DNA from: Lachnospiraceae bacterium
GTDB lineage: Bacteria > Bacillota > Clostridia > Lachnospirales > Lachnospiraceae
Direction: 5' to 3'
NCBI GenBank assembly: GCA_017476665.1
Contig: JAFUZJ010000032.1
Coordinates: 1-63,379, forward strand
Length of the DNA: 63,379 nucleotides
Position 1 is the first letter of the stretch. Each line of letters begins with the position of its first letter. A program made the translations under genes and the position numbers. The notes beneath the pieces are model-generated. The model was not told the DNA's origin, made no database searches, and saw only the letters and a program-made list of their open reading frames with translations. Below are positions 1 to 63,379 of the stretch, piece after piece.

Positions 1-390
1 CCGCAGACTGCGCGGCGAGCGCCAATGCCCTTTCCCCCAGTAGAGCACGGTTCCTGCTACCGGATAAATGGTCTTCTCTTCCAACTGCCTCCGATAAATC
101 GCGCCCTCATACCCTGCCTTGCGCAATACCATCTTACGCTCCGGTCTTGTCTGATTTTCGAGCATATATCTCATCCTGACCTGTCCGTTTCTGATCAGAT
201 ACATGCTCACATCCTGAAACTGGTTCTTAAGAACAGTACTTCCCCCAGGATAAAAGCCCTCTGTCGGTGCAGGCAGAAGCTCCTCTTCTCTGATCACCTG
301 CCTGCCATTGTAATACAATGCATTTAATACATCTGCAAATACATCCGGATACATCTCCAGATTTTTCTGCGTCAAATCCTTCTGTGCCAT
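1..390 (-). CDS. Rpn-family PD-(D/E)XK nuclease/transposase-like protein, N-terminal part
   Basis: An open frame of 130 codons runs off the left edge, so the 3' end is missing. It begins with ATG at 388-390, preceded by a strong GGGGAGG ribosome site. The start MAQKDLTQKN, the block VFADVLNALYYNGRQVI and the core QDVSMYL...MLENQT resemble the long Lachnospiraceae members of the Rpn (recombination-promoting nuclease, PD-(D/E)XK) family. The D and the E-N-Q triplet would be the metal-binding core. Known Rpn proteins are DNA endonucleases linked to recA-independent recombination and, in some cases, phage defence. A second, different Rpn gene lies at 21554-22438. A perfect consensus promoter precedes the gene. 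Family assignment is from motif memory. Confidence 0.7.
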   Translation of the reverse strand, partial: MAQKDLTQKNLEMYPDVFADVLNALYYNGRQVIREEELLPAPTEGFYPGGSTVLKNQFQDVSMYLIRNGQVRMRYMLENQTRPERKMVLRKAGYEGAIYRRQLEEKTIYPVAGTVLYWGKGHWRSPRSLR

Positions 391-542
391 AAACCTCCCC
401 TTCTGTGCCAGGAGGCCTCTATGAAACACAAAAAACGTAAACCGTTCCTCGTCCGCCTCTGCCACACATCCATTATTCGTTTTTGTTTCAAAGTGAAATA
501 AGGCGATACGCCGGATATGCACCTGAAATTCTTTATAGCACT

Positions 543-571
543 ATTATAATGTCATTTTTGTCGTTTGTCAA
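543..571 (-). promoter_or_regulatory. Sigma-A promoter for the left-edge Rpn gene
   Basis: Read on the minus strand, TTGACA (566-571) and TATAAT (543-548) are separated by exactly 17 bases, a perfect consensus. It points at the Rpn gene starting at 390, leaving a leader of roughly 145 bases. Apart from the ribosome site, nothing else is recognised in 391-542. Confidence 0.75.
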
Positions 572-587
572 TTACTTTTACACATCA

Positions 588-617
588 GATCCGGCAGGGA
601 GTAATCCCTGCCGGATC
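588..617 (-). terminator. Hairpin terminator downstream of the pectinesterase gene
   Basis: A perfect 13-bp inverted repeat (gatccggcaggga / tccctgccggatc) with a gtaa loop starts 18 bases after the pectinesterase stop. There is no clean T-run after the stem on either strand, so termination is likely but not certain. It also separates that gene from the Rpn promoter. Confidence 0.6.
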
Positions 618-634
618 CTCATCCAAGCGTCCTC

Positions 635-2755
635 TTACCCATAATAATGAACCGGTGTCCAGGAACCGAGAACCGTATCAACAACCGATACCGTATCCGT
701 ATCTATATAGTCCTTTACCGCACCTTCCGTCTGATTCCTGCAGCCTGTTGTATACATTACCACACCGTTATTTGAATTGTTATACTCATAAAACATTGCT
801 GAATCGGCTTCCCCCGAGCTCATCTCGCCCCAGCCGGCTTCACTGATGTGTCCGTTTGTCTCGGTATTGATAAAGGAAGCTTTGGATCCCTTACCCCAGG
901 TTCTGCCATAATAGCCCTCAACAGGATCTGCCCCTTCCTCTCCGGAGGTTGTCACAGTGCAGTTTCTGAATACATACGGGCTTGTCTTCGGCGCCGTAAT
1001 ATAACCGACCTTGCCATTATTGCCCGCATCATTGGGATATGTCTTCCACTGCAGTTCACAGTGATCAAAAACAGCTGCAAATTCACCGCAGATATAGTCT
1101 ACATTACCGCCAATCACACAATCTCTGAAATACGCATGATAATTGTTGTTTTCACTGCCATTTCTCCCCAAGGTATCCTGAGAAGAAAGAATCTTGCAAT
1201 TATAACATTCGATATGATCCGCTTCAATATAGAATGCATTGGATCTTTCTTTAAACTTATACGCAGAAACATCCGCATCGTCGGCCAATCTGTCAACCGC
1301 AAGTACACACCCTGCGATATCTGCCTTTTCCGCTTCTGTCAGCTCATAATTGTAGGTGTTTTTAAAGGTTGTATCTTCTGCTAAGAAGTGATTGCCTCTT
1401 ACAATAAACACACCGCCCCAGATCCTGCCGTCCCCTTCCACATAGGAGTATCTGTCTCTCGCAAGCCGTTCGCTGTATAAACCGGTAGACTCTTCGATCG
1501 AATAATACAAGGTACCCACACCATAATACCAGGAAATGGTATGTCCATTGCCCTTTAAAGTAACATAAGGAGCCGCCATCACAACCTGCTCAAACAAGTC
1601 GTCAGTCAGATGAACGATTACTCTTCCTGCCTCCCCCTCCGGTCTGTCTTCCATTCCGAGGATTGCGTCAGATGCTTCATTCAGCGATGCATAATCGCCC
1701 GGAACATGGATCTCACTCTTGAACGGGATCGCGGAAGCTGCAGGACCGGCAACCTCCACATACACTTCATTTACATTCCGGGCTCCTGGCCTGACAGAGA
1801 CTCTGTCATATGTCACGCCGCCATTGGTGGTTTCCACACCGGTATTGTACTCACCCGGCTTCATGGAACAGGTATAGGCATCTCCCGATACCTCAGCCCG
1901 ATATACGGCACCGTTCACCATATTGGTAAACGTGAGTCCGGTAACCGTCGACGGATCCGTACCTGTGATCTTACCCGTAAGAATCTCATCCGCAACACCG
2001 TGCAGCGAGATGGCAACCTTTTTGCCGGTTGCCGTAAAGGTCTCGCTTTCACTGCTAAGCGACTTCACTCCGCCGTCATTGGTGGAAAGCCTGTAAGTAT
2101 GACCCTTTAAAAGCTCTAATGCTGCGGTATCGCCGGAAAACGTTATCGGATCCCCGCCAAGATCTGCGTCCACCGCAGTAATCTTCAATGTATCCGGCAG
2201 CACAGCATCCACATTGGTAACCGTGATCGGATTGGTGACCTTTTCATCCACAAGATAACGGTATCCTGCGTAGAACATATTATTTGTCCTGCCCGTTGTG
2301 GATATGACATAAGTATGTCCCGGGGCAACAGAAAAGGAATACTGCGTGACACCAGTGTCAGAATCCATATATCCGTTTCTGGTTCCATCCGTATTAAAAT
2401 CCCAGACTCTCAGGATGGCTGTTGTATGGAAGTAAACTGTCATCATACCCTGACCGGCCGGTGTGAACACGGTCAAGGTACCATCTCCTTCCCCGGGAAT
2501 AGCAGGAATGTCATTGGCCGTTGCATGTCTCTTCCCTGCCGTGTAAGAATCTACCTCTTTGCCGTTCATGGAAACTTTCCTGTCAGGCTTTACCGTATAC
2601 TGTGTGATAACCCCATCAACGGTTTCCCCTGCCAGCAAAAGCGTACTGCCCCCGAACCGATACTCCCCTGTAGAGACTTTTCCATCCACAGCCTTTTCAT
2701 CCATAAAAAACGTAAAGTTCTCAGCATTACCGCCTAAAGCATCTTTCATAGCCAT
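635..2755 (-). CDS. Pectin methylesterase (CE8) with N-terminal beta-sandwich-like modules, no signal peptide
   Basis: The C-terminal ~330 residues are a right-handed beta-helix pectinesterase. Visible motifs are LKGNGHT, the catalytic Q526-D527 in SSQDTL, the second catalytic Asp at 553 in GNVDYICG (usually VDFIFG) and Arg618 in YYGRTWG (usually LGRPW). The ~370 residues before it look like repeated beta-rich accessory domains. The family de-esterifies homogalacturonan, releasing methanol. The longer reading from 2779 begins MERGGGEN, but those codons are the ribosome site (GGAGGAGGAG). ATG at 2755 is therefore the better start, giving 706 residues. Neither start gives a signal peptide, lipobox or membrane segment, which is odd for an enzyme acting on a plant polymer. 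The gene is divergent from an SGNH hydrolase that could be its functional partner. Confidence 0.85.
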   Translation of the reverse strand: MAMKDALGGNAENFTFFMDEKAVDGKVSTGEYRFGGSTLLLAGETVDGVITQYTVKPDRKVSMNGKEVDSYTAGKRHATANDIPAIPGEGDGTLTVFTPAGQGMMTVYFHTTAILRVWDFNTDGTRNGYMDSDTGVTQYSFSVAPGHTYVISTTGRTNNMFYAGYRYLVDEKVTNPITVTNVDAVLPDTLKITAVDADLGGDPITFSGDTAALELLKGHTYRLSTNDGGVKSLSSESETFTATGKKVAISLHGVADEILTGKITGTDPSTVTGLTFTNMVNGAVYRAEVSGDAYTCSMKPGEYNTGVETTNGGVTYDRVSVRPGARNVNEVYVEVAGPAASAIPFKSEIHVPGDYASLNEASDAILGMEDRPEGEAGRVIVHLTDDLFEQVVMAAPYVTLKGNGHTISWYYGVGTLYYSIEESTGLYSERLARDRYSYVEGDGRIWGGVFIVRGNHFLAEDTTFKNTYNYELTEAEKADIAGCVLAVDRLADDADVSAYKFKERSNAFYIEADHIECYNCKILSSQDTLGRNGSENNNYHAYFRDCVIGGNVDYICGEFAAVFDHCELQWKTYPNDAGNNGKVGYITAPKTSPYVFRNCTVTTSGEEGADPVEGYYGRTWGKGSKASFINTETNGHISEAGWGEMSSGEADSAMFYEYNNSNNGVVMYTTGCRNQTEGAVKDYIDTDTVSVVDTVLGSWTPVHYYG

Positions 2756-2780
2756 GTTTTCTCCTCCTCCTCTTTCCAAT

Positions 2781-2809
2781 TTTACATTTTACCTTATCTA
2801 TGTTAAAAT
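2781..2809 (+). promoter_or_regulatory. Sigma-A-like promoter for the SGNH hydrolase
   Basis: TTTACA (2781-2786) and TAAAAT (2804-2809) are 17 bases apart and lie 56 bases before the ATG at 2866. No equally good promoter is visible for the divergent pectinesterase within this short intergenic stretch. Confidence 0.5.
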
Positions 2810-2865
2810 ACATTCCACAGGAATTATGATTTTGATATAAAAACCGACAGGAGTGTCCAAATCCA

Positions 2866-4278
2866 ATGAAAAAAATAATCCCCGTTCTTTCTATACTAAT
2901 ACTTATTGCATTGGTCGGCTTCGGCATCTACAGATATCAGGAAAACAAAAAGCAGGAACCCATGCGCCCGGATTTTGACCGGATCGCCACGGAATCCTAT
3001 ACAGCAGTATTCCTTTCCACTTATCCGATCGACTATTTTACAGAGGAAGATTTCCGGTACTATCGCGGAATCTATCCGCTGAATGCATCCTATTGTATTC
3101 CGGATCTTGCAGCTCTGAAAACATATCTCCGCAAGGTTGACGAAACGAACAACGAGGTGGAAACTGTCTATCTGGGCATCCGGCCGGACCTGATCCCGGC
3201 AGATAAACTGATGAAACTGATCTCAGAGCGGCCGGACCGCCGCTATGAGGTGGTCATTGCGTATCCTTCTTTGGATTACTGGAAAAATCTGAGTGACAAG
3301 GAATTTACTAGGATTTTTTCAGATTACCGGAATTTTATAACGACAGCAATGTCACTTTCTCAGAGTAACGAATGGATACAGCAGCATGTGTCCTTCTATT
3401 TCTACGGTTCCACCGAATGGCTGGTAGCCAACCCCGCAAACTATGAAAGCGATTTTGGCGTGAATCCCGGCATCTCGCATGTCCTTTCCATGTATACAGA
3501 CAGTGACCACGGATATCAGCTGACCGGAGAAAACTGCGAGGCACGCCTGAACGGCTTTGAAAACCTGGTCACCGAATACCGCAGTGCGCAAAACAATCCT
3601 GCATTACAGTATCCCGATCTGTCTGACTGGGATGTAGTATTCTTCGGGGACAGCATCATGGCATTCCCTGAGACATCCTCTATCCCCGGAGCCTTCAGCG
3701 GCAAGACCGGTGCACACGTCTACAATTGCGCTGTGGGCGGTGCCCCTGCAACTGCATATCTGCCGCAGGTTGTCGACCGTTTTCTGGCTCAAGATCTGAC
3801 AGATCTGTCGGAAGATTCTGTCATCTATAAAGGCATGTCCGATTATTTCGAACATGCGGGGGCTGAGCGAAAAACCTGTTTTGTACTGGACTTCGGGATG
3901 AATGATTTCTTTACCGGAGCTCCCGTTCAGAACGCCTCCAACCCTTACGATATCAACACCTATTCCGGCGCCCTCCGCACCGCCACAGACAAACTGACGG
4001 AAGCATATCCGAACGCCGTGATCCTGTTCGTGGCAACGAATTTTACCAGCTATTTCAACAACGGCCAGGAGCCGCAGTCTGAAGAAGGCGGCGCACTCCC
4101 GCAATATATCGCAGCCATGAAGCAGATCAGCGAAGAAAACGGCTTCCTGTTCTACAATAGTTATACCGAGCTTCCCATCAACAGCGAAAATTATCCGGAC
4201 TATCTGCTGGATGGCTGTCACCCCAATGAATCCACCCGATACCTCATGGCGTGTGACATTGCCAGACTGATGCGATAA
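2866..4278 (+). CDS. Membrane-anchored SGNH/GDSL hydrolase
   Basis: 470 residues. Residues about 5-23 form one hydrophobic helix followed by a basic stretch, so the protein should be anchored with its bulk outside. The SGNH blocks are in the C-terminal half: nucleophile Ser263 in FFGDSIM, the glycine block AVGGAP near 287, Asn346 in FGMND, and Asp449/His452 in DGCHP. Such enzymes usually remove acetyl or other acyl groups from polysaccharides or lipids. Residues 45-230 are an extra N-terminal domain I do not recognise. The ATG at 2866 follows GACAGGAG. Its place next to a pectin methylesterase suggests a carbohydrate esterase, but the substrate cannot be read from sequence. Confidence 0.8.
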   Translation: MKKIIPVLSILILIALVGFGIYRYQENKKQEPMRPDFDRIATESYTAVFLSTYPIDYFTEEDFRYYRGIYPLNASYCIPDLAALKTYLRKVDETNNEVETVYLGIRPDLIPADKLMKLISERPDRRYEVVIAYPSLDYWKNLSDKEFTRIFSDYRNFITTAMSLSQSNEWIQQHVSFYFYGSTEWLVANPANYESDFGVNPGISHVLSMYTDSDHGYQLTGENCEARLNGFENLVTEYRSAQNNPALQYPDLSDWDVVFFGDSIMAFPETSSIPGAFSGKTGAHVYNCAVGGAPATAYLPQVVDRFLAQDLTDLSEDSVIYKGMSDYFEHAGAERKTCFVLDFGMNDFFTGAPVQNASNPYDINTYSGALRTATDKLTEAYPNAVILFVATNFTSYFNNGQEPQSEEGGALPQYIAAMKQISEENGFLFYNSYTELPINSENYPDYLLDGCHPNESTRYLMACDIARLMR

Positions 4279-4299
4279 GCCGCAGCACACCGACCGCTG

Positions 4300-5931
4300 C
4301 TACGGTCTCTCGTACAGCACCAGATCCGCATCCCGGTCCAACAGTTTCCACCCGGCGGCGGCACAGGCGGCATCCACCTCTGCGCCCGTCTGGGCAGCCA
4401 GATAACGGCTCCTCGTCTCACTCAGATGTTCCAGGATAAAATCCTTCTGACAGCAACTGATCCCATACCCTTCCGGCAGCGCATACAGCAGCTGCCACTT
4501 CATTGTCTGCCCCTCTGCGCTCTGCTCATTAAACACCCATATGACAACATTGTCATAATTCGGCACATTTTCCCGGTGCATTTCCAGCGCAGCATCAAAC
4601 CTTCCCTTCCAGTCCTCCACCTGCGTCTGCCGCTTGGCAGTCACAAAAGGCACCTGATAATCATAGGGATCCACCGCCCGATAGGAATACAGATATGCAA
4701 AACACGCTCCCATCACCACTGCCTTCTTAAAAAACCGTGTGTCCATCAGGCTCACCACAAACACCCCCACCGCCATAAAGGTCAATAGATGCTTGCTTCC
4801 CTCTGTCAGCTTATACATCAAAAGCAGCGCAAACAACATGCCGATAAAGGAAAACGCCAGATGCGCCTCTGCGATCAGCTGTGACTCCGTCGCTGCATTC
4901 TCCTGCGCTGCACTCTGTGCCTCATTTTCCCCGCGGTTTCTGCGCAGTTTTCTGTAATCCGCCACACTCTGCCACAACAGCACCGCCATTGTCACCAGAT
5001 ATCCGGCAAAAAACGCCCCCGACGCCAATCCCGTGCGGATTCCCTGCACCGTATGTGCCCGGAAATCTTTTCCCTTCCAATATAATGTCCCGAAGAAATT
5101 GTGCACGCCCGCGCCAAATCCGTCCGTAAAAAACATCGTGATCCAATCCGTGAAAAACAGCGGATGAAAATACTCCGCCCCGAAAAAGTGCTTGATCATC
5201 GCATAGCCTACCAGCACACATCCGGTCACCGCGCAGGAGCCCAATGCTCCGATCCACAGTTTTCCCTCTCTTTTCGCCCGGCGCACCCAGTAAAAATCCG
5301 GCAGCAGCAAAAAGAGCAGCATATAAGGCCGCATCAGCGTAAGCAGCCCGGAACCCGCAAACATCCCCGCAAGCTTCCAGCCCTTCTCCTCCCTGCCATG
5401 GCTCACTGCCAGCCCGTAAAACAGGATGAGGTGACTGATACAAATAATCTCCGGCATGCCGGACAACATATACCGCGCAAACGGCGTATAAAGACAAAAC
5501 AGCAGCGTCAGAATCCCCATCTGTTTCCAGGTGGGCTTCACCAGCAATACAAACAAAAACATGGCCGCCGTCATCAATACAATATTGCAGATGACCGGCG
5601 CCATAAAATTCCAGCCAAACAAAAAGCCCCACACGATCCAAGGCAGCACCAACACCGGGCTCCATGCCGCAAAGGATAACACCAGACCGTGACTTTCATT
5701 GAATCCGTAATATCCCTGCGGGAACCCGTACGCCACAATACTTTCCACCTGCTTATAGTAAAACAGCTCATCATTCCACTCGGACGCCGGCAAATATACA
5801 TCTCCGATGCCATATCCCTGCACGGCGCAGGTCACAACACAGCACAAAAAAGGCAAAAGCGCCATCAGCAGCGCTTTGCCCCATACCACATATCTTTTGT
5901 CCTGTCTGAACCAGTCCAACAGTCTATTCAT
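4300..5931 (-). CDS. Polytopic membrane protein, probable GT-C-type glycosyltransferase
   Basis: 543 residues with about ten to twelve hydrophobic segments and a soluble C-terminal ~110 residues. The first outside loop carries an acidic patch (SEWNDELFYY), the position where GT-C enzymes using polyprenyl-phosphate sugars keep a catalytic Asp/Glu. It is the last gene of the leftward glycan operon and overlaps the GtrB-like gene by 8 bases. This matches the common pairing of a polyprenyl-phosphate sugar synthase with the membrane enzyme that uses its product. The start ATG at 5931 follows CAGGAGG. No specific family name is certain; an acceptor role in cell-wall or exopolysaccharide decoration is inferred. 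Confidence 0.65.
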   Translation of the reverse strand: MNRLLDWFRQDKRYVVWGKALLMALLPFLCCVVTCAVQGYGIGDVYLPASEWNDELFYYKQVESIVAYGFPQGYYGFNESHGLVLSFAAWSPVLVLPWIVWGFLFGWNFMAPVICNIVLMTAAMFLFVLLVKPTWKQMGILTLLFCLYTPFARYMLSGMPEIICISHLILFYGLAVSHGREEKGWKLAGMFAGSGLLTLMRPYMLLFLLLPDFYWVRRAKREGKLWIGALGSCAVTGCVLVGYAMIKHFFGAEYFHPLFFTDWITMFFTDGFGAGVHNFFGTLYWKGKDFRAHTVQGIRTGLASGAFFAGYLVTMAVLLWQSVADYRKLRRNRGENEAQSAAQENAATESQLIAEAHLAFSFIGMLFALLLMYKLTEGSKHLLTFMAVGVFVVSLMDTRFFKKAVVMGACFAYLYSYRAVDPYDYQVPFVTAKRQTQVEDWKGRFDAALEMHRENVPNYDNVVIWVFNEQSAEGQTMKWQLLYALPEGYGISCCQKDFILEHLSETRSRYLAAQTGAEVDAACAAAGWKLLDRDADLVLYERP

Positions 5932-6868
5932 GCAATGCCTCCTGGCAATTGATCCGCTCTCTGATCACATACTGCGGAGAATTATTCATGCTGATATAAA
6001 TCCTGCCCACATATTCTCCGATCAGGCCCAGCATGATCATGATCATACCGCCGAAGAACACCAGCGCCGCCATCAACGCACTGAATCCCATAGGAACCGC
6101 CGGATTCAGGAAACGCTTCACGATCGTATAGATTCCATACAAAAATCCCGCGCACGCACTGGCAACCCCAATGGTCGTAGCAATCCGCAGCGGCTTCACC
6201 GAAAACGCGGTAAAACCGTTAAACCACAGCCCCAGCAGTTTCTTAAGCGTGTAGCCCGAGCTGCCTTCTTCCCTGTCCCTGTGCTGCACCACCACATTCG
6301 CGATATTCTTGGTCGCCCGCAGCACAAGCCCGATCACATAGGGATAAGAATTCTCATAGCGGATCATATCCTCCACCACAAACCGTTTCACCGCAAAATA
6401 GCTGGAGACATAGAGCGCCTTCGGCTTCTCCAGCATCACCCGCAGCATCAGTTCATTGACCCTGCTGCCCCAGTTGCGGAAACCGGAGTGATGCTTGTGC
6501 TCATACTTTGCATAGACGGCGTCAAATCCTTCCTCCAACTTCCCCAACAGCTTATCCACCTCGTCCGCCGGCGTCTGCCCGTCATCGTCCAGACACACTA
6601 CATAATCGCCGGTTGTCTGCCGCAGCCCCGCCATCAGCGCCGCATGCTGTCCGAAATTCCTGGCAAACCCGATCCCCCGGATATTTGCATGGGCTTCACA
6701 CAGTCTGCGGATCACTTCAAACGTTCCGTCCGGCGAGCAATCATTCACCAGAATGATCTCATGCTCATACTTATGTAATTTCTCCATGGTTTCATTGATC
6801 TCTGTCACCACATGTTCCAATGTCTTCTCCGACCGGTAACAGGGGATCACAAAACTGACCTTCTTCAT
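5924..6868 (-). CDS. GT2 polyprenyl-phosphate glycosyltransferase, GtrB/ArnC-like
   Basis: 314 residues. The N-terminal GT2 domain starts with VSFVIPCYRSEKTL and has the nucleotide/metal site CLDDDGQ. The C-terminal ~90 residues carry two membrane helices (near 230-255 and 265-290). This layout is typical of enzymes that load a nucleotide-activated sugar onto undecaprenyl phosphate on the cytoplasmic face (GtrB, ArnC, DPM1-like). Upstream, 5 bases away, is the GNAT acetyltransferase, and upstream of that a DegT aminotransferase. The sugar may therefore be an N-acylated amino sugar; that link is inference. The ribosome site reads AAAGGTAAG. Confidence 0.8.
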   Translation of the reverse strand: MKKVSFVIPCYRSEKTLEHVVTEINETMEKLHKYEHEIILVNDCSPDGTFEVIRRLCEAHANIRGIGFARNFGQHAALMAGLRQTTGDYVVCLDDDGQTPADEVDKLLGKLEEGFDAVYAKYEHKHHSGFRNWGSRVNELMLRVMLEKPKALYVSSYFAVKRFVVEDMIRYENSYPYVIGLVLRATKNIANVVVQHRDREEGSSGYTLKKLLGLWFNGFTAFSVKPLRIATTIGVASACAGFLYGIYTIVKRFLNPAVPMGFSALMAALVFFGGMIMIMLGLIGEYVGRIYISMNNSPQYVIRERINCQEALHE

Positions 6869-6873
6869 CTTAC

Positions 6874-7422
6874 TTACCTTTCCTCGGAACCGTTCTCCTC
6901 CGCCACTGCCGCCATCCAGACAATGTCGCGATAGACCCCGTCGATCCTCACATCATCCTTCAGATAACCCTCTCGGCGGAATCCGGCTTTTTCATAGCTG
7001 CGGATTGCCTGTCCATTCTCCGTAAGCGCCCGCAGATAAATGCGATGCAGCTTTTCTTCCTCAAAACAATACCGAAGCATCAGCTTCGCCGCTGCCGTGC
7101 CAATTCCCCGGCCACGGGCTTCCGGCTCCCCGATAAAAATACCGTACTCCGCCTTGTTGTGCTTTCTGTCGATATCCCGGATATAGACGCTTCCCAACGC
7201 CTTATCTGTGGTGCTGTCGCAGATGATCGTCTGCACCACGTGCCCGGTCTCCACCTGCGTCCGCACCCAGTTTTCATGGCTTTCTCTGGTAAAAAAATCC
7301 TGATAGATAAAATTCTTCCGCACCGCGTCAGAATTTCTCCACGCTACAATCCTGTCCGTATCCGCAGATGTCATCAGCCGCAGATAAATTCCGGCTTCCT
7401 CATCCCTATAACTGCCTGTCAT
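6874..7422 (-). CDS. GNAT N-acetyltransferase, PseH/RimJ-like
   Basis: 182 residues covering one GNAT fold. The acetyl-CoA loop is visible as ARGRGIGT near residue 105, followed by LHRIYLRALTENGQAIRSYEKAGF, a hallmark of this superfamily. Sequence style (WRNSDAVRKNFIYQDFFT) resembles sugar-amine acetyltransferases such as PseH. Placed 33 bases downstream of a DegT aminotransferase, it most likely acetylates the amino group that enzyme installs on a nucleotide sugar. Ribosomal-protein or other acetylation cannot be excluded from sequence alone. The start at 7422 follows GGAAGGA. Confidence 0.75.
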   Translation of the reverse strand: MTGSYRDEEAGIYLRLMTSADTDRIVAWRNSDAVRKNFIYQDFFTRESHENWVRTQVETGHVVQTIICDSTTDKALGSVYIRDIDRKHNKAEYGIFIGEPEARGRGIGTAAAKLMLRYCFEEEKLHRIYLRALTENGQAIRSYEKAGFRREGYLKDDVRIDGVYRDIVWMAAVAEENGSEER

Positions 7423-7455
7423 GTATTATATTCCTTCCGTTCCTTTCCGTCAATT

Positions 7456-8571
7456 TCAAAAAACATACGCATTACACAGCTCAATCACCCGTGCGATCTC
7501 ATCTTCCCGCATCGTGGGGAACAACGGCAGCGTCACACAATGGGCCGCCAGATATTCCGCATTGGGACAGTCCCCTTCTTTATAGCCCAAATGGGCATAT
7601 GCCTTCTGTAAGTGGCAGGGCACCGGATAATGCATGTTGCACTCCACATCCGCATCCGCCATATACTGCACGAATCCCTTCTGATCCGGAACAGTGACCA
7701 CAAACAGATGGAACACCGGCTCCGTATTGTCCGGATGCGCCTGCATGGTGATCACCGGATTGGTGATCTCCCGCAGATAACGCCTGCCGATCTCCTGCCT
7801 GCGCGCCGTCCACTCCGGCAGATATTTCAGGCTCACGGAAAGCACCGCCCCCTGCATACCCTCCAGTCTGTAATTATACCCAATCTCGTCATGATAATAA
7901 CGGACATCACAGCCCTGATTCTTCAGCCTGGTCATGTGCTTATAATAGGACTCCTTATCGCAGGTCACGCTGCCGCCCTCGCCGAACGCGTACAGATTCT
8001 TGCCCGGATAAAAGCTGAAACAGCCCAGTTCCCCAAGCGTTCCTGCATTCTTCCCCTCAAACTTCGCGCCGTGGGCCTGGGCACAGTCTTCCACCACAAA
8101 AAGCCCATGTCTGTCCGCAATCTTTTTCACGCCCGCATAGTCAAAAGGCTGTCCGTAAAGATGCACGCCGATGATCCCCTTGGTCCTGGACGTGATCTTC
8201 GCCTCGATCGCAGCCGGATCGATCTCCCAGGTATCCTTCGTACAGTCCGCAAACACCGGTGTGGCCCCTGTGTAGCTGACGCCCCAGGCCGTAGCGATAT
8301 AAGTATTTGCCGGAACGATCACCTCATCCCCCGGCCCCACGCCGAGCGCCAACATTGCCAGATGCAGCGCCGAGGTACCGTTATTCACGCCGCAGGCGTA
8401 CCTGCTGCCCACATAGACCGCAAATTCCGCATCAAACCGATCTGCATACTTCCCTCCGGAAAATGCGGTCTCCCTGCAGACCTGCTCGATCGCCGCCCGG
8501 TATTCCGCGGCATGCGCCTCATAATCCCTTGTGAGATCAATTCTTTTAATATGCTTCCTGTCACCACCCAT
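7456..8571 (-). CDS. DegT/DnrJ/EryC1/StrS-family sugar aminotransferase
   Basis: 371 residues from the ATG at 8571, which sits behind TTTGGAGGAAAAGC; the reading from 8610 has no ribosome site. The fold-type-I PLP motifs are clear: CGVNNGTSALHLAM, EVIVPANTYIAT, the Asp in VVEDCAQAHGA and the PLP-binding Lys in SFYPGKNL. Members transfer an amino group from glutamate to keto-sugar nucleotides, giving for example 3- or 4-amino-dideoxy sugars. The closest look is to 3-amino sugar (FdtB/DesV-like) enzymes. The GNAT gene immediately downstream fits an aminotransferase-acetyltransferase pair. No sugar dehydratase or isomerase is in this operon, so the keto-sugar must be made elsewhere. Confidence 0.85.
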   Translation of the reverse strand: MGGDRKHIKRIDLTRDYEAHAAEYRAAIEQVCRETAFSGGKYADRFDAEFAVYVGSRYACGVNNGTSALHLAMLALGVGPGDEVIVPANTYIATAWGVSYTGATPVFADCTKDTWEIDPAAIEAKITSRTKGIIGVHLYGQPFDYAGVKKIADRHGLFVVEDCAQAHGAKFEGKNAGTLGELGCFSFYPGKNLYAFGEGGSVTCDKESYYKHMTRLKNQGCDVRYYHDEIGYNYRLEGMQGAVLSVSLKYLPEWTARRQEIGRRYLREITNPVITMQAHPDNTEPVFHLFVVTVPDQKGFVQYMADADVECNMHYPVPCHLQKAYAHLGYKEGDCPNAEYLAAHCVTLPLFPTMREDEIARVIELCNAYVF

Positions 8572-8625
8572 GCTTTTCCTCCAAATATTTAATGTATGAT
8601 CTGCGAACACCGAATTGCAGGCCTT

Positions 8626-8739
8626 GTATATTTAGGACACGAGGCCTTGAAAAACGTCGGCACTTATGCAGCGTACTTTGCTGCATTAGTGTCCGCTACG
8701 TTTTTCAAGGAGCGAAAGCGTCCCCGTGTCAGAATATAC
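8626..8739. repeat. 114-bp nested imperfect palindrome
   Basis: Four nested arm pairs are visible: GTATATT/AATATAC (8626-8632, 8733-8739), GACACG/CGTGTC (8636-8641, 8725-8730), a perfect 13-bp pair ccttgaaaaacgt/acgtttttcaagg (8645-8657, 8698-8710), and an inner pair ending TGCAGC/GCTGCA around a 7-base loop at 8673-8679. It fills most of the gap between two co-directional genes. There is no T-run, so it is not a plain terminator. It could be a MITE-like insertion or a large transcript structure. Confidence 0.7.
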
Positions 8740-8766
8740 AATGGCCGCAATGACACGCAGATCATA

Positions 8767-9492
8767 TTATATATGCTTCCGAATATAAAACTCCCTGTAC
8801 AGTCTGGCAATCTGCACCAGATAATTACAGATCGTCTTAAATATCTTCACCGTAGTGTTATAGTCCTCCTGCCACTCCACCGGATAGTCCAGGATCTTCA
8901 CGCCCCGCTTCTCCGCCCGCAGCAGGAATTCGATCATGTAAAACCAGCCGTTGTCCCGGCTGCAGCCCTCGATCAGTCCAAGCGCCGTCCCTCGTCTGAC
9001 AAAGGTAAATCCACAGATAGCGTCGGTGGATTTCATACCCAGGAACACTTTCAGCAGGATCAGCAGGCCCTGGGATGTGATCTTGCGATACCATTTTCTC
9101 CCCCTGGTCTGAGATTCCTTTGCGAACCGGCTGCCGTTGATATACGCAACCTCAGGCATCCGTTCAAAAATATGGATTGCCTCGCCCAGATGCTTGATAT
9201 TGGTGGACAGATCAATATCCATATACCCCACGATATCTCCGTGGCTTACCTCCACGCCCCGGCGGAACGCAGCGCCCACGCCCCGGATCTGAATGCGCTC
9301 ATAATGCACGGTGGGATATTTGGCGCATAACCTCTCCGCAATCTGCGGCGTCTCATCCTCGGAACCGTTATCCACAATGATGATCTCGTAATCGTCGAAA
9401 CCGATCCCCTTCAGATACGCTACCGTCCGCGTCACGCCCTTCTCCAGCCGCAATTTTTCATTTAATACGGGAAAAATGATCGACAACATCAT
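8767..9492 (-). CDS. GT2 glycosyltransferase (dolichyl/polyprenyl-phosphate mannose synthase-like)
   Basis: 241 residues, one GT2 domain with no membrane segment. The start MLSIIFPVLNEKLRLEKGV, the EIIIVDNGSEDET block and the metal site GYMDIDLST (D-x-D) are those of DPM1-like synthases, as is CGFTFVRR. Members transfer a sugar from a nucleotide donor to polyprenyl phosphate or an acceptor glycan. The gene overlaps the preceding GT2 by 4 bases (ATGA), so the two are translationally coupled and may work on consecutive residues. A large palindrome separates it from the aminotransferase downstream. Confidence 0.8.
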   Translation of the reverse strand: MMLSIIFPVLNEKLRLEKGVTRTVAYLKGIGFDDYEIIIVDNGSEDETPQIAERLCAKYPTVHYERIQIRGVGAAFRRGVEVSHGDIVGYMDIDLSTNIKHLGEAIHIFERMPEVAYINGSRFAKESQTRGRKWYRKITSQGLLILLKVFLGMKSTDAICGFTFVRRGTALGLIEGCSRDNGWFYMIEFLLRAEKRGVKILDYPVEWQEDYNTTVKIFKTICNYLVQIARLYREFYIRKHI

Positions 9493-10463
9493 TTTGACAG
9501 TTTTTCCACTCCTTCTACCACATAGCGCTGTTTCCTGAAACTCATGTTCAGGATCACCGCCAGATATTTAAAGATCAATGTCAGCATCACGGACAGCATG
9601 AAAAATCCAAAGCTCATCAACGCCATCAGTGACATCCAGCCTTCCACCGGCCGCACCGTACTGAAGATGGAATAAATGATCCAGCCAAACATCATCACCA
9701 GAAACACCAGCAAAACCGTGCTGACCAACAAAGAAAACTTCTCCAGAACATCCGTGAAGATGATCAGTGTATCCACCGCCAGACCGTTTCTGTTGCTGCG
9801 CTCCTCGCGGTTTCTCGCTTTCTTTACCACATCCCTGTTCTCATAGACCACCGTATCCGTTTTCAGCCCGCAGTTCATATACATCGCCTTACGGTAAGGC
9901 ACATAGACATTCATCTGGTTGACCCGGTTCACCGCTCTTCTGGATACAATGCGGAACCGCTCCTGTCTGATATGATAGCGGAAATGGCTGCTCCAGTTAT
10001 ACAGCGCGTAAAACATCCGCGAACTGAAAGACACCCCCCGTTTCGGCGCCGCAGAAACCACATCATAACCCTCCAACGCCCGCCTGTAGATCCGCATGAT
10101 CAGCTCCGGCTCAAAGTCCAGACAGCACCGGTCAAACTCGATCAGGAAATCCCCCACCGCCAGATCGCCGCCGGCGTTCATGGCAGTCTCCACACCCTGG
10201 TAAAAACTCAGATTGATCAGGCTCACCGCCCGGGTCTGTATTCCGGCGGTCTCCGCCCCCTCCAGGAACGCATGGATCTGCTCCACGGTGCCGTCCGTGC
10301 ATCCGTCATTGACACAGATGATCTCATATTTTTCAAAGTTATCCTGCATGACGCGGCTGATCTTTCCAAGGAAATCTCCCACAACCGCCTCGTCATTATG
10401 CAGATAGACCACACAAGACACAAAATTTTTTTCTTTTCCTGTCTGTTTCCCTGCCTGTCCCAT
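9489..10463 (-). CDS. GT2 glycosyltransferase with C-terminal membrane helices
   Basis: 324 residues from the ATG at 10463, which has TTTGGAGAG in front; the TTG at 10475 lies inside that ribosome site and is rejected. The N-terminal GT2 domain reads VSCVVYLHNDEAVV and YEIICVNDGCTDGT. The usual D-x-D is replaced by LIEFDRCCLDF, so the metal site is not textbook. Two membrane helices lie near residues 235-260 and 275-305. Its coupling to the next GT2 and the size match a membrane-associated transferase. Donor and acceptor are unknown. Confidence 0.75.
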   Translation of the reverse strand: MGQAGKQTGKEKNFVSCVVYLHNDEAVVGDFLGKISRVMQDNFEKYEIICVNDGCTDGTVEQIHAFLEGAETAGIQTRAVSLINLSFYQGVETAMNAGGDLAVGDFLIEFDRCCLDFEPELIMRIYRRALEGYDVVSAAPKRGVSFSSRMFYALYNWSSHFRYHIRQERFRIVSRRAVNRVNQMNVYVPYRKAMYMNCGLKTDTVVYENRDVVKKARNREERSNRNGLAVDTLIIFTDVLEKFSLLVSTVLLVFLVMMFGWIIYSIFSTVRPVEGWMSLMALMSFGFFMLSVMLTLIFKYLAVILNMSFRKQRYVVEGVEKLSK

Positions 10464-10509
10464 CTTTCTCTCCAAACATCATTCTCAATTTCCAAAACTA
10501 TTGCAAAAA

Positions 10510-11703
10510 CTATTCCAAAAAGGCATCCAGATCATACACCGTATTAATCTTGCCCGAAAGCACACTTAAGAACACCGGCCCACCGCCATCCGCGCGCTCC
10601 GGCTCCAGCCTCCTGATCACGGTCGGTCTGGAATCATCGATCTCTGAAGCCTTCAGGATTGGTTTCATGGAAAACAGCGAACTCTCATAAGTGAAACCGT
10701 AATCCGCCCGCAGATACTTCCGCGCCAGTGCAGACATATACTCCCAGGCGCTCTCCGGCTTGCACGCACAGCTGTTGCAGTTACCAAGCCACCCCTCTGC
10801 GCACGCCGCCCCTTTCTCCTTCCCGCAGCCAAACTGCGGCACGGCGTCGTAACTGGTCTTATGAGGCGTAAACGTGACGGAAGTCAGCGAGTGATATCCC
10901 GTTTTTCCAAACGGCATGATCGAGAAAAACGGACCATCCATCACCGTCAGCCCGATCTTCTCAAGCGCTGCATCCACATGACATAATATAATCTCGCACA
11001 GCTCATACTTCAAGCCGAAATCCTGCGTTTCCACGCCTTCCACACAGTGCAGCACCTGATTGACGGAAGCATAGGTGGCATTCAGCACAAAGGGCGCCCT
11101 GTACTGCTCCTCCGAAGCGCCCTTCGCAGTCTGCCCTGCCGCTGCTTCGGCAGCTTCCGCATAAATCTCATAGCAATCCCCCTGCTTTACGATCCGCCTG
11201 ATCCTGCGTCCATAGCGCATCGTCACATTGGGCAGTTTCCCGATCTCCTCCAGCAGATGATCCCGCAGGATATGCGCGTCATAGGTGTACTCCTGCGTCA
11301 GGAACGCGCCGTCACACATGCCTTTCTGAAAATACTGCTCCGCAGGCAGATCCATACACGGGATTCCCGCATTCTCACAAAATTTCCGAAACTCCGCCGC
11401 ATCCGTCCAGGAAAAATGCCTTGACGTGGCGTAAATCTGCTGAAACGAATCATGAATACAGAATCCGTAATCCTCCACGAACCGCTTAAAATACCCCGCC
11501 GACTTCATCGCTGTGGACAGGGATCTGGGATAATGATATCCCATATGCACTCTCGCCTGATTGATGTAAGTCGCCCTGGTGAAAGGCGCCTCCTCGATCT
11601 CCAGCACAGTCACCCGCTGTCCTCTGCGCCCGCAGTAAAGCGCCGCATACAGCCCGTACAGGCCGGCGCCTATGATCAGTTTATCACTCGTCTGCCAACT
11701 CAT
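10510..11703 (-). CDS. FAD-dependent oxidoreductase, DAO superfamily
   Basis: 397 residues. The first 35 residues hold the dinucleotide fold with GAGLYGLYAA and the acidic end VTVLEIEEAP, followed by THxxxR-like RATYINQARVHMGYHYPRS. A C-terminal stretch LSVLSGKINTVYDLDAF would close the FAD site. A Cys-rich loop (CGKEKGAACAEGWLGNCNSCACK) is unusual and might bind a metal. DAO-type enzymes oxidise amines, amino acids or hydroxy acids. Here the gene overlaps the DUF6020-like gene by 20 bases inside a glycan operon, which suggests oxidation of a sugar or a sugar substituent. The substrate is unknown. Confidence 0.75.
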   Translation of the reverse strand: MSWQTSDKLIIGAGLYGLYAALYCGRRGQRVTVLEIEEAPFTRATYINQARVHMGYHYPRSLSTAMKSAGYFKRFVEDYGFCIHDSFQQIYATSRHFSWTDAAEFRKFCENAGIPCMDLPAEQYFQKGMCDGAFLTQEYTYDAHILRDHLLEEIGKLPNVTMRYGRRIRRIVKQGDCYEIYAEAAEAAAGQTAKGASEEQYRAPFVLNATYASVNQVLHCVEGVETQDFGLKYELCEIILCHVDAALEKIGLTVMDGPFFSIMPFGKTGYHSLTSVTFTPHKTSYDAVPQFGCGKEKGAACAEGWLGNCNSCACKPESAWEYMSALARKYLRADYGFTYESSLFSMKPILKASEIDDSRPTVIRRLEPERADGGGPVFLSVLSGKINTVYDLDAFLE

Positions 11704-13408
11704 TGTTTCTCTTCACTCCCAGCGTAAACACCGCTACAAACGGCAGCACGAGCATCAGCGGATACAGATACCGAAGCTGTACGACCGGTCCCAAAAACAA
11801 AGTCAGATAATATCCAAATACTAACGAAAGCGGCACAAATCCGTCGTAGCGCCTGCCAACCGCAAGATGTCCCGCAAGCAGCAGATACAGCCAGCCAAAG
11901 ATCCCCGGCACAAACAGATATCTGAGAAGCGGCAGTTTTAAGTAAGCGTTTTCATCCGCCCACTGTTCCAATTTTTCATGCAGCCACTCCCACTTGGAGT
12001 CTTTATAGATACCCCGGGGATTCAATTCATCCTCCACCCAGCGGGTCTGCACATAACCCAGTCCCCGATCCCTGCCGTTTTGATTTACGACAGCATGGGT
12101 CACATCACCCAGATAAAAATAACCGGCATTCACCGCATAGGCCGCATTGATCAGATCCCCCGGATACATCCCCAGCAAACGCAGATACGTTCCCACAAAT
12201 TCCGCACTGCGATACCGCACCACATACGTGTTGGTGTGGTTTTTCACCGGATCGGAAATCTCCGGCCGGTAAAACCGGTATCCCTCGTCCAACAAAAAAT
12301 CATTGATCAGTGCCTTCGACGCCTCATCCATGGTGCCGTCATCCTGCTCCAGTTCTCCCACGCCGCCGTGAAACAGCATACATCTTGCCAGCTGCTGGAT
12401 CGGCATGCTGAGCATTTCCCGTCTGTCTCCCTGTTCTGCGCCGGTCACCCGGAACAATCCCGCCAGGCACAAGCTTCCCGCCACCAGCGCCAGCGCACAG
12501 TTTCCCAGCATTTTCAGCCAGAGTTTCCTGTCCGTTTTTCCAAAGATCACCGCTGCAAGCAGCACTGCTGCCAGCACCAGCATCGCATACCGCCCATTGT
12601 TGCGGAACAGCTGCATCCCAATGGATGCAACAAAAAACAGCACATCGTATCCGTCCGGTTTTGTCCTTTTTCGCCGGATCATCTCACACAGCGCCAGCAT
12701 CTGTATCAGGAAAAACAGGCTGAACCAGACATCCTTGATCAGACTGACGCTCATATACATGTGGAACGGATAAAACATGCCGAAAGCCTGCAGACCTATC
12801 AGCCATTTCCCGCTGACGCCGCGCCGATACAGGAGAGTTACGCCCCCCGCAAAAGCCACTGCCAACAATACCATCTGCAGGAACACCAGCATGGCTATCC
12901 CTGTATTGCTGTCGCCGAACCCGCTCTCACCCAGCCGCATCGCCCCTGCGATCAGCAGCGTGTGCGCAATCGGATGGTGATCGTTATAAGACCCGCTTAC
13001 GATCTGTCCGGTCTGAATGGTCGCATCATAGGCGCAGATCCCCGGATAGTAAGCCAGATAGCAGGGCAGCCAACACAGAAGAAGCAGCCCCAGGCTGACG
13101 GGCCATACCCATCTCTTTCGCCCACCGGCAGCCTCCGCGGGGGTCCCTGCCTCTGCCGCCTCTGCCACCTTCGCCGCATTCCCGCGTTCGCGCTGTTTTA
13201 CCGCCAGTCTGCCGATCAGCCGGCCCAGCACGCCAAACAGCGTCCCCCCGCACAGGCTGAGCATTCCCGTTCTCAGCACATATCCGGGCGTCCATTCTAT
13301 ATTTCCGATTGGAGCTCCCACGCTAAGATCATATCCTATGATCTGGAGAAACAGGAACGCAAACCCGATAAGCCCGTATATTATGATGTCTCTGTTCCCT
13401 TTTTTCAT
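11684..13408 (-). CDS. Polytopic membrane protein, DUF6020-like
   Basis: 574 residues with roughly twelve hydrophobic segments and a Glu/Ala-rich cytoplasmic loop near residues 75-100. The block YYPGICAYDATIQTG...YNDHHPIAHTLLI is the signature I associate with DUF6020 proteins of Firmicute surface-polysaccharide loci. The Asp in that first extracellular loop is where GT-C enzymes keep their catalytic acid. A periplasmic-side stretch of about 100 residues lies near 340-450. It starts 4 bases after the upstream GT2 stop. A role as a lipid-linked sugar transferase is inferred. The ribosome site is weak (AGAAGC), suggesting coupling. Confidence 0.65.
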   Translation of the reverse strand: MKKGNRDIIIYGLIGFAFLFLQIIGYDLSVGAPIGNIEWTPGYVLRTGMLSLCGGTLFGVLGRLIGRLAVKQRERGNAAKVAEAAEAGTPAEAAGGRKRWVWPVSLGLLLLCWLPCYLAYYPGICAYDATIQTGQIVSGSYNDHHPIAHTLLIAGAMRLGESGFGDSNTGIAMLVFLQMVLLAVAFAGGVTLLYRRGVSGKWLIGLQAFGMFYPFHMYMSVSLIKDVWFSLFFLIQMLALCEMIRRKRTKPDGYDVLFFVASIGMQLFRNNGRYAMLVLAAVLLAAVIFGKTDRKLWLKMLGNCALALVAGSLCLAGLFRVTGAEQGDRREMLSMPIQQLARCMLFHGGVGELEQDDGTMDEASKALINDFLLDEGYRFYRPEISDPVKNHTNTYVVRYRSAEFVGTYLRLLGMYPGDLINAAYAVNAGYFYLGDVTHAVVNQNGRDRGLGYVQTRWVEDELNPRGIYKDSKWEWLHEKLEQWADENAYLKLPLLRYLFVPGIFGWLYLLLAGHLAVGRRYDGFVPLSLVFGYYLTLFLGPVVQLRYLYPLMLVLPFVAVFTLGVKRNNELADE

Positions 13409-13412
13409 GCTT

Positions 13413-14369
13413 CTATACTTTTTCTCTTATTTTGCTTTCTTTCGCTTTCTTCGCGTCATGGATCCGCATAAAGCGATACTCAAAATCTTTCCTGTCCTTT
13501 GCCGCCATAACCTCCAGGATCATCCCCGCAAAAAAGGCCTGGATCCCGGCAACCGCAATAAACCCGCACACGATCAGTGTGGGGAACCGCGGCACCAATC
13601 CGGTATGCAGATAATCAATTCCGATGGGTACAAAAAATCCGACTGCCAGCGCCATCAGTACGAAACTCAGCAGCCCGAAAAATTTCATCGGTTTATAATT
13701 TTTATACAACTGCAGCATCTTGCGGATCACTTTCACACCGTCGCTGTAGGTGTTCAGTTTGGACACACTGCCCTCCGGCCGGTCCCTGTACTCCACCACC
13801 ACATTGTCCACCTGCATATTGTAGTTTACCGCGTGGATCGTCATCTCCGTCTCAATCTCAAATCCCTGGGAAAACACCGGGAATGTCTTCACAAACTCAT
13901 AGCTGAACGCACGGTACCCCGTCATGATATCCTTGATGTCAGAGTGAAACAGCCCGTTGATGCCGAACCGCATGAGACTGTTTCCGAAATTGTGGAACGG
14001 CCGCTTGTTCTCCGTAAAATAGGTGGAAGAAAGCCTGTCCCCTACAACCATATCGGAATTATGCTCCAGCACAAGCTTCACCATCTCTCCGGCGCATTCC
14101 AACGGATAGGTGTCATCCCCATCTATCATCAGATAACACAGGGCATCAACCTCCCGGAACATCCTCCGGATCACATTTCCCTTGCCCTGCTTGTACTCCT
14201 GGCGCACCACAGCGCCCGCCGCCCGGGCGATCTCCTCCGTACGATCCTTGGAATTATTGTTATATACATAAATCACCGCTTCCGGCAAAGTTTTCTTCAC
14301 ATCGGCAATAACTTTTCCGATCGTTTTTTCCTCGTTATAGCAGGGGATCAATACCGCTATTTTGTCCAT
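13413..14369 (-). CDS. GT2 polyprenyl-phosphate glycosyltransferase with C-terminal membrane helices
   Basis: 318 residues from the ATG at 14369; the ATG at 14378 sits only 2 bases from GGAGG, too close to be used. GT2 features are IAVLIPCYNEEKTI, YVYNNNSKDRT and the D-x-D-like MIDGDDTYP. The family motif DIMTGYRAFS is present, and two membrane helices occupy about residues 235-300. This is the layout of DPM1-like enzymes that make polyprenyl-phosphate sugars (often glucose or mannose). It is the first gene of the leftward operon, so its product may feed the DUF6020-like and 4300-5931 membrane enzymes. It is divergent from the gene at 14497. Confidence 0.8.
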   Translation of the reverse strand: MDKIAVLIPCYNEEKTIGKVIADVKKTLPEAVIYVYNNNSKDRTEEIARAAGAVVRQEYKQGKGNVIRRMFREVDALCYLMIDGDDTYPLECAGEMVKLVLEHNSDMVVGDRLSSTYFTENKRPFHNFGNSLMRFGINGLFHSDIKDIMTGYRAFSYEFVKTFPVFSQGFEIETEMTIHAVNYNMQVDNVVVEYRDRPEGSVSKLNTYSDGVKVIRKMLQLYKNYKPMKFFGLLSFVLMALAVGFFVPIGIDYLHTGLVPRFPTLIVCGFIAVAGIQAFFAGMILEVMAAKDRKDFEYRFMRIHDAKKAKESKIREKV

Positions 14370-14496
14370 TTTACCCATTTCCTCCAGATATTACCTCTAT
14401 TTTATCACGATTATTCCGATACAGCCACTATTTTTATTTCAAATATTGTGTTAAAATCAAATTGTTTGAGTAAATACAGAAAGAGGGACAATACAA

Positions 14497-16122
14497 ATGA
14501 GGAAACTGTATCCGTTTTCTGTTCATTTTATACGATTTCTTGCGCTGATTTTTACAGGGCTTCTGTTTCTGGCCGGCTTTCTGTTTACCTGCTATGCAGA
14601 TGACATGACAACCCAGAAGGTGCTCACCCGTCCCGACAATCCCCTGCTCCATCTGTTGGGGATGGGTCTGTTTGCTGTGATTCTGTTCGCGGTCTGCCGC
14701 ATGACCAAGCGGCACGGCGCCAAACTCAAGACACCCCTTCTGGTTCTGACAATGGGCTGGATCCTTGCAGCCGGCGGACTCCTCGTCCTCTTCGGCCGGA
14801 CGGCGCCCGCAGCAGATGCCTGGTCCGTCTACGCCGCCGCCAAAAGCCTGGCGGCAGGAGATACCTCCGTGATCCATCCCACCGAATCTTACCTGTCCTA
14901 CTATCCGCAGCAGATCGGGCTGTTAGCCTTTTTCGAACCCCTGATCCGCCTTTTCAATCTGCTGCCCGTGGACCTGGAGGCCTATCATTTTATCAAATGT
15001 GTTTATGTGCTGCTCACCTGCGTGATCGTGTGGTTTCAGTATCGGACTGTGCACCTTCTGTGGAAAAACGATTCCGCAGACTGCATCTACCTGATCCTGG
15101 CAGGAACCAACCTCCCGTTTATCATGTACAGCTCCTTTGTGTACGGCGAAATTCCGTCCTTTGCAGCGCTATCCGCCGGACTGTATTACTTCCTGCGGAT
15201 GCTGTCCGACGAAAGTTCCCGCGAAAGCGCCCTGTTTGGCGGGAATCGCAAAAATATCCTGCTCAGCCTGATTTTCTTCACCCTGTCAGTCATGCTGCGC
15301 AAAAATTCCCTGGTACTCATCATCGCCATCGTGCTGGTGAGTGCGCTGGAGGGCCTTTTTCGCCAAAAGAAAGCCCTGCTGCTCTACGCCGTAGTATGTG
15401 TGCTGCTCTCCGTCAGTATTCTGCCTTGCGTGCAGAAAGTTTATGAATTCCGTGCCGGAAACACCCTGCGGACAGGCGTGCCCGCCATGTCCTATTTTGC
15501 CATGGGTATGCAGGAATCCTCCCGCGGAAACGGTTGGTATAACGGATATAATTTCAATACGTATCAGGAGAATGATATGGACACGGCCTCTGCCGTACAG
15601 GCCAGCCGCGATTACATCGCAGAACGAAGTGCGTATTTCAGAGCGCATCCCGACTATGCCGCAAGCTTTTATTTCTATAAATTCCTGTCCCAATGGGCAG
15701 ACGGAACCTATGCCAGCAGACAGGCCACTCTGGCCACCCTGGGCGAGCGTCATCCATTGCTTCAGGAACTTTACGATGGCAGATACAGCCCCTTTTATAT
15801 CGGCTTCTGCAACATCTATCAGAGCATGCTCTATCTGGGTTGTTTCCTGTGCTTCCTGCAGCAATTGCTGCGCATAGAACAGAGAAGCCTCTGTTTCTAT
15901 CTCGGCATGATCGGCGTCTTCGGCGGTTTCCTGTTCCACATGATCTGGGAGGCAAACGCACGGTATATCTTCCTGTACAGCCTGCTCCTGATCCCCTATG
16001 CCGCCGCGGGACTCTCCGCACTGTGCGGCTGGTTTAGTAGTACATTCTTCCCTGCAGAAACCCGTAGAAATAAATCAGACCGCACACAAGATGCCAGCCA
16101 AACGCCGCCCACTGTGCAATAA
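14497..16122 (+). CDS. Polytopic membrane glycosyltransferase-like protein (GT39/GT-C type)
   Basis: 541 residues with about eleven or twelve hydrophobic segments. The first long outer loop has TAPAADAWSVYAAAK, then SYLSYYPQQIGLL and FVYGEIPSFA. The C-terminal block FLFHMIWEANARYIF is shared in style with the protein at 55133-56653, so the two are paralogs. GT39-like enzymes move sugars from polyprenyl phosphate to an extracytoplasmic acceptor. The ATG follows AGAGGGA at 8 bases. The last 89 bases overlap the 3' end of the convergent gene at 16034. It is the only plus-strand gene between the two leftward glycan operons. Confidence 0.65.
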   Translation: MRKLYPFSVHFIRFLALIFTGLLFLAGFLFTCYADDMTTQKVLTRPDNPLLHLLGMGLFAVILFAVCRMTKRHGAKLKTPLLVLTMGWILAAGGLLVLFGRTAPAADAWSVYAAAKSLAAGDTSVIHPTESYLSYYPQQIGLLAFFEPLIRLFNLLPVDLEAYHFIKCVYVLLTCVIVWFQYRTVHLLWKNDSADCIYLILAGTNLPFIMYSSFVYGEIPSFAALSAGLYYFLRMLSDESSRESALFGGNRKNILLSLIFFTLSVMLRKNSLVLIIAIVLVSALEGLFRQKKALLLYAVVCVLLSVSILPCVQKVYEFRAGNTLRTGVPAMSYFAMGMQESSRGNGWYNGYNFNTYQENDMDTASAVQASRDYIAERSAYFRAHPDYAASFYFYKFLSQWADGTYASRQATLATLGERHPLLQELYDGRYSPFYIGFCNIYQSMLYLGCFLCFLQQLLRIEQRSLCFYLGMIGVFGGFLFHMIWEANARYIFLYSLLLIPYAAAGLSALCGWFSSTFFPAETRRNKSDRTQDASQTPPTVQ

Positions 16123-17371
16123 GCAGGATCGGTTTCTTTCTGGCCGCCGTCGCCTTTAACAGCACTGCCGCTGAACCAAAAAAGGCAAAAAAGATGCCGC
16201 CCATATAGCCCCAGGAGAAATTGAAATCCGGCTCTCTGAATCCCTTCTCATACAGGAAAAATGCCATCGCAAAGGCCATGGCATAGATTTGCCACGAAAA
16301 ACGATACAAGGTATTTGTCTTTAGTTCTTTGTAGTTCAGGATCAAAACCAGGATCGGAAATCCTGCCGCCAATCCCACAGCCAGTGGGATATTTTCACAG
16401 TACAGTCCCCAGATCCGTCCAAAGCAGAAGCCAATTCCGCCTTCCGCACCCTCCTCGGGCACAAACACGCCCCGATATTGATAGAGCAGATCCACAAAAG
16501 TCGGCAGGAACATCAGCCCCAGCAGGATTGTCTGTCGCAGATTTCCGAACTTACTGCGGATCAAACGGTACAGCATGATCAGCCCGGCTGCCCCCACAAA
16601 CACAAGGGTAAAGCTGGGTTTCGTCATTGTTGTCAGCAGCAGGAAAAGGGCGAACAGCAGATAGTCTGCCAGCTGCGCCTTGGAAAGTGATCTCAGGTCC
16701 GTGACCTTTTCATAGCTGTCCAGCAGCCTCACAAACCATAGAAACGCCAGGATTGCAAACGGCCTCGCCGCCATATAAGTCGCATTATGAAACGGATTCG
16801 GCGTAAACACACCAAGATAATTGAATTTGATCCCCGGCAGATAAATCCCCGCAGGCGGATAAACCATGGACACAAAAAACAGACTGACGGAAAGGATACT
16901 GATGATCGCGCCCGCAAGCCACTTCCAATCGGGAAACAATTTCCGCATGCGCCCCAGAAACATCTGATCAAAGGACCACTTCGTGATCAACATTGCCAAA
17001 CTATTTAAAATTGTGGTCGCGAGCGCCACCGCCGTCTGCGGCGGGAAGAACAGATTCCAAAATGCCGAAAATTTAAAAAAGATCGGATAGGGAAAATTGT
17101 ATTTTGTATTCAATCCCCGCATTTCCAGAATGTACGCCCTCATGTCGGAATGATACAGCCCGCTCCCAGTGGTTCCCTTCAGGCTCTCCACGCACTGTCT
17201 GTAGAACAGCGTGTAGGTGATCACAGAGACCGCAAACAGGAGCATCGCAAAGATTCCCCAGTTCAGCAGCTGCTCCGTGTTCCTTTCCATTTGCAACTTT
17301 GGGTTGGTTTGCATTTTTCTATTGATCTGTTGCTTTGGGTTGCTCTTTTTTTTCGTCTTTCCTTTGCTCAT
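16034..17371 (-). CDS. Polytopic membrane protein of unknown family
   Basis: 445 residues from the ATG at 17371 (GSS: GAAGGCGGG upstream). The reading from 17482 adds a low-complexity stretch with no ribosome site. The N-terminus is strongly basic (MSKGKTKKK..., Lys/Asn/Gln-rich to about residue 25), then about ten membrane segments. An outer loop with LYHSDMRAYILEMRGLNTKYNFPYP resembles the acidic first loop of GT-C enzymes. Later blocks TPNPFHNATYMAARPFA and a long stretch of hydrophobic helices follow. A glycosyltransferase or flippase-like role is only a guess. It overlaps the convergent gene by 89 bases. Confidence 0.6.
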   Translation of the reverse strand: MSKGKTKKKSNPKQQINRKMQTNPKLQMERNTEQLLNWGIFAMLLFAVSVITYTLFYRQCVESLKGTTGSGLYHSDMRAYILEMRGLNTKYNFPYPIFFKFSAFWNLFFPPQTAVALATTILNSLAMLITKWSFDQMFLGRMRKLFPDWKWLAGAIISILSVSLFFVSMVYPPAGIYLPGIKFNYLGVFTPNPFHNATYMAARPFAILAFLWFVRLLDSYEKVTDLRSLSKAQLADYLLFALFLLLTTMTKPSFTLVFVGAAGLIMLYRLIRSKFGNLRQTILLGLMFLPTFVDLLYQYRGVFVPEEGAEGGIGFCFGRIWGLYCENIPLAVGLAAGFPILVLILNYKELKTNTLYRFSWQIYAMAFAMAFFLYEKGFREPDFNFSWGYMGGIFFAFFGSAAVLLKATAARKKPILLIAQWAAFGWHLVCGLIYFYGFLQGRMYY

Positions 17372-17435
17372 TACTATATCCCGCCTTCTCCCGGTTAATC
17401 CTGCGCCAGCCATAAGCGTAACGCAGTTTGCCGCT

Positions 17436-17464
17436 ATTGTATCATATCCTTGAACAGAACGCAA
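17436..17464 (-). promoter_or_regulatory. Sigma-A-like promoter for the membrane protein at 16034-17371
   Basis: On the minus strand TTGCGT (17459-17464) and TACAAT (17436-17441) are 17 bases apart, about 65 bases before the ATG at 17371. This placement supports the shorter start over the one at 17482, which would lie upstream of the promoter. Confidence 0.5.
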
Positions 17465-17534
17465 ATGCCGCCTATTTCTCATCTCTCTAATACGACATAG
17501 CTTTACAATTTTTCTATTATTTTGTCCTTCTATC

Positions 17535-17563
17535 TTGACATGATTCTTGTTTCATATTATAAT
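17535..17563 (+). promoter_or_regulatory. Perfect consensus sigma-A promoter for the secreted peptide gene
   Basis: TTGACA (17535-17540) and TATAAT (17558-17563) are exactly 17 bases apart. The start codon of the peptide is 102 bases downstream, leaving room for the tandem repeats at 17603-17640 in the transcribed leader. A promoter this strong usually needs repression, fitting the BlaI-type repressor encoded next door. Confidence 0.8.
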
Positions 17564-17602
17564 TTGCTCGAATAGTGTAAGTTCCTGCCAGAACAAAACT
17601 AT

Positions 17603-17640
17603 TACAACTTCATATTGAAAACTACAACTGAATATTGAAA
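17603..17640 (+). repeat. Tandem 18-bp direct repeats in the peptide gene leader, possible operator
   Basis: Two copies beginning TACAACT and ending ATATTGAAA occupy 17603-17620 and 17623-17640, two mismatches apart. They are spaced 20 bp, about two helical turns, so proteins on them would sit on the same face of DNA. Each copy carries a TACA half-site like those in BlaI/MecI operators, but the usual TACA-TGTA dyad is not intact. Operator function is inferred. Confidence 0.45.
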
Positions 17641-17664
17641 ATTTTTTTACAAAGGAGAAAGCCT

Positions 17665-17916
17665 ATGAAGAAAAAGATTCTGTATCGTGTAGCAGCTTGG
17701 GCCGGCATTGCAGTTTGCAGCCTCAGCCTTTTCTTTGTAGCACCGCAGACTTCTATCACCGCTCAGGCAGCCGGTGGCGACCCGGGAATTGCTTCGCCGC
17801 AGGCAGAAGTAATCTACTGGGTATACGCAGAAGCTGGCGGAAAGATGTGGAAACGGCTTTGGAACAGCTCTACAGGACATTGGCTGACCGATTGGATCTA
17901 CGTTCGGGATCTGTAA
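17665..17916 (+). CDS. Small secreted peptide of unknown function
   Basis: 83 residues from the ATG at 17665, which follows AAAGGAG at 7 bases; the in-frame ATG at 17635 lacks a ribosome site. The first ~37 residues are a clear signal peptide: basic MKKKILYR, a hydrophobic core, and a likely cleavage at AQA-A. The mature product is about 46 residues, starts GGDPGIASP, contains no Cys, and ends with a Trp-rich stretch with four Trp and several Lys/Arg. I do not recognise the family. It stands under a perfect promoter directly upstream of a BlaI/BlaR1-like pair, so it may be the pair's target. Bacteriocin, signal peptide and envelope-stress peptide are all possible. Confidence 0.7.
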   Translation: MKKKILYRVAAWAGIAVCSLSLFFVAPQTSITAQAAGGDPGIASPQAEVIYWVYAEAGGKMWKRLWNSSTGHWLTDWIYVRDL

Positions 17917-17976
17917 ATGAAAATGTCGCTCCTCATCCCAGCAGACATCTAGCACATTAGCCCTGAAACAAGAATA

Positions 17977-18015
17977 AGAAATAGACCTTCCGCCCATGGC
18001 GTCAGGTCTATTTCT
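17977..18015 (+). terminator. Hairpin between the peptide gene and blaI-like gene
   Basis: A perfect 12-bp stem (agaaatagacct / aggtctatttct) with a 15-base loop lies 60 bases after the peptide stop. No long T-run follows, and the next promoter's -35 starts 2 bases later. It would let the peptide and the regulator pair be transcribed as separate units. Confidence 0.55.
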
Positions 18016-18016
18016 G

Positions 18017-18045
18017 TTGACTTACAGAGGAAATTGCCTTATAAT
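18017..18045 (+). promoter_or_regulatory. Sigma-A promoter for the BlaI/BlaR1-like pair
   Basis: TTGACT (18017-18022) and TATAAT (18040-18045) are 17 bases apart and end 67 bases before the ATG at 18112. Short TTACA and TATA-rich elements around it could be repressor sites, but I see no clean TACA-TGTA dyad. Confidence 0.7.
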
Positions 18046-18111
18046 AAAATCATCTGTTTTATATTATCTTATACCAAAGAAATCAACTTAACAGAAAGGT
18101 GGAAATGAAAC

Positions 18112-18510
18112 ATGATGAATCCGAGAGAGCTGGATGTCCTGAATATCCTCTGGAAGTCCGAGCAGCCTATGATGGCAACCGACATCGTAAATGCAGGAGA
18201 GGGCTTGACCCAGAGTACGGTTACCGCAGTTCTGCGCAAGCTTTTGCATGCGAAATTAGTAGAGGTGGCAGGTGTCACTCATAGCGGCAAGGTACTGAGC
18301 CGCACCTATCGTCCCACTGAAGCTTCCAAAGATGCGATCCTGAACGATTTCTCCAGTACTTACACCTGTTTTCAGGATATTATCTCCAAGAGCACGCTTT
18401 GCTCTGCCCTGTTGCAGACCAATGCGGATGCTGCTGAAACCAAAAAGGATATCGCAGAATTAAAAGCGATGCTGAAAGAATATGATCAGACTTACAACAA
18501 GAAAAAATAA
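18112..18510 (+). CDS. BlaI/MecI/CopY-family transcriptional repressor
   Basis: 132 residues. The N-terminal ~75 form the winged helix: LDVLNILWKSEQPMMATDIV, then the recognition helix in LTQSTVTAVLRKLLHAKLV and the wing SGKVLSRTYRP. The rest is an alpha-helical dimerisation part. Known family members bind TACA/TGTA operators and are inactivated by proteolysis after a BlaR1/MecR1-type sensor is triggered. The gene for such a sensor follows 14 bases later. No beta-lactamase or penicillin-binding protein gene is nearby, so the regulated target is probably the secreted peptide and the pair itself. Start ATG 18112 follows AGAAAGGTGG. Confidence 0.85.
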   Translation: MMNPRELDVLNILWKSEQPMMATDIVNAGEGLTQSTVTAVLRKLLHAKLVEVAGVTHSGKVLSRTYRPTEASKDAILNDFSSTYTCFQDIISKSTLCSALLQTNADAAETKKDIAELKAMLKEYDQTYNKKK

Positions 18511-18524
18511 TTGAGGTGATTTGA

Positions 18525-19718
18525 TTGCATTTGACACTGACTACCACATTAATGGCCATACTTACAACCGGATTGTTTTTGACATTCTTAACAATCTGCT
18601 TGCTCAACAGAAATCTGTTGGTTCGTTTTGGCTATAAACTATTGGCATTGTTTGTGTTGTTTACCTTTTTGCGTTTCTTATTGCCTATAGATTTTCCGTT
18701 TACACAAACCATTATTTTATCATCGACTATGTCAAAGATAATTGTATATTTGCATAGCTGGCTGTTCTTTATCAAGGAACAGCCAATTTCTGTTTGGGTA
18801 ATTTTTAAATGTATCTGGGTAGTCGGTGCCATTGTTGGCATCCTGTACTATATCTTCTGCTGTCTGCGTGGAGAATACTACATCATTTTGCATGGCAAAG
18901 AATTGACAAATACAGAGCCTTATCAGAGACTGGTCACAGATATTTGCAGAGAGCAAAACCGTAAGAATTGTTTTCGGATTATTGCGTTACCCGGTCTCAA
19001 TGTGCCCATGCTCTTTGGGATATTCTCTCCCAGAATCTTGATCCCCGAAGATGCAGATTTACCAGAATCTCATTTATATTACATTCTTCGGCACGAGATG
19101 ACACATCACTTTCATCATGACTTGGTTCTTAAGGGACTGATTCGAATTATCACCATTATCTATTGGTGGAATCCCCTCTGCATCCTTTTGAACAGACAAA
19201 CCGATGTGATTTTGGAAATGCATGTAGATGATTCCTTAACCAAATCAGACACAGGACGCACCAGCGAATATATGAATTGTCTGATTGATTATGCTTCTGA
19301 CACGGTTCAAAAAGCACCCTTTTCCAAATCTTTCACTATGAGTCTGTTTGCCAAGAAGGATTCTGATTTGGTAAAGCGGTTCATCTTAATGTCCAACAAT
19401 CAAAACAAAACCGATTTACCGTTATCTGTTTTAATATGTTGCATTGTTATATGTATTTATCTCTGCTCATATTTCTTCATTTTTGAGGCAAGCAAGCCAC
19501 CATCTGGAGAAAATGCAGGTGATTTAATTTATATGGACACTATAGAACAACTGCACTTCGAACTATCAAATGACACCTACTTTATAGATAACGGCGACGG
19601 AACTTATGACCTATACAACGGAACCGTATACCTAGAAACGACTGATACCACCGAGTACTCCTATCCCGGCACTCCAATCTACACCCCGGAGAACAGTCCT
19701 TATCCAATCACGAAATGA
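18525..19718 (+). CDS. BlaR1/MecR1-like M56 membrane metallopeptidase without a penicillin-binding domain
   Basis: 397 residues starting at TTG, 5 bases behind GAGGTGA. There are three N-terminal membrane segments, then a cytoplasmic zinc-peptidase domain with H190-E191-x-x-H194 in RHEMTHH and a probable third ligand in ILEMHVDD. A fourth helix lies near residue 305-325. The outside C-terminal tail is only ~75 residues, whereas beta-lactam sensors carry a ~250-residue penicillin-binding domain there. The tail contains NGDGTYDLYNGT and is Tyr/Thr/Pro-rich. Family members cleave the partner repressor on signal. Here the signal must be something other than a beta-lactam, perhaps the neighbouring peptide. 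The gene is clearly AT-richer than the glycan operons around it. Confidence 0.8.
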   Translation: MHLTLTTTLMAILTTGLFLTFLTICLLNRNLLVRFGYKLLALFVLFTFLRFLLPIDFPFTQTIILSSTMSKIIVYLHSWLFFIKEQPISVWVIFKCIWVVGAIVGILYYIFCCLRGEYYIILHGKELTNTEPYQRLVTDICREQNRKNCFRIIALPGLNVPMLFGIFSPRILIPEDADLPESHLYYILRHEMTHHFHHDLVLKGLIRIITIIYWWNPLCILLNRQTDVILEMHVDDSLTKSDTGRTSEYMNCLIDYASDTVQKAPFSKSFTMSLFAKKDSDLVKRFILMSNNQNKTDLPLSVLICCIVICIYLCSYFFIFEASKPPSGENAGDLIYMDTIEQLHFELSNDTYFIDNGDGTYDLYNGTVYLETTDTTEYSYPGTPIYTPENSPYPITK

Positions 19719-19743
19719 CCAAACAACCAAAACAGTCTTAAAA

Positions 19744-21503
19744 ATCGAGTAGGAGGCGGTGACTAACCGCCGTCCTCTCACAGCACCGTACGTACCGTTC
19801 AGTATACGGCGCTTTCAATAGTTGACGTGCACAGACTGATAGGCTGTGGCTAAATCATAAAAGCCACTGCTTATCAGTCTTTCTTTTGTCATTGCCATAT
19901 TTACGGCAACTGTATGTGTCGTGAACCAATGTCCTCTGCGGCTGTTGCCAGCCTGACTTGCCAAATCTTTGGGCACTCCCATCTTGATTAGATTTCGTAC
20001 TTTCGTCTTGGGTTTCTTCCATTGTTTCCATATACACATACGTATTCTGTGATAGAGCCATTTGTTGATGTTGATGTCGTCGATATAGTTCTTCATGCTC
20101 GCAATGCCATAGTAGTTAAGCCATCCTCTTTCATACACCTTGATTTTCTCAAGGCTTGGCTTGATTGACTGCACAGACTTACGGGAAGATAAGTCTTTCA
20201 GTCTGGACTTAAACTTTTTCCATGACTTCGGATAAACTCGGACGTAAATACCTCCTCCATTCCTTCCCAATGCAAAGCCAAGAAACTTAAAATTTCAGAT
20301 TGCGAACACACTGACCGTACGGCTTTTCTCCCGGTTGACTGTTAGTTTCAGTTTACCTTCGAGGTATCTCGTACTGCTTTCCAAGAGTCTTTCCGATGAC
20401 CGCTTGCTTTTAGCAAGAAGCACGATGTCATCCGCATATCTGATGCATGGAACCTTTCTCTTCATGAACTCTCGGTCGAACTCATTGAGATAAACATTTG
20501 CAAGTAATGGTGATAAGTTGCCTCCTTGCGGGGAGCCTTCCTCTGTCTCGATAACTACTCCACTCTCCATTACGCCGCTTTTCAGATAACGCTTGATGAG
20601 TTGCACCACTCGCTCATCTTTCACGTTCTTGCGAAGAAGATTGATAAGGATTGTAACCTTGTTCTGCATACTCCTTGACCTTTAGGATCGCATCCTTTGC
20701 ACTTCTGTTTGGACGGCAGCCAAAACTACCCTCCGCAAACAGCGGTTCATAGATTGGCATAAGCTGTTGGGCTATTGCCTGCTGAAGTGTACGGTCTATC
20801 ACTGTTGGTATGCCAAGCTTACGCACACCACCATCTGGTTTCGGAATCTCAACGCGTCTCACTGGGGACGGAGTGTACTTTCCTCTGTATATTCGGTCAG
20901 TCAACTCATGTTGATGTTCCTTGAAATACGGAAGTGCCTCCTCAATGGTCATCCCATCAATTCCCGGCGCTCCCTTATTTGCCTTCACTCTTTTGTACGC
21001 TCTGTTAAAGTTATCCTTGTACAGTATCGCTTCCAAGAGTTTCGGCTGTGCACTGTCTCTTTCTTTCCATATCCGATTGAACGACCTACGCGCTTTCGCA
21101 TACTCTTCGTGTTCCGTACTATCTCTCTGCTACTATGACCTCTGCTGACTTCTGGGCGTTCAGCATTACTTTAGGTAATGGTTACCTCTTTCGAGGCATA
21201 CCGCACAGATCTCCCTAGGTACCACACGTTTCTTCCTCTCCATCCATCTGCCTCATTTATCACACATGATTCCGTGTAGTTATTGGGCTTCAACTTGGAT
21301 TGCAGTCTTACCCTCATGCGTAACCTTGTATGAGATTTCTGTTCGTCAGACCAGAGATTTGCCCGTGAGTTAGTGTGTTCCTCACATCCGGCTTCCTTCA
21401 GATTCCAACTCACAATGGACACCCTTGCCTTCGGCTATATCCTTCCCACTACCGGGCGGATTCGGGACTCTAACCCGTTAGAAACGTGCGCCGCTAGGCG
21501 CAC
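19744..21503 (-). mobile_element. Group II intron inserted in a terminator T-tract
   Basis: On the minus strand the element starts GTGCGCC at 21503 and ends CTCGAT at 19744, 1760 bases. A domain V-like hairpin lies at 19782-19813 (AGCGCCGTA / TACGGTGCT arms), and a domain VI-like stem GGCGGT-ACCGCC with an unpaired A lies at 19754-19771. The interior codes for a broken reverse transcriptase/maturase. Directly before the 5' end is a strong terminator hairpin (21509-21544), and TTTTAAG follows the 3' end. Joining the flanks gives hairpin-CGG-TTTTTT, an intact terminator. This is the known target of group IIC introns. The class is inferred from the site. The part 21130-21503 is intron RNA, not a gene. 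Confidence 0.85.
19815..21129 (-). pseudogene. Group II intron reverse transcriptase/maturase, inactivated
   Basis: Three pieces together make one intron-encoded protein. 20614-21129 holds the N-terminal RT0-RT2 region (NRAYKRVKANKGAPGIDGM, IPKPDGGVRKLGIP, FGCRPNRSAKDAI). 20295-20669 holds GSPQGGNLSPLLAN and the catalytic YADD (IRYADDIVLLAK). 19815-20270 holds the maturase X domain (RVYPKSWKKFKSRL, WLNYYGI, NSRRGHWFTTH). Two lesions are visible. Near 20655-20670 the frame shifts, and the expected segment between EYAEQGY and LINLLRKN, which normally carries the first catalytic Asp, is missing. At about 20297 a TGA interrupts SVFAI-NFKFLGF, where relatives have Arg, consistent with CGA to TGA. 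The protein cannot work. Confidence 0.85.
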
Positions 21504-21508
21504 AACCG

Positions 21509-21544
21509 AGAGGGGCACGATAGCCGCAGCTATCATGCCCCTCT
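21509..21544 (-). terminator. Rpn-gene terminator hairpin, target of the intron
   Basis: A 16-bp stem (AGAGGGGCATGATAGC / GCTATCGTGCCCCTCT on the minus strand, one G-U pair) with a 4-base loop follows the Rpn stop at 21554. The T-run that should follow has been pushed 1.76 kb away by the intron and now sits at 19740-19743. Confidence 0.8.
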
Positions 21545-21553
21545 TAATGGTAC

Positions 21554-22438
21554 TCATAAAAAACACCTTTTCCTTTCCATCACCTCAGCAAAAACCTTTT
21601 TCTCATCATACTCCGGAGAAAAGTCTTCAGCTGCTTCACAGATCAATTGGATCTCAGCAATATCCTCCTCCAACTCCTCTGCAATTGTTTCCAGGTTCTT
21701 CCCCTTCCGCAGCTTCCTGCAGACCAGGGTAACTAATTTTAAATCCTGTCCTTCATCCCTGACATACGCATCCTCCGCCGCCCGGTCTCTCCTTGCTTTC
21801 TGACTTTGCACCCAATACCAGCTCAACGATCTTTCAATACCCAACTTCTCCAATACTTCTACCGCCTTCGCGATCCCCGCATTTCGATTCAATTTTTTCA
21901 CCATCGCCAGCTCCTCCTTCGTCTCTGCATTAAATAGCCGGATCCAGCCATTCACCGGGCTTTCCTCCGTCAAATCCTTGCACAACTCAATGATATGCAC
22001 CTCCAAGAGATCCGTGAGTTCTTTTCCGCCCTGATCCCTCAAGGTGTACACCCAGTGATATTCTGATCCCTGCAGCAGTTTAAAATCCAGAATACTGATC
22101 GTGATACTCTTTTTCAGTTTATCATAATCCTCCCCGGCCCACAACTCATCCGCATACAAATGGGACAGGTAGAACAGATTCCGCTTGATCCAGAATTTCT
22201 GACTTCTCAACTGAACCTCGATATCAATCCGGGTATCATCATTCAGCGTGAGCGCCAGATCCAGTATCCCCTGTTTCTGCTTTCTCGCCCGTTTCCGCAA
22301 AACCGGTGACACGATCCGAACAGAACGGATATCTTTGAGCGGTATCCCCGTCACATCACTGATAAACTGTTTCCTGACCGTCTCTTCCCCAAATACTTCC
22401 CGAAACGCAAACTCGTCTCTTTTTAATGATACAAACAC
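21554..22438 (-). CDS. Rpn-family PD-(D/E)XK nuclease (PDDEXK_2 type)
   Basis: 294 residues from a GTG at 22438 set 3-4 bases behind AAAAGGAGGT. The N-terminal block DEFAFREVFGEE...ISDVTGIPLKDI, then ILDLALTLNDDTRIDIEVQL, is the PDDEXK_2/Rpn core; D of ILD and E of IEVQ would bind metal. It is followed by WAGEDYDKLKKSITISILDF and, near the C-terminus, an Arg/Glu-rich helical tail (ARRDRAAEDAYVRDEGQ) common in these proteins. Rpn proteins cut DNA and promote horizontal DNA acquisition or defence. It is a different subfamily from the left-edge gene. It has its own promoter, and its terminator hosts a group II intron. Confidence 0.8.
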   Translation of the reverse strand: MFVSLKRDEFAFREVFGEETVRKQFISDVTGIPLKDIRSVRIVSPVLRKRARKQKQGILDLALTLNDDTRIDIEVQLRSQKFWIKRNLFYLSHLYADELWAGEDYDKLKKSITISILDFKLLQGSEYHWVYTLRDQGGKELTDLLEVHIIELCKDLTEESPVNGWIRLFNAETKEELAMVKKLNRNAGIAKAVEVLEKLGIERSLSWYWVQSQKARRDRAAEDAYVRDEGQDLKLVTLVCRKLRKGKNLETIAEELEEDIAEIQLICEAAEDFSPEYDEKKVFAEVMERKRCFL

Positions 22439-22622
22439 CTTACCTCCTTTTCCACAGGAGGTTCCGAACTACCCTGGCATTCACAATTCCATTTAGCTTT
22501 CCCTTGCTCTGCCTCTTTCGGAACTCTCTGCTTTTCACTTGTCATGGGATTAAAAGCATAGATTTCCTGAAAAACGCAGATTTGTCAGATATGACATTTA
22601 GAAATTGTTATGCTTTGTGTTT

Positions 22623-22650
22623 ATTGTACCATCGTCACAATAAATGTCAA
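22623..22650 (-). promoter_or_regulatory. Sigma-A promoter for the second Rpn gene
   Basis: On the minus strand TTGACA (22645-22650) and TACAAT (22623-22628) are 16 bases apart. The leader to the GTG is about 180 bases and holds an inverted GTTCCGAA/TTCGGAAC pair around 22465-22530 of unknown use. Confidence 0.6.
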
Positions 22651-22661
22651 GCCCCAAATTT

Positions 22662-22741
22662 ATTTCTCATAGTATCTCCCCAGCCCCAACAGCACAAACA
22701 TGGTCGCCGTGCCGATGGATTGCTGAAAGCTCCACACATTG
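22662..22741 (-). pseudogene. Duplicated 3' end of the ligase/polymerase gene (26 codons)
   Basis: 80 bases match 23395-23474, the end of the neighbouring membrane gene, at 76 positions. Both code for the same last 26 residues, NVWSFQQSIGTAT through LGRYYEK and stop. All four differences are silent, so the fragment came from a gene under selection and not from decay of a local copy. Upstream of it (22742 onward) the sequence turns into unrelated DNA containing the tRNase-like gene. It therefore marks one side of an insertion or recombination event. Confidence 0.85.
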
Positions 22742-22801
22742 ATTACATTTAAGAACGATTTAAGATTGAAAACCATTGTAACTAATGATAGAATCAAAGC
22801 T

Positions 22802-23275
22802 ATGGATATTACAAAGGAATGGACCAAAAAAGAAAACGTCGGACAGATCATTAACCGACAGGAATATATTATCAAGGGTACTACATACAGGGTTGATGGG
22901 CATCATGTTATTCTTGCCCCAACAAGTGTGGAAGTGAAGGTTGCAGAGATACTTGCCTACAAATACGGAAAGAAAGTTGAACTTATACCACAGATCATGT
23001 ATCCTGCTGGTATGCAGACACCTGACTATTTGATTGATGGTGATAGATTTGACCTAAAATCGCCGACAGGCAAAGGAAAGAATCTGCTATATGGAATGAT
23101 TGCCAAGAAAAAGCAACAGGCACATTGTTTTGTGATCAATCTTACATGTTGTCCATTAGGGATGGATGAAATTGAAAGACAGACAAATGATTTATTTAGA
23201 TCACCGAGAACAGCTTTTTTGGATATAATCGTTTTTATAAAAGGCGACGAAATAGTAAAGGTAGTGAAACGTTAA
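22802..23275 (+). CDS. CdiA-CT-like tRNase domain protein (PD-(D/E)XK type)
   Basis: 157 residues from the ATG at 22802; an in-frame TTG at 22739 would give 178 but begins inside the duplication border. No good ribosome site precedes either. The core TPDYLIDGDRFDLKSPTG, with Asp and D-x-K, followed by QAHCFVINLTCC and a C-terminal FLDIIVFIKGDEIVKV, resembles the tRNase domain at the C-termini of CdiA contact-toxin proteins and of some phage MuF-like proteins. Those cleave tRNA in the target cell. Here there is no signal peptide, delivery domain or obvious immunity gene. The stretch is AT-richer than its neighbours and lies between the two 80-bp copies, so it was gained. Confidence 0.6.
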   Translation: MDITKEWTKKENVGQIINRQEYIIKGTTYRVDGHHVILAPTSVEVKVAEILAYKYGKKVELIPQIMYPAGMQTPDYLIDGDRFDLKSPTGKGKNLLYGMIAKKKQQAHCFVINLTCCPLGMDEIERQTNDLFRSPRTAFLDIIVFIKGDEIVKVVKR

Positions 23276-23280
23276 TACGA

Positions 23281-23350
23281 AAGAGGACCGTCCATAGAAC
23301 CAATCAACTATCAAAAATGATAGGATATGGGGTTCGAGAACAGTCCTCTT
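23281..23350. terminator. Branched hairpin between convergent genes
   Basis: Outer arms AAGAGGAC (23281-23288) and GTCCTCTT (23343-23350) enclose inner pairs GAACC/GGTTC and CTATCA/TGATAG. It lies 5 bases after the tRNase-like gene and about 45 bases after the convergent ligase gene, so it may end both transcripts. T-rich stretches are short. Confidence 0.5.
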
Positions 23351-23392
23351 AGTTATTATATAACATATTTTTGGAAAAAATGCAACAAGCTA

Positions 23393-24994
23393 TCATTTCT
23401 CATAGTATCTCCCCAACCCCAACAGCACAAACATGGTCGCTGTGCCGATGGATTGCTGGAAGCTCCATACATTGTTGATGGAAAGCGCCAGCACGCCCAG
23501 CGCACAGGCCGCGGCCCCCGGGTTCAAATCCTGCATTCTGCAAAACAGATTCCGCTTCCAGAACAGCGCCAACATCCCACCGTAGGTGACGGCGCCCAAC
23601 AAGCCCTGATTTACCAGCATTGTCAGCAGTTCACAGTGGGCATTGGTCAGCCGCATGCCCTCAAAGACCTGATCAGCCACAGCCGCCAGTCCTCCGGCAA
23701 TCCCCTGCTCGGAATACAAGTATTCCGCCATACAGTCCGGTCCCAGCCCCACCAGTTTATGCAGGAGATCCTGTCCGGCAAAACATTGAAGTCCCAGCGG
23801 CCAGGTTGCGCCCCGATGGTGCCCCCAGTCATAGTCAAACCGAAAAATCCCAAATTTTGAAAGGAATCCGATACTGCCCGGATGCAGGGTGTTGGCTGTG
23901 ATCAGGCAGACCGCGGCCAGAAAAGCCACACCCGTTGCTCCAGCCAGCAGAATTGCCAGCTTTTCAAAAAAATCCGGCGCCGTTTTCCGGTCGGCACTCT
24001 TTTCCTGTAGAAAACGGTTATACAACAACCCGCCCAGCCCGACGCCAAGCACCAACAGAGAAAGTGGACCGCAAAGCAGCTCTCCCAATCCCAGTTCAAA
24101 ATTCATCTCTGCGGAGAACACCACCTGAACCATCCAGGTAAAGACACAGGCGCCCCCCAGGAGCAGCACCACCAGCCAGAACCGGTGCAGTCTGTCAAAA
24201 TCCCGCGCACAGAGCGACCTGCAGAAAAGAAACAATAAAGTTCCGCACATAGCGACAATGCCGCTGTCGCTCCCCTGCGTAACCAGCGCCGCAAATCCTG
24301 TAAACAGATAAAGCGACCACAGGATTATCCCGGATCGTTTTTCACCCTGTCCCAGCCAGAACAGCCCCACCGCCGCAAACAGGACAGCCAACATATAACT
24401 GCAGAACCAATTGATATTACCCACCGTGGAAATGTAGATCGGCAATCCGGAATTCTCCATCTGTAACGGCCAGATATCAAACCGGTTCAGAAATCCCAGC
24501 ACGAACGTGATCGCAGAGACCGGAAAAGCCGGAAATAAAAGCCATGACCCCAGTTTTTCAAACTCAAACCGGGAGATCAGAAAGTACGACCCCACCAGAA
24601 TCAGCTGTGTCCCCATGCCCATGTACCAGCCCTTGGTGCCCCAGAGCGCAGTTTCCCGGTACTCGGAGCACGCGTATGAGACCACCGTGCCGACCGCAAA
24701 CAGCGCGGCGAAGATGTCCATTGTGGAAATCCTTTTTTCTCCGACCGTATGCCGTTGGCCGACCGCGTCCCGGATCCGACAGACCGCCCATGCCGCAGAC
24801 AACGGCAGCAAAATCCTGCCCAGGCGCACTCCGCAGGTCCGCAGAAGGTAAGATTTATCACTTCCGATATGGGTATAACCCTCCTGAAAATACAGCGGCA
24901 TGACCACCAGGATCAGCGCGATCCAGATACAGGAGCACAGTGCCAGCGCATAGGTCAGTATCCTATCCAGTTCTTTTCCTTTTTTTACAGCCAT
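23393..24994 (-). CDS. O-antigen ligase/polymerase-like membrane protein
   Basis: 533 residues from the ATG at 24994, 14 bases after the upstream GT2 stop, with AAAGGGA ahead; the reading from 25126 would overlap that gene by over 100 bases. There are about twelve hydrophobic segments with a large outer loop near residues 380-450 (GATWPLGLQCFAGQDLLHKLVGLGPDCMAEYL). The AHCELLTMLVNQGLLGAVTYGGML block is the typical Wzy_C/O-antigen ligase stretch with its conserved His. Such proteins polymerise or transfer lipid-linked glycan outside the membrane. It ends the exopolysaccharide operon, and its last 80 bases are duplicated at 22662-22741. Confidence 0.75.
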   Translation of the reverse strand: MAVKKGKELDRILTYALALCSCIWIALILVVMPLYFQEGYTHIGSDKSYLLRTCGVRLGRILLPLSAAWAVCRIRDAVGQRHTVGEKRISTMDIFAALFAVGTVVSYACSEYRETALWGTKGWYMGMGTQLILVGSYFLISRFEFEKLGSWLLFPAFPVSAITFVLGFLNRFDIWPLQMENSGLPIYISTVGNINWFCSYMLAVLFAAVGLFWLGQGEKRSGIILWSLYLFTGFAALVTQGSDSGIVAMCGTLLFLFCRSLCARDFDRLHRFWLVVLLLGGACVFTWMVQVVFSAEMNFELGLGELLCGPLSLLVLGVGLGGLLYNRFLQEKSADRKTAPDFFEKLAILLAGATGVAFLAAVCLITANTLHPGSIGFLSKFGIFRFDYDWGHHRGATWPLGLQCFAGQDLLHKLVGLGPDCMAEYLYSEQGIAGGLAAVADQVFEGMRLTNAHCELLTMLVNQGLLGAVTYGGMLALFWKRNLFCRMQDLNPGAAACALGVLALSINNVWSFQQSIGTATMFVLLGLGRYYEK

Positions 24995-25008
24995 CCTTCG
25001 ATGTCCCT

Positions 25009-26007
25009 TTACGACAGTTTTTTTATCTTCCGGTGCAGCTTTCGAATTCCTCTGGGCGCGATCACAAACAGCGTCAGATAGAACTTGTTTTTCATAGTCA
25101 GGTAAGGGTTTTGAATCCCTTTCCACCAGTCTCTGCGCAGTCTCCGCACCACCTGCATGTAAAAATCATTTTCCCGGTTCATTTGACGGATCGGCACATG
25201 CAGCATATAATCCAACCGCTGAAAAATACCGAACCGAACCGCGATGGTATGCAGATCCCGCTCTGAGGCATCAATACCCGCAAGCACCATGTCCGCATTC
25301 CGGATATTATCCTCGTACACTCGGGAGAGCTGCTCCTTATCCGCCTTTCTGGAATTGCTGTTCATGCGGTAAAACACATGATACGCCTGCCCCGGCAGCG
25401 ACACCACCGTTCCGATCTCGGGCAGAATCTCCACCAGAAAGTGAAAGTCCTCGTTGAGCGCCCCCACAGGAAACTGCCTGCCCTCCAGCACGTCCCTTCG
25501 GAACAGCTTGGTACAAAAAGAGCAGTCCCCCTTGTGCAGCAGCAATTCTCTCAAGAAATCCCTGTGTCCGATCAGGGTATCTTTCTCCGGCGGAATACAG
25601 ATATCCGGCAGTCGATTCCCCTGTTCATCCACCTCGTCCCTGCCAATTTGCACGACACTTGCGTCATATTTCTGCGCCCCGCGCCACAGCCGCTCATACA
25701 TGTCCGGCGCAATATAGTCGTCACTGTCCACAAAGCCGATATAGGCTCCTTCGGCTTTCTGCAGTCCCAGATTCCTGGCTGTGGAAGAACCGCCGTTTTC
25801 TTTGTGAAACACTTTGATCCGTTGGTCTTTTGTGACATATTCGTCACATACCTCTCCCGTCCCGTCCGTGGAACCGTCGTCAATCAACAGAATCTCCAGA
25901 TTGGAATAGGTCTGCGCGCAGACAGAATCCACACAACGACCAAGATATGCTTTTGTATTGTATACCGGCACGATCACACTGATCAGCGGTTGATTCCCAT
26001 TTTGCAT
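25009..26007 (-). CDS. GT2 glycosyltransferase (EpsJ/WaaV-like)
   Basis: 332 residues with one GT-A domain. Motifs are ISVIVPVYNTKAYL, LEILLIDDGSTDGT, the NGG-S-ARN block and the metal-binding GFVDSDDYI. The C-terminal third (from about 230) is basic and helical, probably membrane-peripheral, ending in KLHRKIKKLS. Enzymes of this type add one sugar to a lipid-linked exopolysaccharide repeat unit in the cytoplasm. The first 25 bases overlap the end of the GT4-GT4 fusion gene, so the two are translationally coupled. Ribosome site GAGAGGAAG. The sugar donor is not predictable. Confidence 0.85.
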   Translation of the reverse strand: MQNGNQPLISVIVPVYNTKAYLGRCVDSVCAQTYSNLEILLIDDGSTDGTGEVCDEYVTKDQRIKVFHKENGGSSTARNLGLQKAEGAYIGFVDSDDYIAPDMYERLWRGAQKYDASVVQIGRDEVDEQGNRLPDICIPPEKDTLIGHRDFLRELLLHKGDCSFCTKLFRRDVLEGRQFPVGALNEDFHFLVEILPEIGTVVSLPGQAYHVFYRMNSNSRKADKEQLSRVYEDNIRNADMVLAGIDASERDLHTIAVRFGIFQRLDYMLHVPIRQMNRENDFYMQVVRRLRRDWWKGIQNPYLTMKNKFYLTLFVIAPRGIRKLHRKIKKLS

Positions 26008-28550
26008 AACATCTTCCTCTCACTGATGACTTCCGCCACAGAACAGGGACCATCCTGAAAGCGGACACCGCCGTCCGGGGCACCGGGATTATCCTGCGCG
26101 CAAGAACCGCTCTGCGCACATTCAAGCCCCGCGGCCAGCTCTAAAAGACGCTCTGCCGCATTCTCCGCGTTCCACACTTCCGTGATCGTGCGATAGGCCT
26201 CCCTGCCCAGCTTCTGACAACGCGCCCGATCCGCCAGGAGCATTTCCACCTGTCGGAAGAGCTCCGAAGACTTCCCGTCCGGGTAGACACATCCGTTCTC
26301 CCCGGGCCGGATCAGATAGGGCACCGCCCCCATCATATGATCCGCCACCACAGCGCATCCGCTGTTCATGGCCTCATTGATCACAGCGCCCCAGCCTTCC
26401 TTCCGGTCGCTGGTGGCAAGATAGATATCCGTCTGCTCCATCAGGCGACGCACTTCATCCGGTGTCCGATACCCCAGGAGCGTCACCACATCCGAAAGCT
26501 CATATTGCTCCATCAGACGATCCACCAAGGGCTGCAGATTGCCGCCGCCCACGATGTTCATATGAAAACTGCATCCCTTCTCCTTCAAGTACTTCGCGCA
26601 CAGCAAAGGCAGCTCCGGATGCTTCCAGTCCAGAAATCGCGCTGCCCATAAAATGCTGCCCGCCTTTTTGTCACGCATCAGGCGATCCGGATCATAGTGC
26701 TTCGTCTCCGGAAAATAGCCCCACCGAAACATTTTTTGCGGATATGCACGCACAATATGAAAATCTGACGGCACGTAAGCCCCGGCGCAGAGCAGATACA
26801 CGGGCGCCCTGCAATAGCGGGTATGGTCGTGATACTTTTTCAGAAGACCTCTGGGGGAAACCGCCTTCCACTGCCCCTCCTTGTACAGGCGCTCGCTGTA
26901 TCGTATGACCGTCTTGCCGCTCTGCAGCCTCGCTTCGATATAACGCTCCTCATCCACACCTCCGAAAAGTACCGTCTGCGCCCGCAGGATCAGGCTATCG
27001 CAACATTCCGGCTCCTTGTAATAATACTTTACATAGGGCAGCTTGACCTCCTGCCATCCCATGCGTATCCGCTCCTCCTCCATGGGCTCTGTCTGGATAA
27101 AATAAAAGTTCTCCCCCAGCCGTTCATACAGAGCGTTACAGAACGGGATCTGATGGTGATTGATATAATTTGACACAAACACAAACAATCCGCCGACGCC
27201 CCTGTCTGCCGACGTCCCGGACGCTGACTCCCCGGCCGCTGCTTTCTTGGCCGCAGGCTCCCCAGCCGCGATCTGCCTGTAGATCTCCACCAGCTTCTGA
27301 TAATTGGTCTGCGGATCATGGGTAGCCAGCGCATGCTTCCTGGCATGCTCCGTATATTGCTTCTGCTTCTCCGTATCACGAAACATCCGGATCACCGCAT
27401 CCGCCAGATTTTGGGCATTCTCCTCCAGCCCGAAACCCCGGTACAGGATTCCGTCCTCTCCGCCGGTGAAAATACTGCTGATGCCGCCCACATCCGCGCT
27501 GACACAGGGCATCCCCAAAAGCATCGCCTCCCCCAGCGAATTGGGGGAGTTCTCAATGGAAGAACAGCACACAAAAAGATGACTCTTCAGATACTGCTGC
27601 TTCATCTGCTCCGCGGAAAGCCGCCCCAGAAAGTGTACACACTCCCAAAGCTGACCCTGCTGCATCAGCTTCCGCAGATACTTCCCGTAGGCAGATATTT
27701 TCACGCGTTTTATGACACTCCCGTCACCTATTACACTGTTGCCCGCCACATACACCTGTACATCCGGAAATTCCTCCCGGATCCGCGGCAGCGCCAGTAG
27801 CATATAGTGCAATCCCTTGATTGGATAATCTCCCTGGCTCAAAAAGATCGAGTGCGTTTCACAGTCCTCCTGCCTCCACTGTGCCGTATAAAAATCCGCC
27901 CGAAGCGTCTCGTTCATTTTAAAATAGCGGGCATCCGGATTCCACACGGAGGTGTAATAGCGGTCCCATGCGGTTCTGCCGGTCACATTTCCCGCCAATG
28001 CAACGGCTTCCTGCTCCATCGCGCCTCTCAGCGCGAACTTTTTTTGCTGCTCGGGCAGTGTGTCCCGCTTCAACACATCCCTCAACGTCGCCGTGCGGAT
28101 CACTGCCTCCGGCAGGTCGGCAAAATACACGTCCGCATACACCTTGCACAATCCCTGAATGCCGATCAGGACGCGATTCCTGTCCGGCACAGCACGGCAC
28201 ATTGCCAACGTATGTGGGTATTCCGTGCCGAAGCAATGCACCACATCCGGTTCAAATTTTTCCACAATTTTGTGAAGTGAATGCTCCAACCGCTCGTCGT
28301 ACACATGCGGATTTACCGTATCTTCCCGAAACGCAAACCAGGTCAGCCCACCAAACGTCCCATACTGTTTCGCGCCGTCCGGATCCTCCGTCACCGGAAA
28401 TGCCACCGCCAACGTGATGTCATTTTCCGCCTGATGTTTCAGACAGGCTTCCGCCAGCCCGGACAGCCAGCCTTCCTTGTTGTTGATCTCCTTATGAAGT
28501 TGTTCTGCGATCATGGGCAGCATGATATTGCACAGCCACAGCACCCGCAT
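25983..28550 (-). CDS. Fused GT4-GT4 glycosyltransferase
   Basis: 855 residues, about twice the size of one GT4 enzyme. Residues 1-425 form a first GT-B unit (MRVLWLCN, DVVHCFGTEY, FLSQGDYPIKGL, C-terminal SIENSPNSLGEAMLLGMPCV with E-x7-E-like pattern). After an Ala/Ser/Gly linker (~430-455) comes a second unit (VSNYINHHQIPFCNAL, ILWAARFLDWKHPELPL, SDRKEGWGAVINEAMNSGCAVV). Both have the retaining-GT nucleotide-sugar site, so one protein may add two sugars in succession. An ~45-residue polar tail follows. Fusion matches the operon's few separate transferases for a repeat unit. Confidence 0.85.
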   Translation of the reverse strand: MRVLWLCNIMLPMIAEQLHKEINNKEGWLSGLAEACLKHQAENDITLAVAFPVTEDPDGAKQYGTFGGLTWFAFREDTVNPHVYDERLEHSLHKIVEKFEPDVVHCFGTEYPHTLAMCRAVPDRNRVLIGIQGLCKVYADVYFADLPEAVIRTATLRDVLKRDTLPEQQKKFALRGAMEQEAVALAGNVTGRTAWDRYYTSVWNPDARYFKMNETLRADFYTAQWRQEDCETHSIFLSQGDYPIKGLHYMLLALPRIREEFPDVQVYVAGNSVIGDGSVIKRVKISAYGKYLRKLMQQGQLWECVHFLGRLSAEQMKQQYLKSHLFVCCSSIENSPNSLGEAMLLGMPCVSADVGGISSIFTGGEDGILYRGFGLEENAQNLADAVIRMFRDTEKQKQYTEHARKHALATHDPQTNYQKLVEIYRQIAAGEPAAKKAAAGESASGTSADRGVGGLFVFVSNYINHHQIPFCNALYERLGENFYFIQTEPMEEERIRMGWQEVKLPYVKYYYKEPECCDSLILRAQTVLFGGVDEERYIEARLQSGKTVIRYSERLYKEGQWKAVSPRGLLKKYHDHTRYCRAPVYLLCAGAYVPSDFHIVRAYPQKMFRWGYFPETKHYDPDRLMRDKKAGSILWAARFLDWKHPELPLLCAKYLKEKGCSFHMNIVGGGNLQPLVDRLMEQYELSDVVTLLGYRTPDEVRRLMEQTDIYLATSDRKEGWGAVINEAMNSGCAVVADHMMGAVPYLIRPGENGCVYPDGKSSELFRQVEMLLADRARCQKLGREAYRTITEVWNAENAAERLLELAAGLECAQSGSCAQDNPGAPDGGVRFQDGPCSVAEVISERKMLCKMGINR

Positions 28551-28571
28551 ACTCTGTTCCTCACTTTATAC

Positions 28572-29687
28572 TCAGTTAAAGATCCAATTCAAATAAGGCA
28601 GCAGCCTGATATCCGTCGCGTACATCCCCTTCAGCAGCACCGCAAAATAACATGCAAAGGCTCCGACCACACCTGCGCAGCATACCCTTCTCAACCAATT
28701 GACATCCATGTCACATATTAATGCCGGCAGCAGAAAAATCTGGGATACGATCAGATAATATCCCACCCTGGACACCTCCGGGATAAAGCTTCCACAGGGA
28801 TACACCACCAACGCCATCCCGTTCAGAAAGAAATAAAATCGGTTTGCCACGTTTTGCCGGCTTTCTCCCACCAGACTCTTTTTATAACAGATTCCGCACA
28901 GCGCCAGCGTACCCACGCATTTCAACACATTAACCCAGGAAATGTGCCCTGTGTCAAAAGCCGAATCCCGATAGAACGGATAAAACGTAAACGCGATCTC
29001 CCGGTAAAAATCCGGAAAACAAAACAGACTGGCAACCCCCAGGACACCCACCGCCAGGTGCCATTTCTTCAATTTCACCTTCGCCAGAACATACGCCGCC
29101 AGATACGCCGGGATCACCAGCAAGATTGACTTATGAAACACCGCGCCAAACAAGATCCAAAGCACAAACTTTCCGAACTCTTCCCGCAGTACATACTGCA
29201 TGGCATACAGCGCAATGGCTAACGCCAGATAATACCGCACCGTATTTAAGCTGTTGAAATAATAGCCTCCGGTCATCAGCAGAAACAATGAAAAAGCATA
29301 ATGCACCGCCTGCCCGTGCAGCGCCCTCACAAAAAACCACACCGTGAGCAGGGAAAACAGCGCAAAGATCGGCAGATAATTGTCGTATCCGAACAGCTGC
29401 TGCATCCACTTGACGATCAGATTAAATCCGAATTCCGAGGAGACATGCCGCTCCTGGGCGATCAGGCGGAAATTAAAGCGATACACCCAATAGTCATTGC
29501 CCACGGCAATCCTGCATGCTGACACTCCTGTCAGAAGGCAAAAAACAGCAAACTCGGCCACACTGCTCCGGGCGTACCCCCTGCTGCCGGGAATCACTGT
29601 CTTCCACTGCACAAAGCTCTGCACAAAAAACGCCAGCAAAACCGTTACAATTGTAAGCATAATATACACCAACGCACTGCTCTCCAT
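28572..29687 (-). CDS. EpsG-family membrane protein, probable repeat-unit polymerase
   Basis: 371 residues, nearly all hydrophobic, about ten membrane segments. The block CRIAVGNDYWVYRFNFRLIAQE...SEFGFNLIVKWMQQLFGYDN, followed by YYFNSLNTVRYYLALAIALYAMQYV and FHKSILLVIPAYL, is the EpsG (Wzy-like) signature. The family joins lipid-linked repeat units into polymer on the outer side of the membrane. The operon also has an O-antigen ligase-like gene, so there are two candidates for the polymerase. The start follows GGAGTAGG. The downstream stop-to-start gap is 21 bases. Confidence 0.85.
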   Translation of the reverse strand: MESSALVYIMLTIVTVLLAFFVQSFVQWKTVIPGSRGYARSSVAEFAVFCLLTGVSACRIAVGNDYWVYRFNFRLIAQERHVSSEFGFNLIVKWMQQLFGYDNYLPIFALFSLLTVWFFVRALHGQAVHYAFSLFLLMTGGYYFNSLNTVRYYLALAIALYAMQYVLREEFGKFVLWILFGAVFHKSILLVIPAYLAAYVLAKVKLKKWHLAVGVLGVASLFCFPDFYREIAFTFYPFYRDSAFDTGHISWVNVLKCVGTLALCGICYKKSLVGESRQNVANRFYFFLNGMALVVYPCGSFIPEVSRVGYYLIVSQIFLLPALICDMDVNWLRRVCCAGVVGAFACYFAVLLKGMYATDIRLLPYLNWIFN

Positions 29688-29694
29688 GCTTTTC

Positions 29695-30492
29695 CTACTC
29701 CGTCAATCCTTCCTTCTTCAGCCGCTTCCCTTTGCGCACGCCGTCACACAGCCAGCGAAAAGCCTTGCCCGGATCCGCTTCAGAGCGAATGTTCCTCTTC
29801 GTGACATAACGCAATCCAAACGGCACCGCCATCACACCATACAGGTAATGATATAAGACACCTCTGTCATAAAAAAACTTTTTATCATACCCCTTAAACC
29901 AGCTGGACTCCCCGGCCACCTCTCTGCCGATCAGCACAGGCGCCGTATAAACAAGGCAGCCCCAATCCATCAGTTCCTTCAGAAACAGATTGTCCTCGCC
30001 GTTACTGAATCTTGCGCCCCCGCCGAACAGAAGGGAAAACTTCACCCCCGACTGCTCCAGCACCTTCCTGCGAATGGCAAAGCTCACCGCGCCGTACCTG
30101 CCGCAATTATACCAGCGCACCCGCTTCCTGTCCGTGATAAAATATGTCTTCCTGGACTCCTCCACCTGAATATTAAACAGGATCATATCGGCCTCCGGAT
30201 TCGCCGCAAATTCCCGCTCAATGGCCTGCGCGTACCCGGGCTCATACACAATATCCTCATCAGAAAAAAGGCAGATGTCACCATCCGCCCTCTCTATCGC
30301 TGCATTCCGGCTTTTCCCGATCCCACGCTCCGGAAAGGAATAGAATCGGATCCTTCCGCCCTTGTACTCCATCTCCTCATAACCCTGCCTGTCGCACTGG
30401 TTAATGATCACCGCGTCGGATTCCAGCCCCATCTGCTCTACAAGCGTCTCCATATTCTGATTCATCACCGAAACCAGAACTTCTACACTCAT
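29695..30492 (-). CDS. GT2 glycosyltransferase
   Basis: 265 residues from the ATG at 30492, which follows CGGAGG at 7 bases and overlaps the upstream stop by 4 bases (ATGA); the longer reading from 30549 lies inside the Wzz-like gene. GT-A features are VEVLVSVMNQNMETL, FPERGIGKSRNAAIERADGDICLFSDEDIVY (S-D-E as metal site) and the later GEDNLFLKELMDWGC acceptor-side block. The C-terminus is basic with no membrane helix. It likely adds one residue of the repeat unit. Donor and linkage are unknown. Confidence 0.8.
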   Translation of the reverse strand: MSVEVLVSVMNQNMETLVEQMGLESDAVIINQCDRQGYEEMEYKGGRIRFYSFPERGIGKSRNAAIERADGDICLFSDEDIVYEPGYAQAIEREFAANPEADMILFNIQVEESRKTYFITDRKRVRWYNCGRYGAVSFAIRRKVLEQSGVKFSLLFGGGARFSNGEDNLFLKELMDWGCLVYTAPVLIGREVAGESSWFKGYDKKFFYDRGVLYHYLYGVMAVPFGLRYVTKRNIRSEADPGKAFRWLCDGVRKGKRLKKEGLTE

Positions 30493-31523
30493 CTCCGTCC
30501 TCCGGGCAATAAATAATAGCTCCTGATCAGCTTTTCGTCCGCCTCCCACAAGAGTACTGCCATCACGGCAATCTCCTGCGTCCGCAGGAACTCCAGCAGA
30601 TACTCGAGGGGCTTTCCCGCATGCAGTCCCGCAGGTACTGCCAGCAAGACGCCGTCCGCCTGCCGCAGCAACTCCAGATCCCGCTTTTCACAGATAGGGG
30701 TCGCTGCCGTCTTCCATTCCAGCTCCCGCAGTTCGTCCGCCTCGTCTCCGGCGTTCTGCAGTTTTTCCTGCAAAGCCTTTGTCACATTCTGTAGATCTGT
30801 TTTCTCCTCTGTCGAACAGACCGCCAGACATTTCTTACCTTTGCATAAATGCCCTGCATTCTGCACGAATTCCGCGCTCTGCAGCGTACCCAGCACAGGA
30901 AGTCCGTATCTTCTCCGCAAGGTTGCCGGCAGCCAGATGCTGTCCGCCCCGATCTCCCGCAACAAAAAAATCACCACCACAAAGAAACAGGAGAGCACCG
31001 CGCTCAAGATCAACGCCCGAAGCGGTCTCACATCCGGATAGACCAACGTCACATCCGACACATCGATCACCTGTGCCGCAGCAAGCTCCGGCGTGATCTC
31101 CACAAACGCCCCCGTCACCACATTCTGTACCGCTTGGGAGATCGGTGCTACCTGATCCTGTTCCAGACAGCTGACCGTAAAAGAAGGGACATGGATATCC
31201 GATGCCACCCGCGCCGACAACTGATCCGCATTCACAACGGCTCCCCCGTCGCTCAACAGAAGCGCCCGGAATTCATCGGAATCCACATACGTATTCCATG
31301 TCATATCATTGATATAGTAATCCCCCGATTGAACCGGCGGGTTCGTATACTCTAATTTGCATGTGATCGTCTGCTCATAGCGGGGTTTCTCCCCCAAAAG
31401 CACATTTTTCACATAATATCCGCCGCCGAACAAAATTGTGCCCAACAGCGAAAATAATAGAATCCACCTCAGACTGCGGAACAGACGCAACACCGTCAGC
31501 CGCAGGTCAAAAGGCTCTGCCAT
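30489..31523 (-). CDS. Wzz-like chain-length protein with degenerate BY-kinase-like domain
   Basis: 344 residues from the ATG at 31523; the codons MWEGNY before it are the ribosome site GGGAAGG. Two membrane helices (near 20-45 and 170-195) enclose an outer domain of ~120 residues, as in Wzz/CapA proteins. After the second helix, GLPVLGTL...KCLAVCSTEEKTDLQNV...ADGVLLAVPAG...EIAVMAVLLWEADE follows the bacterial tyrosine kinase fold, but the Walker A GxxGxGKT is gone and no Tyr cluster is present. So it probably sets chain length with the polymerase, and the kinase part may be only structural or regulatory. Expected kinase and phosphatase genes are absent here. Confidence 0.75.
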   Translation of the reverse strand: MAEPFDLRLTVLRLFRSLRWILLFSLLGTILFGGGYYVKNVLLGEKPRYEQTITCKLEYTNPPVQSGDYYINDMTWNTYVDSDEFRALLLSDGGAVVNADQLSARVASDIHVPSFTVSCLEQDQVAPISQAVQNVVTGAFVEITPELAAAQVIDVSDVTLVYPDVRPLRALILSAVLSCFFVVVIFLLREIGADSIWLPATLRRRYGLPVLGTLQSAEFVQNAGHLCKGKKCLAVCSTEEKTDLQNVTKALQEKLQNAGDEADELRELEWKTAATPICEKRDLELLRQADGVLLAVPAGLHAGKPLEYLLEFLRTQEIAVMAVLLWEADEKLIRSYYLLPGGRR

Positions 31524-31556
31524 ATAATTACCTTCCCACATCCGTGTCTTCTCCTG

Positions 31557-33131
31557 CTATGCCTTAGATGCCTTGCGTGCCTTCTGCGCCCCCGTTTTTT
31601 GTCTCTCCTGCGCTTCCAGAATATCTGTCAGATCCGGCATCGCCAGCGTATCATCGGAAATCGTCTTTTTTGGAATCTGTCCGTTTGCGGATGTCCTGCC
31701 TCTTTCCCGCTTAAACGCAGTCACCTGCTCACTCTCCACACCCTCCGTGCTGTCAGGCCAGAACAGAACCTTCAGTGTCAGGAGCATCAGCTTCAGATCC
31801 AGCCACACCGAATAGTGTTCGATATAATACAGATCCAGCTTCAGCTTATCATAAGGCGAAGTGTTATACTTTCCGTAAACCTGTGCAAACCCGGCAAGAC
31901 CGGCCTTCACCTTGGTACGGTAGATAAACTCCGGCATCACTTCCACATACTGCTTGATGATCTCCGGTCTCTCCGGCCTGGGACCGATAAAGGACATATC
32001 CCCGCGCAGAATATTCACCAGCTGCGGCAGCTCATCGATCCTGCATTTGCGGATAAATCTCCCGATCGGTGTGATCCTGTCGTCGTTTTTCTGCGCCAGT
32101 CTCGCCACGCCATCCTTCTCCGCATCCGTGCGCATACTGCGGAACTTCATGATCCGGAACTCCCGCTGATCCCTGGTACACCGGATCTGCTTGTACAGCA
32201 CGGGACCGCCGTCATAGGCTTTGATCGCGATAGCCGTGAGCAGCATGATCGGAGAGGTCAGCACCAGAAGGATCACGGAACAGATCAGATCGATGCTGCG
32301 CTTGATAAACCGCTGTTCCATACTCAGACTGAATTCTCTGGTCAATAGCATGGGCGAATCAAAGATATGCAGTTCTTCCGCACCGCCCAGAATAACGTCC
32401 GTGATCTTGGGCATCACATAGACGCGAATGGATTTCCCATAACAGAACTTTAAGAGCCTGTTGCGCTCCGCCGTGGACACATCCCACACAACCACCGCCG
32501 TACATTCTCCGGTCTCGTAGCTTCTTGTGATCTCCTTGCAGATACGGTCCACGCCTTCTCTGACACATAAGGTTTTCTGGATCACATATTTATCATGTCT
32601 GCTCTCAAATTTATTGTAGATATCTGCAATGGAGCGCTCCCCATGCACCAATAACAGCTTCCTCGGTGGGAAGATATTCCGGTATAACCGGTTGGCTATA
32701 CTGGTGTATACGATCACCGTGATGATCTGTTCCACCAGCATCATCAGGATCACATCCGGCGCAAACGGCGCATGTGCCATGATAGACAGCTCCACGTAGA
32801 TAAACATCAACGCCAATATCGTGGAAAACACCTGCGAAAAAATCAATTCCACCGTCTTCAGATACCCCAGCCGCATACCGCCGTACATGGCAGTCAGAAA
32901 GATCAATAACAGTCCGTAAAATGCAATCTCCACGATATGTCCCTTGTATCCGAAGTTTCTCAGCGATTCCACCACGTCAAACTGGAAATGTGTCAGCCAA
33001 TGATAAGCAAATATTCCTATCTCCAATGCCACACACAGGATCGTCATCCCCAGATTGATCAGACGTTTAAAGGATTCCATCCGTCTCAATTTATTTTGTG
33101 TTGCAATATATTCATTGGTATGTGTATTCAA
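31557..33131 (-). CDS. Undecaprenyl-phosphate sugar phosphotransferase (WbaP/EpsE type)
   Basis: 524 residues starting at TTG 33131, with GGAGGGAT five bases ahead. About four to five N-terminal membrane helices and a nucleotide-binding-like central domain (LLLVHGERSIADIYNKFESRHDK) precede the C-terminal catalytic domain (from about 270): KRSIDLICSVILLVLTSPIM, PVLYKQIRCTRDQREFRIMKFRSM, DELPQLVNILRGDMSFIGPRPERPE and GLAGFAQVYGKY. The family places the first sugar-1-phosphate on undecaprenyl phosphate and so starts exopolysaccharide repeat synthesis. The last ~55 residues are a polar tail not normally seen. It is the first gene of the leftward operon. Confidence 0.9.
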   Translation of the reverse strand: MNTHTNEYIATQNKLRRMESFKRLINLGMTILCVALEIGIFAYHWLTHFQFDVVESLRNFGYKGHIVEIAFYGLLLIFLTAMYGGMRLGYLKTVELIFSQVFSTILALMFIYVELSIMAHAPFAPDVILMMLVEQIITVIVYTSIANRLYRNIFPPRKLLLVHGERSIADIYNKFESRHDKYVIQKTLCVREGVDRICKEITRSYETGECTAVVVWDVSTAERNRLLKFCYGKSIRVYVMPKITDVILGGAEELHIFDSPMLLTREFSLSMEQRFIKRSIDLICSVILLVLTSPIMLLTAIAIKAYDGGPVLYKQIRCTRDQREFRIMKFRSMRTDAEKDGVARLAQKNDDRITPIGRFIRKCRIDELPQLVNILRGDMSFIGPRPERPEIIKQYVEVMPEFIYRTKVKAGLAGFAQVYGKYNTSPYDKLKLDLYYIEHYSVWLDLKLMLLTLKVLFWPDSTEGVESEQVTAFKRERGRTSANGQIPKKTISDDTLAMPDLTDILEAQERQKTGAQKARKASKA

Positions 33132-33179
33132 GACTATCCCTCCGGGATGCGCAGTCCTCTCTGCGCACCATCATGCATT

Positions 33180-33188
33180 AGTATAACA
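33180..33188 (-). promoter_or_regulatory. Extended -10 element before the exopolysaccharide operon
   Basis: On the minus strand TGTTATACT lies 49 bases before the TTG start. No -35 match sits at the usual distance. A short TGCGCA...TGCGCA hairpin occupies the leader between it and the ribosome site. This is the most likely operon promoter but weakly supported. Confidence 0.35.
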
Positions 33189-33265
33189 TATTTTGTCCAA
33201 AGGGTATATAGAAAAACCGATTCTTAAGATAAATTAAGGTTTTATAGGCATTTTCAGATAAATGA

Positions 33266-34032
33266 TCATATCCGGCGGGACACCGCCCGGACTGCCCAAA
33301 AGCAAAAATTCCAGACACTCTCCGGCAGACTTAAGCCCTCCACCTTGCGGTAAAGGTTCCAGATCCGGCGGATCGCCTCCAGTTTGTTGGAGGAAAGCGT
33401 CCTGCCTGCCCTCCGGTATCTGACCAGATTTTCATCCAGGCCGTATGCCATATACCCGTTTTTTAAAATTTTCCACCAGAGTGCGGTATCTTCGCTCTTC
33501 ACTTTGGGCATTTCCAGCAGTTCTTTTGCGATCACCGCTGTGTCAAAAAGTACCGTGGATGTAAAATGGTGGTATTTTTCAGCGCCTGATGATAATTCAT
33601 GCGCTCCGGCACACGCACGATCTTCCCCGTTCCCTTTCCATTTTCATCCGCAAACTCATATCCCGTGAACACAAACCCTGCCCGGTTTCGCTCCGCAAAC
33701 AAAAGCTCCTTTTCCAGCTTCTCCTTCTCCCACAGATCATCCGCATCCAAATAGGCGATATACCGCCCCTTCGCCTGCAGCAGTCCCTGGTTGCGGGCAT
33801 TGGCCGCGCCGCCGTTTTCGGGAAGGCAGATCAGCCGGATCCTCTCATCCCGGATCCGCTCCAGATAGGTCTCCAACAGCTCCCTGGTACCGTCCGTGCT
33901 GCCGTCCTCCACCAGGAGCAGTTCCCAATCCTGCCAGGTCTGTGTCAGCACGGAATCCACCGTATCCCTGATATAATCCTTTACATTGTAAACCGGTATG
34001 ATCACACTGACCGTTTTCTCATTATCCGACAT
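33266..34032 (-). pseudogene. GT2 glycosyltransferase broken by one-base frameshift
   Basis: The first piece (33532-34032, 166 residues) has SVIIPVYNVKDYI, LLLVEDGSTDGT, NGGAANARN and the metal site AYLDADDLW. The second (33266-33535) continues the same fold with MPKVKSEDTALWWKILKNGYMAYGL. The frame shifts at the A4 run 33563-33566 (T4 on the coding strand). Adding one T joins the frames as KNTTIFTSTVLFDTAVIAKELLEM, giving about 255 residues. The enzyme is otherwise undamaged, so this is a very recent lesion, a phase-variable run, or a sequencing error. It ends the operon that begins at 37403. Confidence 0.85.
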
Positions 34033-34036
34033 ACAC

Positions 34037-34912
34037 TCACACTTTCATCAACAGATAATATTGCTCTAATTCCACAACCTGCGCCCAATCCACGCTCTCC
34101 GGGTTAAAACCGACTATCCCCTTCGGGAGTAGCACACAGTTCGCCCCCATGGAAAATGCCTTCTCCACATTGCTCTGCAGTTTCTTCCCGTTTCCGTCAG
34201 CAGTTTCCTCCATCCACTCATACAGCTGATGTAGCTCCTCCGGATAGCCATCATAGGTATAGGCATTGAGCGCTTCGTCCCACATATTTCTGCCATACAA
34301 AAGCTTTGGGATCGCTCCTGCCATCCCGGCCGTTTCCCCCTGCAGGCGTGCATACTCCATAATTTCCCGGGGCGCCCAGAGACAGATCTCCGCATTCGTG
34401 CGAAACATCATATTTTCCCGCACCTCCCGCAGCACATCCTCCGCCTGCGTCCGGGCTTCCTCGCTGACCGGAGCATATCCGTTTCCGTCTGTGTCGGAAA
34501 CCGCCCACTCTATTCCCAGACCTCCGCATATGGAAAGCACCAAAATACAGGATACCGTCAGCACAAGATTAAACAAAAAGCCCTTAATTCCCGCATCCCT
34601 GCGCCAATGCTCCTGCAGGATCACGACACCGCCGAATGCGATCAGCGCCGTCACAGGAACAATGCTCCAGATAAACGGATAATCATAAAAAGCGGTCTGA
34701 TATTTCATGAGTATCGCCGCCGTTCCGGGAAACAGACATGCACCGGCCGCCACCGCACCGTAATAGATCAGTTTTCTGCGGCCGCCAAACATCGCCCTTC
34801 CCCGCTCAGAAAAAAGAAGGTACAACAACACCGCGATCAAAACCGCAGGCAGCTTTCCTTCCGTGATAAAATTACGCCATCCCTGCCAGGCAGGCTGCAT
34901 CCACGCAGTCAT
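34037..34912 (-). CDS. Membrane protein of unknown function
   Basis: 291 residues. Four hydrophobic segments (about 22-40, 48-68, 78-98 and 110-130) are followed by a soluble ~150-residue part, probably outside, rich in acidic and aromatic residues (ICLWAPREIMEYARLQGE, YTYDGYPEELHQLYEWMEE). The start ATG follows AAAGGAGGAG. It sits 3 bases after the DUF6077-like gene and 4 bases before the broken GT2, so the three are one transcript. It looks like the detached C-terminal part of a larger polytopic protein, with the preceding gene as N-terminal part, but there is no frame evidence of a split. No family is recognised. Confidence 0.6.
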   Translation of the reverse strand: MTAWMQPAWQGWRNFITEGKLPAVLIAVLLYLLFSERGRAMFGGRRKLIYYGAVAAGACLFPGTAAILMKYQTAFYDYPFIWSIVPVTALIAFGGVVILQEHWRRDAGIKGFLFNLVLTVSCILVLSICGGLGIEWAVSDTDGNGYAPVSEEARTQAEDVLREVRENMMFRTNAEICLWAPREIMEYARLQGETAGMAGAIPKLLYGRNMWDEALNAYTYDGYPEELHQLYEWMEETADGNGKKLQSNVEKAFSMGANCVLLPKGIVGFNPESVDWAQVVELEQYYLLMKV

Positions 34913-34915
34913 TGT

Positions 34916-35896
34916 CTACTCCTCCTTTCTCACGACGCGCAAAGCGCCTCTTTTTCTCCGCAGCAGCAGGCACAAAGCCCCCATGCCCGCCGTCACCAGC
35001 ACGCACGTCCCCATGCCGTAAAAAGTCCAGACGATACACGCCTCCGCCGCCACACACAACAGCGTTCTTTTCCATTTGCCCCGAAGCGTCAGCCCTAACG
35101 TATAGGGCACCAGAATGCCGTTTCGTATGGTGATCCCCCGATATCCGCAATACAAAAGCCCGTATCCATCCATTCCAAACATATAATTTCCCACGAAAAA
35201 CACAGCAGCCACCACCGCCATGAACAGCAGCCGCTTTTCCCTGTCCTTCCCTGTAGGAAAAAGAACCCGGGCAATCGTCCAATACGCCAGATAGGTCAGA
35301 AACAGCACCACCACCGGCATCCATCGGGTCAAAAGCACATAGCACAGACCGCCGCCTCTTTGCACATCCCCGGCTGCAATGCCTGCCAGCCGGCACAAGA
35401 TCGCGTAAAACGTCGGCAGCCCCAGAATCTTTATCCTTTTGGGCACGCCGGTCGTATAGGCCTGTCCTGTCAACGGATTGACCGCATAAACCTGCCCCGT
35501 CTCCAAAATACTCTGCACGGTTTCAATCGTCTGGTCGCCTTTGAGCACAACCGCATCCCCAAACGCAACCGTGATCACCTGAAACAGCACGATCAGCCCA
35601 AAAACAAGGGCGATCCCCGCCAGAGTGGGGGTGATATCCTTCCCTGCGAGCTCCCTGCCGGATCCTTCCTTCTCCTGACGTCCCGGCTCTCTGCCTCGCA
35701 CATTCTGCCGGAACAGGAGCACCAGACTTGCCGCAAAGCAGATCACAAACTCCGCCGCAAAGCAGATGACCGCATCAGAAAAAGGCCGATGACCAAACAC
35801 CATCAACAGATGTCCGGTCTCGGCCATTCCCAATGTCAGAAGAAAGCCTGTGATTATGTTGTCTGTCAGCGAACCGATTCTTAAAGTCAGTTTCAT
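34916..35896 (-). CDS. Polytopic membrane protein, DUF6077-like
   Basis: 326 residues, about eight to nine hydrophobic segments. An outer loop contains GDAVVLKGDQTIETVQS...YAVNPLTGQAYTTGVPKRIKILGLPTFYAILCRLAG, which fits the DUF6077 pattern of Firmicute surface-glycan membrane proteins as I remember it. It ends only ~30 residues after the last helix. The ribosome site GAGGAG lies 8 bases before the ATG, and the Spo0A-domain gene ends 35 bases upstream with no terminator between. Together with the next gene (34037-34912) it could form one functional unit. A glycan-related role is inferred from context only. Confidence 0.6.
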   Translation of the reverse strand: MKLTLRIGSLTDNIITGFLLTLGMAETGHLLMVFGHRPFSDAVICFAAEFVICFAASLVLLFRQNVRGREPGRQEKEGSGRELAGKDITPTLAGIALVFGLIVLFQVITVAFGDAVVLKGDQTIETVQSILETGQVYAVNPLTGQAYTTGVPKRIKILGLPTFYAILCRLAGIAAGDVQRGGGLCYVLLTRWMPVVVLFLTYLAYWTIARVLFPTGKDREKRLLFMAVVAAVFFVGNYMFGMDGYGLLYCGYRGITIRNGILVPYTLGLTLRGKWKRTLLCVAAEACIVWTFYGMGTCVLVTAGMGALCLLLRRKRGALRVVRKEE

Positions 35897-35931
35897 ATCC
35901 GCCGCTCCTCATGCTGCACTTTTCTCTTTTG

Positions 35932-36309
35932 TTACATTGCCTTAAAATCAAGACGCACCTTATCTGCAATCCGCGCAATATACTCGCTGTTGGTCGGTCT
36001 CACATTACCTGTCCGCGCAGAGTATCCGAACATCGCCTCAAAAGTCTCCGCATTGCCCCTGTCCCAGGATACCTCTATCGCATTGCGGATCGCGCGCTCC
36101 ACCTTCTGCGACGAAGTCTTAAACCGCTTTGCGATCACCGGATACAGAAGCTTCGTAATACTGCTGACCGCCTCCATATCCCTCCCTGAGATCATGATCG
36201 CATCCCTCAGATAATGATAGCCTTTCAAGTGCGCCGGTACACCGATATCGAGCATGATACCCGTAATATACCTTTCCAGCTCGACATCCTTTACCGTTGT
36301 AATGTCCAT
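35932..36309 (-). CDS. Stand-alone Spo0A C-terminal DNA-binding domain protein
   Basis: 125 residues. From about residue 10 to the end it follows the Spo0A effector domain: IGVPAHLKGYHYLRDAI, SSITKLLYPVIAKRF, SSQKVERAIRNAIEVSW (recognition helix; Spo0A has SRVERAIRHAIEVAW) and PTNSEYIARIADKVRL. The receiver domain with its phospho-Asp is absent. The start has a textbook AAAAGGAGG site at 9 bases, and no receiver fragment lies upstream, so the gene is complete in this form and not a truncation. Without a receiver it should bind 0A-box-like DNA regardless of phosphorelay state. It is placed between a GtrB-like GT2 and glycan membrane proteins, suggesting it controls them or competes with Spo0A. 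Confidence 0.9.
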   Translation of the reverse strand: MDITTVKDVELERYITGIMLDIGVPAHLKGYHYLRDAIMISGRDMEAVSSITKLLYPVIAKRFKTSSQKVERAIRNAIEVSWDRGNAETFEAMFGYSARTGNVRPTNSEYIARIADKVRLDFKAM

Positions 36310-36473
36310 GACAGAATCCTCCTTTTATTTTTGTCAGATAGTGCCTGTTTTTGTTCCTGCCTGGAATTATTTTATCATAGGTGTCGAGCCACAAAAAAGT
36401 CCATTTTATCAAAGAATTTCGTCAAAAAGGTACCTAAAAGTAGCCATTCTGACAAAATATTGTCAAACTTTCC

Positions 36474-37403
36474 TTAAATTTCCTCTTTTACCAGGTAAAT
36501 GGGACGATTTTTTACCTCCAGATAGGTTCTGGCAAGATACTGCCCCACTATCCCGGTACAGAAAAAGTTGATCCCGCTGGTTAACAGGATGATACACACC
36601 ATCGACGGCCACCCGGAAACCGGATCACCGAAGATCAGCTTCCGCACAATGATAAAGATGATCATCAAAAAGGCAACCAGGCACATGACCACGCCCATGA
36701 CGGATGAGATCATTAACGGCGCCGTGGAAAAGGCGATGATACCGTCAAACGAATACATGAGCAGTTTCCAGAAACTCCATTTGGTCTCGCCTCTGGCCCG
36801 CTCCACATTCTCATATTCCAGCCATTTGGTACGAAATCCGACCCAGCCGAAAATCCCCTTTGTAAAGCGGTTATACTCCCGCATGGAAAGAATGGCATCC
36901 ACCATCTGTCTGGTCATCAGCCGATAGTCTCTGGCGCCGTCCATCATCTCTGTCTTGGAGATCTTCTTCATCAGACGATAAAATCGTCTCGCAAAAAAAC
37001 TGCGGATCGGCGGTTCTCCCTTTCTGCTGACCCGTCTGGTGGCCACGGAATCGTATCCTTCTTTGATCCCGGCAAACATTTCCGGCAGAAGCGACGGCGG
37101 ATCCTGCAGATCCACGTCCATGATCACCACATAATCTCCCCTTGCCTTCTCCAATCCGGCGAACATGGCCGCCTCTTTCCCGAAATTACGCGAAAAAGAC
37201 ACCAGATGCACACGCTCGTCCTCCGCGATCAGTTTTTTCACTTCCGTTACCGTCCCATCCCCGGAGCCGTCATCTATATAAAGCAGTTCTACTTCAATTT
37301 CATTCTGTCGAAAAAAGGAGTCATTTTTCATAAGCTCCTGATAAAACAGAGCCACGCTGTCCTCCTCATTATAGCAGGGCACGATCACACTTAACAGACT
37401 CAT
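36474..37403 (-). CDS. GT2 polyprenyl-phosphate glycosyltransferase, GtrB/YkcC-like
   Basis: 309 residues from the ATG at 37403, 4 bases behind GGAGG; the earlier start at 37433 covers the ribosome site. N-terminal motifs are LSVIVPCYNEEDSV, LLYIDDGSGDGT and VIMDVDLQDPPSLLPEM. ARDYRLMTRQMVDAI and KWSFWKLLMYSFDGI are conserved in this group. Two C-terminal membrane helices lie at about 225-255 and 265-290. The family loads a sugar, often glucose, onto undecaprenyl phosphate for later transfer by a membrane GT-C enzyme. It is the third such enzyme in this window, and the first gene of the operon with the Spo0A-domain protein. Confidence 0.85.
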   Translation of the reverse strand: MSLLSVIVPCYNEEDSVALFYQELMKNDSFFRQNEIEVELLYIDDGSGDGTVTEVKKLIAEDERVHLVSFSRNFGKEAAMFAGLEKARGDYVVIMDVDLQDPPSLLPEMFAGIKEGYDSVATRRVSRKGEPPIRSFFARRFYRLMKKISKTEMMDGARDYRLMTRQMVDAILSMREYNRFTKGIFGWVGFRTKWLEYENVERARGETKWSFWKLLMYSFDGIIAFSTAPLMISSVMGVVMCLVAFLMIIFIIVRKLIFGDPVSGWPSMVCIILLTSGINFFCTGIVGQYLARTYLEVKNRPIYLVKEEI

Positions 37404-37476
37404 ATTTCCTCCCATGATCCAATCTATTTTCAAGTATACTATCCATTTGAAAATTGCGCAAGACTAATATATTTTA

Positions 37477-37505
37477 TGGACTTTTACCTTAAAATACGTT
37501 ATACT
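37477..37505 (+). promoter_or_regulatory. Sigma-A-like promoter for the YuiD-type gene
   Basis: TGGACT (37477-37482) and TATACT (37500-37505) are 17 bases apart, 25 bases before the ATG. The ribosome site GAGGAGG lies between. The divergent GT2 operon has no equally clear promoter in this gap. Confidence 0.5.
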
Positions 37506-37530
37506 GAAAAAGGAAATTTGAGGAGGATCT

Positions 37531-37998
37531 ATGCAAATGAACTTTTTTCAGGAGTTACTTCACAATACGATTTTTGTCAGCGCAGCCATGGGATGGCTGG
37601 TTGCTCAGTTTCTAAAGACTATGATCCATCTGTTTTTTACCAGGAAATTTGTAGCTGAAAGGCTTGTGGGAAGCGGCGGCATGCCCAGTTCCCACTCTGC
37701 AACCGTCTGTGCCCTGTGCACGGCAACCTCCTACCAGTATGGTCCGGGAAGCTTTGAATTTGCCGTGTGCATGATCTTCGCTCTGGTCGTTATGTATGAC
37801 GCCATGGGTGTGCGCAGAGAAACCGGTATTCAGGCAGGTCTACTGAACGATATCGTGAAGACTTTCTCCGAAATGGGTCACGACGAATTTGATGCAACCG
37901 AGAAGCTCAAAGAATTCGTGGGACACACTCCCCTGCAGGTTCTTGTCGGTGCTATTCTCGGTATTTTGATCGCCATGGGAATTCATTATCTCCCCTGA
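37531..37998 (+). CDS. Divergent PAP2-family membrane protein (YuiD/DUF212)
   Basis: 155 residues with three to four hydrophobic segments. The block GSGGMPSSHSATVCAL is the family's conserved acid-phosphatase-like P-S-S-H motif, and YDAMGVRRETGIQAGLLN is the second hallmark. The length is typical. Members are related to phosphatidic-acid phosphatases but lack part of the active site, and their substrate is unsettled. ATG at 37531 or 37537 both suit the GAGGAGG site. It stands alone with its own promoter, followed by a lipoprotein gene in the same direction. Confidence 0.9.
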   Translation: MQMNFFQELLHNTIFVSAAMGWLVAQFLKTMIHLFFTRKFVAERLVGSGGMPSSHSATVCALCTATSYQYGPGSFEFAVCMIFALVVMYDAMGVRRETGIQAGLLNDIVKTFSEMGHDEFDATEKLKEFVGHTPLQVLVGAILGILIAMGIHYLP

Positions 37999-38058
37999 TC
38001 TTTCACAGGTTTACGGATTTTTACAATGACATGCAATGACAATAGAGGTTTTCCAAAG

Positions 38059-39210
38059 ATGACCAGATATCCCGTATATCGATTTTTAATTTCCACCGTA
38101 ATACTTTTGACATTCGCCGGATGCCGGATGCAGCAGCCTTCCGTAGAGACTGTTGTCCCGGAATCCGGTTTCTTGCATGAAACGTTACAGCCGCTTCCCA
38201 GCGATTCCATGGATTCCACCATTCGTATTGTCACGGAGGACGATACCCTTCCCCCAAAACAGGATATGGTACGCAGTCCCCTGACCAACGAGTGGGTGAC
38301 TCCCGAAGTAGCGGAAATGCGTCCCATAGCAGTCATTGTGCCCAATGAGTCCAGTGCGCTTCCGCACTATAATCTCTCCAAAGCATCAATCCTCTATGAA
38401 GCCAACGTGGAGGGAAAAATGAGCCGCATGATGGCGGTTTTTGAGGACTGGCAGAACCTGGTCCGCATCGGAAACATCCGCAGCGCCAGAACCTATTACG
38501 CATACTGGGCGTTTGAGTGGGATGCCTTTTTGGTACATTACGGCGGTCCTTACTACATCAATGAGCTCATGGCAGAGGAGACCACCGAAAATATAAACGG
38601 CCTGGCCGACTCCGCCGAAGCCTTCTACCGCTCCAAAGACCGTCCGGACCCGCACAATGTATATGCAGACGGAAAAACGCTGCTTCAAAGCATCAAGACG
38701 CAGCATTATCAATTAAATTACCGGGGGATCACCGACCCGCAGCATTTTCAATTTGCGTCAAAGGCGCAGCCCAATGCCCTGACGCAATACGGCAGCAGCG
38801 CTGCCAACGCCACTTACATCGACCTGTCCGGGTGTTATCCTTTGACCCGCTGCTATTTCGAGTTCAACGAGGAAGACGGACTATATTACCGTTTTCAGCA
38901 TCTCTCCGGCGGCATAGACGAACCCCACTGCGACGCAGACGGCACCCAGCTCTCCTTCAAAAACATCCTGGTGCAGTACATCAGACAGGAAGTGCTGGAT
39001 CAGAAAGGCTATCTGGCCTTACAGTGCGAAGACGACACCGAAGACGGCTGGTTTTTCACGAACGGAAAGGGGATTCATGTGAGCTGGGAAAAAGACAGTG
39101 ATTACGGCGCCACCAAATTCTATGACGACGCCGGAAATGAGATCCTATTAAATACCGGAAAAACAATGATCTGCGTTGTCAACGAGACCGACTCCCTAAC
39201 CTTCCGCTGA
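38059..39210 (+). CDS. DUF3048 lipoprotein (YerB-like)
   Basis: 383 residues from the ATG at 38059, nine bases behind AGAGGT. This start gives a neat lipoprotein signal, basic MTRYPVYR, hydrophobic core and lipobox LTFAGC with Cys22; the ATG at 38026 would bury it. After a polar linker come RPIAVIVPNESSALPHYNLSKASILYEANVEGKMSRMMAVF and SARTYYAYWAFEWDAFLVHYGG, the DUF3048 N-terminal domain. The C-terminal DUF3048_C part follows to GKTMICVVNETDSLTF. The function of YerB-like proteins is not established; they are extracytoplasmic. A large palindrome lies between this gene and convergent leuA. Confidence 0.85.
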   Translation: MTRYPVYRFLISTVILLTFAGCRMQQPSVETVVPESGFLHETLQPLPSDSMDSTIRIVTEDDTLPPKQDMVRSPLTNEWVTPEVAEMRPIAVIVPNESSALPHYNLSKASILYEANVEGKMSRMMAVFEDWQNLVRIGNIRSARTYYAYWAFEWDAFLVHYGGPYYINELMAEETTENINGLADSAEAFYRSKDRPDPHNVYADGKTLLQSIKTQHYQLNYRGITDPQHFQFASKAQPNALTQYGSSAANATYIDLSGCYPLTRCYFEFNEEDGLYYRFQHLSGGIDEPHCDADGTQLSFKNILVQYIRQEVLDQKGYLALQCEDDTEDGWFFTNGKGIHVSWEKDSDYGATKFYDDAGNEILLNTGKTMICVVNETDSLTFR

Positions 39211-39261
39211 TCGGTACGTGGGGGCAATGTGCATGTTGGCTTTGAGGACGAAATATACTGC

Positions 39262-39416
39262 GCTACAGAATTCGTTTCGGAGGAGGGTTTTCTAAAATAC
39301 CAGATTTTAATATTTGTATATTACGGGACGGCGCTAGCGGGCATGGATGCCCGTTAGCGCCGTCCCGCAATCTGCTGACAACAGATCCGATATCTTAGAA
39401 AATACGGCTCTGTAAC
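39262..39416. repeat. 155-bp nested imperfect palindrome between convergent genes
   Basis: Nested arms are GCTACAGA/TCTGTAAC (39262-39269, 39409-39416), TTTTCTAA/TTAGAAAA (39288-39295, 39395-39402), CAGATT/AATCTG (39301-39306, 39369-39374) and a 20-bp GC-rich core stem cgggacggcgctagcgggca (39324-39343) with its partner 39348-39367, one G-U pair, around a 4-base loop. No T-run follows the core on either strand. It could stop both convergent transcripts, or be a MITE-like insertion. Confidence 0.7.
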
Positions 39417-39455
39417 ATATGTCAAAAAGGATATCACTCCGACGCGGCACACATC

Positions 39456-41132
39456 TTATACTCCTAACCCCAGCCGGTTGATCGCTGAGAAGATTGCCCG
39501 CACGGAAGCTCTTGTGATGTTGGAGCTCACGCCCACGCCATAAGTCACACGGCCGGTGTCGCTGTCCAGAAGGTGAATGTACGCCGCCGCCTGGGAGTTT
39601 GCACCGCTCTGCATCGCATGTTCTTCGTAATCAAGTACCTTAACACGGATGCCCAATTCCTCTGTAAGCCCTCTCTGCACTGCGTCGATCGGTCCGTTTC
39701 CGACCGCCTCAAAAGTCTTTTCCACACCTTTGTTGGTATATACAACCGTCACCTTCGTATCAAACTCCGTCTTCACGGAATCGCTCAGATCATCCACACG
39801 CAGCTTCCTGAAATGAATCGGCTCCTTCTGATCCAGGTACTCCTGGCGGAAGGTGTCCATGATCTTGTCAGGAGAAACCTCGCCCTGCGCCTCCGAAATC
39901 TTCTGGATCACATTTGCAAACTCCTTCTGCATCGCCTTCGGCAGCTTGAATCCAAAGTAGGTATCCATCACAAATGCCACGCCGCCCTTACCGGACTGGG
40001 AATTGATGCGCACGATCGGCTCATAATCCCTGCCGATGTCGGAGGGATCAATGGGCAGATAGGGCACCTGCCAGATCTGGGTATTTCTCTCCTTCATCGC
40101 CTGCACACCCTTGTTGATAGCGTCCTGATGCGAACCGGAAAATGCGGTAAATACCAGCTTTCCGGCATAGGGATGTCTCGGATGGATAGGGATCTTGCAG
40201 CAGCGCTCATAAATTTCGATGATATCGTTCACCTTTTCAATATTCAACTCAGGATTGATCCCCTGGGAGAACATATTATATGCGATATTCAGCACATCCA
40301 CATTACCGGTACGCTCACCGTTTCCGAACAGTGTTCCCTCGATCCGGTCTGCACCTGCTAACAATGCCAGCTCCGCGGTTGCGACGCCGGTTCCTCTGTC
40401 ATTGTGAGGATGTACACTGATGATCAGACTCTCACGATTCTCCAGATGCTTGATCATCCACTCGATGCGGTCGGCAAACACATTGGGCGTGGTCATCTCC
40501 ACTGTGGACGGCAAGTTGATGATCATCTTGTTCTCCGGGGTAGGCCCCCACTCTCTGATCACAGCATTACAGATCTCTGCCGCAAACTCCGGCTCCGTGC
40601 CGGTAAAGCTCTCCGGCGAATATTCCAGAATGATCTTGCCCGGGAACTTCGCCGCACGCTCTTTTACCATGCGGGTTCCTTCCAGCGCAATATCAATAAT
40701 CTCAGGCTTATCCTTGTGAAATACCACATCTCTCTGCAACGTGGATGTGGAATTATAAATATGCACCACCGCCTGCTTACAGCCTTCGATGGATTCAAAT
40801 GTCCTGTCGATCAGTTCCTCACGGCACTGGGTCAGCACCTGTACCACTACATCATCCGGAATCATCTTCCGGTCCACCAGCTGACGCAGGAAATCAAACT
40901 CGATCTGGCTTGCTGCAGGAAAGCCGATCTCAATCTCCTTAAATCCCAGTTTGATCAGGAATTCAAACATCTCAATCTTCTCACTGACCACCATGGGATC
41001 GATCAGCGCCTGGTTGCCGTCCCGCAGATCCACGCTGCACCAGATGGGCGCTTTGGTGATCTCCTTGTTCGGCCATTCCCGCTCAGGATAATCCATGACC
41101 GGATTCTTTTGATATCTCTGATAATTCAACAT
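39456..41132 (-). CDS. leuA: 2-isopropylmalate synthase
   Basis: 558 residues, the long LeuA form. The catalytic TIM barrel shows APIWCSVDLRDGNQALIDPM at the start, EYSPESFTGTEPEFA, and the metal-binding HPHNDRGTGVA. The linker and C-terminal LeuA_dimer domain (VTVVYTNKGVEKTFEAVGNGPIDAVQRGL) give leucine feedback. The reaction joins acetyl-CoA and 2-ketoisovalerate, the first step to leucine. The start follows GAGAGGAG at 8 bases. I looked for a T-box or leader peptide in the ~100 bases before it and saw none. leuBCD are not in the window. HPr lies just upstream behind a terminator. Confidence 0.95.
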   Translation of the reverse strand: MLNYQRYQKNPVMDYPEREWPNKEITKAPIWCSVDLRDGNQALIDPMVVSEKIEMFEFLIKLGFKEIEIGFPAASQIEFDFLRQLVDRKMIPDDVVVQVLTQCREELIDRTFESIEGCKQAVVHIYNSTSTLQRDVVFHKDKPEIIDIALEGTRMVKERAAKFPGKIILEYSPESFTGTEPEFAAEICNAVIREWGPTPENKMIINLPSTVEMTTPNVFADRIEWMIKHLENRESLIISVHPHNDRGTGVATAELALLAGADRIEGTLFGNGERTGNVDVLNIAYNMFSQGINPELNIEKVNDIIEIYERCCKIPIHPRHPYAGKLVFTAFSGSHQDAINKGVQAMKERNTQIWQVPYLPIDPSDIGRDYEPIVRINSQSGKGGVAFVMDTYFGFKLPKAMQKEFANVIQKISEAQGEVSPDKIMDTFRQEYLDQKEPIHFRKLRVDDLSDSVKTEFDTKVTVVYTNKGVEKTFEAVGNGPIDAVQRGLTEELGIRVKVLDYEEHAMQSGANSQAAAYIHLLDSDTGRVTYGVGVSSNITRASVRAIFSAINRLGLGV

Positions 41133-41199
41133 GTTGCTTACTCCTCTCTACTGCTTTCCAATTGTGTCTGCCATTCTTGAAAATGTAAGCCCTTACGCC

Positions 41200-41229
41200 A
41201 AAACAGCCCACCCCAATGGATGAGCTGTT
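41200..41229 (-). terminator. Terminator after the HPr gene
   Basis: On the minus strand AACAGCTCATCC and GGTGGGCTGTT pair across a short loop and are followed by TT. It starts 7 bases after the HPr stop and separates it from leuA. Confidence 0.65.
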
Positions 41230-41235
41230 AATCAA

Positions 41236-41499
41236 TCATTCTCCCAGACCGTTTTCCACAGCCGTGATCAAGGCTTTCAGAGCTTCCTTCTCGTCTTCCC
41301 CTTCACATACAAATTCAATCTCATCACCACATTTGACACATGCTCCCAGCACACTGAGAACACTCTTTGCATTCGCCGTACTATCCCGAAACGTAAACGT
41401 GATCAGCGACTTAAACTGCATTGCCTCCTTGCACAGGATACCCGCCGGTCTCAAATGCAAGCCAGTCGGGTTCTTAATGACTATTTTCTGACTCACCAT
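41236..41499 (-). CDS. ptsH: HPr phosphocarrier protein
   Basis: 87 residues from the ATG at 41499 behind GGAGGG; a TTG at 41514 covers the ribosome site. The phospho-acceptor His15 is in NPTGLHLRPAG and the regulatory Ser46 in NAKSVLSVLG, so both the PTS site and the HPrK/P regulatory site are kept. The protein passes phosphate from enzyme I to sugar-specific IIA proteins and, phosphorylated on Ser46, helps CcpA in carbon catabolite control. No other pts gene is here. The Leu after His15 (usually Ala) is a small change seen in clostridial HPr proteins. It has its own promoter. Confidence 0.9.
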   Translation of the reverse strand: MVSQKIVIKNPTGLHLRPAGILCKEAMQFKSLITFTFRDSTANAKSVLSVLGACVKCGDEIEFVCEGEDEKEALKALITAVENGLGE

Positions 41500-41593
41500 A
41501 TGCACGCCCTCCAATCCCCATACCGCACAGACCCCTTCTTATGTCCACACCCCTATGAACATCTTCTCTGCGGCACTCATACATCTTACTATA

Positions 41594-41622
41594 AATATAG
41601 CATGATTAAAATAGATAAACAA
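41594..41622 (-). promoter_or_regulatory. Probable sigma-A promoter for HPr
   Basis: On the minus strand TTGTTT (41617-41622) and TATATT (41594-41599) are 17 bases apart, about 95 bases before the HPr ATG, in the gap behind cdaR. Confidence 0.5.
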
Positions 41623-41630
41623 GTAATTTT

Positions 41631-42911
41631 TTATTCCTCTGATTCTTTGATTGATATCTTTACCGTGACTTCATTTTTGATCGTAACATTCTCTCCCGGT
41701 TCAAATGTCACCGGAACAGTATATGTACTGCCAATCCGCAGCTTTTCAATCTTATGTTCCTCCATCCACGCACCTACGTCAATCTTTCCTTTGATCCCGC
41801 TCTGGCGCAGGGCCTCTATATCCTCTTTCAGTCCGCTTACCTCCAGTGTGTATGTGGATTCATCTGCTGTACTGATCTCCACTTCATATCCGCTGGGAAC
41901 ATTACTTACCGCAATCTCCTCCAACACCCCCTTGAGAGACCGCTCCACAACCTGCTCCACCGGAACCGTCACTGTGATTTTGGGTGAAAACGTATTATCG
42001 GCAAGCTTTGTATTGTCCGGCAGATACTCCCGGATATCAAACGTAAAAGTCTTGTCCTCCGTCGCCCCTGTCATATCCAACACCTCGGAAGGAATCGCAA
42101 TGAATGACACTCTGGACAACGTATACACAGATCCCGCCAGTTTCACGACACTGACATCGGCAACAGGCTCACCCGAAACCATATAACCCTGTTCCGGATC
42201 ACCGGAAATCCCAAGCTGCAGGGGAACTTCCTTGACCGCCAGCACCTCGACCGACATCTTCACATGATTCACATTTTTGGAAATCTTGCTCTGATCGATC
42301 TCCTCCCCCTGTACATTGTACAGGGAAATGTCCACATTTGCCGTCAGATTGGAGGTCGCATCCGTCACATCGATCTCTGCACCGGCATATCGGATCTGAT
42401 CCACAATGGATTTGGGTCCGGACACCTCAATCCGGTTTTGATCCGGTGTCAGGTTTGTGACCGCAAATCCTTCGGCCACATCTCCCGTGGTCTTGCTGGA
42501 AAGAGAAACATATTTGCTGGCCTTCTCCTCGATATTCAATTTGACATAATCATGACTTCCGGTCACGGTAGCCCCGGTAACGGTAGAAACAGAAAAATCA
42601 ATCGGCACGGTATTGATATCCGTGAGCTTGCTGATATCTGCCTCCGCCGTGATATCGCTGCTGCGGATCTGGGAAAGCACGCTCTTGGGCGCATATACGG
42701 TAACCCCCACCACATTGGTGCCGTCCAGAACCTCATACACTTTATTCTCCTCATCCAAAAGCTGGGTATTCGTCAGTCTGACCACTACGTTTCCCATATT
42801 CTGATCGTCCTTCGGATCACCAATCTCCACCACCAAAAACCACAGAAGGAACGCCAGAAAAAGCGATATGAGTTTTAACAGCCAATTATTCAGTAATCTT
42901 TTCAGCAACAT
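41631..42911 (-). CDS. cdaR: YbbR-domain protein CdaR, regulator of diadenylate cyclase
   Basis: 426 residues. One N-terminal membrane helix (LLKLISLFLAFLLWFLVV) anchors a tail of about four YbbR repeats of ~85 residues each, recognisable by recurring V-x-V-x-G-P/SVVxxI patterns (EVSGPKSIVDQIRY, EVSGLKEDIEALRQ). Known CdaR proteins bind and modulate CdaA at the membrane. The start overlaps the end of cdaA by 26 bases, so the two are made together. In many Firmicutes glmM follows; here HPr and leuA follow instead. Confidence 0.9.
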   Translation of the reverse strand: MLLKRLLNNWLLKLISLFLAFLLWFLVVEIGDPKDDQNMGNVVVRLTNTQLLDEENKVYEVLDGTNVVGVTVYAPKSVLSQIRSSDITAEADISKLTDINTVPIDFSVSTVTGATVTGSHDYVKLNIEEKASKYVSLSSKTTGDVAEGFAVTNLTPDQNRIEVSGPKSIVDQIRYAGAEIDVTDATSNLTANVDISLYNVQGEEIDQSKISKNVNHVKMSVEVLAVKEVPLQLGISGDPEQGYMVSGEPVADVSVVKLAGSVYTLSRVSFIAIPSEVLDMTGATEDKTFTFDIREYLPDNTKLADNTFSPKITVTVPVEQVVERSLKGVLEEIAVSNVPSGYEVEISTADESTYTLEVSGLKEDIEALRQSGIKGKIDVGAWMEEHKIEKLRIGSTYTVPVTFEPGENVTIKNEVTVKISIKESEE

Positions 42912-43770
42912 CCTTCGCTTTATTCCTTCCTTTCCGTTTCGGCTTCGTCTCTTCCGTATCCATCTTCATATTCTGCATCAGAACTGCACGCAACGTTTCC
43001 GCATCCAGATTCCGGTTTAATTCGCCCTCATACGCCACACTGACTTTACCGGTTTCCTCGGAAACGATAACCGTGACCGAATCTGTCGCCTCAGAAATAC
43101 CCACGCCGGCCCTATGTCTGGTACCGAGTTCCTTGCTCAGCGCCAGATTATCCGACAGCGGCAGATAACAGGTTGCGGAAACAATCCGATTTCCACGTAT
43201 GATAACCGCTCCATCATGCAGCGGTGTGTTTTTCTCAAAAATATTGATCAAAAGCTGGTTGGTCACCAAGCCGTCGATATCAATGCCGGTACGCTCATAG
43301 TTTTCCAATGAGACATTTTTTTCAATGACGATCAGGGCTCCGGTACGCACCTTGCCCATCTCCATGCACGCCTTCACGATTTCCCGGATCGTCTCCTCCG
43401 AGAATCCTTCTCCCCGCTTCACGGAATCCGGAATGATACTGCTGAGAATATTCTTTCTCCCCAGTTCCTCCAGGGCGCGGCGCAGCTCCGGCTGCAGGAT
43501 CACAACCAGTGCCGTCACGGCAATTCCCAGGACATTCTGCGCCATCCAGAGGATCGTATTCATCTTAAACAGAGAGGCGAGCAGTAAAAAAACGCAGATG
43601 ACGATGATACCCTTTAACAGAGTCCAAGCCCGTGTGGCCTTCATCCAAACAAGAACATAATACACCAAAAGGGCGATGATCAGAATTTCCAACACGTCGC
43701 CCAGGTCCATTATCGTTCCGTAAATTGTGAAGTTTCTCACATACTCTATCATCTCATCAAAACGTCGCAT
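42886..43770 (-). CDS. cdaA: Diadenylate cyclase CdaA
   Basis: 294 residues. Three membrane helices lie in the first ~90 residues, then the DAC domain with LHDGAVIIRGNRI (D-G-A motif) and LGTRHRAGVGISE (R-H-R motif), both needed for catalysis. It makes c-di-AMP from two ATP. This messenger controls potassium uptake, osmolyte transport and cell-wall balance. The C-terminal ~35 residues are a basic tail (KPKRKGRNKAKD). It begins 4 bases after the membrane protein at 43774 and overlaps cdaR. Confidence 0.95.
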   Translation of the reverse strand: MRRFDEMIEYVRNFTIYGTIMDLGDVLEILIIALLVYYVLVWMKATRAWTLLKGIIVICVFLLLASLFKMNTILWMAQNVLGIAVTALVVILQPELRRALEELGRKNILSSIIPDSVKRGEGFSEETIREIVKACMEMGKVRTGALIVIEKNVSLENYERTGIDIDGLVTNQLLINIFEKNTPLHDGAVIIRGNRIVSATCYLPLSDNLALSKELGTRHRAGVGISEATDSVTVIVSEETGKVSVAYEGELNRNLDAETLRAVLMQNMKMDTEETKPKRKGRNKAKDVAEKITE

Positions 43771-43773
43771 GCT

Positions 43774-44853
43774 TTAAAACAACTCCTCGTCATCCTCATA
43801 TTCATCCTCATCATCCAGATCCGTGATCGTCACGCTCCGTCTGCTGCCTGCCCCGTTTTTACCGCTGCCGGTACTTTTGCTGCTTCTTGCGCTGTCCGAA
43901 CTTTTGCCGGAATATCCGGCCGGCACTCTCTGCTGGTTGATCTTCTTCACCGTCTTGGCCGGTGCGGAAACCGTCATTTTGGGAACCGCTTTCACATAAT
44001 AATAATATTCGTCATCTTCAAACTGCACCCGCTCGGTCCGGCTGTGATCCACGCAGAACCGGAAAAATTCGATCACCTTTGCAATACCCAGCGCCAAAAT
44101 ATTTCCGAAGATTGCTCCGACCACGGAAATATTCGTCTCATAGATCAGATCACCCACAAGCAGGATGATCAGGTTCAGAACAGCCCCCGCCACCATGGCG
44201 ATGGTCCAGGAATAGTCAATGGACATCCTGCGCACCATGTAGACCACGATCACCGTGATCACAAAGGCGATCAGCATCACCAGCATCGCTTTATTGTCCA
44301 ACAGCGCATCCACCACAAGCCGGAGTTTTGCCGTTGCATCACCGGCATTCATGGCACTTATGGCAGGCACACTGCCTTTGATCCCCGCCAGCAGATAATA
44401 TACGATCACACCGCATGCCACGGAAACCGCCGAAGCCGGCGTTCCCAAAAGTCCCATGGCGATCGGCATCACATAGGGCAGCTTCAGGAAACAGAGCAAC
44501 GGCATCAGTACCACTACCAAAGAATCCTTCGGGCTGAACCGGAAATACAACAGGAAAATGACCAGATACACAATCAGTCCGAATAACGCGATCTCCAATG
44601 ACACTGCATACATATGCAGGATGGAAAACAATGCAGCAAACAAAATAATACATCCGGACGGTAGGAACGAACACATCAGCGCTGCAATCAACACAATGGC
44701 GATATTGTCAATTTTCTTCATATAACCCATCTGCCCATTGATCACAATCAGAACCAGAAATGCCATCAGAAATTTGATCACCGGTCTGATAAACATTTCG
44801 TTTTTCACATAAATCAGCTTTATTTTATCCCGTAATTCCAACAATGCAGTCAT
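43774..44853 (-). CDS. Membrane protein of unknown function with acidic tail
   Basis: 359 residues from the ATG at 44853, seven bases behind GAGGAG; the TTG at 44868 is part of that site. About eight to nine hydrophobic segments fill residues 25-270. Then comes a soluble tail: charged and Tyr-rich (FEDDEYYYYVKAVPKM), a Ser/Gly/Lys-rich linker, and a very acidic end (DLDDEDEYEDDEELF). I believe relatives occur only in Lachnospiraceae but cannot name a family. It lies 3 bases upstream of cdaA and overlaps nothing of note. A link to c-di-AMP signalling is suggested by position alone. Confidence 0.65.
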   Translation of the reverse strand: MTALLELRDKIKLIYVKNEMFIRPVIKFLMAFLVLIVINGQMGYMKKIDNIAIVLIAALMCSFLPSGCIILFAALFSILHMYAVSLEIALFGLIVYLVIFLLYFRFSPKDSLVVVLMPLLCFLKLPYVMPIAMGLLGTPASAVSVACGVIVYYLLAGIKGSVPAISAMNAGDATAKLRLVVDALLDNKAMLVMLIAFVITVIVVYMVRRMSIDYSWTIAMVAGAVLNLIILLVGDLIYETNISVVGAIFGNILALGIAKVIEFFRFCVDHSRTERVQFEDDEYYYYVKAVPKMTVSAPAKTVKKINQQRVPAGYSGKSSDSARSSKSTGSGKNGAGSRRSVTITDLDDEDEYEDDEELF

Positions 44854-44864
44854 TCTTGTTCTCC

Positions 44865-45254
44865 TCAACGCTCCTCATACATGGAGCGCAATTTTTTCAG
44901 ATTTTGTTGATAAGCCTTCAGGCTTCTGCGCGCCTTGGAATACCGATAGGCGCATACAAAATAAGAGATCACGCCGTACACAATGACCATACCGGCATAA
45001 TACATCAGTACCGTCTTCGCAAAGCTTACCAGATCCATCTTATAAATATCCTGCATAAACACTTCCAGGTCATAAAAAATATACACCGCAAAAACCAGTG
45101 CAAACGCAATTGTCGCACTGAATAAAGCCTTCAATACCTGAAGCGCAATGTAGTCGCTGCGGAAATAATTTACGATCTTCATGTTCCGCTTGCCTTCATT
45201 CTCTTCGTAGGAGGCCAGTTTCGTCATCAAAATGACTCTATCCTCATTGATCAT
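44865..45254 (-). CDS. Small membrane protein of unknown function
   Basis: 129 residues, ATG behind AAGGAG. A charged N-terminus of ~30 residues is followed by two long hydrophobic helices (about 38-65 and 78-105) and a basic C-terminus (SKARRSLKAYQQNLKKLRS) that should face the cytoplasm. No family is recognised. It is tightly packed (11 bases) before the membrane protein gene at 43774-44853 and 9 bases after the YvyF-like gene, so it belongs to the recD2-to-cdaR transcript. The two membrane proteins may act together. Confidence 0.65.
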   Translation of the reverse strand: MINEDRVILMTKLASYEENEGKRNMKIVNYFRSDYIALQVLKALFSATIAFALVFAVYIFYDLEVFMQDIYKMDLVSFAKTVLMYYAGMVIVYGVISYFVCAYRYSKARRSLKAYQQNLKKLRSMYEER

Positions 45255-45263
45255 AATTGCTCC

Positions 45264-45671
45264 TTAATCCTGGCGGAATCTCATCTTCGCCCCGGTATCC
45301 TTCTTATAAAGCGTAGGTTGTGTGGGCTTGCTCTTGTTGATCAGACTCTGCATATTGTTCGCCATGGAGGTTCTGCACTTATCGCAGAATCTGCCGCTCC
45401 GGATCGGAATTCCGCAGCTCTCGCACTCCAGCACCGGCGCTGACCCTGCTGCCAGCTCCAGGCGCTCCTCCCTCAGCCACTGTCTGATCTGCTGTACATC
45501 CACCTCACAGTCCTCCGCAATCTGCGGCAGCGTAGCGGTACCGTGATCCTCAATATATTTTTTCACCAGCTGGAACTTCTCCTCCAGCGCCTGCTTGCAG
45601 GCCGGACAAAGCAGCGGTCCGCTCACATAGTTAAAAATCTTTCTGCATCCCTTACAAGTTCTTACATCCAT
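45264..45671 (-). CDS. YvyF-like flagellar-operon zinc-ribbon protein
   Basis: 135 residues from the ATG at 45671, six bases behind AGGAGGG. Two Cys clusters are visible: CKGC...CPAC near the N-terminus and CESCGIPI..GRFCDKC near residue 90. Between them is a helix-turn-helix-like stretch (ATLPQIAEDCEVDVQQIRQWLREERLE). This is the layout of the TIGR03826/YvyF family, found beside comF and flagellar genes. In Bacillus, yvyF follows comFC and precedes flgM, and here too it follows comFC. Its role is not well defined; a DNA- or RNA-binding regulator is likely. Confidence 0.8.
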   Translation of the reverse strand: MDVRTCKGCRKIFNYVSGPLLCPACKQALEEKFQLVKKYIEDHGTATLPQIAEDCEVDVQQIRQWLREERLELAAGSAPVLECESCGIPIRSGRFCDKCRTSMANNMQSLINKSKPTQPTLYKKDTGAKMRFRQD

Positions 45672-45720
45672 CACTAACCCTCCTATCATCTACCCGCATT
45701 CCGTTCATGATTCGGCTGTG

Positions 45721-46461
45721 TCATATCCCGGCACCGCACGCCAACGTCACAAAATAAACCCGTTCCACGCCGCCTTCCCTCAGCGCCCGTGCCGCTTCAT
45801 CCATGGTACTTCCTGTGGTGTAGATATCATCCACCATGATAACTGTCTTTAATTTTACATCATTTTCAGAGATAATAAAAGCCTTTTTCAAATTATTTTG
45901 ACGTTCTTGCGGATTTAATAATTTTAAGGGGATCGTGTCCTTTACCCTGCGCAGAAAATGCTCTGCCACGGGGATATCCAGCTCCCTTCCCAACGTCCGC
46001 GCCAAAAGCGCCGCCTGATTGTATCCTCTTGCACGAAAACGCTTTTTGTGCAACGGAATCGGAATCAGCGCATCCGGCTGTACCTCCCGGATAAACTTTC
46101 CCAGGTAAAAGGCCATCTCTTCCCCGTAGAACTGCGCATACTCCTGTCTTCCCGCATATTTCAGCCGATAGATGGAAGCCGCCACACTGTCATATTCATA
46201 CAATGCCCTGCCTCTGGCAAAAATATGCCCGATGCGGCGGCAATCTCCGCACAGTTCTCCCTCTTCCTGCAGCTTTTTGCCACACTTCATACAATACGGC
46301 GGCACAAGCAGCTTCAGTTTGCCTGCACACTCTTTACAGACCTTTGCGCCGAAAGGCACAGCGATTCTGTCACAGACCGGACATCTGAGCGGAAACAGCA
46401 GCTGCACGCCAAATCTGCCCGCTTTTTTCAATCCGTCCGCCCAACGGCTCAAATGCTTCAC
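45721..46461 (-). CDS. comFC: ComFC-type phosphoribosyltransferase
   Basis: 246 residues. An N-terminal zinc finger region (CPVCDRI, CKECAGKL, CMKCGKKL, CGDCRRIG) is followed by the PRTase domain with PIPLHKKRFRARGYNQA and the PRPP-binding VIMVDDIYTTGSTMDEAARAL. ComFC helps natural transformation, taking in single-stranded DNA with the ComFA helicase; the true substrate is unknown. It overlaps recD2 by 4 bases. ComFA is not adjacent, a RecD2 helicase stands in its usual place. Confidence 0.9.
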   Translation of the reverse strand: MKHLSRWADGLKKAGRFGVQLLFPLRCPVCDRIAVPFGAKVCKECAGKLKLLVPPYCMKCGKKLQEEGELCGDCRRIGHIFARGRALYEYDSVAASIYRLKYAGRQEYAQFYGEEMAFYLGKFIREVQPDALIPIPLHKKRFRARGYNQAALLARTLGRELDIPVAEHFLRRVKDTIPLKLLNPQERQNNLKKAFIISENDVKLKTVIMVDDIYTTGSTMDEAARALREGGVERVYFVTLACGAGI

Positions 46462-48680
46462 CCTACCACCTCACAGATCCGGTCCTTCAGACCGCTGTAT
46501 CGCTTGTTCTCATCCACATTGTCAATCATCCCTTCGATGGTCTTACTGCTGCCCAGGATAGTCACGCACTGCTTTGCCCTGGTGATCGCCGTGTACAGAA
46601 GATTCCGGTTAAACAGCATTTTCGGTCCCGTTAAAAGCGGCAGCAGCACCGCCGGATATTCACTGCCCTGGGCTTTATGGATGGTGATGGCATACGCCAA
46701 CTCCAGTTCATCCAGCATGCCGAACTCATATGTCACCTGCCTGTGTTCATCATATTCCACCACCAGCTCTGCAGCTGCCTCATGGATCTCCAGGATCCGT
46801 CCCATATCTCCGTTGAAGATTCCCATCCCCTGATCCACCGTGATCCCATACTTGCCCACGATCTGCCACTCCAGCTGATAGTTATTCTTGATCTGCATCA
46901 CCTTGTCCCCTTCCCGGAACAGAACCGTTCCATGCAGATGCTCCTGCTTTCTCTCATCCGGGGGATTCAGATACCGCTGTAAAATACCATTCAGCGTTTC
47001 ACAGCCCAGCGCGCCTCTGCGCATGGGCGTGAGTACCTGTATGTCCAGAGGCGTCGCCTGCACATAAGCGGGCAACTTCCCCTCGATCAGCTGGATCATA
47101 TGCTTGTAGATCACTTCCGCGTATTCTCTCTCCAGGAAAAAGAAATCCTTCGACCGGTTGTCCAACGCGATATGCTCGCCCCGGTTGATCTTATGCGCAT
47201 TGACAATGATATCACTCTCCTGGGCCTGCCTAAAAATCTTATGCAGCACTGCCATGGGAAACTTCCCGCTGTCCATGATGTCCCGCAGCACTTTGCCCGG
47301 TCCCACACTGGGCAGCTGGTCCACGTCACCCACCAGGATCAGCCGTGTCCCCGGCACAATGGCCTTCAAAAGCGCATAAAACAGATGAATATCCACCATG
47401 GACATCTCATCAATGATCACCACATCCGCTTCCAGTGGAGACATCTCATTTTTCTCAAAGCGCACCCTGCGGTTGTCCTCATTCGACAGATCGCTGTTCA
47501 GTTCCAGCAGACGGTGAATGGTCCGCGCCTCGACTCCTGTGGCCTCCGTCATCCGCTTCGCCGCTCTGCCCGTAGGAGCCGCCAGCAAAATATCCAGCCC
47601 CTCCGCCTCAAAATACCGCATCATCATGTTAATCGTGGTCGTCTTTCCCGTACCCGGTCCTCCGGACAGAATAAAGAGCCCGTTCCGTATACTGTCCATC
47701 ACCGCTTCAATCTGAAGTTCATCCAACTCCATCCGGTGCTCCGTCATCCTGTTTTCCAGGGTCTTACGGATCGCCGCTTCCTGCGCGGGCATCGCCTCAG
47801 CCTCCCACATGGGAAGATTCAGCCTCTGCAGCATCACCGCACATTCCAGCTCCGTGTAATAAAAGGACGACGCATAGACATGCTCCTGTCGGATCACAAG
47901 TTTTTTGTCCATGACCATATTGTCTATCTGTGCTTCCAGTCCGTCCCGATCCACGCCCAGCAATTCGCCTGCCCGCTCCAGCAGCAGATTCATGGGCAGA
48001 TAGCAATGTCCCTCCCCCACGGCCTGCATCAGCACATAAAAAATTCCGCTGCGGATCCGGTAATCGGAATCGGTATGGATTCCGATCTTGGAGGCAATCT
48101 CATCCGCGATCCTGAAGCCCACTCCTGAGATATCCTCCGCCAGCCTGTACGGATTCTCCTGCATCACACTGTACAGCTTATCCCCATAGGTGCGATAAAT
48201 CTTCACCGCCAGCGCATTGGTGATCCCAAACTGCTGCAGATAAACCATGGCATTGCGCAGATCTCTTTTCTCCTCCATCTGTACACCGATCTCCTGCGCC
48301 TTCTGCGCACTGATCCCCTTGATCTCCGCCAGACGCTCCGGCTCTTCTTCAATGATCCGGAAGGTTTCCTCCTTAAATTTTTTTACGATACGGGCAGCCA
48401 GCGCCGGCCCGATTCCCTTGATGGCGCCGCTGGCAAGATACCGCTCCATACTGTCACAGTCATCCGGCGCCACAGACCTGTAAAAACTCACCTTAAACTG
48501 CAATCCGTACTGGGGATGTGTGACATAATCCCCCTCCGCTTCGATCTTCTCTCCCGGCGTCAGATCACTCAGTGTTCCTCTGCAGGTGACCTCTTCCTCT
48601 TCCGTCGTGAGGCACACAACCGCATAGCCGTCCTCACTTTTAAAAAGAAAATGATCCACATAACCACTTATTTTTACCAT
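46458..48680 (-). CDS. recD2: RecD2-type ATP-dependent DNA helicase
   Basis: 740 residues. An N-terminal OB-like and helix-hairpin-helix region (SGAIKGIGPALAARIVKKF, LAEIKGISAQKAQEIG, ISGVGFRIADEIA) precedes the SF1 motor: Walker A ILSGGPGTGKTTTINMM, Walker B DVVIIDEMSMVD, LVGDVDQLPSVGPG and YAITIHKAQGSEYPAVLLPL. This is the RecBC-independent RecD2 form, a 5'-3' helicase in repair and replication restart. The ribosome site is weak (AAAGG 13 bases away). It heads the comFC-yvyF-cdaAR transcript. No promoter is clear in 48681-48763. Confidence 0.9.
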   Translation of the reverse strand: MVKISGYVDHFLFKSEDGYAVVCLTTEEEEVTCRGTLSDLTPGEKIEAEGDYVTHPQYGLQFKVSFYRSVAPDDCDSMERYLASGAIKGIGPALAARIVKKFKEETFRIIEEEPERLAEIKGISAQKAQEIGVQMEEKRDLRNAMVYLQQFGITNALAVKIYRTYGDKLYSVMQENPYRLAEDISGVGFRIADEIASKIGIHTDSDYRIRSGIFYVLMQAVGEGHCYLPMNLLLERAGELLGVDRDGLEAQIDNMVMDKKLVIRQEHVYASSFYYTELECAVMLQRLNLPMWEAEAMPAQEAAIRKTLENRMTEHRMELDELQIEAVMDSIRNGLFILSGGPGTGKTTTINMMMRYFEAEGLDILLAAPTGRAAKRMTEATGVEARTIHRLLELNSDLSNEDNRRVRFEKNEMSPLEADVVIIDEMSMVDIHLFYALLKAIVPGTRLILVGDVDQLPSVGPGKVLRDIMDSGKFPMAVLHKIFRQAQESDIIVNAHKINRGEHIALDNRSKDFFFLEREYAEVIYKHMIQLIEGKLPAYVQATPLDIQVLTPMRRGALGCETLNGILQRYLNPPDERKQEHLHGTVLFREGDKVMQIKNNYQLEWQIVGKYGITVDQGMGIFNGDMGRILEIHEAAAELVVEYDEHRQVTYEFGMLDELELAYAITIHKAQGSEYPAVLLPLLTGPKMLFNRNLLYTAITRAKQCVTILGSSKTIEGMIDNVDENKRYSGLKDRICEVVG

Positions 48681-48763
48681 GTTCTTAAATTAACCTAACC
48701 TTTTGTGTAAATTTCCGAATTTGGATCTGACCGTCCTGACGGACGAAAATATATAAAAATGAG

Positions 48764-48792
48764 AAAAAAGAAAGCGGCTGTGCCGCTTTCTT
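48764..48792 (-). terminator. Terminator after the FlgJ-like gene
   Basis: On the minus strand AAGAAAGCGGC and GCCGCTTTCTT form a perfect 11-bp stem around a 3-base loop, followed by TTTT. It closes the mbl-flhO-flhP-flgJ cluster. Confidence 0.9.
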
Positions 48793-48801
48793 AAGAGGCT
48801 T

Positions 48802-49164
48802 TCAGGAAATACTTTTGGGATCGACACCCATATTGCGCTTCATCTGTTCGTAAAGCATCTGCGCAAGACCCAGACTGTTGGATTCCGTGGACTGCTCCGC
48901 TGCATCGCGCACCATCTCGTCCTTGAAATAATCTACCAGCTTTGAATTTGCCGAGGAACTGTCGCTCTGCGGAATGGTCTTCATCATTTCCTTGAACATC
49001 TGCTCCAGAAAATAGGACTCAAACTTCTTACAGGCATCCATCAGTTCCTCATCCGTGGCACCGCTGTAATCGGACTTCAACTGTTCCTCCAGCTTTGAAG
49101 AAGCCGCTGTGGATGCAGAACTGTACAGATCACTATAGATAGAATTCAGGTTACCAATATCCAT
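48802..49164 (-). CDS. FlgJ N-terminal-type rod-binding protein
   Basis: 120 residues from the ATG at 49164 behind AAAAGGAGACG; the 136-residue reading has no ribosome site. The core is DEELMDACKKFESYFLEQMFKEMMKT, then VDYFKDEMVRDAAEQ..SLGLAQMLYEQMKRN, the Rod_binding domain of FlgJ, which caps the growing flagellar rod. The muramidase domain of proteobacterial FlgJ is missing, as in many Gram-positives. It follows flhP after a 160-bp structured gap and ends the flagellar cluster. Confidence 0.85.
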   Translation of the reverse strand: MDIGNLNSIYSDLYSSASTAASSKLEEQLKSDYSGATDEELMDACKKFESYFLEQMFKEMMKTIPQSDSSSANSKLVDYFKDEMVRDAAEQSTESNSLGLAQMLYEQMKRNMGVDPKSIS

Positions 49165-49191
49165 ATTGCCGTCTCCTTTTCTCCTCATGCC

Positions 49192-49349
49192 GTTCAGCCG
49201 CGCCATTCGCAAAATTCGCGCTTACGCGCTCTTTCTGTCTGCTTACGCAGCCACATTTTGCTCATAAGACGGCGCTAAGCTCATCAGCATAAATCCACAA
49301 AAAAGTCTGCAAGCAGCCTTTTTGTGCGGTTTTATGCTGATGGCTGAAC
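49192..49349. repeat. 158-bp branched palindrome between flhP and the FlgJ-like gene
   Basis: Outer arms GTTCAGCC (49192-49199) and GGCTGAAC (49342-49349) enclose two branches. Branch one has GCGCC/GGCGC, GCAAAAT/ATTTTGC (49209-49215, 49255-49261) and two tips GCGCttacGCGC and CTGCttacGCAG. Branch two has a perfect 12-bp stem CATCAGCATAAA/TTTATGCTGATG (49282-49293, 49331-49342), then CACAAAAA/TTTTTGTG and a CTGC/GCAG tip. It is in the transcribed gap upstream of the FlgJ-like gene, ending 2 bases before the flhP stop. It could be a leader RNA structure, processing site or MITE. Confidence 0.75.
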
Positions 49350-49351
49350 TG

Positions 49352-50167
49352 TTAACGTTTTAGGTTGTTAGCCTGCTGCAGCATCTCATCCGAAGTTGTG
49401 ATTGCCTTGGAATTCATCTCATAGGCACGCTGTGCCACGATCATATTTACCATCTCATCCACTACCTGTACATTGGAACCCTCCAGATAGCCGGAGATCA
49501 CCTTTGTCTTTTTCACCGCAGTGCTCGTGGCCTCGTTGATCGCTTCACCGCTGGCGGAAGTTACGGAATAACGGCTCTCTGACATTTTATACAGACCGTT
49601 GGGGTTATTAAACTGGAACACACCGATCTGCACGCCGATGGGCTGCGGATTATTGCTTTCATCCGGATAGCAGATATTGCCGTCATTGGACACTGAGATC
49701 TGGTTCACAGCGTAGGATTCATCCAGAATGATCGGGCTGCCCGTGGTATCCAACACCGGAAGTCCCTCCGTGGTCGCCAGCATATTTCCTCCGGTCGCCA
49801 GCGTGAAAGTAAAATTACCGTTTCTGGTATAATAATTCTCTCCGTTTGATCCGCGCACCGCAAAGAAACCGTCACCGTCCAGTGCAAAAGACGTATTGCT
49901 CTCCGATGCCAGGAAATTACCGGTCTTAAAAATAGATGAGATGGAAGCATTCCGCACGCCCAGACCCACCTGCGCGCTGCTGGGCTTGGTATCCCCGTTT
50001 GCCGAAGTGGTCTTGGTCTGCAGATTCTGATAGAGCAGACTCTTGAATTCATTGACCTCCGTCTTATATCCTGTGGTGTTGACATTCGCCAGATTGTTCG
50101 CCACCGTATCAATATTGGTCTGCTGTGCGATCATTCCCGTTGCCGCCGTCCATAAACTTCTTACCAT
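49352..50167 (-). CDS. flhP: Flagellar basal-body rod/hook protein, FlhP (FlgG-like)
   Basis: 271 residues. The N-terminal rod signature LWTAATGMIAQQTNIDTVANNLANVNTTGYK and the C-terminal heptad-rich EGSNVQVVDEMVNMIVAQRAYEMNSKAITTSDEM are those of FlgG/FlhP axial proteins. The middle has the FLDGDGFFAVRG-type beta domain. It forms part of the distal rod, exported by the flagellar type III system without a cleaved signal. The order mbl-flhO-flhP is the same as in Bacillus subtilis. The start is 35 bases after flhO. Confidence 0.9.
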   Translation of the reverse strand: MVRSLWTAATGMIAQQTNIDTVANNLANVNTTGYKTEVNEFKSLLYQNLQTKTTSANGDTKPSSAQVGLGVRNASISSIFKTGNFLASESNTSFALDGDGFFAVRGSNGENYYTRNGNFTFTLATGGNMLATTEGLPVLDTTGSPIILDESYAVNQISVSNDGNICYPDESNNPQPIGVQIGVFQFNNPNGLYKMSESRYSVTSASGEAINEATSTAVKKTKVISGYLEGSNVQVVDEMVNMIVAQRAYEMNSKAITTSDEMLQQANNLKR

Positions 50168-50202
50168 ACCCTGTACCTTACCTTTCCCGTTTCACTCATA
50201 CA

Positions 50203-50982
50203 TTATGACAGTCTGCCAAGCTGAGATACCGCGATCTCCATGGAATCGTCATAGGTCTGGATCAATTTCTGATTGGCCTCATACTGTCTGCTGATGGCGA
50301 TCAGATTCACCATCTCAGATACCGTCTGCACATTGGCCATCTCCAGATACCCGGACTCCATCTCCGCCGTCCCGGCAATCTGTCTCGCGCCCTGCAGCGG
50401 TCTGAAATAGGTCTCGCCATAACGCTCCAGATAGTTATAATCCTCAAAATCAGCCACCTGGATCTGTGCGATTTCCACGCCGTCCTGGCTGATGCGTCCA
50501 TCCTTTGTGATGGTAGATTCCTTCAGAGTGTCCAGCTGAATGCGCCGATTGTTCACATCCAGTACATAGTCCCCTTCTTCTGTCACCAGATATCCTTCCT
50601 TCGTCAGTGTGAACTGACCTGCGCGGGTAAACATATTACTGGTCTCACCCGCCTTATTCGTAAATTCGATCACAAAAAAACCGTCTCCCGAGAGCGCCAG
50701 ATCATAGGTATTTCCCGTATCTCTGAAAGACCCCTGGGAATAATCCACGTAATTCTCCCCGATCTTCACGCCCGGATTGCGCACACCCTCGCCCTGCACA
50801 TTGCCCATTCCGATGGAAGCATCCTTCAGCTTCACCGTAAAAACATCGTCAAAGGACTGGCTGGTCGTACCCTCTTTCTTATAGCCAACCGTAGCAACAT
50901 TTGCAAAGTTGTTGGTCATGACATCCATTCTGTGCTGTTCGTTCACCATGCCCGACCACGCCGTGTACAATCCTCTTAACAT
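50203..50982 (-). CDS. flhO: Flagellar basal-body rod protein, FlhO (FlgF-like)
   Basis: 259 residues with the same axial layout as its neighbour: LYTAWSGMVNEQHRMDVMTNNFANVATVGYK at the start and EMANVQTVSEMVNLIAISRQYEANQKLIQTYDD at the end. The central domain has YDLALSGDGFFVIEF. It is a paralog of the next gene and presumably sits next to it in the rod. The ribosome site GAGGAG is close to ideal. It follows mbl after 42 bases. That placement, rather than sequence detail, is the reason for calling FlhO over FlgF. Confidence 0.9.
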   Translation of the reverse strand: MLRGLYTAWSGMVNEQHRMDVMTNNFANVATVGYKKEGTTSQSFDDVFTVKLKDASIGMGNVQGEGVRNPGVKIGENYVDYSQGSFRDTGNTYDLALSGDGFFVIEFTNKAGETSNMFTRAGQFTLTKEGYLVTEEGDYVLDVNNRRIQLDTLKESTITKDGRISQDGVEIAQIQVADFEDYNYLERYGETYFRPLQGARQIAGTAEMESGYLEMANVQTVSEMVNLIAISRQYEANQKLIQTYDDSMEIAVSQLGRLS

Positions 50983-51024
50983 AACGTCTCTCCTCTAGTT
51001 CTTTGTGTGCTTAATCAATGTTGT

Positions 51025-52014
51025 TTAATCACCGTATTTCGCAAGCAGTTCCACATATTGTCCGGTTCCGATCGCCACTGCCGTCATCGGATCCTCCGCA
51101 GTCATCGTGTTGATTCCGGTTCTGGTGGAGATCAGATCCTCCAGACCTCTGAGCAGGCTTCCTCCGCCGGTGAGCACGATGCCCCTGTCCGCAATATCCG
51201 CTGCCAGCTCGGGCGGCGTCTTCTCCAGCACGCTGTGGATCATCTCCACGATCTGGGAAGTCGTCTCCTTCAGCGCCTCCTCCGTCTCCTCCGAAGAAAC
51301 CTTTACCGTCTTCGGCAGACCAGTCACCAGATTTCGTCCTCTCACATCCATATAATCCACTTCGGGCCGCTTGTACGCGGTACCGATCTTGATCTTGATA
51401 TCCTCAGCAGTCCGCTCACCGATCAGCAGATTGTGCTTCTTTCTCATGTAGCGAACCAGCGCCTCGTCAAAGTCATCGCCCGCAATCTTGATGGATGCGC
51501 TGACCACGATACCTGCCAGTGAGATCACTGCAATATCCGACGTACCGCCGCCGATATCCACGATCATGTTTCCGCAGGGCTTCACAATGTCGATTCCCGC
51601 ACCGATCGCCGCTGCGATGGGCTCCTCGATCAGCCTGACCTCTCTCGCACCTGCCTGATAGGTCGCATCCTCAACCGCCTTCTTCTCCACCTCTGTCACA
51701 CCGCTGGGTACGCATACCGCCACGCGGGGTTTCCGGAAAGCCCGCTTGCCCAATGCCTTCTGGATAAAATATTTCATCATCTGCTCGGTGACCCTGTAAT
51801 CCGAGATCACACCCTGACGCAGCGGTCTCACCGCCACAATATTACCCGGGGTACGACCTAACATCAGTCTGGCGTCCTCACCGATCGCCTTGATCTTATT
51901 GGTATCTCTATCAAAAGCCACTACAGAGGGCTCCTTCAACACAACGCCCTTGCCCTTGATGTAAACAAGGATACTGGCTGTTCCCAAATCAATTCCGATA
52001 TCTGTGCCTTGCAT
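51025..52014 (-). CDS. mbl: MreB/Mbl rod-shape actin homolog
   Basis: 329 residues with all MreB blocks: phosphate-1 GIDLGTASILVYIKGKG, PLRQGVISDY, VCVPSGVTEVEKKAVEDA, EEPIAAAIGAG, phosphate-2 IVDIGGGTSDIAVISL and GIVLTGGGSLLRGL. The filament guides elongation of the lateral wall by the elongasome. mreCD are not adjacent, and flhO/flhP follow, which points to Mbl. The start has AAAGGGG at 10 bases. A TATAAT lies upstream near 52064-52069 with a poor -35. Confidence 0.9.
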   Translation of the reverse strand: MQGTDIGIDLGTASILVYIKGKGVVLKEPSVVAFDRDTNKIKAIGEDARLMLGRTPGNIVAVRPLRQGVISDYRVTEQMMKYFIQKALGKRAFRKPRVAVCVPSGVTEVEKKAVEDATYQAGAREVRLIEEPIAAAIGAGIDIVKPCGNMIVDIGGGTSDIAVISLAGIVVSASIKIAGDDFDEALVRYMRKKHNLLIGERTAEDIKIKIGTAYKRPEVDYMDVRGRNLVTGLPKTVKVSSEETEEALKETTSQIVEMIHSVLEKTPPELAADIADRGIVLTGGGSLLRGLEDLISTRTGINTMTAEDPMTAVAIGTGQYVELLAKYGD

Positions 52015-52145
52015 TTTCTATTTTCCCCTTTCCGGTGAAACTATCCCATTTTCATTATCAACTAATAATTATAACCGAAATTTTTCCAAATTGGTAGGGG
52101 ACACAAAAAATTTCTAAAATTTTAACAAATTTCGGAATTTTTCCT

Positions 52146-52194
52146 AAAAAAACGCAGGGAAAGCAAATGGATCCTTCCATTTCTTCTCCTGCGT
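52146..52194 (-). terminator. Terminator after uvrA
   Basis: On the minus strand the arms ACGCAGG-AGAAG-AAATGGA and TCCATTT-GCTTT-CCTGCGT pair around a 4-base loop and are followed by six T. It is about 75 bases after the uvrA stop and ahead of mbl. The rest of 52015-52269 shows only the mbl leader. Confidence 0.85.
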
Positions 52195-52269
52195 CCGTGC
52201 ACTTTTTTCTTCTCTTTTGTTTTTTCTTGTTCAATCTGACAAGTATATCGACAGGAAAGGTCAAAAACT

Positions 52270-55125
52270 TTAGTGCATATTTTTTTCCAGCATTTTTTTC
52301 ACATAGATGCCCGTATACGACTTCTTGTTCTTGGCAATCTCCTCCGGCGTCCCCTTGGCGATCACCGTGCCGCCCTTGTCGCCGCCCTCAGGACCGATGT
52401 CAATGATATAGTCCGCCGTCTTGATCACATCCAGATTGTGCTCAATGACCACCACCGTGTTGCCGCCGTCTGCCAGACGGTGCAGGATCTCCACCAGCTT
52501 GTGCACATCCGCAAAGTGCAGTCCCGTGGTGGGCTCGTCCAGGATATAGATGGTCTTGCCCGTGCTGCGCCTGGAAAGCTCCGTGGCCAGCTTGATCCGC
52601 TGTGCCTCGCCGCCGGAGAGTTCCGTGGAAGGCTGCCCCAGCTTGATATAGGAAAGTCCCACATCATACAGGGTCTCGATCTTGCGTCGGATGGAAGGCA
52701 CATGCTCAAAGAAGGATAACGCCTCCTCCACCGTCATATCCAGCACATCATAAATGCTCTTGCCCTTGTACTTCACCTCCAGGGTCTCCCTGTTATAGCG
52801 CTTGCCGCCGCAGACCTCACAGGGAATATACACATCCGGCAGAAAATGCATCTCAATCTTGATGATGCCGTCACCGCTGCAGGCCTCGCATCTGCCACCC
52901 TTCACGTTAAAGCTGAACCTGCCCTTGCCGTAGCCTCTGGCCTTGGCGTCCGCCGTCGCCGCGAACAGATCCCTGATCTGATCAAACACACCGGTATAGG
53001 TGGCCGGATTCGACCGCGGTGTCCGCCCGATGGGCGACTGATCGATGGCAATCACCTTATCCAGCTGCTCCAGACCCTTGATATCTTTATGCTTGCCGGG
53101 AATACATCTGGCACGGTTCAGATCCCTGGCCAAGTGCTTGTATAAAATCTCATTCACCAGAGAACTCTTCCCTGATCCGGACACTCCCGTCACACAGGTC
53201 AGCACGCCCAGAGGAAAATCCACGTCAATATTCTTCAGATTGTTCTCCTGCGCACCCACGACCTTGATCCATCCGTTCGGCTTCCTGCGCTTCACAGGCA
53301 CAGGGATCTGCAGCTCGCCGCTCAAGTACTTTCCTGTGATGGATTCGGGTACTTTCATGATCTCCTCCGCTGTACCGCAAGCCACCACTTCTCCACCATG
53401 GGAACCGGCACTGGGTCCGATATCCACCACATAGTCCGCCGCCAGCATGGTATCCTCATCATGCTCCACCACGATCAGGGTGTTGCCCAGATCCCGCAGA
53501 CTCTTTAACGTATTCAACAGCTTGTCGTTGTCCCGCTGATGCAGACCGATGCTGGGTTCATCCAGAATATAGCACACGCCCACCAGACCGGAGCCGATCT
53601 GAGTTGCCAGCCGGATCCTCTGTGCCTCGCCGCCGGACAGGCTGGCTGTCCCTCTGGCCAAAGACAGATAATCCAGTCCCACATCCATGAGGAACTGCAC
53701 TCTGGCCCGAATCTCCTTCAGGATCTGTTTTCCAATCAGCTGTTGTTGGTTCGTCAGCTGCATTTCACTTAAAAATGCATGCAGATCGGACACCGACAGC
53801 GATGTGATCTCAAAGATATTTTTATCGCACACCGTCACCGCCAGCGCCTCTTTTTTCAGACGCATGCCCTTACACTCTTTACAGGGCGTGATGCGCATGA
53901 AAGACTCATACTCCTGCTTCATGGTCTCGGAGAACGTCTCCCTGTACTTGCGCTCCACATTTTTGATCAACCCCTCAAATGCAATAGGGTACACGCCCCT
54001 GCCGCGCTGCCCCACATAGTATACATCCACCTGCTTGTCTGTGCCGTGGATCAGCACATCCTTCACCTTGTCCGGATACTTTTCAAAGGGCGTATCCAGA
54101 TCAAAATGAAATTCCTTGCACAGCGCCTGCAGCGTCGCATTGGTAAAGCTGGTCTTGTCCATGCAGGACTGCCAGCCCGTCACCGCGATGGCGCCCTCAT
54201 TGATACTTAAACTCTGATCCGGGATCATCAGATCCACGTCAAACTCCATCTTGTACCCCAGTCCTGCACACTCCGGGCAGGCACCAAAGGGATTGTTGAA
54301 GGAAAAACTTCTGGGCTCCACCTCGCTGATGCTGATGCCGCAGTCCGGGCAGGCAAAACTCTGGCTGAAGGTCATGCTCTCCCCACCGATCACATCCACA
54401 TACAGCAGATTCTCCGCCAACCCCAGCACATTCTCAATGGAATCCGCGAGTCTTCTCTCAATGCCGGGCTTCACCACCAGACGATCCACCACAATCTCGA
54501 TGGTATGCTTGATATTTTTCTCTAACTTGATCTCCTCTGTCAGTTCATACAGATTCCCGTCGATGCGCACCCGCACGTATCCGCTCCGCTTCGCGCGCTC
54601 CAGCACTTTCTCGTGCTCACCTTTTCTGCCCCGCACCACCGGCGCCAACAGCTGCATCTTGGTCCCCTCAGGCAGCGCCATGATCTGGTCAACCATCTGA
54701 TCTACGCTCTGCTTCGCGATCTCCCTGCCGCACTTGGGACAATGGGGAATCCCGATCCTGGCATACAGCAGACGAAAATAATCATAGATCTCCGTCACGG
54801 TACCCACCGTGGAACGGGGGTTGCGGTTCGTGGACTTCTGGTCGATGGAGATGGCCGGCGACAACCCGTCGATTCGCTCCACATTGGGCTTCTCCATCTG
54901 TCCCAGAAACATTCTCGCATAAGAGGACAGCGACTCCATATACCGTCTCTGTCCCTCCGCATAGATCGTATCAAACGCCAGCGATGACTTCCCGGATCCC
55001 GACACGCCGGTCAGCACCACCAGCTCATTTCTCGGAATATCCACATTCAGATTTTTCAGATTATGTTCATTTGCGCCCCGCACCTTGATATATTCCCGAG
55101 GACGCATCTTTTTTACTTCTTCCAT
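52270..55125 (-). CDS. uvrA: Excinuclease ABC subunit A
   Basis: 951 residues from the ATG at 55125, behind ACAGGTGA; a GTG at 55131 lacks spacing. Two ABC ATPase halves: [12 protein letters not shown] near residue 35 and [12 protein letters not shown] near 640, each with LSGGEAQRI signature and DEPSIGLH / DEPTTGLH. Zinc-binding sites are [21 protein letters not shown] and [14 protein letters not shown]. It scans DNA for bulky lesions, loads UvrB and leaves. In this genome it follows uvrB with a membrane glycosyltransferase gene between them. Confidence 0.97.
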
Positions 55126-55132
55126 ACGCACT

Positions 55133-56653
55133 TCACCTGTTTTTCCTTCTTTTTATCTTCGAACTCAAACGTGTCATACTTTCGGCAATCCCTGCCACCG
55201 CACACGGGATCATCATCATAAAATACGGAAACACATATCTTGTTTTTGCTTCCCACAGCACACTGAACAAGAATCCGCCATAGACACATATCATCAATAC
55301 AACATTTTCAATTCTTTCTGCTTTTTTACACTTCCAGATCAGAAACAGAAGTGCACCGCCGTAAATCAGAAGCTGATAGATCTCCATAAAACTTTCCAGA
55401 TACCGGTCTCCTCCCAGGAAACAGATCTGCTGCGCAATCTTCTTCGGCGCATCGTAAAAGCTGCTGTTCATCACAATACACTGGTACATCGGCGCATTCC
55501 ACTGGCTGTTTATTTTCATATCATAAAAGAGAAACAACTGCCTGGGATCCGCCTTACATTTTTCCAAAAACTCCCGAATATCCTGTTTGGCAGCCTCCTT
55601 TGCTATTTCCGGATCAAATCCGCATGTGCGGTACATTCCCAGGTCATAACCGTCATGCCACCCGGCTCCGATATCCGGGGAATAATGTGTCCCCATCGCC
55701 ACATAAAGCAAAGTCGGAATGGGTTCGGCATCTTCCCCCATATAAGGTGCATAGATTGCCGAGATCACCATTTGAAATCCGATGACTCCGGCAAGAACAG
55801 CTGTACCGGTCAGTCCCAATTCCTTTTTGGGCCGCCTCACAAATTTTACAACCAAAACTACCAGAAACGCGATCACGCAGATCAGTGCATTTTTCCGAAA
55901 CTGCACCATTCCTCCGCAGAAAATCGCCAAAATAACAAGTTTCCACCATCGAAATCTACGGAGGATAGACAGGAATGTCCATGTAGCTGCTAACATCAGC
56001 GCGATCGATGCGATCTCGCCATAGATGAACGGCGCATATCCGTACATCGGAACACACAGTATCATAAACAACAGATAGATTGCCTCTGCTTTTACATGCT
56101 TTCCCGTCAGATATCTGACAATCTGATACCCCGAATAGACGATCAGGAATACCATGCACGCATTAAAATACTGGTACGCCTTATAATTTCCCTGTCCGAA
56201 GATCAGGAACAACACCCTCATAAAAGTGATCAGGCCGAGCTGCTGTGGGTAGTTTGCCACATAACCGCCCTTCAGCAGAGAGGTAGTATCCCCCAGAGCA
56301 TAGGCCTTCGCATATTCCACAATGTCTCTCTGATCCGCCTCGGGACCGGTCTGCATGGCGTAAACCCAGTAAGCACTCACCGCAGTACACAGAATACCGA
56401 TCACGATCGCAGCCACGTGCATCCCCTTATCCGTGGCACACTTTGAAACCAGCATTGCAACTATCCAGCTCAAAGCGATCCCCAACAGGATTCCCAGCAC
56501 ATTAAACCATATATTGTCACTTCTCTCCGTCACCAGTTCGTTCCATATCTGTTCGTTGATCCATGAAGCACACATGCTATTATAAAAAAGTATTGCCATC
56601 AGAATTCCGCACAAAACACAAAAAATCCGTGTCGCCAGCTTTTCCACATTCAT
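55133..56653 (-). CDS. Polytopic membrane glycosyltransferase-like protein (GT39/GT-C type)
   Basis: 506 residues with about twelve hydrophobic segments. An outer loop near residue 90 has the acidic [18 protein letters not shown], then [15 protein letters not shown] and [10 protein letters not shown], and near the C-terminus [15 protein letters not shown]. All of these match, block for block, the protein at 14497-16122, so the two are paralogs 40 kb apart. The family probably moves a polyprenyl-linked sugar onto a wall or surface polymer. The gene sits tightly between uvrB and uvrA (7 bases before uvrA), an odd position for such an enzyme. Confidence 0.7.
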
Positions 56654-56678
56654 TTCTTTCCAGCCCTCTTTATCATTC

Positions 56679-58682
56679 CTAGTTCTTCTCCAGTTCGTTC
56701 AGCTGCTTCTTCAGTTCCAGCATCTTGTCACGCAGCTCTGCTGCCGCCTCGAAGTTCAGGTCTGCCGCTGCCCGCTGCATCTTTTTCTGTACTTCGCCGA
56801 TCAGTTTCTCGATCTCCTGTCTGCTCATGGACTCCGGATCTTTCTCGAACTGCACCTCTTCCTTTGCGATCGTCTGGGAAATGGAAATCAGATCCCGCAC
56901 CGCCTTCTTGATCGTCTGCGGCGTAATACCATGCGCCTCATTATACTTCATCTGGATCTCGCGCCTGCGGTTGGTCTCCTCAATGGCAACCTTCATGGAA
57001 TCCGTAATGATATCCGCATACATGATCACATGCCCCTCCGCATTTCGCGCCGCACGTCCCACCGTCTGGATCAGAGAAGTTTCGCTTCGCAGGAACCCTT
57101 CCTTATCCGCATCCAAAATGACCACCAGAGAGATCTCCGGAATATCCAGCCCCTCCCTGAGCAGATTGATGCCCACCAGTACATCAAACACATCCAGACG
57201 CATATCACGGATGATCTCAGCCCGCTCCAGGGTATCGATATCCGAGTGCAGATACTTCACGCGGATACCTACCTCCTTCATATAGGCCGTCAGATCCTCC
57301 GCCATCCGCTTTGTCAGCGTGGTGATCAGAATTTTATTGTGCCTGTCAGTCTCCTTCTTCACCTCCGCGATCAGATCATCAATCTGTCCCTCCACAGGGC
57401 GCACATCAATCTCCGGATCCAGCAGACCCGTAGGTCGGATGATCTGCTCTGTCCGCAGCAGTTCATGTTCTTCCTCATAGGCAGAAGGCGTGGCCGACAC
57501 AAACAGCATCTGATCGATATGCCTTTCAAACTCCTCAAAATCCAGCGGCCTGTTGTCCAGTGCCGACGGCAGTCTGAACCCGTAATCCACCAGTGTCTGC
57601 TTTCTGGAGCGGTCTCCGAAATACATGCCCCTGATCTGCGGAATCGTCATATGGGACTCGTCCACAATGATCAGGAAGTCATCCGTAAAGAAGTCCAACA
57701 GTGTCATGGGCGGCTCCCCGGGCAAACTCCCGTTCAGATGCCTGGTATAATTCTCAATTCCCGAGCAAAATCCCGTCTCTCGCAGCATCTCAACATCAAA
57801 ATTCGTCCGCTCCGAGATCCGCTGCGCCTCGATCAGCTTGTCCTCCCCCTTGAAATATCTGACCCGCTCCTCCATCTCTTTCTCAATGTTATCGCATGCG
57901 ATCCTGATCTTCTCCTGGGAAACCACATAGTGAGAGGCCGGAAAGATCGCCACATGACTCAGTGAGGCATGCACCTTTCCGTTCAATGGCTCCACCTCAC
58001 AGATCCGATCGATCTCATCCCCGAAAAACTCCACCCGGATCAGATAATCTCCGCCCTGCGCCGGATAGATCTCCAGAACATCTCCATGCACCCGGAAAGT
58101 GGCACGCTTTACTTCCATATCATTCCGATCATACTGCATATCGATCAGTTCCCGGATCACCTGATCCCTGTCCTTGGTCATTCCCGGACGCAATGAGACC
58201 ACCATGTCCTTGTACTCGTCCGGACTTCCCAGACCATAGATACAGGACACACTGGCCACAACGATCACATCCTTCCGCTCCGTCAACGACGCCGTCGCCG
58301 ACAGCCGCAGCTTGTCAATCTCGTCATTGATTGCAGAATCTTTTGCAATATAAGTATCTGAAGACGGCACATACGCCTCCGGCTGATAATAATCATAATA
58401 ACTGACAAAATACTCTACCGCATTCTCCGGAAAAAACTCCTTCATCTCCCCGTAGAGCTGTCCGGCCAACGTCTTGTTGTGACTGATGATCAGTGTGGGC
58501 TTCTGCAGCGCCTGGATCACATTCGCCATGGTAAATGTCTTACCCGAACCCGTCACGCCAAGCAGCGTCTGAAACTGATTGCCCGCCCGAAAACCGTCTA
58601 CCAGATCCTTTATCGCCTGAGGCTGATCTCCGGTAGGCTGATATTCACTATGCAATTTAAACCTGTTTTCCATCCCACTCAT
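56679..58682 (-). CDS. uvrB: Excinuclease ABC subunit B
   Basis: 667 residues. Walker [22 protein letters not shown]-type motif [34 protein letters not shown] (damage-probing beta-hairpin), [22 protein letters not shown] and the C-terminal UVR motif [28 protein letters not shown]. It opens DNA at lesions and holds it for UvrC. A TTG at 58685, ATG at 58682 and ATG at 58673 are all near GGAGG; 58682 is chosen, with uncertainty of a few residues. uvrC is not in the window. Confidence 0.97.
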
Positions 58683-58710
58683 CAATATAAACTTTCCTCC
58701 CAGAATCCGG

Positions 58711-60414
58711 TCATTCTCCGCTCTGCGACGGCGAGAGACTGATCAGAATATAGCGATCCGTTTCATAAATGTACCCCTCCTGAGGATACCCGGGCATGTC
58801 CTTTTCCTCCCGAAGCGCAACCGCCTCCTCCAGCCATTCTTCTCTGTCAATATAGGTAAACTCATCATAACCCAGCATCGCCCACAGATTTGTATATTGC
58901 TGGTATGTGAGGACAGATGCATTTTGAAATGGATTGTGGGCCCATGTTAACACAGACAATAACGGCGACTCCGCATAAGCATATCCAAGTCCCTCATAAT
59001 TCATATGAAATTTCTCTTTCAAATGAATATCGATCGGATCCGTACATCTGCAGATCATACGATATTGCCATGAGGAAAAAGGAATACACGCCGCCTCATA
59101 CAATTCCCCGCTTGGCAGAGTTGCTCCTTCAACTACAAGCGGCTTGGAGGTATCATACCCCGAAAGCAGATCCTCTGCCACGTGTATCATGATCGTCGAT
59201 GCTTCCTCATATTTTCTGTAATCCTGGATAAACCATTTATTCATATCCGCACTCTGGAAAATGCAAACCAGAATACCGCAGACAGCCTGTATGGTTAAAA
59301 CAAGCTTTTTGCGCCCGCATTTCACCCCGTAAGCCCCGATCAATAAAAAAGCAGACAGGGATATGATTGGGAGAAACTGCGCCGAATGATACGACTCCGG
59401 TCCCCCACCGACAATACTCATCACGACCTGAAACAATACGATAGCACATACGCACAAAATCGGATAAATATCTCTTCTCTTTATGATCGCCAGAAGTGAG
59501 ATCACACACAGCACCCCCATGCTGATGACATAAACAGTGATCGGCAGATAGACAAACGCCTGTACATAATATCTGAGATATAATTTTTTGATCAACAGCG
59601 ATATACTGCCCGGTTCGGAAAGCAGTCCCCCAAATACCTGATTATACCCGATCGATAACTCCGCCAGATGATAACACTGTTGGATCACATACAACACGCC
59701 TGTGCGCAACAGCACAACAGCCAGGCAGACCGCCATACCTTTTACGATCCAGCCCACGATCGGGCCGCCATACGCTTGCGATCCCGCTTCCACTGTATGA
59801 AGAATAAAAAATATCAATATCGCACCAACAACAAAACACTGCAACATTGACTCATAGCATCCCACAGAAATTGTTAAGAGCACCGAACAGAACAATAAAC
59901 GAAGCAGCACCTCCCGCCTTTTGCATCCGCGTCTCATCGATTCATAGAATAGATATAATGCCATGGCACACAGACAGTATCCAATACACATTCCGTTATG
60001 CAGATAATATACCCACAATTCGCTGAGAATAGAATCGGAAACAAACAACGCAACGGCAATTGCCGCGATCGGTTCAGGGATCCGCAATCCACACTCCTCA
60101 AAAACAAGCCGGAATGTTCCCGCCCAAAGCAACGCTCCGGTACAAAGCAGGACCAACGCAATCGTTTCCACCAGTAGAGCAGGCCAGGATATGATATTGA
60201 GATGCAGGATCCGGTTCAGAAAAAACAGTGTCCACCTTCCGGAATTGACCGCAAATCCGGTTTCATAATACAGCCTCATGTCGGTATCATCCACACCGAT
60301 TGCAAAGTGCGAGACGGCGTATCCGTAACTGGCCAGTGCAAAAAGGATCACAATGCATATGGACGGATTCTTTATCATAGAAAACGTATCAACGAATAAT
60401 TTATTCCGCTTCAC
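58711..60414 (-). CDS. Membrane glucosyltransferase, GtrII-like
   Basis: 567 residues, about eleven hydrophobic segments. The first outer loop reads [36 protein letters not shown], the D-D plus GRW pattern of the Glucos_trans_II (GtrII) family. These enzymes add side-chain sugars from polyprenyl-phosphate donors to O-antigen or wall glycan. The C-terminal ~180 residues are a soluble extracytoplasmic part. The start is GTG at 60414, four bases after the Ctp protease stop, with AAGGTGAT ahead, so the two are coupled. A GtrB-type donor synthase is not next to it; one of the three elsewhere in the window might serve. Confidence 0.75.
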
Positions 60415-60418
60415 CTCA

Positions 60419-61627
60419 TCACCTTATCTGCTTCTTCAGCTCTTCCTTCGCCTTCTCCAACTGATTGTCGTAATGATCCTCGGTGCTGTAATAGGTCTCC
60501 CCGTCGAATTCGCAGACCACATCCGGCTCAATGCCGGTGCCGTGGATATTCCGCCCGTTCGGCGTATAGTAGCTGCTGATGGTCATCTTCACCGCGGAGC
60601 CGTCCCCCAGGGAAAAGATCTGCTGTACGATACCTTTTCCGAAAGTAGTGGTTCCCACCAACGTTCCCAGCTTATAATCCTGGATCGCACCGGAGAGGAT
60701 CTCCGCAGCGCTGGCAGAATTCCCATCCACCAGGACCACCAGCGGAAGCTTCCATTCCCGAAGCCCGTCGCACTTATACTCCTTGCGGGTTCCCTCTTTA
60801 TCCTCCGTATAGACGATCAGTCCTTTCGGCAGGATCATGCGCCCGATATCCACCACAGCACTTAAGTTTCCGCCGGGATTTCCCCGCAGATCCAAAATCA
60901 TTCCCTTGGCATCCGATCCTTTTACCGTAGCCAGCGCATCCGCAAACTGATCCACCGTCACCTCGTCAAATTCCGTGATCTGGACATATGCCATCTGATC
61001 GTCCAGCATCTCATATTTGACGGTAGGACTTTCCACCTTTCTTCTGGCCACAACTTTCTCAATGTAATCATTCTCCCCATCGCGCACCAACGTCAATTTC
61101 ACCGTGGTCCCCTCCGGCCCTTTGATCAGCGCCACCACCTCGGACAGTTCAAGCCCCTGCGTCGATTGACCGTCCACCTTGTAGATGAGATCGTTCGCCC
61201 GCAGATCCGCCTCCTCAGCCGGCGTTCCCTCAATGATCCCGGAAATTTTGGGCAGCGATGTATCAGTATCGATGGAAACATATGCACCCACGCCATAATA
61301 AATCCCCTGGGTCTGATCCATCAGGGAATTCAGTTCATCCATTGTGTAATACACGGAATACGGATCATCCAACGCATCCATCATTCCCCGGTAAAGTCCC
61401 GCCTCCAGCTCTTCATCTGTCATATCTTTCAGATAAAATTTTTCATGGATCAGACCCTCCAGCGACTGCACCTTCCCCAGTACCCTGTCATTCATAAAAG
61501 AGTCATCCCCAAAAATCGCACTCTTCCTGAAGATAATGCTGGTGATGATCAATGCAACCAATAAACCCACTACAAGGCCAAGAGCAAAAAGCCCCCAGCC
61601 TTTTCTTTTCTGTTGTTCCATATCCAT
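60419..61627 (-). CDS. C-terminal processing protease, S41 family (CtpA/CtpB-like)
   Basis: 402 residues from the ATG at 61627 behind AGAGGGA; the GTG at 61687 would reach into the M23 gene and is rejected. An N-terminal membrane helix (WGLFALGLVVGLLVALIITSII) is followed by a PDZ domain (GIIEGTPAEEADLRANDLIYKVDG) and the tail-specific protease core with the serine in VDGNSASAAEIL and the lysine in GTTTFGKGIVQ. ILDLRGNPGG is also typical. It acts outside the membrane. In Bacillus CtpB takes part in sporulation signalling. Here it follows ftsX and an FtsX-type hydrolase, as in many Firmicutes. Confidence 0.9.
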   Translation of the reverse strand: MDMEQQKRKGWGLFALGLVVGLLVALIITSIIFRKSAIFGDDSFMNDRVLGKVQSLEGLIHEKFYLKDMTDEELEAGLYRGMMDALDDPYSVYYTMDELNSLMDQTQGIYYGVGAYVSIDTDTSLPKISGIIEGTPAEEADLRANDLIYKVDGQSTQGLELSEVVALIKGPEGTTVKLTLVRDGENDYIEKVVARRKVESPTVKYEMLDDQMAYVQITEFDEVTVDQFADALATVKGSDAKGMILDLRGNPGGNLSAVVDIGRMILPKGLIVYTEDKEGTRKEYKCDGLREWKLPLVVLVDGNSASAAEILSGAIQDYKLGTLVGTTTFGKGIVQQIFSLGDGSAVKMTISSYYTPNGRNIHGTGIEPDVVCEFDGETYYSTEDHYDNQLEKAKEELKKQIR

Positions 61628-61665
61628 TTTATTTCCCTCTTCCCGCTTCTCTGCCAATGTTTTGG

Positions 61666-62910
61666 TCACTGTTTCAAATAATTCCACGGCGATACATAAG
61701 AACCATTCTTACGCACACTGAAATGCAGATGATTTCCCGTGGAGCGTCCCGTACTGCCCACTGCCGCGATGGTCTCCCCTCTGGTCACGATATCACCGCT
61801 CTTCACATACAGCGCAGACGCGTGCATATAGATCGTATACAGCTCGTCACCATGATCGATCATGATATAATTGCCCATCGTGGAACTGTAGGTTGCCGCG
61901 ATGACCTTTCCGTCGTAGGCAGCGTAGATCGCCGTTCCCTTGGGTGATGCGAAATCCACACCGTTATGAAACTTCTGCACTCCCAGTGTGGGATGCATCC
62001 GCATGCCGTAATCATCCGAAACTCTGGTGTAAGATGCCAACGGAAACTTAAACTGACCGCCGTCATACGTGAGCACTGTGCCGTTCGCCGCGAGGATTGC
62101 CTTCTTCTCCGCATTGATGGCCGCCTCCAGTGCAGCGATCTCACCGTCCTGCTCCTTGATCATCTGCTCATATTCCTTGATGGCTTTCTGCTTTGTGTTG
62201 ATATCGGACTCATAGGCCGCGATATCTTTATTCTTCTGGTCGATCAGTGCTTCCAGATTCGCCTGTTCCGCTTCGACACCTTTCTTGGTCTCGTCCAGGA
62301 TTTCCCGCTCCAGCTCCAACTGCTCCTCACACAGCTCCACATACTCCCTGGTGGACTTAAATTCCTCATACATCTGTTTATCATATGCGGCAACTTTTTC
62401 AATAGAATCCGCATTGTTCACAAAATTCCCGAAACTGCCCGAGGAGAGCAGCACGTCCACCCACTGATTATTCCGGCTCTCATACATCAGCCGGATCCGT
62501 GCCACCATGGATCTCTGCTGTGCATCCTCCACTTCGATCGCCCTGTCCAGCTCCTCCAGTGTATCGGAAATCTCCTGTTCTTTGGCCTCGATCTGGGCAT
62601 TCAATCCTGAAATATTCTGCTCTATCTCCACCAGCTGCGAATCCAGCTGTGCCACATAATTCTTCAGATTCGCCCTCTGCGTCTCCAGGTTCTTCTTGAT
62701 CTTCTGCAGATCAGTCAGACTGTTCTTCAGCTTCGTCTTTTCCTTCTGCATCTCGGAGATCTGATTCTCTTTCGCCTTAATGCTGTCAGATGTAATAGAA
62801 GACATGGACGTCGCCGCCTGAGCAGGAAACCGTCCGATTCCCACTACCAAACCCAACGCTACGGCAACTGCAATGATTTTTTTATGCTTTTCTCTCACTC
62901 TCAATCTCAA
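61666..62910 (-). CDS. Murein hydrolase activator-type M23 peptidase with coiled coil
   Basis: 414 residues from a TTG at 62910 behind AAGAGGA; a GTG at 62898 is the alternative. A signal peptide (KKIIAVAVALGLVVGIGRFPAQA) is followed by a long coiled coil to about residue 265 (repeated K/E/Q heptads), then the LytM/M23 domain with zinc ligands in FHNGVDF and GNHLHFSV. This is the layout of EnvC/PcsB-like proteins that are switched on by FtsEX during septation. ftsX is just upstream, so this is the FtsEX partner. The M23 ligand set (H-x3-D, H-x-H) is complete, so it should be catalytically active, unlike E. coli EnvC. Confidence 0.9.
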   Translation of the reverse strand: MRLRVREKHKKIIAVAVALGLVVGIGRFPAQAATSMSSITSDSIKAKENQISEMQKEKTKLKNSLTDLQKIKKNLETQRANLKNYVAQLDSQLVEIEQNISGLNAQIEAKEQEISDTLEELDRAIEVEDAQQRSMVARIRLMYESRNNQWVDVLLSSGSFGNFVNNADSIEKVAAYDKQMYEEFKSTREYVELCEEQLELEREILDETKKGVEAEQANLEALIDQKNKDIAAYESDINTKQKAIKEYEQMIKEQDGEIAALEAAINAEKKAILAANGTVLTYDGGQFKFPLASYTRVSDDYGMRMHPTLGVQKFHNGVDFASPKGTAIYAAYDGKVIAATYSSTMGNYIMIDHGDELYTIYMHASALYVKSGDIVTRGETIAAVGSTGRSTGNHLHFSVRKNGSYVSPWNYLKQ

Positions 62911-62964
62911 TCTGTCGTCCTCTTGCTAAACTGTTGCCATTCAACTTACGCACTCATGCATCTG

Positions 62965-63379
62965 CTACACGTGCAAATGTTTTCTCACCGTAGAGATACT
63001 GCCCAAAAATCCGATTCCTACACCCACCAGCAAAGAGACCGGCGTCAGCACATGGAAGATCTCCTCCACAGACAGGAAGTGCAGGAACTCGCTGAGTACC
63101 GTAAAACGCCCCGTCACATACTCAAGCGCATAGTTATATACGCTGTAGATCACACCCAGCGGTATGACTGCACCGATCAGACCGATGATCATACCCTCGA
63201 TCACAAACGGCGCCCGCACGAAGAAATCCGTTGCACCGATATACTTCATAATGCCGATCTCTTCCTTCCGGACCGAGATTCCCATGGCAACCGTATTGCT
63301 GATCAGGAAAATGCTGACCGCCAGAAGCACTACCACAATGCCTGCCGACACATATGCAATCAGTAAGTTCACACCGCTC
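62965..63379 (-). CDS. ftsX: Cell-division protein FtsX, C-terminal part
   Basis: The frame is open across the right edge, so the N-terminus is missing; the reading from 63372 is only an internal GTG. The visible ~138 residues hold three of FtsX's four membrane helices: VVLLAVSIFLISNTVAMGI, then RKEEIGIMKYIGATDFFVRAPFVIEGMIIGLIGAVIPL and a last helix LTPVSLLVGVGIGFLGS. FtsX with the FtsE ATPase activates a peptidoglycan hydrolase at the septum; the following gene fits as that hydrolase. Confidence 0.92.
   Translation of the reverse strand, partial: SGVNLLIAYVSAGIVVVLLAVSIFLISNTVAMGISVRKEEIGIMKYIGATDFFVRAPFVIEGMIIGLIGAVIPLGVIYSVYNYALEYVTGRFTVLSEFLHFLSVEEIFHVLTPVSLLVGVGIGFLGSISTVRKHLHV

Follow-up and report, generated by a model that had tools for sequence, protein, structure and literature searches.

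A stand-alone Spo0A DNA-binding domain in a surface-polysaccharide locus of Lachnospiraceae, accompanied by a second Spo0A without a receiver

In passages of two papers (PMC3533761, PMC6136694), phosphorylation of Spo0A is the switch by which bacilli and clostridia alike are said to start sporulation. The window analyzed here, a 63,379-nucleotide stretch of a Lachnospiraceae genome, encodes among glycan genes a small protein made of the Spo0A effector domain. What could such a protein do there, and how is sporulation decided in a lineage that has core sporulation genes and Spo0A boxes but a receiver-less Spo0A? A preliminary description of this DNA had proposed a regulator tying surface glycan to the sporulation decision or, alternatively, a competitor of Spo0A.

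The stand-alone effector domain and its glycan locus

The gene, hereafter S, and its ribosome-binding site are located as follows.

35932..36309 (-): S, predicted stand-alone Spo0A_C DNA-binding protein, 125 aa (PF08769, AlphaFold2 model, 1LQ1)
36318..36323 (-): Shine-Dalgarno sequence AGGAGG of S, 8 nt before the ATG (sequence)

The open reading frame is real and starts with ATG, and the preliminary description of it as a stand-alone gene with its own ribosome site was correct. The Spo0A_C family (PF08769) matched residues 15-117 over positions 1-103 of the 104-position profile with 129.9-130.1 bits (curated cut-off, 25); it is the only Pfam domain found, and the protein begins at the effector domain. 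The AlphaFold2 model, built with 17 aligned relatives, had a mean pLDDT of 90.0 and a pTM of 0.84, and its top Foldseek match was the DNA-bound Spo0A effector domain, 1LQ1 (rmsd 1.0 Å over 111 columns, 55% identity). In phmmer searches with S, the structures 1fc3 and 1lq1 were matched with E-values of 5.3e-39 and 1.3e-38. By score, full-length domain, and fold, S is a member of the Spo0A_C family. It is not a Spo0A response regulator as defined by TIGR02875, since a receiver with the phospho-acceptor aspartate is missing, the score of 154.7 is below the equivalog cut-off of 200 (as is the 196.5 of the longer Spo0A copy described below), and the neighborhood is a glycan cluster instead of the spoIVB locus. 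In line with the preliminary description, a Spo0A-type receiver was not found in the window, where the best match of the Spo0A receiver profile in six frames had E = 0.71.

The recognition helix of S is altered throughout its clade. The VERAIR core is kept and the flanking residues are changed (S-R to Q-K, H to N, and A to S in the consensus of 96 S sequences), for which reason S may prefer DNA other than 0A boxes. Purifying selection is strong, with a median dN/dS of 0.017 over the 55 of 3,003 pairs (78 genes) that had 0.2 < pS < 0.6. The region corresponding to the sigma-A contact (F236) looks kept.

All genes of the surrounding cluster lie on the same strand as S:

36474..37433 (-): GtrB-like GT2 glycosyltransferase upstream of S (PF00535, 106.6 bits; 71/76 loci)
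34916..35896 (-): DUF6077 protein, probably membrane, downstream of S (PF19554, 94.8 bits; 66/72 loci)
34037..34912 (-): conserved protein without a Pfam family (w32), downstream in 60/65 loci
33266..34032 (-): GT2 glycosyltransferase gene in two open reading frames, 33532-34032 and 33266-33535 (PF00535 on the longer piece)
31557..33131 (-): bacterial sugar transferase, Bac_transf (PF02397, 217.2 bits; 58/59 loci)
30489..31541 (-): conserved protein without a Pfam family (w28; 53/58 loci), for which a chain-length (Wzz-like) role is only a guess
29695..30549 (-): GT2 glycosyltransferase (w27; PF00535, 39.3 bits; 54/57 loci)
28572..29687 (-): EpsG-family protein (PF14897, 140.1 bits; 43/48 loci)

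The loci counted are the best 80 of 436 relatives found by S motifs and, for each gene, only those with enough sequence. The preliminary description had placed S in a glycan operon with no terminator toward its downstream neighbor and had made its reading hinge on the gene and its neighbors recurring in related genomes. The setting agrees, with a GT2 gene upstream and DUF6077, GT2, Bac_transf, and EpsG genes downstream, and a scan of the window found no terminator-like site in the 35-bp gap after S. The recurrence was confirmed too: 37 of 41 genus genomes have the receiver-less gene, whose dN/dS is given above, the GT2 gene precedes S in 71 of 76 loci, and the sugar transferase follows in 58 of 59. 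S shows the conserved co-directional linkage to polysaccharide genes, in the window unbroken by a terminator, that is expected of a polysaccharide-operon regulator. The median gap between the upstream GT2 gene and S is 134 nt by alignment ends. In the assembly of the window's genome, the GT2 gene at 33266-34032 (-) is split into two open reading frames.

Loci of other genera were compared as well (30 loci, L183-L212). A Bac_transf homologue of 50%-59% identity was present near S in 20 of them and was not seen in the other 10, some of which are short (L185, L190, L191, L192, L198, L201, L206, L207, L209, and L210); the GT2 gene often follows S rather than preceding it, and in L186 the strand of the glycan cluster is reversed. 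In genome G196 (L332), GT2, Bac_transf, and EpsG homologues directly follow a diverged S (46% identity). In genome G102, which has a canonical Spo0A, a diverged short Spo0A_C gene was observed next to homologues of the sugar transferase (38%) and of a GT2 gene (L333, 6049-7660).

The second Spo0A copy and the distribution of both genes

The genome of the window (G000; 3.64 Mb, 72 contigs, 97.3% complete) gave two matches to Spo0A_C, and a full-length Spo0A was not found in this search. Besides S, the genome contains a copy at 61583-61894 of contig C37 that belongs to a 176-residue protein also without a receiver, hereafter the long form. The preliminary description had allowed that S might prove to be the only remnant of a missing spo0A; the full-length gene is indeed absent, but S is not its only remnant. 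The competitor role, which presumes a phosphorylatable Spo0A, was rejected in that form because the window's genome was found to have none. A split gene with the receiver encoded next door was likewise rejected for the long form of this genome, where the upstream gene encodes a different protein on the other strand.

Long forms are about 171-186 aa in length. Residues 1 to about 32 match the start of the Spo0A receiver (hhalign probability 96.1%, E = 3.7e-9; 52 unique proteins), after which the rest of the receiver, including the phospho-aspartate, is gone, and a variable linker leads to Spo0A_C. Since the N-terminal remnant matches the receiver start and the rest is missing, we conclude that spo0A itself lost its receiver by an internal deletion. 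In the acid pocket, the first Asp is replaced by Lys in most long forms, and Asp-Asp is retained in L085, L086, and L220. The recognition helix is canonical, with no change in the consensus of 52 long forms. In a Spo0A_C tree of 101 rows and 115 columns, supported by SH-aLRT only and with many forks unresolved, the long forms made up one clade (SH-aLRT 99) and S another (100) on a branch of 0.94. In G315, G268, G318, and G037, and thus in no fewer than four genomes, the long form directly adjoins spoIVB by coordinates; the window's genome is not among them. The AlphaFold2 model of the long form, with a mean pLDDT of 72.9 and low confidence in the N-terminal remnant, was not used as evidence.

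Several further observations concern the long form and other Spo0A paralogues. In L173 (7254-11124) and L176 (7053-10852), the long form lies just upstream of genes that we named by eye as glycogen-synthase-like (glgA-like) and SpoVB-like flippase genes. The long-form match of G037 (C88, 34639-34950) contains one stop codon, as does the SpoIIE match of this genome, which reflects either real decay or sequence error. A further Spo0A paralogue is present in G003, G235, and G107 (L334, frame 5692-6423; L338, frame 856-1338; L339, minus strand), and that of G003 and G107 passes from a match to receiver residues 1-33 straight to Spo0A_C.

In the genus (Acetatifactor group, Lachnospiraceae; 41 genomes), the long form was counted in 38 genomes and a short S-type copy in 37 by family match and frame length; the absence of the receiver was read directly only where long-form loci had been fetched, and the remaining long forms were called from frames of 181-211 aa. 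Genomes G403 (59% complete), G421 (63%, with a 31-position fragment), G431 (99%), and G434 (94%) gave no S-type match, and the last two have the long form. A phosphorylatable full-length Spo0A was not found among the matches of these 41 genomes except in G415 (530 contigs), where a single 273-aa canonical Spo0A lies on a 3.3-kb contig and short forms are also present. In a sample of 397 genomes of the family, at least 33 had S-type matches, and among the matches listed 32 of these 33 are accompanied by a second match whose frame, at 179-227 aa, leaves no room for a complete receiver; the exception, G064 (61% complete), gave one match only, of S type. Both genes occur in Acetatifactor muris DSM 23669 (L131). 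An artefact of draft assembly is unlikely because G402 and G381, of one contig each, carry both S and the long form.

A clean absence of receiver-Spo0A_C fusions across the clade does not hold. G087 (L335 and L336) and G100 (L337) encode two and one diverged response regulators, respectively, in which a receiver is joined to a weak Spo0A_C-like domain, and the long form is present in both genomes too. One genome of the genus, G428, has two S genes, each on a contig of its own (L341 and L342). Nor are short Spo0A_C copies in themselves confined to this clade: G085, G299, G310, and G065 gave 5 to 11 Spo0A_C matches each, mostly short and diverged. Homologues of the window's other open reading frames were absent from 15 regions around the short copies of G085, G299, and G310.

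Promoters and sporulation genes

The predicted promoter and leader of S contain the following elements:

36332..36338 (-): TCTGACA, interpreted as a decayed version of the leader 0A-type box, which reads CTCGACA in many relatives (sequence comparison)
36369..36377 (-): TGATAAAAT, extended -10 of the promoter predicted for S (sequence)
36382..36388 (-): CTCGACA, 0A-type box immediately preceding the extended -10; as TGTCGAG it differs from TGTCGAA by one base (composite element)
36418..36424 (-): TGACGAA, 0A box that fits the consensus TGNCGAA and immediately precedes another TGATAAAAT at 36403-36411 (sequence)

In the 150 nt upstream of S, TGTCGA or TCGACA was found in 49 of 95 unique genes, compared to a mean of 6.0 and a maximum of 11 in dinucleotide shuffles, which overstate the significance here and below because related species are not independent, so that placement is the stronger point. 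A box abutting the extended -10 (TCGACA-N1-5-ATGNTA) was present in 30 of 95 promoters (shuffles, 0). TCGACA lay no more than 45 nt from the start in 36 (shuffles, 0.8), and the two features were combined in 25 (shuffles, 0). The locus DNA, 2.12 Mb in which some places are represented twice, contained 40 copies of the composite, and all but one of these (39) precede an S start by 72-97 nt. Starts were assigned by a Shine-Dalgarno rule and some S starts may be misplaced. The element was found in 27 of 66 Acetatifactor-type loci versus 1 of 24 in other genera.

The Shine-Dalgarno rule misplaced about 24 long-form starts, and the receiver match and the long-form counts that follow use corrected ones. 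TGTCGAA precedes 11 of 21 canonical spo0A genes of the same family (0.3 in mononucleotide shuffles) and 7 of 51 long forms (1.1). A different element, TGCGA, lies about 39 bp upstream of the -10 in 35 of 52 long-form promoters, with similar spacing in 29 of 96 S promoters, and a related pattern lies within 600 nt of 6 of 22 canonical spo0A genes (all three are raw counts with no shuffle baseline). The candidacy of TGCGA as a private site of S is weakened by its presence before some canonical spo0A genes and before the long forms of two genomes without an S match (L069 of G434 and L082 of G431). It seems to be a spo0A promoter element passed on by descent, an indication that S originated with a promoter of this kind.

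Sporulation genes are retained in the long-form clade. Of 42 genomes, 41 had SpoIVA and 41 had SpoIVB over the cut-off; among 14 control genomes, SpoIVA matched only B. subtilis and SpoIVB passed the cut-off only there. SpoIIGA was found in all 22 long-form genomes searched, below the cut-off as in all 8 canonical relatives, and its only control match was B. subtilis. SpoIIAA was also found in 22 of 22, below the cut-off, in a family that matches non-sporulating controls as well. Spo0E was found in none of the 22 long-form genomes versus 3 of the 8 canonical ones, one of the 3 being below the cut-off. The SpoIIE match, present in 41 of 42 genomes, was below the cut-off and covered the C-terminal part only. 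In the long-form clade (C2, 4441-5607 of the window's genome, and relatives), it begins at about position 377-511 of the 764-position model and reaches the model's end, the frames being about 386-495 aa long, and the membrane part seems to be missing or unrecognizable. In canonical relatives, the match begins at 205-314 or covers nearly the whole model, with the exception of G008 (465-760).

Within 200 nt upstream of spoIIGA, TGTCGA or TCGACA was found in 14 of 22 clade genomes (shuffles, 1.4) and 2 of 8 canonical relatives (0.25). A TTGAC/-10 pair was recognized in 20 of these 30 promoters, always with a spacing of 21, and 11 of the 20 (9 clade, 2 canonical) have boxes 32-33 or 43 nt upstream of TTGAC, with one extra box at 15. 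The long spacing resembles that of B. subtilis spoIIG. The window's genome has the TTGAC/-10 pair before spoIIGA (L250), and a 0A box was not found in this promoter. Before spoIIAA, TGTCGA occurred in 1 of 22 clade genomes and 0 of 8 canonical ones.

A possible circuit and its relation to known systems

We tentatively read S as a phosphorylation-independent regulator that forms a feedback loop with a receiver-less Spo0A within a surface-polysaccharide operon, a proposal that we place somewhat short of probable. S would bind 0A-type DNA as a free effector domain without phosphorylation and, by its position, would control the operon in which it lies. The long form would have lost its receiver by one ancestral internal deletion and, its recognition helix being unchanged, may still act at spoIIG-type promoters. 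S, the long form, or both could bind the 0A-type boxes upstream of the -10 and in the leader of the S promoter, and box occupancy would limit the expression of S and its operon through negative feedback. How much protein is present and in which order it binds, instead of aspartate phosphorylation, would determine activity, and glycan output would thereby be coupled to entry into sporulation, provided that spores are formed by these organisms. According to parts of PMC3485338, the Spo0A DNA-binding domain binds TGTCGAA sites in vitro when isolated, and binding depends on the G and C of this sequence; these mobility-shift assays are in line with the suggestion of the preliminary description that 0A sites can be bound by a free domain. 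In a fitted model of the B. subtilis spo0A promoter, as given in parts of PMC12090719, 0A boxes are mostly repressive and one overlaps a -10; by analogy, the S boxes at the -10 and in the leader suggest negative feedback by the long form, S, or both.

The circuit is favored by the effector fold of S, purifying selection, the conserved operon position, the receiver remnant, the clade support and spoIVB adjacency of the long form, the boxes at the S and spoIIGA promoters, the Spo0E counts (0/22 versus 3/8), and the published domain binding and repressive-box model. Against it stand the spoIIGA promoter of the window's genome without a 0A box, an S-promoter element that is clear only in Acetatifactor-type loci and reads TGTCGAG rather than TGTCGAA in the window, the changed helix of S, the long form without an S match in G431 and G434, the 10 of 30 loci in other genera where no sugar transferase was seen, a prediction by the tool SpoMAG of no sporulation, and the near lack of boxes at spoIIAA. 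The fullest version, with two receiver-less Spo0As, one ancestral deletion, one protein tied to glycan, and mutual 0A-box feedback that replaces kinase input and sets a choice between coat and spore, is possible but rather doubtful. The preliminary interpretation is thus borne out in part: the receiver-less gene, its neighbors, the selection, and the 0A-type boxes of its promoter speak for it, and the competitor as written does not survive.

Other readings divide the same evidence differently. The helix changes, seen in the consensus of 96 S proteins and in none of 52 long forms, and the long branch of S (0.94) would also fit a new DNA specificity, in which the long form would control the S promoter through 0A boxes and S would control another regulon through another site; TGCGA, the sole conserved non-0A element found, is no dedicated S site, and we regard this reading as rather unlikely. 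Unlikely, too, is that S is an antagonist whose presence on 0A boxes brings no activation and sets a higher sporulation threshold for the receiver-less Spo0A, the glycan operon being a mere host transcript. The helix, with its core kept and its flanks changed, would suit such a role, as would the company of the long form in 32 of 33 genomes among the matches listed (the exception being the 61% complete G064), but glycan neighbors are kept in 20 of 30 loci even in other genera, more than a host transcript would need, and the presumed sigma-A contact region looks kept in S.

Decay after the loss of sporulation would make S and the long form leftovers that serve vegetative polysaccharide control, S that of surface glycan, with the long form next to a glycogen-synthase-like gene. 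This would fit a long form that has no receiver and precedes glgA-like and SpoVB-like genes, a SpoIIE reduced to its C-terminal match, the box-free spoIIGA promoter of the window's genome, and, in parts of PMC12536801, the call of the machine-learning tool SpoMAG, whose set contains 24 Lachnospirales MAGs, Acetatifactor among them, every one of which is predicted not to sporulate. Retention of SpoIVA and SpoIVB over the cut-off in 41 of 42 genomes each, of SpoIIGA in 22 of 22, and of spoIIGA boxes in 14 of 22 makes decay very unlikely in our judgment.

Under the preferred circuit, the lineage would be a natural system for testing an amount-controlled Spo0A, and the tie of S to surface polysaccharide would offer a testable link between coat and spore fate in gut commensals. 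Surveys that score spo0A as present or absent, as parts of PMC8340488 do, or that seek response regulators with Spo0A_C would overlook these genomes or interpret them wrongly. A published description of a Spo0A gene without a receiver was not found by title and abstract in a literature coverage that includes few subscription papers and no preprints, and the passages available from PMC6136694, PMC8340488, PMC11536998, PMC7924749, and PMC3533761 do not mention one.

Among known systems, Spo0A itself (TIGR02875) shares with S a C-terminal domain of about 50%-60% identity and 0A-type boxes in its own promoter; unlike Spo0A, S lacks the receiver and phospho-aspartate and lies in a glycan operon instead of the spoIVB locus. 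Constitutively active Spo0A variants of the Sad67 type are likewise active without phosphorylation, but they were selected or engineered, whereas S is a lineage-wide gene. The short Spo0A_C copies of the Lachnospiraceae genomes G085, G299, and G310 are short frames with Spo0A_C, as is S; they are 28%-38% identical to S where tblastn aligned them and occur several per genome, and each of these genomes has a Spo0A frame of at least 270 aa. The Spo0A DNA-binding domain of B. subtilis or C. difficile, a laboratory construct that binds TGTCGAA in vitro according to parts of PMC3485338, is the same receiver-less domain; that construct was cut by the experimenter, whereas S is encoded by a conserved gene under a promoter of its own and differs in its recognition helix.
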